DNA of 44,480 bases from NCBI RefSeq assembly GCF_021502585.1, contig NZ_JAKFGM010000004.1:1-44480 (forward strand), given 5' to 3'. Every line of letters starts with the position of its first letter. The first letter of the stretch is position 1. The notes below the pieces were generated by a model. The model ran no database searches. It saw only the letters and a list, made by a program, of their open reading frames with translations, and was not told the DNA's origin. The position numbers and the translations under genes are program-made. This document shows positions 1-44,480 of the stretch, piece by piece. The stretch is from Sphingomonas cremea (GTDB taxonomy: Bacteria; Pseudomonadota; Alphaproteobacteria; Sphingomonadales; Sphingomonadaceae).

Positions 1-498
1 ATGATTGGCAAGCGCCGCAAATGCCTGCGGCTGCCGCGCCATTGCGGCGAAAGCCTTGGACTGGGCCGCATCCGCGTTCCGCGCCACCGCGGAGACCGCT
101 TGCGCGGAACTCAGGGTTGCTTGGAATGCCTGTGGGTTCTTGGCCAGGGCACTGAAGGCTTGTGGATTGGCCGCGATGGCCGCCATCGCCTGGCTGTTTT
201 GCGCCAGTGCCGCGAAGCCCGGATCGCTCGCCAGAGTGCGGAAGCTCGGGTTCTTCGACATCACCTCAAAGGCGTCGGTCTGCATCAGCTTGGGTATGGA
301 CGTATCGCCCAGAGCGACGTCGCCTTCCCCGATCTGGGGCGAGACATAGCGTCCGGCAGCGGAAATCGTGCCCTCCGCTGGACCGAGCGGCGGATAGATT
401 CGGCCGAGTCCATAAGCGCCCACGGCCACCGCAATGATAGCGGCGCCAGTGACGAAATATCGCTTGTTGCTAGATTGAGTCGCTTCGATCGTGGCCAC
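1..498 (-). CDS. Membrane-anchored alanine-rich repeat protein, 5' part (cut by window edge)
   Basis: Reading from a GTG at 498 gives 166 codons that stay open to base 1, so the 3' end lies outside the window. A strong purine-rich SD (AAGGGGG) sits about 8 bases before the GTG, which decides the start. Residues about 14-32 form one hydrophobic segment (FVTGAAIIAVAVGAYGLG), a signal anchor or uncleaved signal peptide. After a Pro/Gly-rich spacer, from about residue 75 the chain becomes a run of roughly 10-residue units of the form NPQAFxALAx (NPSFRTLASD, NPQAFSALAK, NPQAFQATLS, RQPQAFAALA). Such Ala/Gln/Phe helical repeats suggest an extracytoplasmic helical or coiled structure. I do not recognise a named family. 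Function unknown. Confidence 0.65.
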   Translation of the reverse strand, partial: MATIEATQSSNKRYFVTGAAIIAVAVGAYGLGRIYPPLGPAEGTISAAGRYVSPQIGEGDVALGDTSIPKLMQTDAFEVMSKNPSFRTLASDPGFAALAQNSQAMAAIAANPQAFSALAKNPQAFQATLSSAQAVSAVARNADAAQSKAFAAMARQPQAFAALANH

Positions 499-805
499 GT
501 CGCACCCCCTTGCTGCGTTGAAACCAATCCATGATGGTTTACGCAAATTTAACAAGAGTCAATAAAAGACCGGCTAAAAAGTGGGGAGAATTGCGACCAA
601 TTGAGTGTCCATGCGCCAGACCGGCGGGGCCAATATGCCAATCTGATTCACCAACTCATGTGATTAAAGCGTCAGACACCGCTCCCTCTAAGCCTGTTTA
701 AGGCGGCCAAGACATCGCGAAGCGCAGGCTTGGCCCCGCCCGGAGTTGCGGACGTTATGCAATGATAATTTCGCCAGAACGCAAGCGAGCCGCTAGGGAG
801 TGGGA
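499..805. promoter_or_regulatory. Divergent intergenic region upstream of zwf with a stem-loop
   Basis: About 300 bases separate the repeat protein (minus) from zwf (plus) and hold no convincing gene. The left half is AT-rich (540-600). A hairpin at 705-735 has a 7-bp stem GGCCAAG/CTTGGCC around a 17-base loop and lies about 70 bases before the zwf ATG. It could be part of the zwf leader or a regulator site. AT-rich bases at 760-772 (GATAATTT) could hold a -10 element, but I see no good -35 at the right spacing. Promoters for both genes are expected here by position only. Confidence 0.3.
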
Positions 806-2263
806 ATGACCGCGGACAAGATTTCAACCCTGCTGCTGTTCGGTGCGACCGGCGACCTGGCGCATCGAATGCTGCTGCCCTCGCTCTACGGCCTTCACGC
901 CGATGGGCTGCTGCCGGAAAATTTCAGGGTCGTCTGTACGGCGCGTAGCGAGCTCGATGATGGGCAATTCCGGGCCAGCGCGGTCGACGCTCTCAAGCAA
1001 TATGTGCCGCATAATTTCTACGACCCCAGGACCGCCTTGGTGTTTTCGCGCAGGCTTACCTACGTGGCGCTCGACGCGACCAATACCGAAGGATTCAAGG
1101 CGCTGGCCAGCAAAGTCGATCCCAAGGATGGCCTCGCTATCTTCCTGTCGACCGCGCCATCGCTATTCAAGCCGACGATCGACGGGCTCGATTCGGCCGG
1201 CTTGACCGGGCCAAGGGTCCGCCTTGCCCTGGAAAAGCCGCTGGGAAGCGATCTCAGTTCAAGCCGGGAGATCAATGACGCGGTTGCGGCCGCCTTCCCG
1301 GAGCAACGGACGTTCCGCATCGATCATTATCTGGGCAAGGAAACCGTCCAGAACCTGCTTGCCCTGCGCTTCGCCAATTCGACATTTGAGCCGCTGTGGA
1401 ACTCGGCCCATATCGACCATGTCCAGATTACGGTTGCCGAAACTGTCGGGCTGGAGGATCGCGGCGGCTATTATGACAGTGCCGGGGCGCTGCGGGACAT
1501 GGTGCAGAACCATATGCTGCAACTGGTCGCCCTTGTGGCGATGGAGCCGCCCGCCGACTTCGACGCGACGTCGGTGCGCGACGAGAAGGTCAAGGTCTTT
1601 CGTTCGCTACGGCCGATCCGGTCCGATGACGTCGCCGATCATGTCGTCACCGGACAATATGGTTCCGGCGCGGTCGGCGGGGAGCCGGTCAAGGGCTATG
1701 TCGAGGAACTGGGCAAGGAATCAGCGACCGAGACGTTCGTGGCCCTGAAGGCCCACGTCGATAATTGGCGCTGGGCCGGAGTGCCTTTCTACCTCCGCAC
1801 CGGCAAGCGCATGGCGGACCGGAAGACCGAAATCTACATCCAGTTCAAATGCGTGCCCCATTCGATCTTTGCCGCGCGCGGGGCGAGAACCCAGCCGAAC
1901 AAGCTGATCATTTCGATCCAGCCCGAAGAGAATATCCGCTTGCTGGTCATGGCCAAGACGCCGGGGCTCGATCGTGAAGGCATAAGGCTGCGCGAAGTGC
2001 CGCTTGATGTTGGGATGGCCAATGCGTTTGCCGATGCCCGCCGCCGCATCGCCTACGAGCGGCTTCTGCTGGACCTGATGGACGGGGATCCGACCTTGTT
2101 CGTTCGCCGCGACGAGGTGGAAGCGCAGTGGCAATGGATCGACCAGGTCCGCGCCGCCTGGACCGAATCGGGCCTAACGCCGAAACCCTATGGCGCCGGG
2201 AGTTGGGGACCGTCGGCGGCGATCGCACTCACCGAAAGGGACGGAGTCCACTGGCATGACTAG
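806..2263 (+). CDS. zwf: Glucose-6-phosphate 1-dehydrogenase
   Basis: Oxidises glucose 6-phosphate to 6-phosphogluconolactone with NAD(P)+, the entry to the Entner-Doudoroff and pentose phosphate routes, in the cytoplasm. The 485-residue length is normal for the family. Visible motifs are the dinucleotide-binding GATGDLA near residues 11-17, EKPLG near 144, and the active-site signature RIDHYLGKE near 171-179 with the catalytic His and substrate-binding Lys. I chose ATG 806 because AGGGAG lies 5-6 bases before it. A GTG two codons upstream would overlap that SD. The stop overlaps the ATG of a tiny frame at 2256, and glk follows, so transcription with glk is likely. edd, often found next in related genomes, is absent here. 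Confidence 0.96.
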   Translation: MTADKISTLLLFGATGDLAHRMLLPSLYGLHADGLLPENFRVVCTARSELDDGQFRASAVDALKQYVPHNFYDPRTALVFSRRLTYVALDATNTEGFKALASKVDPKDGLAIFLSTAPSLFKPTIDGLDSAGLTGPRVRLALEKPLGSDLSSSREINDAVAAAFPEQRTFRIDHYLGKETVQNLLALRFANSTFEPLWNSAHIDHVQITVAETVGLEDRGGYYDSAGALRDMVQNHMLQLVALVAMEPPADFDATSVRDEKVKVFRSLRPIRSDDVADHVVTGQYGSGAVGGEPVKGYVEELGKESATETFVALKAHVDNWRWAGVPFYLRTGKRMADRKTEIYIQFKCVPHSIFAARGARTQPNKLIISIQPEENIRLLVMAKTPGLDREGIRLREVPLDVGMANAFADARRRIAYERLLLDLMDGDPTLFVRRDEVEAQWQWIDQVRAAWTESGLTPKPYGAGSWGPSAAIALTERDGVHWHD

Positions 2264-2336
2264 GATAGAGGCGCGGATTACCGCAGACGCCTTGCGCCAC
2301 GGCATGTTCGAAGGCTCGATGGAACCCAATTTGTGA
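2256..2336 (+). CDS. Possible 26-codon coupled ORF between zwf and glk
   Basis: An ATG at 2256 overlaps the zwf stop (ATGACTAG) and has GGAG 9 bases upstream. The frame runs 26 codons and ends in a TGA at 2334-2336 that overlaps the GTG start of glk at 2333. This double stop/start overlap is what a real, translationally coupled gene would show. In related genomes edd often lies between zwf and glk. The frame could be a scar of a lost gene, a leader that couples glk translation to zwf, or chance. The peptide has no motif I recognise. Confidence 0.35.
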   Translation: MTRIEARITADALRHGMFEGSMEPNL

Positions 2337-3301
2337 GAAGCATCGTGGCCGCGGACGTTGGCGGCACGCATGCTCGTTTCGCCTTGGCGGAGATCGAGGC
2401 GGGGCGGGTGGCAAGGCTTGGCGAACCGGTAACGTTGAAGACCGCCGATCATGCCAGCTTTGAAGATGCCTGGCAGGAATTCGGCCGTGCATTGGGGGCT
2501 CGTCTGCCCGATGCGCTTGGCATGGCCTTCGCTGGCCCTGTCGGTGACGGCGCGCTGAAGCTCACCAATAGTCCATGGGTGATCCGCCCGGCACTGTTGG
2601 AAGAACGCCTCGGCATCACCCAGTTCAAGATCGTCAACGATTTTGGAGCGGTCGCTCACGCTGTCGCTCAATTCGAGGACCAGCAATTCACGCACGTCTG
2701 CGGCCCGGAAGGACCGTTGCCGAAGCAGGGTGTCACCAGTGTCGTTGGGCCGGGCACTGGCCTTGGCGTGGCCCAGTTGCTGAAGGCCGCGGACGGCTAT
2801 CATGTGATCGAGACCGAGGGCGGTCACATCGACTTCGCGCCGCTGGATGCGATCGAGGACAGGATATTAAGCCAGCTACGCCACAGCTTCCGCCGCGTGT
2901 CGGTCGAGCGGATCGCCAGCGGCACGGGCCTGTCGAACCTCTACGAAGTCATTGTCGCGATCGAGGGAACGGCTGTGCCGCGTCCAGACGACAAGGTGCT
3001 TTGGGCGGCAGCGTTGGAAGGATCCGACCCGTTGGCAAGAGCCGCGATCGACCGCTTTTTCCTGTCGCTGGGGGCAATCGCGGGCGATTTGGCATTGGCT
3101 CATGGCGCGAATGCTGTCGTCATCGCTGGCGGGCTTGGGTATCGGCTGAAGGACCGGTTCGCCGCCAGCGGCTTTGCCGAACGGTTCATCGCCAAGGGCC
3201 GCTTCCAGGGGCGCATGCAGAAGATTCCCGTCAAGCTGATCAGCCACCCGCAACCGGGCCTGTTCGGCGCCGCTGCTGCCTTCGCGACGGAGTTTCACTG
3301 A
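2333..3301 (+). CDS. glk: Glucokinase (ROK-independent Glk family)
   Basis: Phosphorylates glucose with ATP to glucose 6-phosphate, the substrate of the upstream zwf product. The 322-residue protein shows the Glk phosphate-binding signature ADVGGTHARF near residues 6-16, the substrate/catalytic region IVNDFGAVAHA near 100-110, GPGTGLGVA near 138-146 and ETEGGHIDFAP near 159-169. Its length fits bacterial glucokinase. The GTG start at 2333 lies inside a TTGTGAG overlap with the small frame at 2256, and no strong SD is visible, so translation probably depends on coupling to upstream reading. It belongs to the glucose block with zwf and pgl. Confidence 0.93.
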   Translation: MRSIVAADVGGTHARFALAEIEAGRVARLGEPVTLKTADHASFEDAWQEFGRALGARLPDALGMAFAGPVGDGALKLTNSPWVIRPALLEERLGITQFKIVNDFGAVAHAVAQFEDQQFTHVCGPEGPLPKQGVTSVVGPGTGLGVAQLLKAADGYHVIETEGGHIDFAPLDAIEDRILSQLRHSFRRVSVERIASGTGLSNLYEVIVAIEGTAVPRPDDKVLWAAALEGSDPLARAAIDRFFLSLGAIAGDLALAHGANAVVIAGGLGYRLKDRFAASGFAERFIAKGRFQGRMQKIPVKLISHPQPGLFGAAAAFATEFH

Positions 3302-3405
3302 CCGTCGTCGGAACCGCGCATATATTTGCCGCCGCGGCACGGGGAAAAGTCGCCTAATCCGCAGGCGTAACGAAACCCGTAGCCATGCGCTAACGTTGGG
3401 CACCC

Positions 3406-4161
3406 ATGTACCAGCCACAGCTAACCCCCCGGGATCGTGCCGCCACCATCTTGATGGTCGTGGCGATTCACGTCGCGCTGGCCTTTGCATTGATCAACCT
3501 GTCGCCGCCGCTGCGTGAGCAACTGCCCCAGGACGTGGTCGAAATCTTCGACGTGACCGAGCCGCCTCCGCCGCCAGTCATCGTCGAGGAGCTGCCCAAG
3601 CCGGAAGAGACCAAGCCCCAGCGCGAAGAAGGCGCGGCTTCGGCCAAGAATATCGAAAGCAAGGCAACGCCGGTGGTCGCGCCGAAACCACCGATCCAGC
3701 TGCCGATTCCGCAACCGATCCCGGTCACCAAAACCCCCAATACCGGCACCGAAAGGACGCAAGGCGCATCCAATGTGGTTGGGCCGGGAACGGGGGCAGG
3801 CGGGGTTGGGACAGGGACTGGCAGCGGCGGGGCCGGCAGCGGTACCGGGGGAGGCGGTACGGGTGGGGTCGCCACCCGGCCGGCGGTTCTTCGCGGGATC
3901 ACCAACCGCGACTATCCCGACGAGGTCGCGCGCTATTGGCCCCGTGGCGGGGCCGTGTTTATTGCGGTGCGCGTGCTTCCGAACGGCCGGGCGACCGATT
4001 GCAAGATCAACCGCTCAATCGGCATTCCAGCGATCGATCAGTGGACCTGCAAGCTGGTCGAGGAGCGGGCCGTATTCCGCCCGGCAACCGACGCCAATGG
4101 CCGGCCAATCGCATCTTGGTATGGCTATATTCAACGGGAGGTTGGTCGCGACCGTCGCTGA
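3406..4161 (+). CDS. TonB-like energy transducer
   Basis: A 251-residue protein with the TonB layout. A single N-terminal membrane anchor (residues about 13-33) is followed by a Pro-rich stretch (VTEPPPPPVIVEELPKPEE near 50-68), a Gly/Thr-rich low-complexity linker (about 120-155) and a C-terminal TonB domain (about 163-251) with the YPDEVARYWPRG start and the VRVLPNGRATDCKI strand. TonB proteins carry proton-motive energy from an ExbB/ExbD complex to outer-membrane receptors across the periplasm. No exbB or exbD is next to it. Its place between glk and pgl suggests co-expression with sugar catabolism, but a sugar-uptake role is only inferred. The SD is weak. A short hairpin (3351-3367) lies upstream. 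Confidence 0.85.
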   Translation: MYQPQLTPRDRAATILMVVAIHVALAFALINLSPPLREQLPQDVVEIFDVTEPPPPPVIVEELPKPEETKPQREEGAASAKNIESKATPVVAPKPPIQLPIPQPIPVTKTPNTGTERTQGASNVVGPGTGAGGVGTGTGSGGAGSGTGGGGTGGVATRPAVLRGITNRDYPDEVARYWPRGGAVFIAVRVLPNGRATDCKINRSIGIPAIDQWTCKLVEERAVFRPATDANGRPIASWYGYIQREVGRDRR

Positions 4162-4218
4162 GCGCTGGCGTTTTCCAATTCATTGCGGCAATGCCCCGCT
4201 CCGAAAAGGGAGTCGCAA

Positions 4219-4920
4219 ATGATCGAAGCCGAATGGTGGGAATATGACAGCGTCGACGAGATGGCGAACGCTGTCGCCGGCGACATCGGCTTCATCGTCG
4301 ACAGCGCGATCGAGGCGCGCAATGCCGCGCTGCTAGCCTTTCCGGGCGGCGAAACGCCGATGCCGATCTATACAAAGCTCGCCGAGGCCAGCCTGCCCTG
4401 GAAGCGGGTCACGATCATTCCCGGCGATGAGCGGCTGGTGCCGATGGACAGCGAACTCAGTAATGTCCGCGCCATTGCCAAGACTTTCCTGCCGATCGGC
4501 GCCCGGGTCGTGCCGATCACCGGCGACATCGCGGACCATAAGCTGGCGGGCAATTCGGCCGACGCGCGGTTGCAGGACCTGTCCTGGCCGCCTGACCTGG
4601 TCTGGCTCGGCATGGGCAGCGATGGGCATACTGCTTCGATCTTCGCGGGTCCGGACCTTGATGACGCATTGAATGCTCCAAAGGCGCGCCGCGCTGTAGG
4701 CGTGATGCCCGACCCGCTGCCCCCGGAAGCGCCGGTTGCGCGGGTAACGCTAACCCGCGCAGCCATCCTTTCCGCGCGAACGATCCTCATCACCATACGC
4801 GGCCAGCAGAAGCGCGAGTTGCTCGAGCAGGCGATCGAAGACGGTCACAGCTCGAAACTGCCGATCGGCCGGGTGCTGGCCGAGGCCGAGCAGCCGATCG
4901 ACATCCACTGGTGCCCTTGA
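4219..4920 (+). CDS. pgl: 6-phosphogluconolactonase
   Basis: Hydrolyses 6-phosphogluconolactone made by Zwf to 6-phosphogluconate in the cytoplasm. The product from ATG 4219 is 233 residues, normal for the DevB/SOL family. Visible motifs are FPGGETPMPIY near 38-48, IPGDERLVPMDS near 65-76 and LGMGSDGHTASIF near 132-144, the phosphosugar-binding signature. ATG 4219 was chosen over the in-frame ATG 4183 because AAAAGGGAG lies 6-8 bases upstream and the homologous part starts there. It sits in the same direction as zwf, glk and the TonB-like gene and is convergent with the transporter that follows. Confidence 0.93.
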   Translation: MIEAEWWEYDSVDEMANAVAGDIGFIVDSAIEARNAALLAFPGGETPMPIYTKLAEASLPWKRVTIIPGDERLVPMDSELSNVRAIAKTFLPIGARVVPITGDIADHKLAGNSADARLQDLSWPPDLVWLGMGSDGHTASIFAGPDLDDALNAPKARRAVGVMPDPLPPEAPVARVTLTRAAILSARTILITIRGQQKRELLEQAIEDGHSSKLPIGRVLAEAEQPIDIHWCP

Positions 4921-4978
4921 TCGGCTGAAGTCGAACGTCTGCTTCGCCAGGAAAGCGGGAATCGGCGATATTGGCCGA

Positions 4979-6619
4979 TCAGGCCTGATCGAGCGGCTTA
5001 CCAGCCGTTTCCTTCATGAAAATCAGCGCACAGACGACGCTTAAGGCCGTGAAGAAGATCGGGTACCAGAAGCCGGCATAGATATTGCCCGTTATTGCGA
5101 CCAGCGCGAAGCTGGTGACCGGCAGGAAACCGCCCACCCAGCCGGTCCCGATATGATAGGGCAGGCTCATTGCCGTGTAGCGGATGCGGGTCGGGAACAT
5201 CTCCACCAGCGCCGCGGCCTGCGGCCCATAGAGAGCGGTTGCAGCGATCACCAGCACCAGCATCCAGAAATAGAGCCTGATCCAGTTGATCGTTTCCGGC
5301 TGTGCACTGGGCGGATACCCGGCGTTGGCAAGATCGGCCTTGAGCGCGGTCGCCACTTCGGCCTTACGGTTTTTCAGGGCCCGGCCATCGAGCGCTTTAC
5401 CGTCCGCTACTTCCAGCGCAGTGCTGCCGACCAGGATGCGCGTCAAGCCGTCGGCCGAGGCACGTTCCTTATAGCCGATGCCGGTCGAGGCGAGCTGGCT
5501 CTTGGCAATGTCACAGCCACTGTCGAAGCGACGAGTTCCAACGGGGTCGAACTGGACCGAGCAGGTTGCCGGATCGGTCTCGACGATTACGGGCGTGCGG
5601 GCCTGGGCCGCGACGAGCGCCGGGTTCACCGCCTCGGCGATGGCGTGATAGCCGGGCACATAAGCAATCAGCGCCAGGAGCATGCCGGCCACCATCACCT
5701 TCTTGCGGCCGATCCTGTCGCTGAGTCCGCCGAAAAGTACGTAAAGGGGAGCCGAGACGATCGTCATCACCATGATCACGACGTTCACGCTGGCGCCCCG
5801 CATGCCGAGCGTCTTTTCAAGAAAGACCTGGCTGTAGAAGAAAGTCGAGTACCAAACCGCGCCCTGAGCAGCCATGAAGGCGAAGAAAGCGACCAATACG
5901 ATTTTGAGGTTGGCGGAGTCCGCGAAGGCTTCGCGAAGCGGCGTCTTGCAGACCTCTCCTTCCGCCTTGAGTTTGGCGTAGGCTGGGCTTTCGCTCAATT
6001 TGAAGCGCATCCAAATCGAGATTGCGAGCAGGAAGATCGACACGAGGAAGGGGACGCGCCAACCCCAGGCGGCAAACGCTTCCTCGCCGATGATCGTTCG
6101 GGTGAGGAGGATGACGCCGAGCGCGGCGATCAGGCCGACGGCGGCCGACGATTGAATCCAGCCGGTCGCCCAGCCGCGACGATGATCGGCGGCGTGCTCG
6201 GCGACATAGATCGCCGCCCCACCATATTCTCCGCCAAGCGCCGTGCCCTGGCAGATGCGCAGGAAGATGAGCAGGATGGGCGCGAGGATGCCGGCCTGGC
6301 CATAGGTTGGCAGCAGGCCGATGGCGAAGGTCGCGCCGCCCATCAGGCTAACAGTGGTAAGGAAGGTCGCCTTGCGCCCTATACGATCGCCCATCACACC
6401 GAAGATGATCGCGCCGAGCGGGCGGAATGCGAAACCGGCAGCGAAAAGGCCGAGAGCGGCGATCAGCGCGGAAGTCGGATCGAGACCGGCAAAGAATATC
6501 TTCGAGATGACGGTAGCCAGGCTGCCGAAGATGAAGAAATCATACCATTCGAACGCGGTACCCGCCGACGAGGCGGTGACAACGCGGGCCATCGACCAGG
6601 GCTTGGCCGGATGCGACAT
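4979..6619 (-). CDS. MHS-type MFS transporter with a large periplasmic insert
   Basis: A 546-residue 12-helix major facilitator of the metabolite:H+ symporter group (ShiA/ProP/KgtP-like). Family marks are FEWYDFFIFG near residues 23-32, the loop 2-3 motif GDRIGRKAT near 77-85, RICQGTALGGEYGGA near 121-135 and the repeat motif SDRIGRKKV near 300-308. Between TM9 and TM10, a position predicted to face the periplasm, about 115 extra residues (about 325-445) make the protein longer than typical 430-residue members. The insert carries two Cys (near 353 and 369) that could form a disulfide. The substrate cannot be told from sequence; organic acids or osmolytes are usual. It is the last gene of the minus-strand metabolic run, 76 bases after the DUF3833 gene. 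Confidence 0.88.
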   Translation of the reverse strand: MSHPAKPWSMARVVTASSAGTAFEWYDFFIFGSLATVISKIFFAGLDPTSALIAALGLFAAGFAFRPLGAIIFGVMGDRIGRKATFLTTVSLMGGATFAIGLLPTYGQAGILAPILLIFLRICQGTALGGEYGGAAIYVAEHAADHRRGWATGWIQSSAAVGLIAALGVILLTRTIIGEEAFAAWGWRVPFLVSIFLLAISIWMRFKLSESPAYAKLKAEGEVCKTPLREAFADSANLKIVLVAFFAFMAAQGAVWYSTFFYSQVFLEKTLGMRGASVNVVIMVMTIVSAPLYVLFGGLSDRIGRKKVMVAGMLLALIAYVPGYHAIAEAVNPALVAAQARTPVIVETDPATCSVQFDPVGTRRFDSGCDIAKSQLASTGIGYKERASADGLTRILVGSTALEVADGKALDGRALKNRKAEVATALKADLANAGYPPSAQPETINWIRLYFWMLVLVIAATALYGPQAAALVEMFPTRIRYTAMSLPYHIGTGWVGGFLPVTSFALVAITGNIYAGFWYPIFFTALSVVCALIFMKETAGKPLDQA

Positions 6620-6695
6620 GAAGGGCTCCCCCGAGAATATATCTGCTTTTCAGCTACGACCCTAACGCCCGCACCGGGCGGCGCAAGCAGCGCCG

Positions 6696-7196
6696 TCAGC
6701 GCTTCTCGATGCGCTCAGTGATGCTGGCGACCTTGAATCCCCATTTGGAAAAGCTCGTCCTGTTTTGCACCGTTTGACCGCCCGGCAAGGCGGTCAGCCA
6801 GGTTTCGACTTTGATCCCGCCTTCCATCGAATAGCGGATGCGAATGGCCTGGCCCATCGCTTGGGCTTCGACCTGGCTGGTCGCGCTGCTGATCGTCCCG
6901 GTATATCGGCCGGGCGCTACTTCGCGCAGCCGCCAGTGCCGGAGGCGCACCGGCTCGCCTTCGACCGTGACTTTCTGGTCCAGGAGCAGCCGTCCGTCCT
7001 TGTCGGCATGTCCGACGCTATCCACCGCTACGCGCTTTTCGCGCTTGAACGCCTCCTTGAGCCGACCTTCCCCGTGAGTGGCCCCGGTGAAAAAGGTGAC
7101 CGGGTCGAAAGCTTCAGCGGCCGCGTACGCCTTGACGGACGCTGCGGTCGCGCCGACGGCAAGAACTGCCGCAAATGCGGCGGGGCCTCGAGTCAC
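6696..7196 (-). CDS. DUF3833-type exported protein
   Basis: A 166-residue protein with an N-terminal hydrophobic, Ala-rich segment (about 1-27), likely a signal peptide without an obvious lipobox. The body matches the DUF3833 pattern as I recall it: FDPVTFFTG near 30, a GEGRLKEAF segment, a central RHWRLREVAPGRYTG strand, VEAQAMGQAIRIRY, and a C-terminal NRTSFSKWGFKVASITE. The family is a single beta-rich domain of unknown function, usually in the periplasm or as a lipoprotein. The GTG start overlaps the stop of the alcohol dehydrogenase gene (GTGA), so the two are translationally coupled. Confidence 0.75.
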   Translation of the reverse strand: MTRGPAAFAAVLAVGATAASVKAYAAAEAFDPVTFFTGATHGEGRLKEAFKREKRVAVDSVGHADKDGRLLLDQKVTVEGEPVRLRHWRLREVAPGRYTGTISSATSQVEAQAMGQAIRIRYSMEGGIKVETWLTALPGGQTVQNRTSFSKWGFKVASITERIEKR

Positions 7197-8248
7197 AGGC
7201 CCTGCGTCACATCGATCACGAAGCGATAACGGACATCGTTTTTCAGCAGCCGCTCATAGGCCTCGTTGACCTTGTCCATCGTGATCGTCTCGGTCTCCGG
7301 ATAGAGTTGGTGCTCGGCGCAGAATTCGAGCATTTTCTGCGTTTCAGCGACGCCGCCCACACCCGATCCGCCAATTGCCTTGTTGCCCATGATCAGCAGC
7401 CCGCCGTGGATCGACGGCAAGGGCTCGATCGCCCCGACCAGGACCATCCGCCCGCCGCGGCGCAGCAGGGTCAGATAGGGCTGGACGTCATGCGCCACCG
7501 GAATGGTGTCGAGGATGAAGTCGAAACGGCCCGCAGCCCCCTGCATTTGTGCCGGGTCGCGCGAAACGATCACGTCATGCGCGCCGAGCGCCCGTGCGTC
7601 GTCGGCCTTTCCCGGTGAAGTGGTGATCATGGTCACATGGGCGCCCAGCGCCGCGGCGAACTTGACCCCCAAATGGCCCAGCCCGCCTAGGCCAGCAACC
7701 GCGACCTTCTTCCCGGGCGCGACCTTGTCCGCATATTGGCGAAGCGGCGACCAGGTCGTGATCCCGGCGCAAAGTAGAGGGGAGGCGCGAGCCGGATCGA
7801 GCCCTTCCGGCATCTGGAAGACAAAATGTTCGCGGACAACGATATGGTCCGAATATCCGCCCTTGGTGATGCTGCCATCGACCTTGTCGACGCCATTGTA
7901 GGTGAAGGTTGCCCCGCCGAGGCAAAACTGCTCCCAGCCGTTGAGGCACTCCACGCAGGTTAGGTCGCTGTCGACGACGGTTCCGACGGCGACCGTGTCG
8001 CCAACCTTATGCCGGGCAACGTTTGGACCGACATCGGTGACGATGCCGACGATCTCATGGCCGGGGATGACCGGATAGCGGCTGTTGTGCCAATCGTTGC
8101 GACACTGATGAAGGTCGCTGTGGCAAATGCCGGCATAAGTAATCTTGATCGCGACATCATCGGAGCGAAGATCGCGCCGCTCGAACTGCATCGGCTTCAG
8201 GGGTTGGTCGGCGGCCTCGGTTCCCCAGCCACGTGCTTGCGTCGGCAT
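7193..8248 (-). CDS. Zinc-dependent NAD(P) alcohol dehydrogenase (YahK/cinnamyl-alcohol type)
   Basis: A 351-residue medium-chain dehydrogenase, most like the YahK/AdhC aldehyde reductase group that reduces aldehydes with NADPH. Catalytic zinc ligands are visible in GICHSDLH (Cys near 41) and PGHEIVG (His-Glu near 63-64), with a later Cys in LLCAGITTW. The nucleotide fold shows GLGGLGHLGVKFA. The structural-zinc loop reads SDLTCVECLNGWEQFC. Homologues have four Cys, and here the first is Asp. A perfect SD (AGGAGG) precedes ATG 8248. It lies 17 bases after the CoA-ester lyase and overlaps the DUF3833 gene, so it is part of the same operon. The natural substrate is unknown. Confidence 0.9.
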   Translation of the reverse strand: MPTQARGWGTEAADQPLKPMQFERRDLRSDDVAIKITYAGICHSDLHQCRNDWHNSRYPVIPGHEIVGIVTDVGPNVARHKVGDTVAVGTVVDSDLTCVECLNGWEQFCLGGATFTYNGVDKVDGSITKGGYSDHIVVREHFVFQMPEGLDPARASPLLCAGITTWSPLRQYADKVAPGKKVAVAGLGGLGHLGVKFAAALGAHVTMITTSPGKADDARALGAHDVIVSRDPAQMQGAAGRFDFILDTIPVAHDVQPYLTLLRRGGRMVLVGAIEPLPSIHGGLLIMGNKAIGGSGVGGVAETQKMLEFCAEHQLYPETETITMDKVNEAYERLLKNDVRYRFVIDVTQGL

Positions 8249-8265
8249 AATGCTTCCTCCTGTAA

Positions 8266-9117
8266 TCAGCGGACCCGGCTAAGCACCCCTTCAGCTTGGA
8301 CGAGATGGGGCCGGTCAACCATTTTGCCGGCAACCGATAGCACGCCTGCGTCGGGTTCGGCGGCGAAGGCTTCGACGACTGCCCGGGCATGGGCAATTTC
8401 CTTCGCCGACGGAGTGAATGCGGCGTTGATTGGACCGATCTGGGCTGGGTGTATTGCAAGCTTGCCGGTAAAGCCTTCCGACGCGGCGGCGCGCGCCTCG
8501 CGGATCAGTCCCGCCTCGTCCCGAAAGTCCGCGAACACTCCGTCGACCGGCTGGACCTTGGCTGCCACCGCTCCTGCCAGGCACAGCGATCGGGCCAGCT
8601 TGTAGGTAAATGCAAGCTCGCCATCGGCTCCATATTTGGACGAGGCGCCCAGGGCGGAGGACAGGTCCTCTGCGCCCCAGCTCATGGCCACCAGTGCCGA
8701 GGCCGCCTTGCGATAGGAAAGAAGGCCGAAAAGCGAGGCCGCCGTTTCGGTGACAATCGCATGGACCGGCAGGCTGCGCGGAGCGAGTGCGGCGCAAAGA
8801 TCATCGACGTCGTCGCCGCTCTCGGCCTTCGGCAAAACGATTCCGTCGATGTCGAAATCGTCGAGCGCTTCTAGATCCTCGTCGTGCGCCTCGGTGCCGA
8901 TAGGATTGATCCGCACCCATCGCACCGGCTCTCCATCGCTGCGGGGCGGCAGCAAGCTGAGCATCTCGCGGGCAAGCATCTTCCGGGCGGGCGCAACGCT
9001 GTCCTCGAGATCAAAGATGACCGCGTCCGCGTCGCTCTCCAGCGCTCGCATCATCTTCTTGTTGCTGTCGGCGGGACAGAACAGCCAGCTGCGCGGCGGG
9101 GGACCGCAGTCCTTCAT
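8266..9117 (-). CDS. HpcH/HpaI (CitE-like) CoA-ester lyase
   Basis: A 283-residue TIM-barrel lyase/aldolase of the CitE family, which cleaves or forms 3-hydroxyacyl-CoA esters such as malyl-CoA, beta-methylmalyl-CoA or citramalyl-CoA with Mg2+. Visible marks are [16 protein letters not shown] near 10-25, [13 protein letters not shown] near 33-45 with metal-binding Glu/Asp, [29 protein letters not shown] and [10 protein letters not shown] near the C-terminus. ATG 9117 was chosen because its ATGA overlaps the stop of the upstream MaoC gene and it begins at the conserved region. The pair with a MaoC hydratase is typical of mesaconyl/methylmalyl-type CoA chemistry. The exact substrate is inferred only. 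Confidence 0.88.
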
Positions 9118-9566
9118 TGCGGCTTCTTCAACAACAAGGCCGAGCGCGTGCACTTGCACACCAGCTCGCCACGTTGGTTGAAGCTGCGATGTTCCCAAGT
9201 GACGATGCCGGCATTGGGGCGCGACTTGCTCTCGCGCACCTCCATGCACTCGGTTTCGCTTCGAAGCGTGTCACCCACGAAAACCGGCGCGGGGAAGATG
9301 AGCTTGTCGTAACCGAGGTTGGCAACAAGCGTGCCGAGCGTGGTGTCGGTGACCGACACGCCTACCATCAAGCCAAATGTATAAATCGAATTGACCAACG
9401 GCCGGCCAAATTCGCTTTCGGCCGCAACTTCATGGTCGAGGTGCATCGGCTGCGGATTGTGGGTGAGCGCGGAAACCAGCACATTGTCGGTTTCGGTGAC
9501 GGTGCGGGTGACGGCATGGGCGACTACATCGCCGACCTGCCACTCGTCGAAATATCGTCCTGCCAT
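9114..9566 (-). CDS. MaoC-like hotdog dehydratase
   Basis: A 150-residue single-hotdog enzyme of the MaoC family, which hydrates enoyl-CoA or dehydrates 3-hydroxyacyl-CoA. The active-site region reads [28 protein letters not shown] (residues about 33-60 in total), where Asn/Asp and His are the catalytic pair in the family. [24 protein letters not shown] follows the common fold pattern. It starts at ATG 9566 with AAGG upstream. Its TGA overlaps the ATG of the CitE-like lyase, so the two proteins are made together and probably act in sequence on one CoA ester. Confidence 0.88.
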
Positions 9567-9597
9567 GCTCCAGCCTTAGGCGACTGGCGGGCACGCC

Positions 9598-9855
9598 TCA
9601 AGCGGCGCCGAGCTTGGTCCTGAGTTCGCACATGCCGATGCGGTCAATCGCCTCGCCCCGATCCTGGGCGCGGACGACGTTGGCAATGTGGCCCAGCATC
9701 TGGCCGACAATGTCGACTGCCTGCAGCGCCATGCCATGTTCGGCGACGATTTCCGGGCTCATCGCCAGTTCGTCGCCCATCATCACCAGCAGGTCTCGGG
9801 CATGGTCGAGCTCGGCGGCGAGCAGCAGGTCTAGCGGAGTCGTATGGCGGTCCAT
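9598..9855 (-). CDS. Small conserved-looking hypothetical protein
   Basis: 85 residues, mostly helical and acidic, rich in Leu, Met and Asp, with no signal peptide or membrane segment. I do not recognise a family. It fits 24 bases after the AceE-like gene and 31 bases before the MaoC gene, in the same direction, and reading it as coding leaves no unusual gap. The start ATG 9855 has only a weak purine stretch (AAGCGG) right before it. The competing frame on the other strand shows no family feature. Confidence 0.6.
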   Translation of the reverse strand: MDRHTTPLDLLLAAELDHARDLLVMMGDELAMSPEIVAEHGMALQAVDIVGQMLGHIANVVRAQDRGEAIDRIGMCELRTKLGAA

Positions 9856-9879
9856 CCGCTTGGGGTAGAAGGATTATCC

Positions 9880-12201
9880 TTAAGAAGCGGTATGCGGCAG
9901 CAATACTTCCGCGATCGCTTCGGTAATGGCGGCACCGTCGAGGCGGTAGGCAGCATAAAGGTCAGACAGGCTGCCGGTCTGGCCGAAACGTTCGACCCCA
10001 AGTGGCGCCACGCGCTGTCCGAGCACCCCGCCAAGCCAACTCAGCGAAGCGGGGGCGGCATCGCAAAGGGTCACGAGGCCGACGCCCGGGGCGAGCTGCG
10101 ACAGCAATTGCTCGACATGGCTCGGCTCATGCTTGCCTTGCCAGCGGCCAGCTTGGGCAGCGGTCCAGCCGCGGTGCAGCAGGTCCGGCGAGGTGATCGC
10201 GAGCAGGCCGAGACCCGGCAGGTCAACGCTAAGTTCCTCCCAAGCCGCCAACGCTTCCGGCATCAATGCGCCCATCGCGACGATTGCCGCTTCGGCGTTG
10301 TCACCGGGCTCCTTCAGCCAGTAACCGCCCTTCAGCGCACCGTCCTTCCAGCGGCCGTCAATGCGCTCAACCTGCTCGATCGAGCGAGTGGTCAGCCGGA
10401 GATAAGTGGATTCCCCGTCGGGATCGTCGATAAGCCGGAAGGCCTCCTCCATCATCGCCGCCAATTCGTCGGCATATGCCGGCTCGTAATGGCGGAGGCC
10501 CGGCTGGCCGAGCGCGATTAATGGCGGATTGATCGACTGGTGCGCGCCACCCTCCGGCCCCAAGGTCAGCCCCGATGGGGTCGCGACAAGCAGGAAACGG
10601 GCGTCCTGGTAACAGGCGTAGTTGAGGCTATCGAGGCCGCGGGCGATGAACGGATCGTATAGGGTGCCGATCGGCACCAGCCGCTCACCAAATAAATCTC
10701 CCGATAGGCCGAGAGCCGCCAGCATCAGGAAAAGGTTGGATTCGGCGATGCCAAGCTCAATATGCTGACCTTGATTTGTAGCAGACCATTTTTGCGCAGA
10801 TGCAATCTTTGCAGCGGCGAAAACATCCCTCATTTCGCGCTGCTTGAACAGTCCGCGCTGATTTACCCAGGCGCCGAGGTTGGTCGAGACGGTGACGTCT
10901 GGCGAAGTTGTGACGATCCGGTCGGCAAGGTCGCCGCCGGCCCGGCTGAGGTCGAGCAGGATTCGGCCGAACGCGGCCTGAGTCGACTGTTCGTCGGCCT
11001 GCGGCGCGGGAATGGCTGGGATGGAAATCCGACCGAAGGAGCGCGACCGTTTCTCGCGGGCGATGCGGCTGCGCTCGATTAGCGCTTCGACCCCGGGTCG
11101 CTCATTGCCGCCAATGCCGCCCAGCGGCTCCCATTCTTCGCCTTCCTTGATCCCAATCGCATCCCGCAGCGCCGCGGCTTGCGTGGGGTTCATCAGCCCG
11201 GAGTGGTTGTCCTTATGGCCGGCGAACGGGAGTCCGTAGCCCTTGACGGTCCAGGCCACGAACAGGGTGGGGACGTCGTCCCGCGCCGCGTCGAAAGCCT
11301 CGACCAAGGTCTCCATGCAATGGCCGCCGAGGTCGCTCATCAAAGCGCCCAGCGCTTCGTCATCATGCTCTTTCAGGAAGGCGGAAGACTTTTTGCCGAG
11401 GTCAGTCTCAATCCGCGCTCGCCAGGCCGCGCTGCCCTGAAAGGAAAGGGCCGCGAAATCGGCATTGGGCAACTCGTCCAGCCACCCCTTGACCGTCGGA
11501 TGCTTGGTCAAGGCTGCGCCCAGTCGCTTGCCGTAGCGCAGATCGATCGTCCGCCAGCCGCAGGAGGCGAAAATCTCGTCGAACCGCTCGAACATCCGGT
11601 CGGCACTGGTCGCGTCGAGGCTCTGGCGGTTATAGTCTACGATCCACCAGCAGTTGCGGATGTCGTGCTTGTAAGCCTCGATCAGGCATTCGTAGATATT
11701 GCCCTCGTCGAGCTCGGCATCGCCGATGAGCGCGACGAAGCGGCCCCGATCCTCCTCCGCCATCATGGCATGGGCGGTGAGATAGTCCTGCACCAGGCTG
11801 GCGAAGGCGGTGATTGCGACCCCAAGGCCGACCGAGCCAGTCGAGAAATCGACCGGAATCTTGTCCTTGGTTCGGCTTGGGTAACTTTGCATGCCGCCGA
11901 AGCCGCGAAATTTCTTGAGCTGGTCGAGGCTTTGCGAGCCAAGCAGGTAATGAATCGCGTGCAGCACCGGTCCGGCATGCGGCTTTACCGCTACCCGGTC
12001 GTTAGGCCCCAGCGCATGGAAATAGAGCGCGGCCATGATCGCGGTCATGGAGGAGCACGACGCCTGGTGCCCGCCGATCTTCAACCCGTCGGCACTTTCG
12101 CGAATGTGGTTGGCATGGTGGATAGTCCATGCCGACAACCAGCGCAGTCGGTCGTCGAGAATCTTGAGCGCGTCGAGATCGGCCGGAGTTTTCTTCAGCA
12201 T
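9880..12201 (-). CDS. AceE/transketolase-like ThDP-dependent 2-oxoacid dehydrogenase E1
   Basis: A 773-residue protein built like the homodimeric E1 (AceE) and transketolase: an N-terminal ThDP domain, a middle Pyr domain (about 440-600) and a C-terminal domain. The ThDP motif begins GDAELDEGN near residue 165 and ends about 30 residues later in WWIVDYN. Most relatives have GDG where this has GDA. GGHQASCSS near 43 and KPHAGPVLHA near 73 match the AceE/MdeB group. MdeB of Pseudomonas acts on 2-oxobutyrate, so a role on pyruvate or a short 2-oxoacid is plausible. No E2 or E3 lies beside it. The branched-chain E2 is in another transcript nearby. It probably leads the acyl-CoA gene run behind HxlR. 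Confidence 0.82.
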   Translation of the reverse strand: MLKKTPADLDALKILDDRLRWLSAWTIHHANHIRESADGLKIGGHQASCSSMTAIMAALYFHALGPNDRVAVKPHAGPVLHAIHYLLGSQSLDQLKKFRGFGGMQSYPSRTKDKIPVDFSTGSVGLGVAITAFASLVQDYLTAHAMMAEEDRGRFVALIGDAELDEGNIYECLIEAYKHDIRNCWWIVDYNRQSLDATSADRMFERFDEIFASCGWRTIDLRYGKRLGAALTKHPTVKGWLDELPNADFAALSFQGSAAWRARIETDLGKKSSAFLKEHDDEALGALMSDLGGHCMETLVEAFDAARDDVPTLFVAWTVKGYGLPFAGHKDNHSGLMNPTQAAALRDAIGIKEGEEWEPLGGIGGNERPGVEALIERSRIAREKRSRSFGRISIPAIPAPQADEQSTQAAFGRILLDLSRAGGDLADRIVTTSPDVTVSTNLGAWVNQRGLFKQREMRDVFAAAKIASAQKWSATNQGQHIELGIAESNLFLMLAALGLSGDLFGERLVPIGTLYDPFIARGLDSLNYACYQDARFLLVATPSGLTLGPEGGAHQSINPPLIALGQPGLRHYEPAYADELAAMMEEAFRLIDDPDGESTYLRLTTRSIEQVERIDGRWKDGALKGGYWLKEPGDNAEAAIVAMGALMPEALAAWEELSVDLPGLGLLAITSPDLLHRGWTAAQAGRWQGKHEPSHVEQLLSQLAPGVGLVTLCDAAPASLSWLGGVLGQRVAPLGVERFGQTGSLSDLYAAYRLDGAAITEAIAEVLLPHTAS

Positions 12202-12239
12202 GGCCCGCCACTAGCCGTTTGTGCCGACTGCGCAAATGG

Positions 12240-12611
12240 TCAGGCAGCGATGTCGTCACGCTCTGCATCGAAACGCCCCTGCGCTTCGTGAATCTCCGGC
12301 ATATTGGCGATTGCCCAATCGGTGAGCGCGGTGACCGGTCCCTGGAGCGAGTGGCCAAGGCTGGTCAGCTCATAATCGACCCGCGGCGGAATCGACGGGG
12401 TCACGGTTCGGCTAACCAGCCCGTCACGTTCCAGCCCGCGCAGGGTGAGCGTGAGCATGCGCTGCGACACGCTGGGGATTTCGCGACGCAGCTCGTTGAA
12501 GCGGCGGGGCCCGCCGGCAAGCGTCGAAACGACCAGCACGCTCCACTTGTCGCCGATGCGCGACAACAGATCGCTGATCGTCCGGCAGATTGGGTTGTTC
12601 GGGTCTTTCAT
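12240..12611 (-). CDS. HxlR-family winged-helix regulator
   Basis: A 123-residue MarR-like dimeric DNA-binding protein of the HxlR family. Visible marks are NPICRTISDLLSRIGDKWS near 6-24 with the Cys near residue 9 that is conserved in YodB/HypR-type redox sensors, the helix-turn-helix GGPRRFNELRREIPSVSQRML near 33-53, and the wing GLVSRTVTPSIPPRVDYEL. It is divergent from azoR (FMN-dependent reductase). Family members often control such neighbouring quinone or azo reductases in response to electrophiles. It is also followed, 38 bases on, by the AceE-like gene and may be cotranscribed with that run. Confidence 0.88.
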   Translation of the reverse strand: MKDPNNPICRTISDLLSRIGDKWSVLVVSTLAGGPRRFNELRREIPSVSQRMLTLTLRGLERDGLVSRTVTPSIPPRVDYELTSLGHSLQGPVTALTDWAIANMPEIHEAQGRFDAERDDIAA

Positions 12612-12745
12612 CGCTCGTTCCAGTTACCTGTTTGATACTGCAGCACAAATTTGTTTCGATCTCACAAAAAAGTGCCTTCTTGCGGGGTCTTCTTTGGTGG
12701 TTATTTAAAGTGTCCAGGTAACAAATCAATACTAAGGACAAAAAG
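12612..12745. promoter_or_regulatory. HxlR-azoR divergent promoter with inverted GTTACCTG/CAGGTAAC sites
   Basis: This 134-base AT-rich region between HxlR and azoR carries the octamer GTTACCTG at 12623-12630 and its exact inverse CAGGTAAC at 12715-12722. The first lies inside an imperfect palindrome CAGT-N12-ACTG (12621-12640). A perfect 10-bp palindrome ACAAATTTGT lies at 12645-12654. The positions, one near each gene start, fit operators for a dimeric HxlR regulator acting on itself and on azoR. The azoR SD is AAGGA at 12734-12738. The sites are seen; regulator binding is inferred. Confidence 0.5.
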
Positions 12746-13285
12746 ATGACCATCCTCAAGATCGACAGCAGCATCACCGGCGAATCCAGCATTTCGCGTC
12801 AACTCACCGCCGCCATCGTCGACCAGCTTCTGCGTCAGCGTCCGGACGCGCGCCTTGTGAAACGCGACCTCGCCGCGAGTCCGCTTTCGCACCTGACCGA
12901 GCGCGGCCAGGACGAGCATGTGCTCGAAGAGTTCCTCGGCGCGGATGTAGTGGTGATCGGTGCGCCGATGTATAATTTCTCGGTACCGTCACAGCTGAAG
13001 GCATGGATCGACCGCATCGCGGTTGCGGGAAAGACGTTTCGCTATGGCGAGAATGGCCCCGAAGGCCTGGCCGGCGGCAAACGAGTGATCGTTGCCATCT
13101 CACGCGGCGGTTTTTACGATGCCGACAATGCGTTCGAGCATGTCGAAAGCTATTTGAAGATCATGTTCAACTTCATCGGTGTCGAGCCGGAATTCATTCA
13201 TGCCGACGGCGTCAACTATGGCCCCGAGCAGCGCGAGGCAGGAATCGCCAGGGGTCTTGCCGAAGTCGAGCGGCTGGCGGCTTAA
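12746..13285 (+). CDS. azoR: FMN-dependent NADH:quinone/azo reductase (AzoR), shortened
   Basis: A flavodoxin-like reductase that uses NADH and FMN for two-electron reduction of quinones and azo compounds, in the cytoplasm. Marks are [16 protein letters not shown] near 5-20 (FMN phosphate loop), [19 protein letters not shown] near 71-89, [14 protein letters not shown] and the AISRGGFYD loop. At 179 residues it is about 20 shorter than the usual 200. The missing part lies after LSHLTE (about residue 52), where relatives have an extra helix/loop. The reading frame is intact. Start ATG 12746 has AAGGA 7 bases before it. It is divergent from HxlR, its likely regulator. Its TAA shares bases with the stop of the E2 gene. 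Confidence 0.9.
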
Positions 13286-14586
13286 ACGGAAAGAAGCCTG
13301 ATCGGATTTTCGATCAGCGCCTTCATCGTCTGCATGAAGTTCGCCGCGTCCCAACCGTCGACAACCCGGTGATCGCAGGAGAGCGACAGGTTCATCAGCT
13401 TTCGGGCCTCAAGCTCACCATCGACGATCACCGGCATTTCGCGGACCTTGTTGACCGCAATTGTCGCGACCTGGGGCGGATTGATGACCGGGGTCGAAAC
13501 GACTCCGCCCATCGGGCCAAGCGAGGAGATGGTGATGGTTGGGCCGGTCAGCTCCTCGCGGCTGGCCTTGCCGCTGCGCGCGGCATCGCTCAGGCGGAGC
13601 ACTTCGCCGGCAAGCTGCCACACGCTCATGGCCTGGGCGTTGCGGATGACCGGGACCATCAAGCCGCCGTCGGTCTGGGTTGCGACCCCCATGTGCACGG
13701 CGCCGTGCCGGGTGACTACATTGGCATCGTCGTCGAACGTGGCGTTGAGCATCGGCCATTCCGCGACCGCCCTGGTCATCGCGGTGATGAGGAAGGGTAG
13801 CAGGGTCAACTTGGGGTTGGAACCGCGGTCGCGGTTCATCATCGCCCGCGTTTCCTCGAGCGCGGTGACATCGAACTCCTCTACCAGCGCGAAGTGGGGG
13901 ATGCGGCGCTTGGCGTCCTGCATGTTCTCCGCGATTTTGCGACGCAGGCCGACGACCTTGATCGTCTGGTCGGCGCGCGGTGCAGCGCCGCGGGCCGAGA
14001 CTCCGCCGCCATTATAAAGGAGGTAGGCGTCGAGGTCCGCGTGGCGGACGCGATCGCCCGTGATCTTTACCTGTGACAGGTCAATTCCGAGGTCTCGAGC
14101 GCGCTGACGAACGGTGGGAGAGGCCAGGACTTTGGAGCCGTGCACGGTCGGGAAATCCTGTTGAGGCGGGCTGGCAGCAGCTTCTTTCCCCTTGGGACCT
14201 GACGCTTGCGGGGTTGCAGGCTCCGGCTTTGTCGCCATCACCGGCATGGCTTGTTCCTGCTCCGGTGTCGGCACCTCTGCGCCATCGGCCAGCGGTTGCT
14301 CTCTTTCGCTCTCGGCCGCCGGCTCCTTCGCCGCGGGCTCTGCGCCTTCGGTCTCAATCTCCACCAGCACCGAACCGATTGCGATCTGGTCACCGACTTC
14401 GCCCGCCAGTTTCCTGACCACACCCGCAACGGGCGATTCCATTTCGACCGTCGCCTTGTCGGTCATCATGTCGGCCAGCTGCTGGTCTTCCTCGACCCGG
14501 TCGCCGATCTTGACGTGCCAGGCGACGATTTCCGCCTCTGCAATGCCTTCGCCGATGTCGGGCAGCTTGAACTGATAGACGCTCAT
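13282..14586 (-). CDS. bkdB: Branched-chain 2-oxoacid dehydrogenase E2 (dihydrolipoyl acyltransferase)
   Basis: Transfers the acyl group from E1 through a swinging lipoyl arm to CoA, as the core of the complex. Domains in order: lipoyl domain 1-80 with the lipoylated Lys near residue 44 in [10 protein letters not shown], an Ala/Pro/Glu-rich linker about 85-145, an E3/E1-binding domain about 150-190 ([17 protein letters not shown]), and the catalytic CAT domain about 210-434 with the [10 protein letters not shown] active-site signature near 405. ATG 14586 was chosen because it overlaps the E1beta stop (ATGA) and starts at the lipoyl domain. One lipoyl domain is usual for BCKDH. No E3 gene is linked. 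Confidence 0.93.
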
Positions 14587-15596
14587 GCTTCGAGGACCTT
14601 CTTGAGGGCGTTTTTCATGCGGATCGGGCCGGGGAAATAGACCCATTCATAGGCGTGCGGATAGGGCGTGTCCCAGCCGGTGACGCGCTCTACCGGGGCT
14701 TCGAGATGATAGAAGCAGCGCTCCTGCACCAAGCTGGTCAGCTCGGCTCCAAAGCCGCTGGTCTTGGTTGCTTCCTGGACGACCAGGCAGCGGCCGGTTT
14801 TCCTGACCGATTCCTCGATCGTTTCGATATCGAGGGGGACGAGGGTGCGGAGATCGATGACCTCGGCATCCACGCCGTTCTCCTCGACCGCGGCCAGCGC
14901 GACATGGACCATTGTGCCATATGCAAGCACGGTCAGCGCCTCACCGGCACGAACCACCTTTGCCTTGCCCAGCGGCACCGAATAATGGCCGTCGGGAACT
15001 TCGGACAGCTCATGCTTCGACCATGGCGTAACCGGCCGGTCGTGATGGCCGTCAAACGGGCCGTTGTAGATGCGCTTCGGCTCGAAAAAGAGCACCGGGT
15101 CGGGATCCTCGATCGCAGCGATCAACAGGCCCTTGGCATCATAAGGGTTCGAAGGGATGACCGTCTTGATCCCGGCAATATGGGTGAAAAGCGATTCCGG
15201 GCTCTGGCTGTGGGTCTGGCCGCCGAAAATGCCGCCACCGTAGGGCGATCGGATGACCATCGGCATGGTCCACTCGCCAGCGGTACGATAGCGTATGCGC
15301 GCAACCTCGGAGACGATCTGGTCGTATCCCGGGTAGATATAGTCTGCGAACTGGATCTCGATCAGTGGCTTCAGGCCATAGGCGGCCATTCCGACAGCGG
15401 TGCCTACGATTCCACCTTCGCTGATCGGCGCGTCGAAGCAGCGGGTCTTGCCAAACTGCTTCTGGAGGCCGGCCGTGGCGCGGAATACGCCGCCGAAATA
15501 GCCGACATCTTCGCCGTAAACGACGATATCGGGATCGCGCTCCATCATCACGCGGTGGGCGTCGTTGATCGCCTCGATCATGTTGCGCGTGGTCAT
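14583..15596 (-). CDS. bkdA2: Branched-chain 2-oxoacid dehydrogenase E1 beta subunit
   Basis: The beta half of the alpha2beta2 thiamine-diphosphate E1, which decarboxylates 2-oxoacids derived from Val, Leu and Ile. The 337 residues show VYGEDVGYFGGVFRAT near 26-41, DAPISEGGIVGTAVGMA near 54-70, the FADYIYPGYDQIVSE region near 83-97 and RSPYGGGIFGGQTHSQSPE near 115-133. The segment EAPVERVTGWDTPYPHA near the C-terminus is typical. Its ATG overlaps the E1alpha stop and its TGA overlaps the E2 start, so the three are translated from one message in fixed ratio. Confidence 0.95.
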   Translation of the reverse strand: MTTRNMIEAINDAHRVMMERDPDIVVYGEDVGYFGGVFRATAGLQKQFGKTRCFDAPISEGGIVGTAVGMAAYGLKPLIEIQFADYIYPGYDQIVSEVARIRYRTAGEWTMPMVIRSPYGGGIFGGQTHSQSPESLFTHIAGIKTVIPSNPYDAKGLLIAAIEDPDPVLFFEPKRIYNGPFDGHHDRPVTPWSKHELSEVPDGHYSVPLGKAKVVRAGEALTVLAYGTMVHVALAAVEENGVDAEVIDLRTLVPLDIETIEESVRKTGRCLVVQEATKTSGFGAELTSLVQERCFYHLEAPVERVTGWDTPYPHAYEWVYFPGPIRMKNALKKVLEA

Positions 15597-16879
15597 TTCC
15601 GGTCCTGCCCCAGAAATTCGCGAGCCTCGGCCAACGCCTGGTCTCGCTGCTCGGCGAGGTGCCAGGGGGTCGAGGCGTAGACATCCTCGAACATCGACGG
15701 GATATCGTCGAAGCCCTGTTGCGGCAGAATACCCTGCGTTTCGGCTTCTTTCTGGGCGGCGCGAACGGTGGCGTCGATTTCCTTGTCGAGCGCCGTGTCG
15801 CGCTCATCATCCCATTCGCCGAGCGAAATAAGATGCGCCTTAAGCCGCTGAATCGGATCACCCAGCGGCCACTCCTCGGCCTCGCCCTTGGCGCGGTAGC
15901 CGGTCGGGTCGTCGGAGGTCGAATGGCCCTCGGCGCGGTAGGTGAAGAATTCGATCAGGGTCGGGCCCTTGTTGGTCCGCGCACGCTCCGATGCCCATCG
16001 AACCGCCGCATAAACGGCAAGGGCATCGTTGCCGTCGACCCGGAGGCCGGCAATGCCGTAGCCGATTGCGCGGCTGGCGAATGTCGCTTGTTCCGCCCCC
16101 GCAATTCCGGAGAAGCTGGAAATGGCCCATTGATTGTTGACCACCGCCAGGATGACCGGTGCCTGGTAGACGGATGCGAACGTCATCGCCGAATGGAAGT
16201 CGCCTTCCGCCGTCGCGCCATCGCCGATCCAGCCCATGCAGATCCGGCTATCGCCCTTGATTGCGGATGCCATCGCCCAGCCGACCGCCTGCGGATATTG
16301 GGTGCCAAGGTTTCCGCTGATCGAGAAGAAGCCATGCTTCTTGTCGGAATACATGATTGGCAGCTGACGGCCCTTCACCGGGTCGCCCTTGTTCGAATAA
16401 ATCTGGCACATCATCGTCACCAGCGGATAGCCGCGCGCAACGAGCAGCCCCTGCTGGCGATAGGTTGGAAAGTGCATGTCCTCCGGGTCCATCGCGGTGG
16501 CGGCCGCGACCGCGATTGCCTCTTCCCCGGTGCACTTCATGTAGAAGCTGGTCTTGCCCTGCCGCTGGGCGCGATACATGCGGTCGTCGAAGACGCGGAC
16601 CGTCTTCATATCCTTCAGCATCTTGCGCAGCGTATCGGGGTCAAGCTTCGGGTTCCAAGACCCGACAGCCTTGCCCTGCTCGTCAAGGACTCGGACGAGA
16701 TGAGTGCAGAGCGGGAAAGTTTCTTCCGCCTTGGCCGAGACGTCGGGGCGAGAAGCCTCGCCCGCGGCCGGTACCTTAATCGACGAAAAATCGGGCGTGT
16801 CGCCCGGCCTGAACGGCGGCTCGGGCACATGCAGCGCCAGCGCCGGCCGGTTGCGGCGGGTGGAGGGTTTATCGCTCAT
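15593..16879 (-). CDS. bkdA1: Branched-chain 2-oxoacid dehydrogenase E1 alpha subunit
   Basis: The ThDP-binding subunit of the branched-chain 2-oxoacid dehydrogenase. At 428 residues it has the long N-terminal extension (about 1-75) of the BkdA1 group, which sets it apart from pyruvate dehydrogenase alpha. Marks are YMKCTGEEAIAVAAATAMD near 113-131, the ThDP motif GDGATAEGDFHSA to VVNNQWAIS near 218-253, and RAEGHSTSDDPTGYR near 313-327 (a phosphorylatable-type loop in eukaryotic relatives). It is the first gene of the bkd operon. A hairpin at 16885-16901 lies just upstream of the ATG, and no clear SD is seen. Confidence 0.94.
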   Translation of the reverse strand: MSDKPSTRRNRPALALHVPEPPFRPGDTPDFSSIKVPAAGEASRPDVSAKAEETFPLCTHLVRVLDEQGKAVGSWNPKLDPDTLRKMLKDMKTVRVFDDRMYRAQRQGKTSFYMKCTGEEAIAVAAATAMDPEDMHFPTYRQQGLLVARGYPLVTMMCQIYSNKGDPVKGRQLPIMYSDKKHGFFSISGNLGTQYPQAVGWAMASAIKGDSRICMGWIGDGATAEGDFHSAMTFASVYQAPVILAVVNNQWAISSFSGIAGAEQATFASRAIGYGIAGLRVDGNDALAVYAAVRWASERARTNKGPTLIEFFTYRAEGHSTSDDPTGYRAKGEAEEWPLGDPIQRLKAHLISLGEWDDERDTALDKEIDATVRAAQKEAETQGILPQQGFDDIPSMFEDVYASTPWHLAEQRDQALAEAREFLGQDRK

Positions 16880-16884
16880 CGCGC

Positions 16885-16901
16885 GTCCGCTTAGTGCGGA
16901 C
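16885..16901 (-). promoter_or_regulatory. Stem-loop right before the bkd operon start
   Basis: On the minus strand GTCCGC-ACTAA-GCGGAC forms a perfect 6-bp stem with a 5-base loop ending 5 bases before the bkdA1 ATG. It lies where an SD would be and could limit ribosome access, or it could be a weak end of the upstream amidohydrolase transcript. It has no T-run after it, so an intrinsic terminator is unlikely. Confidence 0.35.
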
Positions 16902-16943
16902 CGGGCGGCGGGGCAACTGGCGGGTCGCTAAAGCTCGATGGGC

Positions 16944-19900
16944 TCAGTCCTCCGAATGCGCATCTTTGGGTAGGCCCAGTGTCGCTCCCGCGGTGAAGGC
17001 ACCGCCGGCCTGCTCGTTGAACCAGAAGGGCTTGAACCCACCTTGGCCGCCGGCGACGACCTGCAGGTTCTGATCGAACAGACGCCCCCCGGCCATGGTC
17101 ATCGCGATATGGTCTGAGTTGCGGATGTTCTCGAGCGGATTGTCGTCGAGTACCACCAGGTCGGCGAGCTTGCCGGACTCGATGCTGCCCAGATCCTTGT
17201 CGAGGCCAAGTGCGCGGGCCGGGTTGATCGTACCGGTTTTCAGCGCCTCGAGGTTCGACATGCCGCCCAATTGGAACATCCACATGTCCCAGTGAGCACC
17301 AAGGCCCTCGCGCTGGCCGTGTGCGCCGATCGAAACCGGGACGCCGAGGTCGCTGACCTGCTTGGCTGCTTCGGAGATTTTGATGACATTATCTTCTTCA
17401 GGCGGGTTCATTACCGGCCGCCGCGCGCGGGCGTCGATCAGCGGACGCGGCGTCCAGCGCGCCAGGATCGGCTCCTTCCAAACCTCCGTGTGCTGGTACC
17501 AGTAGTTCTCGCCAAAGGCGCCGCCATAGGCGACAATCAGGGTCGGCGTGTAAGCGGTGCCGCTGCCCTTCCAATATTGCAGTACGTCGTCGTAGATATT
17601 CGCCACCGGAAGCGAGTGTTCGATCGTCGTGTGGCCGTCGGCGATCATCGTCATGTTCATCTCGAACAAGGAGCCGCCTTCCGGCACCACTTCCATGCCC
17701 AGCTGGCGCGCGGCCTCGATTATCATCTGCCGCTGCTCGCGTCGCGGCTGGTTGTAGCTCTTGACCGACCATGCGCCCGACGCCCGGAGGCGGCGGAGGT
17801 GCGTCAGCGCATCGTCGAGGCTGTTAATCTCGACCGTGAAGGGCGTCGTTGCGCCGTAGAGGATAGTGCCGGTCGAGAAGATGCGCGGGCCGAGGATCTT
17901 GCCCGCCTTCTGATATTCGGAGGCGGCGAAAATCTCGAACGTATCGTTCGACGGGTCGTGGACCGTGGTCACGCCATAGCCGAGCGCGGCGGCATGGAAC
18001 CAGTTTTGCTTGGGGATGATCAGTTCGCTGCCCATCGAACCGTGCCAGTGGGCATCGATCAGGCCGGGGATGATCGTCTTCCCGCTGACATCGATGGTGC
18101 GCGTTCCGGCAGGAAAAGTAATCGAAGCCGTTGGTCCGACCGCGGCAATGCGGTCGCCTTCAATCAGGATGGTGCCGTTCTCGATTACCTCATCACCCTT
18201 CATGGTGACGATGCGGGCGCCGGTTAGAGCGATGCTGCCCGATGGCTTCACCTGGCTGGCAACAATCCCCAGCTCCGCGACCAGCGGTGCCGCAGCCTGC
18301 TTCCCGCCCTCGAATGCCCCCGCAGCGGCCAGGTTCTGGCCATAGAGATTGGGCCCCTGGCTCCAGTAAATGGTGCGGCTGTTGCCCGACCAGTGGATCC
18401 AGTCGCCCGCGTCAGCGCTGAGCCTCGATTGTGGCAGCGCCTTGCCGTCGGGAGCGATCTCGATCGACCGGCCCGAGCGGACGAAGGGCATGACGTAGGC
18501 CTGGTAGCGCTCGGTCCAGGCAACGAACTGCTCGTCGGGGGACAATGCGAAGTCCCCCGCATTTTGCGATATGAGGTGCGTCACCTCCTCCGTGCCTTGA
18601 ACGGATACCGACTTCAGCAGCCGCTTCTCTTCTTCGCCGGTGGCGGTGAAGAAGATGCGGTCGTTGGTTGCGCCGAACATCGGCTGGGTTCCGGTCTTGG
18701 CGACACGCTTGGGCGTTCCGCCCTTGATCGGCACGACATAAATGCCGGGGTCGCTTCCGTAGAGCGGAGTGGTCAGGAATCCATCGGTCGTCTTGCGATA
18801 GGCGATCAGGCTGCCGTCGGGCGAGAAGGTCGGCTCGACATAATGGCCGGGGTCGGGGGTGACTATACGACCTTCGCCGCCGCCGACGCCGATCACCTTG
18901 ATCCGCGCCGCCTTGTCATCATCCCACGCTACGTAGGCGACCTGCCGCCCGTCGCGGGAAAAGGTCGGATAGCTTTCGAAATCGTCGCCCCTGGTCAGTC
19001 GCTTGGGATTGTTTCCGCGACCGTCGGCGATCCAAATGCTGCCAAGCGCTTCGTAGACGATTCGCGACCCGTCCGGGCTTTTCTGGGCGAAGCGCACCAT
19101 CTTGGTCTTGAAGCTTGCGGGGGCGACGTCCTTTTGCTGGCGAACCGCATCCTCGACAAAGCGCGTTCCCGTGACATGGAACGGGATTTCGTTGACCTGC
19201 TTCGACGCGACGTCGGCCCGATGAATCCCACCCTTCGCCCAGAAGACGATCGACTTTCCGTCGGGCGTCCAGCTCATGCCCGGATAGACGCCTTGGACCG
19301 CCCAGGTTTCCTGCATGTCGCGGTCGAGGATGTCGGTGAGGGGTGTGATGCGGCCGGATTTCAGGTCCATCAGCATCAAGGTCGATTTGTACCGGACCCG
19401 GCGGATGAAGGCCAAGCTCTTGCCGTCGGGCGACGGGGTGGGGCGGATGGCGCCACCCGGCCCGCTGATCAGCGTTTCGATCTCGCCGGTCTGCCGGTCG
19501 AGGCGCTGGATGACGTAAATCTGGCCGTTGACGTCTTTCGAATATTGGAAGGTATCGCCCGGCGTCGCGTCGTCGGAGAAATAAAGGTAGCGGCCGTCGG
19601 GTGAAAAGGCCGGTTCGTTGGTGTCCTTTTGCTTGGTGCGGGCCTTGGTCATCTGCACGCCCGCGCCGCCGCCTTGCCGATGGTACAGCCACATCTCCCC
19701 CGCGCCCAAGGAACGGGAAGAGGTGAAATGCTTGCGTGCGACGATGAAGTTTCCGTCCGGGGTCCAGTCGGCCTGGTTCAATAGGCGGAAATCTTCCTTG
19801 GTGATCTGTCGCGGTGTCGATCCGTCGCGGCGGATCGTCCAGATATTGTCGCCGCCGCCGCGATCGGACGTGAAGGCGATCTCCTGGCCGTCGGGGGAAT

Positions 19901-20279
19901 AGCGAGGTTGCATGTCCCACGCATGGCCGGTCGAGATGGCGTGCGCTTCGCCGCCTTCGATCGGGATCACATAAAGGTCGCCAAGCAGGTCGAACGCGAT
20001 TTCGCGGCCGTCCGGCGAAACGTCGAGCGACATCCAGGTGCCGCGGCGGGTGTCGATCGCAGCGTCATGGCCCGGCCCGTGGCGGGCGTTGACGTCCCAT
20101 TTGGGCGGCTTGACGCCGTCAGCCGCAGGAGCCGCGGGAATGCCCGGTGGTTGCGGCTGCATGATCGGCGAGGCCTGGCCAGGTTCGAGTGGCGGTGGGG
20201 CGACCGGCGGCGTCGGCTGCGCCATCGCTGCGGAAGCAGCAAACAGCGAACAGCTGATGAAGATCGGTAGTTGGCGCAT
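16944..20279 (-). CDS. Secreted TolB-like beta-propeller plus amidohydrolase
   Basis: A 1111-residue protein. Residues 1-20 form a signal peptide (LPIFISCSLFAASAAMA), followed by a Pro-rich linker (about 22-60). A long beta-propeller region (about 75-640) has many FSPDG/YSPDGQEIAF repeats of the TolB/WD40-like type. A C-terminal amidohydrolase domain (about 670-1075) has the metal pair DAHWHG, a candidate bridging Lys in WSVKSYN, IEHSLP, SIGAHGQREGLGAHWD, and the family end SGKLADLVVLDDNPL. Such fusions are known as exported metal-dependent hydrolases of unknown substrate, possibly peptidase or imidase-like. It is 64 bases before bkdA1 in the same direction, and divergent from the DUF3297 gene. 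Confidence 0.88.
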   Translation of the reverse strand: MRQLPIFISCSLFAASAAMAQPTPPVAPPPLEPGQASPIMQPQPPGIPAAPAADGVKPPKWDVNARHGPGHDAAIDTRRGTWMSLDVSPDGREIAFDLLGDLYVIPIEGGEAHAISTGHAWDMQPRYSPDGQEIAFTSDRGGGDNIWTIRRDGSTPRQITKEDFRLLNQADWTPDGNFIVARKHFTSSRSLGAGEMWLYHRQGGGAGVQMTKARTKQKDTNEPAFSPDGRYLYFSDDATPGDTFQYSKDVNGQIYVIQRLDRQTGEIETLISGPGGAIRPTPSPDGKSLAFIRRVRYKSTLMLMDLKSGRITPLTDILDRDMQETWAVQGVYPGMSWTPDGKSIVFWAKGGIHRADVASKQVNEIPFHVTGTRFVEDAVRQQKDVAPASFKTKMVRFAQKSPDGSRIVYEALGSIWIADGRGNNPKRLTRGDDFESYPTFSRDGRQVAYVAWDDDKAARIKVIGVGGGEGRIVTPDPGHYVEPTFSPDGSLIAYRKTTDGFLTTPLYGSDPGIYVVPIKGGTPKRVAKTGTQPMFGATNDRIFFTATGEEEKRLLKSVSVQGTEEVTHLISQNAGDFALSPDEQFVAWTERYQAYVMPFVRSGRSIEIAPDGKALPQSRLSADAGDWIHWSGNSRTIYWSQGPNLYGQNLAAAGAFEGGKQAAAPLVAELGIVASQVKPSGSIALTGARIVTMKGDEVIENGTILIEGDRIAAVGPTASITFPAGTRTIDVSGKTIIPGLIDAHWHGSMGSELIIPKQNWFHAAALGYGVTTVHDPSNDTFEIFAASEYQKAGKILGPRIFSTGTILYGATTPFTVEINSLDDALTHLRRLRASGAWSVKSYNQPRREQRQMIIEAARQLGMEVVPEGGSLFEMNMTMIADGHTTIEHSLPVANIYDDVLQYWKGSGTAYTPTLIVAYGGAFGENYWYQHTEVWKEPILARWTPRPLIDARARRPVMNPPEEDNVIKISEAAKQVSDLGVPVSIGAHGQREGLGAHWDMWMFQLGGMSNLEALKTGTINPARALGLDKDLGSIESGKLADLVVLDDNPLENIRNSDHIAMTMAGGRLFDQNLQVVAGGQGGFKPFWFNEQAGGAFTAGATLGLPKDAHSED

Positions 20280-20337
20280 TGAAACCCCCGGACGACTGGA
20301 ATTGCGCCGGACATTGGCGGGGGGTTATGCCGATGAC

Positions 20338-20357
20338 AACGGCGTTACACCGCCGTT
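20338..20357. promoter_or_regulatory. Inverted repeat between divergent genes
   Basis: AACGGCG-TTACAC-CGCCGTT is a perfect 7-bp inverted repeat with a 6-base spacer. It lies in the 122-base gap between the amidohydrolase (minus) and the DUF3297 gene (plus). It could be an operator or the stem-loop of a leader. No regulator gene is next to it. Confidence 0.35.
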
Positions 20358-20401
20358 CGTCGAATTGACGGAAGGCGAGCGCAGCGGCTAGTGCGCGCAC
20401 C

Positions 20402-20677
20402 ATGTCCGAAGAGAAGAAACCGCTCCCCGACCGCCTGTCGCTCGACCCACGTAGCCCGCACTTCGACGAGGAAGTGCTTCGCCACGGCGTCGGCATTCGG
20501 TTCAACGGCGTGGAAAAGACCAACGTCGAAGAATATTCGATTTCCGAAGGTTGGATCCGCATCGCCGCCGGCCGCAGCCGCGATCGTCACGGCAATCCGA
20601 TGACGTTGAAGCTCAAAGGAAAGGTCGAGCCGTTTTATGAGGCCGCGCCCGAAGGCGAAGCGGACGCCGACGCCTAA
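20402..20677 (+). CDS. DUF3297 family protein
   Basis: A 91-residue soluble protein with the clear DUF3297 pattern: DRLSLDPRSPHFDEEVLRHG near 10-29, GIRFNGVEKTNVEEYSISEGWIR near 30-52, and GNPMTLKLKGKVEPFYE near 64-80. The family is small, widespread in Proteobacteria and without known function. The ATG at 20402 is preceded only by a weak SD. Its TAA at 20675-20677 directly abuts the stop of the convergent small gene at 20678, leaving no space between the two. Confidence 0.88.
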   Translation: MSEEKKPLPDRLSLDPRSPHFDEEVLRHGVGIRFNGVEKTNVEEYSISEGWIRIAAGRSRDRHGNPMTLKLKGKVEPFYEAAPEGEADADA

Positions 20678-20878
20678 CTAGGCCTGGTTTTCGCGCCGCT
20701 TCCGCCGGCGCTCGATCAACTTCTTGGCACCCCATCCCGCCGCCAGCACCATGGCCAGCGGGCCCAATCCCCGTCGAGCGATGGTGGGCACTGCGGCGCC
20801 GACCAGCGCCCCGGTCAGCTTGCTGTCCTTGCCCGCGATCTTCTCGCCGGCGATTGCTCCCAAAATCTTGCCTAGCAT
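20678..20878 (-). CDS. Small membrane-associated hypothetical protein
   Basis: 66 residues from ATG 20878, with a good SD (GGGAG) 6-7 bases before it, which decides this start over longer readings. The chain has a Gly/Ala-rich N-terminus (LGKILGAIAGEKIAGK), a hydrophobic segment near 36-52 (GLGPLAMVLAAGWGAKKL) and a strongly basic tail (ERRRKRREN). This suggests a small inner-membrane protein with positive residues inside. I do not recognise a family. It is divergent from the phage-shock-like operon. Confidence 0.65.
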   Translation of the reverse strand: MLGKILGAIAGEKIAGKDSKLTGALVGAAVPTIARRGLGPLAMVLAAGWGAKKLIERRRKRRENQA

Positions 20879-21039
20879 TTCATCTCCCTTGGCGTTGCAG
20901 CCCGATTGCAGGACATAGCGCGCAGCGTGCGCGCCCGGTTCCACTCGATTGGCCCAGCATCCCAAATGATGGTGGGAATTTCCGCCAACTTGCCCCGCGA
21001 TGAACGGATGTGGCGTAATATTTGGCTGAAATCTCCAAT

Positions 21040-21055
21040 TGGCACAACCCTTGTA
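21040..21055 (+). promoter_or_regulatory. Sigma-54-like promoter ahead of the psp-like operon
   Basis: TGGCAC-AACCC-TTGTA matches the sigma-54 consensus TGGCAC-N5-TTGCA with exactly the right 10 bases between the -24 GG and the -12 pair. The only mismatch is GT for GC at -12. It lies 60 bases before the ATG of the exported peptide that opens the operon. In enterobacteria the pspA operon is sigma-54 driven with PspF. No pspF is visible here, so activity is inferred. Confidence 0.4.
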
Positions 21056-21114
21056 GAGAAAGGGCCAGGACCAACGGGCCAGGGCCCAGCGGTCCGAAAA
21101 AGGGAGATTTAACG

Positions 21115-21249
21115 ATGTCTGGTTCGAAGTTTCAGCGCCATCTTATCGCGGCCTTCGCGTCGCTTCTGATGAGCACGATCGCGGTTGGTGCCGCGGTAGC
21201 GCCGGCCCAGGTTTCGGCCGCCAACGTGAAAGTTGTTACCTATGCATGA
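21115..21249 (+). CDS. Tiny exported peptide, first gene of the psp-like operon
   Basis: A 44-codon gene with a good SD (AGGGAG, 8 bases before ATG 21115). Residues 1-35 form a classic signal peptide: basic start SKFQRH, hydrophobic core LIAAFASLLMSTIAVGAA, then a likely cleavage after AQVSA, which would leave a mature peptide of only about 9 residues (ANVKVVTYA). Its TGA at 21247-21249 overlaps the first codons of pspA, so the two are coupled. It could be a small periplasmic protein, a processed peptide, or a translated leader whose main job is to control pspA. No family name is known to me. Confidence 0.6.
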   Translation: MSGSKFQRHLIAAFASLLMSTIAVGAAVAPAQVSAANVKVVTYA

Positions 21250-22018
21250 TTTGGAACCGATCGAGGCCCGCCCGGCCATCCGCATCCCGCGGCAGACCGA
21301 AGACAGGAATGAGACGGTTGTCCGTTTCGCGCCGCTTAGCGGCATCCTGTCGGGCCCGATCTTCACCCGCACCCGGGACATCATCGCTGCGAACATGTCG
21401 GATCTGCTCGACCGGTCGGAAGACCCGGCCCGAATGATCCGCATGATCATCAACGAGATGGAAGAGACGCTGGTCGAGGTACGGGCAACCGCCGCCCGCT
21501 CGATCGCCGACATCAAGGAAATGCGACGTGCCTGCGCCCGCCTCGACGATCTCCAGCATGGCTGGACCGAGAAGGCCGAGCTGGCGCTGGGAAAGGGCCG
21601 CGAAGACCTGGCCCGAGCCGCGCTGGCGGAGAAGCAGAAGGCGGCCGAAATGGCCGAGAGCCTGCACGCCGAAGTTTCGCAGATCGAGCACGTGCTGCGC
21701 GGCTATGAGGCCGACATCCAGCGGCTGCAGGCTAAGCTGGCCGAGGCCCGCGCCCGGCAGAACGCCATTGCCAGCCGATTCGAGAGCGCGCTGACCCGCG
21801 CCCGGACCAGCGAACTGCTGCACGGCAGCCGCACCGAGGAGGCTTTCGCCAAGTTCGAGCTCCTGGAGCGCCGCGCCGACTTCGCCGAGGGCCGCGCCGA
21901 CGCGCTGGCGCTTACCGGGCCGAAGAGCCTTGAGGAAGAAATCGCCGAGCTACGCTCCGCCGATGCGGTCGATGCCGAGCTCGATGCATTGAAAGCCGCG
22001 CTGGCGGCCAGGAACTGA
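21242..22018 (+). CDS. pspA: PspA/IM30-family protein with N-terminal extension
   Basis: A peripheral inner-membrane coiled-coil protein of the PspA/Vipp1 (ESCRT-III-like) family, which binds stressed membranes and keeps the proton gradient. The signature RTRDIIAANMSDLLDRSEDPARMIRMII begins near residue 43. Long coiled coils with heptads follow to about 230. Relatives start at the residue equal to position 39 (MGIFSRTRDI). Here 37 extra residues precede it with no in-frame start codon closer. An in-frame TGA at 21227 leaves only TTG 21233 or ATG 21242 as starts. No SD is seen before the ATG, so reading depends on coupling to the exported-peptide gene. pspC follows after 19 bases. Confidence 0.88.
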   Translation: MHDLEPIEARPAIRIPRQTEDRNETVVRFAPLSGILSGPIFTRTRDIIAANMSDLLDRSEDPARMIRMIINEMEETLVEVRATAARSIADIKEMRRACARLDDLQHGWTEKAELALGKGREDLARAALAEKQKAAEMAESLHAEVSQIEHVLRGYEADIQRLQAKLAEARARQNAIASRFESALTRARTSELLHGSRTEEAFAKFELLERRADFAEGRADALALTGPKSLEEEIAELRSADAVDAELDALKAALAARN

Positions 22019-22037
22019 CGGGAAGGAAAAGAGGGGA

Positions 22038-22430
22038 ATGTCCGTGTCCAATCGCTATTCGATGAACCGCCGCGACAAGAAGCTTGCCGGAGTCTGCTCG
22101 ACCATCGGGGACGTGTTCAATATCGACCCGACCTTCATCCGCGTCGGCTTCGCCGCGACGGCGATCCTGATCAGCTGGAAATTCGCGCTGATCGCCTATG
22201 TCGCCGCCGGCATTTACCTCCACGTCCAGAAAGGACGGGTGATGCGCGGCAAGGATCGGCCTTCGGATTTCGAGCGCATGGGTGAGGTGGGCCGTGGTCG
22301 CACTTCGGTCCATGACATGCTGACCAAGCTCGACGTCAATGATCGCCGGATGATGGCAATCGACCACCACCTCAACAGCCAGAATGACGAACTCGCGCGC
22401 GAAATCGAGGCGCTGCGAGGGGAGAAGTAA
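22038..22430 (+). CDS. pspC: PspC-domain membrane protein
   Basis: 130 residues with a PspC domain: NRRDKKLAGVCSTIGDVFNIDPTFIRVGF near 10-38, then a membrane segment about 39-62 (AATAILISWKFALIAYVAAGIYL). A cytoplasmic or periplasmic tail (about 65-130) ends in a helical, charged stretch suited to a coiled coil. In the phage-shock system PspC senses membrane stress and recruits PspA. The ATG at 22038 has GAGGGG as SD. It is placed between pspA and the PspB-like gene. Confidence 0.88.
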   Translation: MSVSNRYSMNRRDKKLAGVCSTIGDVFNIDPTFIRVGFAATAILISWKFALIAYVAAGIYLHVQKGRVMRGKDRPSDFERMGEVGRGRTSVHDMLTKLDVNDRRMMAIDHHLNSQNDELAREIEALRGEK

Positions 22431-22432
22431 TT

Positions 22433-22663
22433 ATGGAACCGCTATCCATCGCGCTGATCGGCGCCAGCGTCTTCCTTGCGATTGGCCTGGCCTGCATCGC
22501 CGGCCTCAAGGGTTGGCAATCCTGGCTCGATTACAAGCGGCTCGAACTGGCCAGCCAGACCGGCGATCACGGCCTGCCCCCCGCCTCCGGACGGATCGAG
22601 CTCGCGGACCTTAAAGAGCGTGTCCGCAAGCTCGAAGCGATCGCAGCCGGAATCGACCTTTAA
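22433..22663 (+). CDS. PspB-like small membrane protein
   Basis: 76 residues with one N-terminal membrane helix (about 4-28: LSIALIGASVFLAIGLACIAGL) and a short cytoplasmic helix (ADLKERVRKLEAIAAGID near 57-74). That helix resembles the C-terminal coiled segment of PspB (RERIQALESIL type). PspB normally pairs with PspC to control PspA. It begins 3 bases after the pspC stop, with GGGGAG as SD, and is the last gene before the terminator at 22700-22735. The family assignment rests on layout and context more than identity. Confidence 0.65.
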   Translation: MEPLSIALIGASVFLAIGLACIAGLKGWQSWLDYKRLELASQTGDHGLPPASGRIELADLKERVRKLEAIAAGIDL

Positions 22664-22699
22664 CGGGACGACCTCTTCCCCACCCCCCGTCCCGGCCTG

Positions 22700-22735
22700 G
22701 GCGGTCCGCACCATCAAGCGGGCCGCCTCTTTTTT
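22700..22735 (+). terminator. Intrinsic terminator of the psp-like operon
   Basis: GGCGGTCCGC, an 8-base loop and GCGGGCCGCC form a 10-bp stem (one G-U pair), followed directly by TCTTTTTT. It lies 37 bases after the PspB-like stop and is the clearest intrinsic terminator in the window. Confidence 0.82.
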
Positions 22736-22830
22736 GCGGCCCCGCTACCTGCGCAAAAGTCCGCTTTGGAGAAATGCGGACTTAAGCGACGCTTTCAATT
22801 ATGGTGAAGGCTGCCAACGGGAGGCGTGCG

Positions 22831-23802
22831 ATGCGGAAATGGCTTATCGGTCTTTTGGCTGCTGCATTTGCGGTAGTCGCGGCTTTTCTTCTGTCACCCT
22901 GGCCCAGCGTCTATGTGATCCGGGCGGTCTTCGACAAAGGGGCGGCCGAGGCATCGGAGAGGTTGAACAAGCATGTTCCCGACACCGTCCGAACGGTCAC
23001 CATAAGTTATGACCCCACCGATAAAGACGCTGTGCTTGATGTGCATCGGCCCGCAAGGACCAACCCAAGAACTCCCCTGATCGTTTGGATTCATGGCGGC
23101 GGATTCGTGTCCGGCCGCCGCGGTGACATAACCAACTATGCAAAGGTGCTGGCCGGCCAGGGCTTTAACGTCGTGAACGTTGATTACACGATTGCCCCGG
23201 AAGCGCAGTACCCGATGCCAGTCCGGCAGGTGAGCAAGGCGCTGGCTTTTTTGAGCGCTCAGGGCGGGAAGCTTGGGATCGACACCAGTCGCATCGTGCT
23301 GGCCGGCGACAGCGCCGGTGCACAGATAGCGGCGCAAACAGCGGCAGTGACGGTCAACCCGGACTATGCACGCCGGGTAGGCATCGTTCCCGGGGTGCGA
23401 CCGTCACAGATCGCGGGGACGTTGCTTCATTGCGGAGTTTACGACGTAACCCGAATGGGAGGTGGAGGCGGCATTCTCGGATGGTTCGTGAAGTCGACGA
23501 CATGGGCCTACAGCGGCAAGCGCAACTGGCGGGATGCGAAAGGCTTCGACACGATGTCGGTGGCGCCTAACGTGACAGCGGCGTTCCCTCCGTCATTCAT
23601 AAGCGCCGGGAACGCCGACCCGCTTGGCCCGCAATCGGTCGCGATGGCCGACGCGCTGGAAACAAAGGGAGTGAAGGTCGAGCGGCTATTCTTCCCAGCC
23701 GGCTACAAGCCGCCGCTTGGCCATGAGTATCAGTTCGACCTGGATTCCGAGGCAGGCAGGCTTGCGCTGGCACGGTCAACTGCCTGGCTCAAAACGCTTT
23801 GA
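22831..23802 (+). CDS. Membrane-anchored alpha/beta hydrolase (HSL/acetyl-esterase type)
   Basis: A 323-residue esterase/lipase-like enzyme. Residues 1-24 form a signal anchor (WLIGLLAAAFAVVAAFLLS), so it probably acts in the periplasm. Marks of the hormone-sensitive-lipase group are the oxyanion HGGGFVSG near 87-94, the nucleophile elbow GDSAGAQIA near 157-165, the acid in NADPLGP near 262-268, and the His in GHEYQF near 295. ATG 22831 was chosen for its SD (GGGAGG, 6 bases before) over an ATG 30 bases upstream. It is alone in its transcript, behind the psp terminator. The substrate is unknown. Confidence 0.88.
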   Translation: MRKWLIGLLAAAFAVVAAFLLSPWPSVYVIRAVFDKGAAEASERLNKHVPDTVRTVTISYDPTDKDAVLDVHRPARTNPRTPLIVWIHGGGFVSGRRGDITNYAKVLAGQGFNVVNVDYTIAPEAQYPMPVRQVSKALAFLSAQGGKLGIDTSRIVLAGDSAGAQIAAQTAAVTVNPDYARRVGIVPGVRPSQIAGTLLHCGVYDVTRMGGGGGILGWFVKSTTWAYSGKRNWRDAKGFDTMSVAPNVTAAFPPSFISAGNADPLGPQSVAMADALETKGVKVERLFFPAGYKPPLGHEYQFDLDSEAGRLALARSTAWLKTL

Positions 23803-23826
23803 CGTTAATGTCCGCCCTAGGCCGAA

Positions 23827-23847
23827 GGCGGCACTTAAGAGTGCGCC
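23827..23847. terminator. Hairpin between convergent genes, possible bidirectional stop
   Basis: GGC(G)GCACT-TAAG-AGTGCGCC forms an 8-bp stem with one bulged G in the 55-base gap between the alpha/beta hydrolase (plus) and the S10 peptidase (minus). There is no clear T-run on either side, so termination is plausible but not shown. Confidence 0.35.
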
Positions 23848-23857
23848 AGCGCAAACC

Positions 23858-25468
23858 CTAAGGCGTAGCCGTTCGGCGAATGAAGTCGGCGACATTGTCA
23901 TGCAGCGCCTTCAGTGACGGCAGGTGCGCGTAAACCATGTGCCCGGACTCATAATAACGATACTCGATATTGCCCTTTAGGCTGGCCGGGATCGGCAGGT
24001 GCCGCATCTCAAATCGTCCAGCAAAATAGGGCGTCGACACATCATAATAGCCGCCATTGACCATGACTTTGAGATCCGGGTTCTGCTTCATGGCGGTGGC
24101 GAGGTCGGGCAGGACATTGGGTAGCGCGATCAGCGCCCGCTCCGCGCCCGGCGGCTTGTGCCTGTAATCCCAGCTCTCATAAATCGAGATACCCGATTTA
24201 AAGGCGATGCCCGGCTCGTAATGAAGGCTTCCGCGCACATAGCTATTGAACGCGCCAACATAGGCCGCGCTGATTGCACTGCTTTGCGGATCATAGGTCG
24301 CGACCTTGCTCAACGGATCGAGGGTCGCGCCTAGAAAACGGGTATCGAGCGTGCCGACCGTTTGCTCCTGGTCGCCGAGCAGCTCCTTTTGGAAGGCGCC
24401 GTACTGGATTCGCAAATTGGTCTTGAGCAGGTAGGAAACGGATAGGCCGGTGAATGCCGACAATTGCTGCGCGACGCGCTGACGCTCTTCGTCGGGAAGG
24501 TCGCTGCCCTTGATCAGCGCCTGCAGATATTCGGTCGTCGCGAAATTCTCTACCCGGCCGAGGTAGCTTTGCAGGTCGCCGTCGGGCCGTGCGATTCGAT
24601 TATGATACCAGGCGGTCGCCGCATAAGTCGGCAGGGTCATGACATAGGGCAGGTCGACTCCGGGGTTCATCTGCGGATCGTCGGGAAGCAGATCCCATGC
24701 GAGGATGTCGGACAGGAGGATGACGCCATTCAAATCGATGTCCTGCGACTGCAGCGACAGCGCCATGCCCGCAGCGCGCATCGTGCCGTAGCTTTCGCCG
24801 AAGATATATTTGGGCGAATTCCAGCGGTCATATTTGGACAGGAACTGGGCGATGAACTGGGTGAAGGCGTCGATATCCTGGTCGACGCCGTAAAAAGCCT
24901 TTTCCTTGTCCTTGCCCGCAATCCGGCTGAAGCCCGTGCCGGGCGCATCCACGAACACAAGATCGGACGCGTCGAGCAAACTCTGTTCATTGTTGACGAT
25001 GGAATAGGGAGCGGCAGGGGTGTGCCTGCCATCCGCAGTCTGCACCCGGACCGGGCCGAATGCGCCCATGTGCAGCCACACCGTCGAGGATCCCGGACCG
25101 CCGTTGAACAGGAAGGTGACCGGTCGGTTGGTGGAAGGTGCGCCATCCTTGAAATAGGCGGTGTAAAACATTGACGCTTCCGCCTTGGGCTTGGCGTCAT
25201 CCTTTTCCTTGTCCTTATCGGCGTCCGCGGCGGCCTCAAGAAACTCCGTGTCATCCCAGTCCTTGGCATGGACCACCAGGGTTCCGGCCACGGCCTGATA
25301 ATCGATACGACGGCCAGCGATGGTCACAGAACCACGTGACCGTTGCTCGCTTGTTCCAAAGATCGGTTTAGCCGGGGCCGTGGCTTCCGTGGTGACTGCG
25401 GCGGGCACATCTGCCTGCATGGCGGGAGTCGGAGCGAGCAGCGCAGCAACGAGAAGGGACAGGTTCAT
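23858..25468 (-). CDS. S10 family serine carboxypeptidase, exported
   Basis: A 536-residue peptidase of the S10 (carboxypeptidase Y-like) family in its bacterial form. An N-terminal segment (about 1-20) looks like a signal peptide. The catalytic Ser is in FGESYGTMRA near 228-237, the oxyanion-hole motif is FLFNGGPGSSTVWLHMG near 119-135, the catalytic Asp in NGGYYDVSTP near 470-479, and the His in YYESGHMVY near 507-515. A charged low-complexity stretch (DADKDKEKDDAKPKAEA) lies near 82-98. It likely removes C-terminal residues from peptides in the periplasm. It follows the TonB receptor by 79 bases in the same direction, a pairing often seen in peptide-using sphingomonads. Confidence 0.92.
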   Translation of the reverse strand: MNLSLLVAALLAPTPAMQADVPAAVTTEATAPAKPIFGTSEQRSRGSVTIAGRRIDYQAVAGTLVVHAKDWDDTEFLEAAADADKDKEKDDAKPKAEASMFYTAYFKDGAPSTNRPVTFLFNGGPGSSTVWLHMGAFGPVRVQTADGRHTPAAPYSIVNNEQSLLDASDLVFVDAPGTGFSRIAGKDKEKAFYGVDQDIDAFTQFIAQFLSKYDRWNSPKYIFGESYGTMRAAGMALSLQSQDIDLNGVILLSDILAWDLLPDDPQMNPGVDLPYVMTLPTYAATAWYHNRIARPDGDLQSYLGRVENFATTEYLQALIKGSDLPDEERQRVAQQLSAFTGLSVSYLLKTNLRIQYGAFQKELLGDQEQTVGTLDTRFLGATLDPLSKVATYDPQSSAISAAYVGAFNSYVRGSLHYEPGIAFKSGISIYESWDYRHKPPGAERALIALPNVLPDLATAMKQNPDLKVMVNGGYYDVSTPYFAGRFEMRHLPIPASLKGNIEYRYYESGHMVYAHLPSLKALHDNVADFIRRTATP

Positions 25469-25547
25469 GCGGGCAAGCGCTCCGGTGCGTGGTGGGACGG
25501 GACCGCGCGACTGATTGCAACTGCCGGCGCCGCGCGCAAGCCCGCGC

Positions 25548-27662
25548 CTATAATCCGAAGCTTGCGGTCAATCGGATGTCCCGCCCGGCCAGCGGCGCAT
25601 AGTCTTTCAGCAGGCTCGAGCTGCGCCTCGCCACAACATCGAAGATATTATTGGCAGCGATGCTGAGGGTGAGGTCGGGCCTGTCGCTAAGCGGGTGCCA
25701 GTCGAGCGAGGCGTTGAGCAGGGTAAAGCCGGCCGTTTCCGTTTCCAGCGGTGCGTTGCGATTCTGGCGGAAGGCATGTTCAACCTCGACCCGGCCTTTG
25801 AACGGGCCCTTGGTTCCGCTGATCCCGCCCAAAAGGCGAAACGGCGGGATCTGCGGCGCCGGGCCGAAACTCTTGACCGTAGCGTGGACATAGTCGGCGA
25901 TCAGGTCGCCGTCCCAATGGATCCCGAGTGCATTGCCAAATTCGGCCTCGGCTTCCAGCTCGAACCCATAATAGTTCGCTTTGTCCTGTTGGGCGACATA
26001 GACCGGCAGATTATCCTCAATCTCGCCATTCGGTGCCTGGAAGATGAAGTTGGAGAAGTGGCTGTAATAGCCCGTCGCGGTAAGGTGCAGCGGCCCCGCC
26101 AGTTTTCGCAGGCTGGCCTCGAACGAGATGCTTCGCTCGGTGTCGAGGTCGGGGTTGCCGACCTCAAAGGCCTGGGTTCCAGCGTGAGGGCCATTAGCGA
26201 ACAGCTCGTCGATCGAGGGTGCGCGCGAAGCGTAGGACAGAGTTCCGCCAGCCCGCCATCCTGGCGAGATTTCATATGCTGCGCCGAGCGATCCGGAGAC
26301 CGTGGTAAAGTTGCGCCTCATTGAAGGCGTGCCGAGGGTTTCATCTTCTGCTGCCGACAGCTTGCTGAACTCGACGCGCGCCCCGCCTTCGATGCGAAGC
26401 GGTCCGCGAACCAGGCTCTGCATCGTGAACAGGCCGAATTGCCTTTGCTTGCTGGGCGGAAGGAACTTCTCGTCCCCATCGATGTGCAGCTTGCGATCCA
26501 GATACTGGATGCCCGTGGTACCGCCCCAGCCGGCGCGATCGGACTGGACCAGTTCTGCGCGTCCCTCACCGCCTTTGGTCTTGAAGGTCGATCCGATTGC
26601 GCCGCTGTCCTCGATCTCGTTATGTCGATAATTGGCGTAACCGGCGCGCGCGCGGATCTGGTTGAAAAGACCAGTCAACGGGATTTCGGCGCGTGCATCG
26701 TAGCGGGTCTGCTTGACGTCGATGGTCGGAGCTTCCGCCTCGATATCCGGATCAAGCGAGTAGCGGATGGGGACTCCGTAGAGCGCGTCATGGCGGGTAA
26801 CCGATACGCCGAGATTTAGGTTTCCATCGACATAGCCAAGGCCCCCCGAGACCTCCCAGCTCTTGGCGGCGCTATTGGGCAGATCGCCTTTGAGATCGGC
26901 CAATTCCCGGATTTCCGGGTCAGGGCTGGCGGCAGCCTGATCGCGCAAGGCCTTCGTCAAAATATGACCGCCAGTTCGCAGTTCGTCGCTCTTCGACCAG
27001 TTGCCGTCGGCATGGATGATGAAATGGCTGACCACAGGAACGTCGACCGAAAGATTGGCGGAGCGTTCATTGGCTGCAGTGCCATAAGACAACAGGCCGT
27101 TGACACCCACGGGCCCTTCCGGCTCGGTCCGCGGAATGCGCCGATCGATGACGTTGACCACGCCGCCGATTGCAGACGATCCGTAAAGCAGGGCAGCCGG
27201 CCCTCGAAGCACCTCGATCCGTTCGGCAGTCAACGGATTTAGCGATACGGCGTGATCCGGGCTCGATGCCGAGACGTCGAAGTTGCCGATCCCGTCGGTC
27301 AGGATCCGCACGCGATCGCCCGACAGCCCACGCAGGATCGGCCGCGACGCGGTCGGACCGAAGCTGCTAGCCGTGATGCCCGGTTGCCGGGCTAAAGTTT
27401 CGCCGATGCTAGGGCGCAAATCCGTGGCCAGGTCGTCGCCGCTGAGCACCGACAGGCCGCCAAGTGCGTCGCCGGCCTTCTTTCGAACGCCGGTAACGAC
27501 AATCACTTCGTCATTGTCATGATGCTCCTCGTCCTGGGCGCCGTCCGTGGCTGCAGGAGCGGCATCGGACGAAGTCGGAGCAGCATCGGCCTGAGCCAGG
27601 GCCGGCGCGGGGCAAAGTGCAACAGCAAGGGCAAGCAACGAAGATGAGCGGGTCATTGTCAT
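25548..27662 (-). CDS. TonB-dependent receptor, ZnuD-like
   Basis: An outer-membrane 22-strand barrel with a plug domain. From ATG 27662 it is 704 residues, with a signal peptide ending near residue 23 (LLALAVALCPAPALA). A TonB box-like VIVVTGVRKK lies near 54, and the plug has RPILRGLSGDRVRILTDGIGNFDVSASSPDHAV, typical of the zinc receptor ZnuD, and VEVLRGPAALLYGSSAIGGVVNVID-type text. The C-terminus ends in the aromatic/Leu signature RLTASFGL. A His/Asp-rich patch (EEHHDNDE, near 43) could bind metal. An ATG at 27689 would add nine residues, but neither start has a clear SD. Zinc uptake is inferred. Confidence 0.87.
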   Translation of the reverse strand: MTMTRSSSLLALAVALCPAPALAQADAAPTSSDAAPAATDGAQDEEHHDNDEVIVVTGVRKKAGDALGGLSVLSGDDLATDLRPSIGETLARQPGITASSFGPTASRPILRGLSGDRVRILTDGIGNFDVSASSPDHAVSLNPLTAERIEVLRGPAALLYGSSAIGGVVNVIDRRIPRTEPEGPVGVNGLLSYGTAANERSANLSVDVPVVSHFIIHADGNWSKSDELRTGGHILTKALRDQAAASPDPEIRELADLKGDLPNSAAKSWEVSGGLGYVDGNLNLGVSVTRHDALYGVPIRYSLDPDIEAEAPTIDVKQTRYDARAEIPLTGLFNQIRARAGYANYRHNEIEDSGAIGSTFKTKGGEGRAELVQSDRAGWGGTTGIQYLDRKLHIDGDEKFLPPSKQRQFGLFTMQSLVRGPLRIEGGARVEFSKLSAAEDETLGTPSMRRNFTTVSGSLGAAYEISPGWRAGGTLSYASRAPSIDELFANGPHAGTQAFEVGNPDLDTERSISFEASLRKLAGPLHLTATGYYSHFSNFIFQAPNGEIEDNLPVYVAQQDKANYYGFELEAEAEFGNALGIHWDGDLIADYVHATVKSFGPAPQIPPFRLLGGISGTKGPFKGRVEVEHAFRQNRNAPLETETAGFTLLNASLDWHPLSDRPDLTLSIAANNIFDVVARRSSSLLKDYAPLAGRDIRLTASFGL

Positions 27663-27697
27663 CCGGAATCTGCAGGGGATGCCGGTCATTACTTATA

Positions 27698-27709
27698 ATG
27701 TTACAACAT
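27698..27709. promoter_or_regulatory. Palindrome upstream of the TonB receptor, possible metal-regulator box
   Basis: ATGTT-AC-AACAT is a perfect 5-bp inverted repeat 36 bases before the chosen receptor start and within an AT-rich promoter-like stretch (TTATAATG). Its arms resemble the half sites of Zur/Fur-type boxes (TGTTATA...TATAACA), but the spacer is shorter. The region is shared with the divergent threonine-synthase-like gene. Confidence 0.35.
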
Positions 27710-27803
27710 CGCAAACGATATACCGTCTCTTCGTCGCTTGGAGACCGCCGTTCATCGAATGGAAGGCCTCGCTCGATCCGCTTCGTCGCGCTACGCGTGG
27801 GCC

Positions 27804-29006
27804 ATGTTCATGACCCATCTCGAATGTTCGCTGACCGGGGAGCGCTATGACGCCGACCGGCTTCAAAACCTGTCCGGTGCAGGAAAGCCGCTGCTTGCCC
27901 GCTATGACCTGGAGGCGGTCGCACGGTGCCTCACTCGCGACGTGCTGGCATCCCGGCCCGCAGGAATGTGGAAGTGGCGCGAATTGTTGCCGCTGCCGAT
28001 AGGAGCGGACCCGGTCAGCCTCGGCGAGCCTGAGACGCCGCTGATTACACTTGACCGAATCGGCGCGCGTCAGGGCGCGAGGGCGCCGATCGTCAAGGAC
28101 GAGGGTCGCCTTCCAACGGGTTCATTCAAGGCGCGCGGAATGGCGGCGGCGGTCAGCATGGCGAAGCATTTTGGCGTCGAGCGCATTGCCATTCCGACCA
28201 ATGGCAATGCCGGCGCGGCGCTAGCCGCCTATGCCGCGCGGGCCGGGATCGGGGCGTTGGTGATTTGTCCGGAAGAAACGCCCGATATCAACATCCGCGA
28301 GACGACTGCCCTTGGCGCAGGAGTGATCGTCGCCGACGGCCAGATCGACGAATGCGGCCGGATCGTCGGGGAAGGCGCAGCGGCGGGTCGCTGGTTCGAC
28401 TGTTCGACCTTGAAGGAGCCTTATCGCCTGGAAGGCAAGAAGGTGATGGGACTGGAACTGGCCGAGCAATTGGGGTGGGAGCTACCCGACGCGATTTTCT
28501 ATCCCACCGGTGGCGGCACCGGCCTGATCGGGATGTGGAAGGGGTTCGACGAGCTGGAGCAGATCGGCCTGATTGGCTCCAAGCGGCCGCGAATGATCGC
28601 GGTCCAGGCCGCAGGTTGTGCGCCGATGGTACGCGCCTGGGAGCAGGGCGATGAGTTTGCCGAGCGATGGGAAGGCGCCGCGACCATGGCCACCGGTATC
28701 CGCGTTCCCAAGGCGGTCGGCGATTTCCTCATCCTTCGCACCGTGCGCGACAGCAACGGCGCGGCGATTGCGGTTCGGGACGAGGCGATCATGGAGGCGG
28801 TCGATGACGCAGCCCGGCTCGACGGCATGCTGCTTTGCCCGGAAGGCGGGGCGGTGCTCGCCGCCTGGCGCGAGGCGCTCCATCACAAGCTGATCGGAGC
28901 GGACGACCGGGTCGTGCTTTTCAACTGCGCCAATGGCAATAAATATCCATTGGCCGACCGGTCGCGACACATGCGCCTCGCGGAGATGGTTGCGAGCGAG
29001 ATCTGA
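27804..29006 (+). CDS. Threonine synthase-like PLP enzyme
   Basis: A fold-type II PLP enzyme of about 400 residues, of the short (archaeal/ThrC2-like) threonine synthase type, which converts O-phosphohomoserine to threonine. Marks are HLECSLTGERYDADRL near 4-19, the PLP Lys in RLPTGSFKARGMAAA near 105-119, PTNGNAGAALAAYAARAG, and the phosphate loop FYPTGGGTGLIGMWKG near 231-246. The start is uncertain: ATG 27804 or 27810 begins the conserved region, but no good SD is seen, and earlier in-frame starts exist (27759). Related deaminases cannot be fully excluded. It stands alone, divergent from the TonB receptor. Confidence 0.82.
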   Translation: MFMTHLECSLTGERYDADRLQNLSGAGKPLLARYDLEAVARCLTRDVLASRPAGMWKWRELLPLPIGADPVSLGEPETPLITLDRIGARQGARAPIVKDEGRLPTGSFKARGMAAAVSMAKHFGVERIAIPTNGNAGAALAAYAARAGIGALVICPEETPDINIRETTALGAGVIVADGQIDECGRIVGEGAAAGRWFDCSTLKEPYRLEGKKVMGLELAEQLGWELPDAIFYPTGGGTGLIGMWKGFDELEQIGLIGSKRPRMIAVQAAGCAPMVRAWEQGDEFAERWEGAATMATGIRVPKAVGDFLILRTVRDSNGAAIAVRDEAIMEAVDDAARLDGMLLCPEGGAVLAAWREALHHKLIGADDRVVLFNCANGNKYPLADRSRHMRLAEMVASEI

Positions 29007-29027
29007 GCCGCTCCGCGACCTGTCGTA

Positions 29028-30251
29028 TCACCCGATCAGTCGAAGATAGTTTTGGACTACTTCAGTTAGGGTTGCTGACCATGTGAAAGCTGCCGCCGAT
29101 GCGGCAGCAGCCGCGCCGAGTTGCACCCGCCTCCGCGCGTTATGCACAAGGTCGCCTAACGCATCGACATATCCGGCCACGTCATGGGGCCGCACCAGCA
29201 CGCCATTGTCGTTGTGGGAAATCAGTGCCTGCGCGCTCGGCACATCAGCACTAATGACCGCCAGGCCTGCGGCCATGGCCTCCAGGTTGACGTTGCCGAA
29301 GGCCTCTGTCGTGCTCGGGTTGATCAGCACGTCGGCGCTGGCGATGGCCACGGACAGGTCCGGGCCCGAAAGATGGCCGAGGAAACGCGCACCGCCAGGC
29401 AGCTGCCGCGCAAACTCGACCTTGGCGGGTCCGTCGCCGACGATCATCGGACGCACCCTCAGGCCCGCCTCGTTGGCCTGTGCAATCATCGACGAAAATT
29501 CGGCGATTCCTTTCTCTCGGACGAGCCTGCCGAAAAACAGTGGGACGATGTCCGCATCATCCCAGCCTTGTGACCGCCGCCACTCAAGATTGCGAAATGT
29601 CGGATGGAATCGCTGCCGGTCGACGCCGCGCGACCAGACCGCAATGCGATTATCCATGTTCCAGGATCGAAGCTCTTCCAGGATCTGGGAATTGGGGACC
29701 AGCACCAGGTCAGATCGGGCGTAAAAGGTCCGGAGATATCGCTCCGCCCAAGGCCGGAAGGCGCGCAGCCCGTAATATTCGAAATAGGTCTCGAACCTTG
29801 TGTGGAGGCTGGTTACGAGTGGGCACCCGAGTTCCCGCGCAAGCTGCTGGGCCTGATATCCCTGCGGATCCGGCGCAGATACGTGGATATTGGTCGGTGC
29901 AAATCGGCGGACGTCCGCCTTGGTGCGCTCATCGAGCCCTAGCGTCAGGCGGTACTCGCTTCGCCCCGGCAGAGCCACGGAACGCACCGAAACCAGTTCC
30001 CCCGCCGGCTCGAACGCCGGTTCGGGGACAGTGGGCGAATAGACCCGGACCTGTGCGCCTTCCTGCAGAAGGTAGGATACGAGATGGTTGAGCGCATTGT
30101 TCGCACCGTCGCGCACGCAATTATAATTGCCGCAAAAGAGCGCGATTCGAAGGTCTCGCGCGCTGGTGCCTGACGCGGGCAGAAAATCCTCGTCGCATTC
30201 CGACTCCGCCGCCGCATGTGGAACAGCAGTCGGAAGACCCAAATCACTCAT
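29028..30251 (-). CDS. GT4 glycosyltransferase (alpha-mannosyl/SQD2-like), paralogue A
   Basis: A 407-residue retaining glycosyltransferase of the GT4 (GT-B fold) type. The N-terminal half has RIALFCGNYNCVRDGANNALN near 47-67 and SLHTRFETYFEYYG near 135-148. The C-terminal half has VWSRGVDRQRFHP, FFGRLVREKGI, IVGDGPAKVEF and the donor-binding EX7E-like STTEAFGNVNLEAMA near 320-334. These match enzymes that add mannose or similar sugars to glycolipids. ATG 30251 begins a Glu/Asp-rich 40-residue extension before the conserved part. A second, clearly related gene lies at 41768-42922. No polysaccharide cluster surrounds it, which favours glycolipid synthesis. Confidence 0.87.
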   Translation of the reverse strand: MSDLGLPTAVPHAAAESECDEDFLPASGTSARDLRIALFCGNYNCVRDGANNALNHLVSYLLQEGAQVRVYSPTVPEPAFEPAGELVSVRSVALPGRSEYRLTLGLDERTKADVRRFAPTNIHVSAPDPQGYQAQQLARELGCPLVTSLHTRFETYFEYYGLRAFRPWAERYLRTFYARSDLVLVPNSQILEELRSWNMDNRIAVWSRGVDRQRFHPTFRNLEWRRSQGWDDADIVPLFFGRLVREKGIAEFSSMIAQANEAGLRVRPMIVGDGPAKVEFARQLPGGARFLGHLSGPDLSVAIASADVLINPSTTEAFGNVNLEAMAAGLAVISADVPSAQALISHNDNGVLVRPHDVAGYVDALGDLVHNARRRVQLGAAAAASAAAFTWSATLTEVVQNYLRLIG

Positions 30252-30374
30252 CGCTCGTGATCCGCTCAATCGTTTCAGGCCTGTATCGTCCGCGGCGTCG
30301 CTGCTCCGCCCCGCCTGTCTGTACGATGAACGCGGACTTCGCGACCATGAATGTCGCGGTCCCTTAAACAAGTA

Positions 30375-30402
30375 AACCCCGGAGACCGAAGTCTCCGGGG
30401 TT
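30375..30402 (-). terminator. Perfect 12-bp cUUCGg hairpin in a 328-base gap
   Basis: On the minus strand AACCCCGGAGAC-TTCG-GTCTCCGGGGTT forms a perfect 12-bp stem closed by the very stable C(UUCG)G tetraloop, then the T-rich TACTTGTTT. It looks like an intrinsic terminator of a minus-strand transcript. No minus-strand gene lies directly upstream, so a small RNA of about 100 bases (from about 30500 to 30370) is possible. The rest of the gap (30252-30579) has an A-run at 30477-30484 on that strand and a 9-base direct repeat GGTTCCATG at 30399 and 30460, but no gene. Confidence 0.55.
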
Positions 30403-30579
30403 CCATGATTCGCATCCGAAGATTTGAACCACGTGAACAGAACGGTCCGACAGCGGTGCGGTTCCATGCTTCCCAAATTTTTTTGAGATTACCCTCGCCA
30501 GCTCTCACTCGGCGTGGCGACTGCGCGCTCTATCAAGCCCCCGGCTTGGCGGCTGCGCTCGGTTCTGCTTGATGGTCCT

Positions 30580-33500
30580 GTGGAGCACAGCTGGACCTTT
30601 GCGATCGATCGCGGCGGGACGTTCACCGACATTGTCGCGAACTGTTCCGATGGACGTCAGCGGGTCGGAAAGCTGCTGTCCGAGAACCCTGGTCAATATG
30701 GAGATGCCGCCCTGGAGGGCATCCGCCGTATCCTGGCGGAGGAAGAGGGCGCGCTAGGCGAAGTTCGCATGGGCACGACCGTCGCTACTAACGCGCTTCT
30801 CGAGCGTAAGGGCGAGCGGCTGGCACTGGCAATCACGCAAGGGTTCGGCGACGCGCTCAGGATCGGATATCAGGCGCGACCCGAGATCTTCGCGCGGCAC
30901 ATAATTCTGCCGACCATGCTTTATGAAGCAGTCGCCGAGATTAATGAACGGATCGGATCGGATGGATCGATCGTGCGGCCACTCGACGAGGATCAGGCGC
31001 GCGGCGAATTCAAGCGGCTTCGCAGCGAGGGATATGACGCGCTAGCCATCGTGCTGATGCACGGCTGGCGCTTCACCGGACATGAAAGCCGCCTGGCCGA
31101 AATGGCCCAGGCACTCGGCTTTGCGCAAGTGTCGGTCAGCCATGAGGTTGCGCCACTGATCAAGCTTATTGGGCGTGGCGACACCACCGTCGTCGACGCC
31201 TACCTCTCTCCGATATTGCGCCGCTATGTCGACCGGGTCGCGGGCGGGCTGGGGAGTGCAAGACTGCAATTCATGCAGTCGAACGGCGGATTGACCGACG
31301 CGCGCGCCTTTCGCGGCAAGGATGCGGTGCTGTCTGGGCCGGCCGGCGGGGTGGTCGGGATGGTCGCGGCCAGCGCACCGCACGGTACGGATCGCCTGAT
31401 CGGTTTCGACATGGGCGGCACTTCGACCGACGTGTCGCACTATGCCGGCCGCTACGAACTGGGCGACGAGAACCAAATCGCCGGGGTCCGCATCCGCGCG
31501 CCGATGATGCAGGTTCACACCATTGCCGCGGGCGGGGGTTCGATCTGCCGGTTCGACGGAATGCGCTTTCGTGTCGGCCCGGAATCGGCCGGCGCACGGC
31601 CAGGCCCGGCCTGCTATCGTGGCGGGGGACCGCTAACTGTCACTGACTGCAACCTTTTTCTAGGCCGGATTAGCGCCGAACATTTCCCGGCGGTATTCGG
31701 CCCTGGCGGCGATCAGGCCCTTGATCCCGATGCATCGCGAGACCGCCTTCAAGAAGTTGCGGCAACACTTGGTGGCTCCAAAAGTCTGGAGGAAATCGCG
31801 GAGGGCTTCCTCGCCATAGCCGTCGACAACATGGCCGCCGCCATACGCAAAATCTCGATCGCGCGGGGACATGACGTAACCCGCTACACACTCGCCTGCT
31901 TCGGCGGGGCCGGCGGCCAGCACGCATGTCGCGTGGCCGACGCGCTGGGCATGGAGCGCATACTGATCCACCCGCTGGCCGGCGTACTCTCCGCCTTTGG
32001 CATTGGTCTCGCCGACGTAAAATCGATCCGTGAGACGAGTTGGCTGAGACCGCTTGGCGATGATTTCTCGCATTGTGTTCAAGCGCTGGAGAACGCTGCG
32101 CGGAGCAACCTCTTCGATCAGGGCTTCCCGGCAGAGCAAATCCGGTTCGAACGCCGCGCAAAGTTGAGAACGCCGGGCAGCGATACGACGATCGAGATCG
32201 AAATCGAAGGCCGGGACGAAATGAGATCGGCCTTCGACGCACTCCATCGCAAACGCTTCGGCTATGTCGAGGATGTTGAGCCGGTCGTCGATTCACTTAC
32301 CGTCGAGGCGATTGGCTTCGCGCCGCATCGGCCGGTTGCGCCGGTTGCCGATACCTCGGCGAGCGGAATTATAGTTGGCCCCTCAGTGATCAACGAGCAA
32401 GGCTCGACCACGGTCGTCGACCCCGGCTGGCAAGCAGAACGGGCGCGCGACGGGACCTTGATTCTGACGCGTGCGATCCCGATCGAACGCGTTCATGCCA
32501 TTGGCACCGAGGTCGATCCGGTCCGGCTCGAGATTTTCAACAACCTGTTCATGGCCATCGCCGAGGAAATGGGTGTGGCGCTCCAATCGACCGCCACTTC
32601 TGTCAACATCAAGGAGCGTCTCGACTTCTCATGCGCCCTGTTTGATAAGTCGGGAGCGTTGATCGCCAATGCCCCGCACATCCCCGTTCACCTCGGCTCG
32701 ATGGGCGAAAGCATCCGGACAATTATCGACACTCGCGGCGGCGGGCGGGACGGTCGCGGTATTCGGCGTGGCGACGCCTATGTGCTCAATGATCCCTATC
32801 GCGGCGGCACTCACCTCCCCGATATCACGGTGATCGTGCCGGTATTCTACGGTGACGAGGTCGATCCGAGCGCATTCGTCGCGGCACGCGGCCATCATGC
32901 CGACATCGGCGGAATCGCGCCGGGATCCATGCCGCCCGAAAGCCGTACAATCGACCAGGAAGGCGTGCTGATCGACAATCAGCCGCTGGTCGACGAAGGG
33001 CATTTCCGTGAAGTCGAAATTCGCGAGCTCCTGGCCGGCGGTCCCTTTCCGGCACGCAACCCTGACCGAAATATCTCCGACCTTCGCGCCCAGCTTGCAG
33101 CCTGTATACGCGGCGCGGAAGCGCTGAGAGAAACTGGGCGCGACTACGGGCCTGAGGTGGTCGCGGCCTACATGAACCACGTCCTCGCCAACGCCGAGGA
33201 GTCGGTGCGGCGCCTGCTCGGCCGGCTCGACGACGGCGAGTTCAGCTACGAGATGGACAATGGTGCTCTTGTGAGCGTCTCGATCCGCATCGACAAGGAG
33301 ACGCGATCGGCGACGTTCGATTTCACCGGCACCAGCGCCCAGCTCGAAGACAATTTCAACGCGCCCTATTCGATCGTTCGCGCTGCTTCGCTTTATGTTG
33401 TGCGCACCCTGATCGACGACGTGATTCCCATGAACGACGGCTGCTTGCGGCCCATCAAATTGGTCGTACCCGACAGATCGATGCTCAAGCCCGCCTATCC

Positions 33501-34062
33501 GGCGGCGGTCGTCGCCGGCAATGTCGAGACCAGCCAGGTGGTGACCGACGTCTTGTTCGCCGCGACCGGGCGGCTAGCGCCCAGCCAGGGAACAATGAAC
33601 AACTTCACCTTCGGCAACGAGCGGTACCAATATTATGAAACGATTGCCGGCGGATCAGGCGCCGGGCCGGACCATGACGGGACAACCGCGGTACAGACGC
33701 ATATGACCAACAGCCGGCTGACCGATCCCGAGATACTCGAAGCCCGCCTGCCAGTCCGGCTGGAGGAATTTGCGATCCGCCACGGCTCGGGCGGGAAGGG
33801 CCGGCATCATGGAGGGGACGGGGTTGTTCGTAGCGTGACCTTCCTGGAGCCGATGCGCGCCAACATCCTTGCCAATCGCCGCAAGGTGCCGCCGCGCGGC
33901 CTCAATGGTGGTGGGGATGCCATGCCTGGTCGCAACTGGGTCGAGCGCACCGATGGCTCGGTCGAAATGCTAAGCGCCACTGCTTCCGCGGAAATGGGAA
34001 TCGGCGACCGCTTCGTTATCGAGACACCGGGCGGTGGCGGGTTCGGCGGGGAAGGGGCATGA
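30580..34062 (+). CDS. ATP-dependent 5-oxoprolinase (HyuA-HyuB fusion)
   Basis: Opens 5-oxoproline (pyroglutamate) to glutamate with ATP, in the cytoplasm. The 1160-residue product fuses a HyuA half (about 1-640) and a HyuB half (about 650-1160), the single-chain OplAH layout. HyuA marks are [12 protein letters not shown] near 7-18, [16 protein letters not shown] near 65-80, [13 protein letters not shown] near 268-280 and [16 protein letters not shown]. HyuB marks are [50 protein letters not shown] and the terminal PGGGGFG. The GTG 30580 start fits the homologous start, but the SD is weak; GTG 30514 would add 22 residues. The TGA overlaps the next ATG. Confidence 0.9.
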
Positions 34063-34733
34063 TCAACTATTGGCCGCTGATCGGAATACTTCTGGTCGTC
34101 GCTGGCTTCGCGCTGAAGCTGAACCCCATGCTGGTCGTGACCGGCTCGGCGATCGTTACCGGCCTCATTGCCGGCATGGACCCGGTCGAAGTCGTCTCGA
34201 CGTTCGGCAAAGCCTTCAACGACAACCGCATTATCGCCATCGTGTGGATCGTCCTTCCGGTAATCGGCCTGCTCGAACGGTTTGGGCTGCAGCAGCGGTC
34301 GGCTGCGGTCATCCGGAGCATGAAGAATGCAACCACCGGACGGCTGCTGATCCTTTACCTGGTCTATCGCCAGATCACCGCCGCTATCGGTCTTCATTCG
34401 ACCGCCGGCCATCCGCAAACGGTCCGCCCCTTGGTGGCACCAATGGCTCTTGCGGCGGCGGAAAAACAGCATGGTGAGTTGACCGAGGACGAAGCGGAAA
34501 AGGTGAAGGCCTACGCCGCGGCAACCGACAATGTCGGCCTGTTCTTCGGCGAGGATATTTTCTTCGCCATCGGATCCATCGTTCTCATCCAGCAGATTCT
34601 TGCGACCTATGGCTACAATCTTGCCCCGCTCCATTTGGCACTTTGGGCGATTCCTAGCGCGATCGTCGCATTCCTGATCCACTCGACCCGGCTGCTGATC
34701 CTCGACCGAAAGCTGGCGAGGCGCGGCGCATGA
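34059..34733 (+). CDS. DUF969 membrane protein, likely permease half
   Basis: 224 residues, an integral inner-membrane protein of about 5-6 helices with the DUF969 pattern: [22 protein letters not shown] at the start, ADNV-type loop [21 protein letters not shown] near 154-170, and the [19 protein letters not shown] loop near 113-131. DUF969 and DUF979 occur as a pair and are known to sit beside 5-oxoprolinase genes, so they are thought to form a transporter for 5-oxoproline or a related acid. It overlaps the oxoprolinase stop and the DUF979 start by 4 bases each. Confidence 0.88.
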
Positions 34734-35683
34734 TTACCCTTCACTGGCTCTATGCCCTTGCCGGTCTGATGTTCGCTGCCTTTGCGATACTCTCGGCGCT
34801 CGACCGCGCCCATTCCAGGCGCTTCGGCAACGCCGCCTTCTGGGGATTGATGGCACTCAGCTTGCTTGGCGGCGATGCGATCGGCGATTTCGGCAACGGA
34901 TTGCTGGTGCTGGGCCTTGCCGGACTCGCAGGGTTCGGTTTCATCGGCCGCAGCCATCCGCCAACTACAAGCGAGGCGGAGCGACAGACCTGGTCGGACC
35001 GGCTTGGCAACAAGCTGTTCCTTCCCGCGCTTATCATTCCGATCACCGCATTGATCGGCACACTCGCTTATAATTACACCGCGCTCGGCAGCTACGGGTG
35101 GGTCGAGCCCAAGCGCGAGACCTATGTCTTCCTGGGTCTGGGCGTATTGTTCGCACTCGGGGCGATCTTTGCATGGTTGCGCCCACCCGCGATCGCCCCG
35201 CTGCAGGAAGGCCGTCGGCTGATCGACGCGATCGGCTGGGCGGCGGTACTGCCCCAGATGCTCGCTTCCCTTGGCGTGCTGTTCGCCGCTGCCGGAGTCG
35301 GCGATGCGATCGGCTCGCTGACGCGGATGGTCATCCCGGAAGGCAGTATCTTCCTTACCGTGGCGGTATTCGGGCTGGGCATGGCGATCTTCACGATGAT
35401 CATGGGCAATGCCTTTGCCGCCTTCCCGGTCATGGCCGCGGCGATCGGCGTGCCGTTGCTCATCCAGGGGTATCACGGCGACCCGGCAGTGGTCGGGGCA
35501 ATCGGGATGCTCGCCGGCTTTTGCGGGACGCTGATGACTCCCATGGCTGCCAACTTCAACCTGGTTCCAGCAGCCTTGCTCGAACTCAAAGATCAATATG
35601 GCGTGATCCGGGTGCAGGTGGCGACGGCGCTCCCGCTGCTGATCGTGAACATCCTCCTGATTTACTGGTTGGCGTTCCGATGA
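34730..35683 (+). CDS. DUF979 membrane protein, likely permease half
   Basis: 317 residues with about nine hydrophobic helices and the DUF979 pattern: HWLYALAGLMFAAFAILSALDR at the start, GNKLFLPALIIPI near 87-99, VLPQMLASLGVLFAAAGVG near 181-199, AIFTMIMGNAFAAFPVMAAAIGVPL near 221-245 and GTLMTPMAANFNLVPAALLEL near 270-290. It is the partner of DUF969. The two look like halves of one transporter. It is coupled on both sides by ATGA overlaps, so both halves and the following DUF2891 protein would be made in step. Confidence 0.9.
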   Translation: MITLHWLYALAGLMFAAFAILSALDRAHSRRFGNAAFWGLMALSLLGGDAIGDFGNGLLVLGLAGLAGFGFIGRSHPPTTSEAERQTWSDRLGNKLFLPALIIPITALIGTLAYNYTALGSYGWVEPKRETYVFLGLGVLFALGAIFAWLRPPAIAPLQEGRRLIDAIGWAAVLPQMLASLGVLFAAAGVGDAIGSLTRMVIPEGSIFLTVAVFGLGMAIFTMIMGNAFAAFPVMAAAIGVPLLIQGYHGDPAVVGAIGMLAGFCGTLMTPMAANFNLVPAALLELKDQYGVIRVQVATALPLLIVNILLIYWLAFR

Positions 35684-36672
35684 AGCTCGAGCCCGATCTC
35701 GGCACCCGTTTCGCCCGCATCGCGATGGGTCATGTAAGGCGCCCCTATCCCTATAAACTCGACCATGTGCTGCTCGGCGACGAGGACGCGTGTCCACCGC
35801 AAGAACTTCATCCGATCTTCTTCGGCAGCTTCGACTGGCACAGCTGCGTCCATGGCTGGTGGACCCTGCTCACCTTGCGGCGGCTATTCCCCGATAATCC
35901 GGAGGCGGTTGCCATCGCTGAATTGGCCGAAGCCAGCTTCACGCTGGACAAGGTGGCGGTCGAGCTCGCCTATCTCGACCGGCCGCTGTCAGCGGGATTC
36001 GAACGGCCCTACGGCTGGGGTTGGCTGCTCTACCTCCACCTCGAGGCATCACGACACCCGGACCGCGGCTGGGCAAGGGAGCTGGAACCGCTCGCCCGTG
36101 CCTTTGCCGGGCGGCTGCGCACCTATCTCGCCAAGCTTACCTATCCGATCCGCGTCGGCACCCATTTCAACACGGCCTTTGCGCTGATCCTTGCACTGGA
36201 TTGGGCCGAACGCTTTGAGCCGACACTCGGTGAACCGATCCGTGAATGGGCGAAGGCGTCATTCGCCAATGATCGCGACTGCCAGGCGTGGGAGCCGGGC
36301 GGCGATGAGTTCCTCTCGCCGGCGCTGATCGAAGCGCTGTGCATGGCGCGGGTGTTGCCGGCAGAAGAGTTTGCCAACTGGTTCGCGGCCTTCCTGCCGC
36401 GAGTGGCCAGCCGCGAGCCCAAAACGCTTTTCGTGCCCGCGACCGTCAGCGACCACAGCGACGGAAAGATTGCGCACCTCGACGGCCTGAACCTCAGTCG
36501 GGCCTGGTGCTGGGCCACGATTGCTCCGTTGCTGCCGGCAGCCGAGCGAAAAGCGGCCGAAGCGTCGGCGGCGGAGCATCTTGTAGCCTCGATGCCGCAC
36601 GTAGCTGGCGACTATATGGGCGAGCATTGGCTGGCGAGTTTTGCGCTGCTGGCGTTGATGAAGGGTTCTTGA
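35680..36672 (+). CDS. DUF2891 family protein
   Basis: 330 residues, soluble, helix-rich, without signal peptide. The DUF2891 pattern is visible: HPIFFGSFDWHSCVHGWWTL near 44-63, YGWGWLLYLHLE near 111-122, IRVGTHFNTAFAL near 156-168, ACQAWEPGGDEFLSPALIEA-type text near 200-220, HLDGLNLSRAWCW near 267-279 and HVAGDYMGEHWLASFALLAL at the end. Conserved His, Asp, Trp and Cys residues and an all-helical shape suggest an enzyme of the (alpha/alpha)6 kind, but the activity is not known. The ATG overlaps the DUF979 stop, making it the last gene of the 5-oxoproline operon. Confidence 0.87.
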   Translation: MKLEPDLGTRFARIAMGHVRRPYPYKLDHVLLGDEDACPPQELHPIFFGSFDWHSCVHGWWTLLTLRRLFPDNPEAVAIAELAEASFTLDKVAVELAYLDRPLSAGFERPYGWGWLLYLHLEASRHPDRGWARELEPLARAFAGRLRTYLAKLTYPIRVGTHFNTAFALILALDWAERFEPTLGEPIREWAKASFANDRDCQAWEPGGDEFLSPALIEALCMARVLPAEEFANWFAAFLPRVASREPKTLFVPATVSDHSDGKIAHLDGLNLSRAWCWATIAPLLPAAERKAAEASAAEHLVASMPHVAGDYMGEHWLASFALLALMKGS

Positions 36673-36714
36673 GCCGAGGCCTTGGCAATCGCCCGGATAG
36701 CCGGGGGGCGAGGC

Positions 36715-36790
36715 TGGTGCCGGATGCAGGATTTGAACCCGCGACCTTCGGTTTACAAAACCGCTGCTCTACCAACTGAGCTAATCCGGC
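36715..36790 (-). tRNA. tRNA-Thr (anticodon UGU)
   Basis: 76 bases on the minus strand with encoded CCA. The acceptor stem GCCGGAT pairs with ATCCGGC. The D arm is GCTCAGTTGGTAGAGC, the anticodon loop TTTGTAA gives UGU at 36755-36757 (reads ACA/Thr), and the T arm is GCGGG-TTCAAAT-CCTGC. It lies between the end of the 5-oxoproline operon (plus) and the VIT gene (minus). Standard integration sites often use tRNA 3' ends, but I see no phage or island next to it. Confidence 0.95.
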
Positions 36791-36836
36791 CCGGCGGCCC
36801 CTTTGCGTCAGACGATGCCGAACGTCTAGCCCGGAA

Positions 36837-37556
36837 TTAAACCGCGGTGCCGACGAGCTTTCCAATCCCTGCGGTCAGGGCCATTGCCAGTGCCCCCCAA
36901 AAAGCGACCCGCGCCGTGGCCTTGCCCACGGGCGCTCCGCCCGCCTTGGCGCCCAGGGCACCCAGCAGCGCCAAGAAAAGCAAAGAACCTGCCGAGACCG
37001 AGAGAATGGTGGCGCGACCGACCGGCGCGAGCCAGGCAATTGTGAGCGGCAACAGCGCGCCCGCGGTGAAGGTCACCGCCGATGTGAGTGCTGCCTGGAT
37101 CGGCCTGGCGGTAGTGATGTGCGTGATGCTGAGCTCGTCGCGCGCGTGGGCCGCAAGCGCATCTCCGGCCATTAGCTGTGCTGCGACCTCATTTGCGGTC
37201 TCGGCCTTTAATCCACGCTTCTGATATATTGCCGCGAGCTCGCGCTGCTCGAACTCCGGATCGGACTTTAGCTCCGCTCGTTCGCGCTCAAGATCCGCAT
37301 TCTCCGTGTCCGCCTGGGAACTGACCGAGACATACTCTCCAGCCGCCATGGACATTGCGCCGGCGACAAGGCCCGCCGCACCGGCAAGAAGCACTTCGCT
37401 TCGTCCTGAAGCAGCCGCCGCGATGCCGACGATCAGGCTGGCCGTCGATACGATCCCATCATTGGCTCCAAGCACCGCTGCCCGAAGCCAGCCGATGCGC
37501 GCCACCTGATGTCGTTCGGGGTGAGTGTGCGGGAGGACCATGTCGGCCTTCACCAT
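36837..37556 (-). CDS. VIT1/CCC1-family metal transporter
   Basis: 239 residues of the VIT family, which moves Fe2+ or Mn2+ across membranes. Marks are the N-terminal WLRAAVLGANDGIVSTASLIVG near 23-44, AGAMSMAAGEYVSVSSQADTENADLERERAEL near 65-96 with the metal-binding Glu residues, and a helical cytoplasmic part (about 90-150), then three C-terminal helices. The fold with five helices fits family length. It begins 3 bases after the stop of the upstream minus-strand gene at 37560, so it is the last gene of a run that starts with the TM-helix channel (or rarA). Confidence 0.9.
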   Translation of the reverse strand: MVKADMVLPHTHPERHQVARIGWLRAAVLGANDGIVSTASLIVGIAAAASGRSEVLLAGAAGLVAGAMSMAAGEYVSVSSQADTENADLERERAELKSDPEFEQRELAAIYQKRGLKAETANEVAAQLMAGDALAAHARDELSITHITTARPIQAALTSAVTFTAGALLPLTIAWLAPVGRATILSVSAGSLLFLALLGALGAKAGGAPVGKATARVAFWGALAMALTAGIGKLVGTAV

Positions 37557-37559
37557 CGG

Positions 37560-38408
37560 TCAGACGATGCCAAAGGTCCAGCCCTCGGTTCGCGCCAGCT
37601 CCTTCGTCAGGCCCGAGGGGGAGAAGGCGGCAGGGTTGGAAAGATGCGCTCGCATCCCCGCTGCAGTCACTAGCGCGTCTGTCTGATGATCGTTTGGTTC
37701 GAAACGCAGGCGGGCCGGCTTGCTGTCCAGGCCGGCGAGCGCCTTGTTCAAATCTGTTCGGCTGCGCAGCTTCTTACCGCTCATCCCGGCATTGCGAAGG
37801 TAGATGCGGGTGTAGATTTCGACCACTGCGCTGCCATCTTCGGGTAATGGGTCCATCGGCCATATCGCAACATTGCTACCCAGTCGGTGAAGCAGCCGCA
37901 TGCCCGAAAAACTCGCCTTCGCTACCTGCGATGCGCCGATCGCGTCATAGGCGCTGGCGGTCTTGCGCCCGCCTTGCGCGTTGAGGACCGCGTCGCAAGT
38001 GCGGAAGCGGACGAAGTCTGCCTTCACCCCGTCGGCGATGCCGAAGTAGAAATGGCTGCGATGAACCTGCTCCAGGAATGACGCGGCGCCGAGGTCGTCG
38101 TCGTTGCTGTTTCTTTCAACATAGGCCCAGAACTCCCGCGCGTTGTCGGGAACGCCGGTCTCGCCCGGAAGGTAAGCACCACGTTCTGCGAAGGGCGGCG
38201 CGAAGCTGAAGTCGAAGCCGAACAAGGTCGGCTCCTTCGCCGCTCGATTAACCAGCCAATCGAGCACCTCGCAGCGCGACCAGATATGGCCAGGCCGAAC
38301 CAAGCGAGGCGGGTCGTCCGTGCGCGCCTCGGCAATGGCAATGCCCTTGTGCCGGCGCCCCTTGGCGCCCGACCAATCGATCGCGACGCAGCTGCTGAAC
38401 CGGCTCAC
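37560..38408 (-). CDS. Hypothetical protein with RNase-H-like (DUF429-type) motif
   Basis: 282 residues, soluble. The start reads FSSCVAIDWSGAKGRRHKGIAIAEA, a beta-hairpin with an early Asp as in RNase-H/actin-like folds of the DUF429 kind, and a second acidic strand LFGFDFSFAPPF follows near 60-71. The C-terminal part ends with NDHQTDALVTAAGMRAH, where two acidic residues could complete a metal site, as in resolvase-like proteins. The function is unknown. The GTG start overlaps the stop of the TM-helix channel gene (GTGA), and the VIT gene follows 3 bases after its own stop. This ties the three together. Confidence 0.65.
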   Translation of the reverse strand: MSRFSSCVAIDWSGAKGRRHKGIAIAEARTDDPPRLVRPGHIWSRCEVLDWLVNRAAKEPTLFGFDFSFAPPFAERGAYLPGETGVPDNAREFWAYVERNSNDDDLGAASFLEQVHRSHFYFGIADGVKADFVRFRTCDAVLNAQGGRKTASAYDAIGASQVAKASFSGMRLLHRLGSNVAIWPMDPLPEDGSAVVEIYTRIYLRNAGMSGKKLRSRTDLNKALAGLDSKPARLRFEPNDHQTDALVTAAGMRAHLSNPAAFSPSGLTKELARTEGWTFGIV

Positions 38409-39712
38409 ACCAGCGGAGGCTGGCTGTCATCCTCGGCGGTAGCCTTTTTCAGGCGCGGCGGCGGAGGGCGCCTTACGGCTGGCGGCGAATTGCTTTCGTG
38501 CCATTCCTCCAGAAGGCGCGCGGCATAGTCGCGGCCCCCAAGCCCGAAGGCAATCGCCGTCGCCACGGCTGCCGAGCCGAGGATCAACCCGAATGCCAAC
38601 ATGACGATCTGGTCGGCCAGTCCCATGAAGGTGAGGCCGATCGCCGTGAACAGGGCGATGATCGCATATTTGACGATCACTTCGGCATAGCTGGTTCTTT
38701 CCGTCGATGCCCCGACAAGCCCAGCCAAGATGCGGGCGAGCACAAAGCCAACGACGATAATCACTGTCCCGAAGATCACCTTGCCGCCCAGTTCGGTGAC
38801 CTGGATCACCAAGGCCGCCGTATCGTCTCCGCCAAGGCGATGCAGTGCTTCGATGCCGGCCAGCAGCAGCAGCGCGGTCATCGCGATCGCGCCGGCTACG
38901 CGGGACGGCGAAACGTTGCGCGGCATCGCACCGAGCGAATGGATGAAATTGTCGAAGCCAAGGCTAGGCAGGACGGTCTCGATCAATGTCTTGACCCAGC
39001 GAGCAATCAAGAAGGCGATCGCCAGCCACAACAAGGCGGCCAGAACATTGGGGATCGCCAGGGCGATCATGTTGAGCATGTTCTTGGCTGGCTCGGACAC
39101 CGCCTCGATATGCAAGATGTCGAGCGATGCGATCGCGGCGAAGATGATGATCACCGCCGACACCGTCATGCCAACCGCCCGAGCGATCGTGCTGCGCGTT
39201 GGCGACACGCCTTCGCTGGCTGTGCCCTCAGCATCAACCGCCACCGGCGTCTCGCTGAGCCTTAGTCCAGCTCGCCCGGCTAACTGCTCGAGGTTGATCG
39301 CTCCCAATGCGGCCTCGATGACGTGCCGAACGATCCGCGCCAGGATCAGCCCAGCGAAGAAGAACAGCCCCGCCCCAAACAAGCGAGGAATGAAGGTAGC
39401 GACCTCATTGAGCATGGTAGAGACGGGCGCGAGCACACCGGAAAGGCCGAGTGGCTGCAGCGCGGCGATCAGTCCGACCAGCCACACCAGCCAATAGGCC
39501 AACCGCCCAAGCTCGGTTCCGATGCTGTCGCCGCCAACGCTGGGGTGCCGCTTCAGCACCGGCATCCGGTCGATCAACTTGGCCACGCCCCATTGCACCG
39601 CCTTGGCGACGAAATGGGTGACGACGAGGATGAGGATGGCGAACAGGATCTTTGGACCCCAAAGGATCAGCTGGTCTTGCCAATAGCGGGCTGGTTCGGT
39701 GGTCTGGTACAT
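38405..39712 (-). CDS. TM-helix-repeat (CmpX-like) mechanosensitive channel-type protein
   Basis: 435 residues and about 6-8 membrane helices in repeated pairs, of the TM_helix (PF05552-type) group related to small-conductance mechanosensitive channels. The first repeat has LFAILILVVTHFVAKAVQ near 23-40, and the later repeats include NVLAALLWLAIAFLIARWVKTLI near 225-247 and GKVIFGTVIIVVGFVLARILA. The end has the family signature AIAFGLGGRDYAARLLEEW near 396-414. The MscS beta domain is absent. A strong SD (AGGGGAG) lies before ATG 39712. It may set membrane tension response or ion flux; the direct role is not proven. It follows rarA by 18 bases. Confidence 0.85.
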   Translation of the reverse strand: MYQTTEPARYWQDQLILWGPKILFAILILVVTHFVAKAVQWGVAKLIDRMPVLKRHPSVGGDSIGTELGRLAYWLVWLVGLIAALQPLGLSGVLAPVSTMLNEVATFIPRLFGAGLFFFAGLILARIVRHVIEAALGAINLEQLAGRAGLRLSETPVAVDAEGTASEGVSPTRSTIARAVGMTVSAVIIIFAAIASLDILHIEAVSEPAKNMLNMIALAIPNVLAALLWLAIAFLIARWVKTLIETVLPSLGFDNFIHSLGAMPRNVSPSRVAGAIAMTALLLLAGIEALHRLGGDDTAALVIQVTELGGKVIFGTVIIVVGFVLARILAGLVGASTERTSYAEVIVKYAIIALFTAIGLTFMGLADQIVMLAFGLILGSAAVATAIAFGLGGRDYAARLLEEWHESNSPPAVRRPPPPRLKKATAEDDSQPPLV

Positions 39713-39730
39713 GTGACTCCCCTGTAAGGA

Positions 39731-41059
39731 TCAGTCGGATTCATGCCTTTCTCGGCGCTTTTTGTCCCAGAAGGCAAGCCGCTCCGCGACCTTTGCTTCA
39801 AAGCCTCGGTTCACGGGTCGGTAGAAGGTCTGTGCCTCCATTTCCTGGGGCCAATAATCGTCTCCGGAAAAGCCGTCCTCGGCGTCATGGTCGTAGGAGT
39901 AACCCTTGCCATAGCCGATGTCCTTCATCAGCCGGGTCGGTGCGTTGAGGATGTTCTGCGGCGGCATTAGCGATCCGGTTTCGCGGGCGGAACGCCAGGC
40001 CGCGCCTTGAGCCTTGTAGGTCGCATTCGATTTGGGAGCGGTCGCCAGGTACAGACAGGCCTGGACGATGGCCAGCTCCCCTTCGGGAGAACCGAGGAAA
40101 TCATATGCGTCCTTGGCCGCGATGCATTGGACCAGCGCCTGCGGGTCGGCGAGGCCGATGTCCTCGGTCGCTGCTCGGATCAGGCGACGCAAAAGGAACA
40201 GCGGCTCCTCCCCGGCGACCAGCATCCGCGCCAGATAGTAGAGCGCCGCCTGCGGATCGGAGCCGCGGATCGACTTATGCAGCGCAGAGATGAGGTTGTA
40301 ATGACCCTCCCGGTCCTTGTCGTAGACGGCAACGCGCCGCTGCAGGAATGATGCGAGGCCCGAAGGATCAAGCGGTTCCTCTAGCCCCACATCGACCAGG
40401 GTCTCGGCCTGGTTGAGCAGGAACCGGCCGTCGCCGTCCGCGCTGGCAACCAGCGCATCTCGCGCAGCGGCGGTAAGCGGCAATGGCCGCCCCTCCAGTT
40501 CCTCCGCCCGGTCGAGCAACTTGCACAGTGCTCCGGTATCGAGGCGGTGAAGGATGAGCACCTGGCACCGGGACAGAAGGGCGGCGTTGAGCTCAAAGCT
40601 GGGATTTTCGGTCGTGGCCCCGACCAGCGTGATCGTCCCGTCCTCGACATAGGGCAGGAAGCCATCCTGCTGAGACCGATTGAAGCGGTGGATTTCGTCA
40701 ACGAACAATAAGGTGCGCTGCCCTGCTTTCATGGCAACCCGCGCTTCGGCGAACACTTTCTTCAAGTCGGCGACGCCCGAGAAGACCGCCGACAAGGCGA
40801 CAAAGCGCAATCCGACCGCGTCGGCCAGCAGCCTGGCGATGCTGGTCTTGCCCGTTCCGGGCGGTCCCCAAAGCATCATCGAGGAAAGCTTGCCTGCAGC
40901 AACCATCCGCCCGATCGCCCCTTCGGGGCCGGTCAGATGCTCCTGCCCGACCACTTCATCGAGCGACTTCGGCCGCAGCCGGTCGGCCAGCGGCGCGTTT
41001 GGCGCCGGCTCGTCCAGCGGCGTCGACGGCAGTGGGTCGTCGGTGAACAGATCAGCCAT
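39731..41059 (-). CDS. rarA: Replication-associated recombination protein A (RarA/MgsA)
   Basis: A AAA+ ATPase that acts at stalled replication forks, related to the clamp-loader/Mgs1/WRNIP1 group. It has 442 residues from ATG 41059. Motifs are LRPKSLDEVVGQEHL near 28-42, Walker A WGPPGTGKTS near 65-74, Walker B LLFVDEIHRFNRSQQD near 116-131, sensor-1 GATTENPSFELN near 141-152, and the C-terminal family regions YYLARMLVAGEEPLFLLRRL and GYGKGYSYDHD near 391-401. ATG 41059 was chosen as the start of the homologous part, against an upstream ATG at 41116 that overlaps the PadR promoter. It shares the intergenic space with PadR. Confidence 0.95.
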   Translation of the reverse strand: MADLFTDDPLPSTPLDEPAPNAPLADRLRPKSLDEVVGQEHLTGPEGAIGRMVAAGKLSSMMLWGPPGTGKTSIARLLADAVGLRFVALSAVFSGVADLKKVFAEARVAMKAGQRTLLFVDEIHRFNRSQQDGFLPYVEDGTITLVGATTENPSFELNAALLSRCQVLILHRLDTGALCKLLDRAEELEGRPLPLTAAARDALVASADGDGRFLLNQAETLVDVGLEEPLDPSGLASFLQRRVAVYDKDREGHYNLISALHKSIRGSDPQAALYYLARMLVAGEEPLFLLRRLIRAATEDIGLADPQALVQCIAAKDAYDFLGSPEGELAIVQACLYLATAPKSNATYKAQGAAWRSARETGSLMPPQNILNAPTRLMKDIGYGKGYSYDHDAEDGFSGDDYWPQEMEAQTFYRPVNRGFEAKVAERLAFWDKKRRERHESD

Positions 41060-41116
41060 CGGTCGAAGCAATAGGCAGCTTCGCCGAAAGTTGCACCCGT
41101 TGTTGACGTGATGCAT

Positions 41117-41132
41117 CTAAGATATATCTTAG
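41117..41132. promoter_or_regulatory. Perfect 16-bp palindrome, PadR operator candidate
   Basis: CTAAGATATATCTTAG is a perfect palindrome 21 bases before the PadR start, in an AT-rich stretch unlike its surroundings. PadR regulators commonly bind AT-rich palindromes at their own promoter, so autorepression is likely. It also lies 58 bases upstream of the rarA start on the other strand. The SD of padR (GAGAGGAG) sits right after it. Confidence 0.7.
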
Positions 41133-41153
41133 AGCTATCGAGAGGAGCGATTC

Positions 41154-41771
41154 ATGCACTTTCACTATGACTGCGGCGATAACGGCCGGCATCAGCGTTT
41201 TGCCGGACGCGGACGGGGTTTCAGCTTTGGGCCCGGTGGCTTCCAGTTCGACTTCGGTGAAGGGTCGAGAGGGTGGGGTGGCCATCGGCGAGATCGCAAG
41301 CGGATGTTCGAAGGCGGCGAGCTTCGCCTAGTGTTGCTCAAGCTGATCGCGGACCAGCCACGCCACGGCTATGAGCTGATCCGGGCCGTCGAGGAGATGA
41401 CCGGCGGCGATTATGCGCCCAGCCCGGGGATTGTTTACCCAACCCTGACGATGCTTGAGGACATGGGCCTGATTGCCGAGGCCAAATCAAAGGATACCAA
41501 GAAGGTATATGAAGCGACGGATGAGGGCCGTACCCATCTCGAAGAAAACAGCGACGAGGTCGACGAGCTGATCGAGCGGCTGGAGGGCCACGGCCGTCGC
41601 CGGGGTAGCGCTCCGCCGATCGGCCGGGCGGTAGGCAACCTCATGTCGGCCCTAAGCCATCGAGTTAGCAGGGACGGAATCAACGAGGAACTGATGCATG
41701 AGATTGCATCCATCCTCGACGAAGCGGCACAGCGGATTGAACGGATAAAAGGCGCCAGTCGCGAAGATTAG
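41154..41771 (+). CDS. PadR-family transcriptional regulator
   Basis: 205 residues. Residues 1-52 form a Gly/Phe/His/Arg-rich extension (HFHYDCGDNGRHQRF then GRGRGFSFGPGG), typical of a PadR subgroup and possibly involved in ligand or metal sensing. The winged helix covers about 53-130: GELRLVLLKLIADQPRHGYELIRAVEEMTGG and PSPGIVYPTLTMLEDMGLI. A C-terminal helical part (about 135-205) is for dimerisation. The start ATG 41154 has GAGGAG 6-8 bases before it. A perfect palindrome upstream suggests autoregulation. The TAG shares bases with the TAA of the convergent glycosyltransferase. Confidence 0.9.
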   Translation: MHFHYDCGDNGRHQRFAGRGRGFSFGPGGFQFDFGEGSRGWGGHRRDRKRMFEGGELRLVLLKLIADQPRHGYELIRAVEEMTGGDYAPSPGIVYPTLTMLEDMGLIAEAKSKDTKKVYEATDEGRTHLEENSDEVDELIERLEGHGRRRGSAPPIGRAVGNLMSALSHRVSRDGINEELMHEIASILDEAAQRIERIKGASRED

Positions 41772-42922
41772 CGCTTGCGTCGCCGCCGTTGGATGACCCG
41801 CTCGTAGACGTGCATCACGACCGCGTTGATGTCGTCCCAGTCCATTGTCCTGGCAACCTCCAGGCCCGCACCGCCATGGCGCGCGCGTAAGTCCGGGTTG
41901 GATTGATAAGTGGCCAGAATCTCTGCGAACGCTTCCGTATCCCCGGGGTTCGCCAGCCGGCCAGTGATCCTGTCGTGGACCAGGCTCGTCGTCCCCGACG
42001 CAACCGCGGCGATAACAGGCAGCCCCGAAGCCATCGCCTCCAACGTGACGTTCCCGAACGTCTCGGTGATCGATGGGTTCAGGAATACATCGGCGGACGC
42101 GAGCGCAGTCGCCAATTCGACCCCGGTCAGCTGTCCAGTGAAGATGGCGTCAGGCAGACGTTCCTCGAAATAGCTCCGCGCCGGCCCGTCGCCGATGGCC
42201 ATTACCCGTAATGGGACGTCGATTGCCCTGGCGGCGTCGATGGCATCGGCGAAAACATCGAGACCCTTTTCCAGGACCAGTCGCCCGAGGAAGACGACGA
42301 CCATGTCATCGTCGGCGATATTGTGACTGCGCCGCCAGTCGAGGCTGCGCCGGTCCGGATTAAACTGCTCGCGATCGACACCCCGACTCCACAACGAGAT
42401 GTCGCTGTTCATCCGCTGTGCGCGAAAGATCGCCGCGGTCGACTCCGCCGGGACGACGATTGCGTCGCAGCGCCGATAGAAGCGTCGCATGATCGCTCGG
42501 GCCGCCGGCTCCAGGAACGCCAGGCCATAATATTGCAGGTAGGTGTCGAACCGGGTGTGGACTGAAGCCACCGCTGGGATATTCCGGCCTCGCGCCCAGG
42601 TGATGGCGCGATGACCGACGAAATCCGGACTGGCGACATGAATTACGTTGGGTGCAAACGCCTCCAGGTCGCGGCGGACCGATCCCGGCAGGTGGTAGGG
42701 GATTCGATATTCCTGGCGCCTCGGAACCTTGAATGCCGGCACGCCGACCAGGTCGCCGGTCGGCGGAAACGCCGGGTGCTTGACCGTTGGAGAATAGATG
42801 CGGACCTGCGCCCCTTGTCGAAGGAGATAGCCGACCAGCCTGTTAAGCGCTTGATTGGCGCCATCACGGACGTAATTGTAATTGCCCGAGAACAGGGCAA
42901 TGCGGAGTTCTTCGGGCTTCAT
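41768..42922 (-). CDS. GT4 glycosyltransferase (alpha-mannosyl/SQD2-like), paralogue B
   Basis: 384 residues of the GT4 family, clearly paralogous to the gene at 29028-30251: same opening RIALFSGNYNYVRDGANQALN near 7-27, SVHTRFDTYLQYYG near 119-132, LWSRGVDREQFNPD, FLGRLVLEKGLDVF, AIGDGPARSYF and the donor-site STETFGNV-type SITETFGNVTLEAMASG near 285-301. It lacks the acidic N-terminal extension of paralogue A and ends in a basic tail (RVIQRRRRKR), which could bind acidic lipids at the membrane. It is likely another step of glycolipid synthesis. It is divergent from the DNA glycosylase gene and convergent with PadR. Confidence 0.88.
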   Translation of the reverse strand: MKPEELRIALFSGNYNYVRDGANQALNRLVGYLLRQGAQVRIYSPTVKHPAFPPTGDLVGVPAFKVPRRQEYRIPYHLPGSVRRDLEAFAPNVIHVASPDFVGHRAITWARGRNIPAVASVHTRFDTYLQYYGLAFLEPAARAIMRRFYRRCDAIVVPAESTAAIFRAQRMNSDISLWSRGVDREQFNPDRRSLDWRRSHNIADDDMVVVFLGRLVLEKGLDVFADAIDAARAIDVPLRVMAIGDGPARSYFEERLPDAIFTGQLTGVELATALASADVFLNPSITETFGNVTLEAMASGLPVIAAVASGTTSLVHDRITGRLANPGDTEAFAEILATYQSNPDLRARHGGAGLEVARTMDWDDINAVVMHVYERVIQRRRRKR

Positions 42923-42984
42923 TGCGCCCCCGCCTTAGCGGCAGCGGCGCGCATGCCGCAACCGGCCGGGAATAGGAGGAGCCG

Positions 42985-43479
42985 ATAACCTTCAAGCGTT
43001 CGATGGCACCCGCCGGCGCGACAGATGCGACGTTGCTGGTTCTTGGCAGCTTGCCGGGAGAGGCTTCCCTCCACGCGCAGCGATACTATGCCCATCCCCA
43101 AAACCAGTTCTGGAGGCTGTTGGGCGCGGCAATCGGCGAAGAGCTCGCCGGCCTTGCCTACGATCAACGCCTTGTCCGGCTCACGGCGCGAGGAATCGCG
43201 CTGTGGGATGTAGTCGGCGAAGCGCGGCGGCACGGCAGTCTCGATGGCGCCATTCGCAATGCGACTGCCAACAGGCTCGCCGAATTTGTCGCAACCCATC
43301 CCCGATTGAAGGCGGTAGCCTTCAACGGCAAGACCGCTTCGCGGCTTGGCCGGGCAGAGCTGGCCGGTATTGGCAGCGTGGAGCTGATCGATTTGCCCTC
43401 GTCCAGCCCCGCCTACACGTTGGCCCTGGCGCGGAAGGCGGAGTCGTGGGCGGTGCTCGGAGCGCTTGCAAGCCCGTGA
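42985..43479 (+). CDS. Hypoxanthine/uracil-DNA glycosylase (DNA-deoxyinosine glycosylase)
   Basis: A UDG-superfamily repair enzyme that removes deaminated bases. The signature LGSLPGEASLHAQRYYAHPQNQFWRLLG includes the active-site loop HPQNQFW, as in the hypoxanthine-DNA glycosylase group; later motifs are ALWDVVGEARRHGSLDGAI and VAFNGKTA and the LPSSSPAYT loop near the end. From ATG 43003 it has 158 residues. But AGGAGG (42974-42979) sits 5 bases before an in-frame ATA at 42985, and homologous text (Lys-Arg-Ser) lies between ATA and the ATG. An in-frame TAG at 42973 excludes any earlier start. I give 42985 as the likely boundary; ATG 43003 is the conservative start. Confidence 0.85.
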   Translation: MTFKRSMAPAGATDATLLVLGSLPGEASLHAQRYYAHPQNQFWRLLGAAIGEELAGLAYDQRLVRLTARGIALWDVVGEARRHGSLDGAIRNATANRLAEFVATHPRLKAVAFNGKTASRLGRAELAGIGSVELIDLPSSSPAYTLALARKAESWAVLGALASP

Positions 43480-43499
43480 GAAGTCGGCAAACTGGCGTT

Positions 43500-43787
43500 A
43501 TGAGCGACGCGATCGAGGAAGAGGAAGACCAGGCCCTGACGATGGTCGACGAGGCACTGGTCGCCGGTAATATCGCCAACACCAACGGGCTGCTGGTGAT
43601 CCTTGCCCGGCTGGTCGCCAAGGGCGTCTTCGACGCCGAGGATCTGCATGCATTCTCCGACAGCTATTCCAAGCCGCTCGACCATGAGCACATGCGAGAG
43701 AATGAGCTGATCAGCCAGATGCAGGACCAGATGGAGGCGACCCTCGCCCAGCTCATGCATTTCCTGGCGGACAAGGGCAGCGACTAG
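43500..43787 (+). CDS. Small acidic hypothetical protein
   Basis: 95 residues from ATG 43500, soluble, acidic at the start (DAIEEEEDQALT) and predicted all helical, with a middle segment NTNGLLVILARLVAKGVFDAEDLHAFSDSY. I do not recognise a family. It starts 21 bases after the DNA glycosylase stop in the same direction, so the two may share a transcript. Its stop is 7 bases from the convergent efflux gene. The SD is weak. Confidence 0.7.
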   Translation: MSDAIEEEEDQALTMVDEALVAGNIANTNGLLVILARLVAKGVFDAEDLHAFSDSYSKPLDHEHMRENELISQMQDQMEATLAQLMHFLADKGSD

Positions 43788-43794
43788 CCGATTT

Positions 43795-44480
43795 TCAGGC
43801 GGATTGGCTCCAACCTCCGCCAAGCGCCCGGAAAAGGTCGATCTGGGCTGCTACGACCCGGCCATCCATCTCGGTCAAATCGGCTTCCGCTTCGGCGAAG
43901 GTGCGCTCGGCATCCAATAGGGCAAGCGAATCCACCTGCCCTTCGCGTTGCTGGGCGCGAACAATGCGTGCTGCCACGGCCGCCTCGTCGCGTGCCGCCT
44001 TCAACGCCTCACGCTGCCGGAGCGCGTTGGCGTAGACGGAAAGCGCAGTCTCGGTCTCTTGGAGCGACTTGAGCACTGTGCCGTCGAACTGGGCCAGCGC
44101 CTCCTGCGTGCCGGCTTCGGCTCCGGCAACGCGTGCCCGGGCGCGGGCATGGTCGGTGAAAGCCCAGCTGATCAACGGGCCCAGGACGAAACCGACGGGA
44201 TTGCTGAACAGATTGCCGATGCTGCCCGCGGAAGAGCCGACGGAGCCGCCGAGCGTGACGCGAGGATAAAGATCGGCAGTGGCAACGCCGATGCGCGCTG
44301 TCGCGGCGGCCAGGCGCCGCTCGGCCGCACGGACGTCGGGTCGCCGGGCGAGCAACTGCGCGCCGTCGCCGACCGGGATCGGCCGATCGAGCTTCAACGA
44401 AGTGACGCGCGCGCCCGCCGCATGGGGCCGCGCGGCGGGCGCGCGCCCGGTCAACGTCGCCAGCCGGAACAGCGCGGAGT
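43795..44480 (-). CDS. RND efflux outer-membrane factor (NodT/OprM-type), 3' part
   Basis: The frame is open to the right window edge, so only the C-terminal 228 or so residues are visible. The family pattern for outer-membrane channel proteins is clear: LLARRPDVRAAERRLAAATARIGVATADLYPRVTLGGSVG, then LGPLISWAFTDHARARARVAGAEAG, LKSLQETETALSVYANALRQREAL and the final DSLALLDAERTFAEAEADLTEMDGRVVAAQIDLFRALGGGW. These proteins form the TolC-like tunnel for RND pumps. The start and a possible lipid attachment site lie outside the window. The pump genes are expected beyond base 44480. Confidence 0.92.
   Translation of the reverse strand, partial: SALFRLATLTGRAPAARPHAAGARVTSLKLDRPIPVGDGAQLLARRPDVRAAERRLAAATARIGVATADLYPRVTLGGSVGSSAGSIGNLFSNPVGFVLGPLISWAFTDHARARARVAGAEAGTQEALAQFDGTVLKSLQETETALSVYANALRQREALKAARDEAAVAARIVRAQQREGQVDSLALLDAERTFAEAEADLTEMDGRVVAAQIDLFRALGGGWSQSA

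Follow-up and report, generated by a model that had tools for sequence, protein, structure and literature searches.

A putative 5-oxoproline scavenging operon of Sphingomonas cremea in which DUF2891 holds the position of pyroglutamyl peptidase I

Results and discussion

Organization of the locus

The DNA analyzed (the window) is a stretch of 44,480 nucleotides of Sphingomonas cremea, contig NZ_JAKFGM010000004.1. Four consecutive genes lie on its forward strand. The first (30580-34062) encodes a HyuA-HyuB fusion of the 5-oxoprolinase family, an ATP-dependent lactamase family, and begins with GTG; a second in-frame GTG at 30514, upstream of this start, is also open. It is followed by DUF969 (34059-34733; PF06149, 302.7 bits) and DUF979 (34730-35683; PF06166, 395.8 bits), the two halves of a proposed 5-oxoproline (5-OP) permease, and by DUF2891 (35680-36672; PF11199, 415.8 bits), which we propose to be a 5-OP-supplying enzyme. 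All four products scored far above the Pfam cut-offs. The sequence-only reading had described the genes as coupled by three 4-base ATGA overlaps, and both the sequence and the Pfam matches confirmed this: the overlaps lie at 34059-34062 (oxoprolinase-DUF969), 34730-34733 (DUF969-DUF979) and 35680-35683 (DUF979-DUF2891), all on the forward strand.

The oxoprolinase carries three Pfam domains in one chain, Hydant_A_N (PF05378, 173 bits), Hydantoinase_A (PF01968, 347 bits) and Hydantoinase_B (PF02538, 636 bits), and the closest solved chain was 7hk5, named N-methylhydantoinase (1288 aa, 422 bits). Its scores fell below the equivalog cut-offs for caprolactamase (344.6 against 1000) and acetophenone carboxylase (153.1 against 1500). 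It was the sole match of its type at E<=1e-30 in the genome of the window, where PxpA (PF03746) gave no match. The fusion is likely to be the 5-oxoprolinase of this genome, and as such would act on 5-OP.

Gene order in related loci

The conservation of the cassette was determined in the best 80 DUF2891 loci from a scan of genome contigs, two of which (L160 and L161) were scored by six-frame marker matches. All four families occurred within 8 kb in 35 loci, with the oxoprolinase on the opposite strand in three of them; DUF969-DUF979-DUF2891 occurred without the oxoprolinase in 21, DUF979-DUF2891 stood at a contig end in 3, and DUF2891 was found without the other families in 21, one of which (L049) ends with its contig. 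These co-occurrence counts indicate that the gene order of the cassette is not due to chance. Counting ATG, GTG or TTG as start, the 4-base overlap was present in relatives at 59/59 DUF969-DUF979 junctions, 34/62 DUF979-DUF2891 junctions and 13/32 oxoprolinase-DUF969 junctions.

In the phylum sample, DUF2891 and DUF979 occurred together in 15 of 299 genomes, against 2.3 expected. Thirteen of the 27 DUF2891 genes adjoin DUF979, one adjoins an oxoprolinase alone and one adjoins pxp genes, but 12 lie away from pathway genes. The fixed place that the sequence-only reading had assigned to DUF2891 therefore holds inside the cassette and not outside it, and the count comes close to what that reading had named as speaking against it, namely DUF2891 being found mostly away from these genes. 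The neighbours of lone DUF2891 genes revealed no consistent theme (Rsm22, DNA_pol_A_exo1-HRDC, TetR, MFS, AcnX, S58 peptidase, DJ-1); AcnX is the neighbour in one Rhizobium and the S58 peptidase in two Roseomonas-group loci. No relative of DUF2891 was found in viral contigs. Among the control genomes, Caulobacter vibrioides alone gave a DUF2891 match and was one of three with a DUF979 match (a single one of the three exceeding the cut-off), whereas neither pcp nor PxpA was matched in it.

DUF2891 and pcp as alternatives behind DUF979

DUF2891 and pyroglutamyl peptidase I (pcp) are alternatives in the slot behind DUF979, an observation that is new here. Among 63 genomes with DUF979, DUF2891 alone filled the slot in 27 and pcp alone in 29; one genome had both genes there and six had neither. 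An identical upstream set, pxpB-pxpC-pxpA-DUF969-DUF979, occurs with DUF2891 (G686), with pcp (a Klebsiella record, L229) or, in G170, with DUF2891 and pcp side by side, in that order. In the four Bacillota and two Actinomycetota plasmid loci inspected the slot was filled by pcp. DUF979 was found in 5 of 369 genomes in a wider sample of the class of G178, one of them new. No proposal that DUF2891 replaces pcp was found in the literature searched, which comprised partial texts and was without Niehaus 2017.

Since DUF2891 stands where pcp stands in many other bacteria, the two may do a similar job. The likeness would be one of function alone, not of homology, and a Pfam search with the DUF2891 protein of the window at E<=0.001 gave PF11199 only, with no match to PF01470 (peptidase C15, the pcp family).

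The distribution of pcp outside the slot was also determined. In one family pcp was present elsewhere in 6 of the 16 genomes with DUF2891 in the slot, in two of them as fragments, and both genes were missing from G674, G682 and G704, three genomes of this family in which the slot is empty. A C15 match was found in 0/22 genomes with a DUF979-DUF2891 locus and in 3/14 with DUF2891 alone, the three being distant matches in Bradyrhizobium (E 1e-17 to 1e-19). The absence of pcp from DUF2891 genomes was nevertheless discounted as evidence, because strong pcp matches are uncommon across the phylum in any case (18/299 genomes).

On the DUF979 trees the exchange of DUF2891 and pcp takes one or two changes, so the tally of 63 genomes represents one or two events and not 63. 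A single DUF2891 clade was not rejected and scored slightly better (p-AU 0.65 to 0.69). Repeated replacement of one gene by the other was dropped as an explanation, the trees giving one or two switches with one clade acceptable. The exchange could then be an accident of two operon lineages, DUF2891 having a job unrelated to 5-OP release, as the sufficiency of a single swap and the 12 of 27 DUF2891 genes located elsewhere, some beside AcnX or the S58 peptidase, would allow. On the other hand, PxpA or a fusion-type oxoprolinase (counted at 500 bits or more) was present in 26 of 27 DUF2891 genomes, compared with about 46 of 119 genomes of a background sample. Judged by starred branches, the DUF2891 tree also shows three or more changes in the association with DUF979. 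We consider such an accident rather unlikely.

Comparison with known systems

The three families DUF969, DUF979 and DUF2891 also form the cj0552-cj0554 operon of Campylobacter jejuni, which as described has no fused oxoprolinase, unlike the window. According to the available text of PMC12795558, disruption of this operon abolished growth on 5-OP as nitrogen source, a result that its authors call preliminary; the mutant does not separate the role of DUF2891 from that of the permease. DUF969/DUF979 had already been proposed in print, in the portions available, as a 5-OP permease. The pxpBCA-DUF969-DUF979-pcp operons of the Klebsiella type (L229) share the permease and the gene order with the window, and their last gene, too, would be a source of 5-OP; but both this gene (peptidase C15) and their oxoprolinase (PxpABC) are unrelated to those of the window. 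The Corynebacterium pxpTABC and Bacillus ycs operons also combine 5-OP uptake with a 5-oxoprolinase, and differ in having an NRAMP-type transporter and PxpABC (PMC13274462, available sections); the term DUF2891 does not appear in the text of that paper as available.

The DUF2891 protein

The DUF2891 protein of the window matched PF11199 with 415.8 bits (gathering cut-off 25) over profile positions 2-325 of 325, and its model is a confident single-domain helical toroid. Residues D52, H54, H58, E95, E108 and Y111 were invariant in both alignments, and R109, H162, E205, H266, N271, R274 and H316 were invariant in one and at least 90% conserved in the other; many of the conserved polar residues lie at or close to helix starts of the model. 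The crystal structure 8ieu/8iev is that of Cj0554, a DUF2891 protein with 43% identity to that of the window; no paper on it was found in the literature searched.

Apart from Cj0554, sugar enzymes (GH88, AGE, GH76 and others), together with domains of complement C3, made up most of the folds listed. The closest were the unsaturated glucuronyl hydrolases of GH88 and the sugar enzymes of the AGE type, and no peptidase was among the 50 matches listed in each search. If its fold is indeed glycosidase-like, DUF2891 might free 5-OP from, or modify, a sugar conjugate such as fructosyl-pyroglutamate. However, no recurring sugar gene was seen in the cassette regions inspected, and toroid folds support many chemistries; we regard this as improbable. 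A toroid of AGE type with paired histidines would also suit a racemase or epimerase converting 5-oxo-D-proline, or a related ring, to the L form for the oxoprolinase. AGE epimerases and GH88 hydrolases share about 10% identity with DUF2891, and in a sequence search up to E 5 a profile of A1 matched no chain of either group. Such a racemase is a long shot, if slightly less so than action on a sugar conjugate.

Proposed role of the operon

The reading that we tentatively favour is that the four genes form a 5-OP (pyroglutamate) scavenging operon with DUF2891 as a 5-OP-releasing, non-homologous stand-in for pcp. DUF969 and DUF979 would be the subunits of a permease importing 5-OP or small pyroglutamyl compounds, the HyuAB fusion would hydrolyse 5-OP to glutamate with ATP, and DUF2891 would feed 5-OP to the pathway, most likely by releasing it from a pyroglutamyl peptide or some comparable conjugate, in place of the unrelated pyroglutamyl peptidase I that is the last gene of such operons elsewhere. 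In agreement with this, the pcp slot, the oxoprolinases of the DUF2891 genomes and, as far as its description was available, the C. jejuni mutant all support the link to 5-OP and the suggestion in the sequence-only reading that DUF2891 makes or releases the substrate. No indication of a cyclic dipeptide, the other substrate named there, was found. Several results speak against DUF2891 as a stand-in for pcp: the one or two changes needed on the DUF979 trees, the pcp genes or fragments kept elsewhere by six genomes with DUF2891 in the slot, the presence of both genes in G170, the slot-empty genomes with neither gene, the 12 of 27 DUF2891 genes remote from the pathway, and fold matches other than peptidases.

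Cyclisation of glutamine, N-terminal glutamine or gamma-glutamyl compounds by DUF2891 would likewise supply 5-OP from the slot behind DUF979, and cj0552-4 are among the glutamine-responsive operons of C. jejuni (PMC12795558, available part). On the other hand, the same source reports no significant growth phenotype of the cj0552-4 mutant with glutamine, and 5-OP already arises by spontaneous cyclisation (PMC13274462, available part), so that we give cyclisation little credence. DUF2891 was also considered as the ATP-independent 5-oxoprolinase of Alcaligenes faecalis, which seems unlikely, since few genomes have a homologue of that enzyme (10/984, as quoted in the available text of PMC13274462).

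For a widespread family of unknown function and solved structure, release of 5-OP from pyroglutamyl compounds becomes a specific question. If DUF2891 does perform it, a new fold joins the pyroglutamyl peptidases, and oxoprolinase, transporter and supply enzyme would each exist in unrelated, exchangeable versions in one pathway; if it does not, the slot exchange still indicates what DUF2891 must be tested for.

Exported DUF2891 proteins

The DUF2891 of the window has no signal-like N-terminal extension. Exported DUF2891 proteins were found away from DUF979, and in the phylum sample 6 of 7 lay away from pathway genes. A wider proposal, which as a whole we hold to be doubtful, is that DUF2891 is a new pyroglutamyl-releasing toroid, unrelated to C15 and not known to be related to the M1 ectoenzyme, with a cytosolic, permease-coupled form and an exported clade that would work outside the inner membrane, once beside an NRAMP-type 5-OP importer. 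At that locus (L138), the genes behind the exported DUF2891 encode an NRAMP-type transporter, PxpA, PxpB and PxpC, a set like pxpT-pxpABC; use of 5-OP requires PxpT/YcsG, a transporter of the NRAMP family (PMC13274462, available part).

Organization of the window operon

The genes for a HyuA-HyuB fusion oxoprolinase, DUF969, DUF979 and DUF2891 lie in this order on the + strand of the window (30580-36672), and Pfam placed all four families far above cut-off. The ATGA overlaps that the sequence-only reading had proposed as joining all four genes were confirmed in the sequence at 34059-34062, 34730-34733 and 35680-35683. Overlaps of 4 bases were present at all 59 DUF969/DUF979 junctions checked, at 34 of 62 DUF979/DUF2891 junctions and at 13 of 32 oxoprolinase/DUF969 junctions. 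A search of the window genome (2.55 Mb; closest relatives in trees, sphingomonads) revealed the fusion oxoprolinase, and neither PxpA nor pyroglutamyl peptidase I (pcp; C15, PF01470) was found in it. No match to a sigma-70-like promoter turned up in 30200-37000, where shuffles gave 1.4, in a test that is weak for this group, and terminator-like sites in the operon region were as in shuffles (6 versus 5.8). In the - strand reading, a stem of 13 pairs and then a T-rich tail lie just 5' of the operon (30374-30403), and a tRNA-Thr gene (anticodon tgt; 36715-36790, - strand) lies directly behind DUF2891.

DUF969/DUF979 has been proposed in papers as a 5-oxoproline (5-OP) transporter; PMC11467057 describes the two proteins as resembling two halves of an ion transporter superfamily fold and reports that AlphaFold modelled the C. 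difficile pair confidently as a complex. In C. jejuni, DUF969, DUF979 and DUF2891 constitute the glutamine-responsive operon cj0552-4, and according to PMC12795558 a cj0552-4 mutant could no longer grow with 5-OP as its sole source of nitrogen, a result called preliminary by the authors. No solved DUF2891 structures were found besides 8ieu and 8iev, which according to their titles are both of Cj0554, and a literature search found no paper naming either. In Pontixanthobacter/Allopontixanthobacter, PMC10040529 places the four families among clusters co-occurring with halotolerance (clusters 113, 115, 116 and 117).

The gene behind DUF979

The position behind DUF979 was as a rule occupied by one of two genes, DUF2891 or pcp. 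Of the 26 positions in the phylum sample (299 genomes of the window's phylum, taken as Pseudomonadota from named tree relatives), 12 held DUF2891 only, 12 pcp only, one both (G170) and one neither (G249, whose DUF2891 gene lies elsewhere). In the family sample (119 genomes of the family of genome G178, taken as Enterobacteriaceae-like on the same basis), DUF979 matched in 41, from which we left out G653, a genome of 0.6 Mb whose match of 26.0 bits lay at the cut-off. Among the remaining 40, DUF2891 was adjacent in 16, pcp in 20, neither in 4 and both in none. Four of these DUF2891 positions were not intact, being degraded (G691, G744) or interrupted or split (G668, G747). Those with neither gene were G658, with DUF2891 elsewhere, and G674, G682 and G704, with no DUF2891 and no pcp. 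In G674 (L211:5971-6027), where the position is otherwise empty, a very weak match to the pcp start (E 0.22 over 19 residues) immediately after DUF979 is possibly a pcp remnant. The two samples share 4 genomes; with G335 added (DUF979 present, DUF2891 elsewhere, no pcp), the union of 63 positions comprised 27 with DUF2891 only, 29 with pcp only, 1 with both and 6 with neither. Simple Fisher tests gave 3e-5 and 1.5e-7, values that ignore kinship and, since the genomes are related, are not probabilities of the hypothesis. Exclusion was weaker genome-wide, 7 of the 40 family genomes holding both genes somewhere.

The same upstream genes accept either last gene: downstream of pxpB-pxpC-pxpA-969-979 lies DUF2891 in G686, DUF2891 and then pcp in G170, and pcp in a record from Klebsiella. 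Among the plasmid loci read, pcp occupied the position in 4 Bacillota, 2 Actinomycetota and 1 Comamonadaceae, DUF2891 in 1 Gemmatimonadota locus, and neither gene in L227 (PxpA there) and L231 (DUF2891 about 19 kb off).

The window operon is best read as a cassette for scavenging 5-OP whose parts are exchangeable. What is most specifically new is that DUF2891 takes the pcp position. Because of this position, release of 5-OP from pyroglutamyl compounds is our leading guess for the function of DUF2891.

The number of exchanges was analyzed using trees. In a 77-row DUF979 tree, for which every third row of the genome-contig search was retained, the label of the position required two changes, or one without the six longest rows. 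In a larger tree, with 12 plasmid rows added (89 in all) and a Bacillota outgroup, pcp was basal and DUF2891 fell in two clades. However, a tree with one DUF2891 clade scored slightly better (p-AU 0.65; 0.69 without eight long rows), so that a single replacement of pcp by DUF2891 is enough, G170 being a mixed state. In the DUF2891 tree, which had 41 rows (truncated L025 and RTX-linked L027 excluded; 16 rows hand-picked from other loci), adjacency to DUF979 required 8 changes at best; by the starred branches, it required at least 3.

Distribution

In the phylum sample DUF2891 was present in 27 of 299 genomes and DUF979 was above cut-off in 26; they occurred together in 15 genomes (2.3 expected) and were adjacent in 13 of these. 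All DUF2891 genomes except G285 (26/27) carried PxpA or a fusion oxoprolinase (at least 500 bits to that of the window). In a background sample of 119 genomes the fusion reached at least 500 bits in 21, and PxpA was present in 28 of genomes G000-G118; the union, 46/119, assumes that these are the same 119 genomes. Any C15 match occurred in 40/299 phylum genomes and a strong one (E below 1e-60) in 18, of which 13 also carry DUF979.

Exported forms and other neighbourhoods of DUF2891

Read by eye, 7 of 27 DUF2891 proteins (L003, L007, L008, L009, L015, L020 and L026) have a signal-peptide-like or lipobox-like N-terminus, and DUF979 adjoins none of the seven genes. Six form one clade at 98%; L026 was too divergent for placement. 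In G075 (locus L138) a signal-like DUF2891 gene is followed by an NRAMP-family transporter gene, which it overlaps, and by PxpA, PxpB and PxpC, a set much like pxpTABC with its NRAMP-type PxpT. PMC13274462 reports that PxpT is required for 5-OP use in C. glutamicum. Around the other six signal-like genes the loci surveyed showed no NRAMP or Pxp genes, which counts against a strict link. A same-strand oxidoreductase gene lies about 80 bases 5' of the L138 DUF2891 gene, which therefore need not open an operon. A 957-aa protein of G167 (L150:7009-9882) joins an N-terminal DUF2891-like domain (E 3.5e-21) to RTX calcium-binding repeats, and is thus apparently a secreted variant.

Of the 55 plasmid records that contain DUF2891, 35 are from Klebsiella. 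On one conjugative Klebsiella plasmid (L157, NZ_CP092398.1) a DUF969-979-2891 cassette lies near IS elements, with NRAMP, PxpA, putative hydro-lyase and PxpBC-type genes about 6 kb away. In two Roseomonas-group loci (L158:6976-8996, L076:8985-10972) an S58 (P1) peptidase gene stands directly 5' of DUF2891, with a 4-base overlap in L158. In a Rhizobium (L094:6871-9572) DUF2891 is overlapped by an aconitase X gene, of a family which we take to be hydroxyproline dehydratase, and on its other side by an Rsm22 gene. In two loci (L217:4363-5139, L220:9010-9762) a convergent gene directly behind DUF2891 encodes a GntR-type regulator, a candidate for a PxpR-like sensor of 5-OP.
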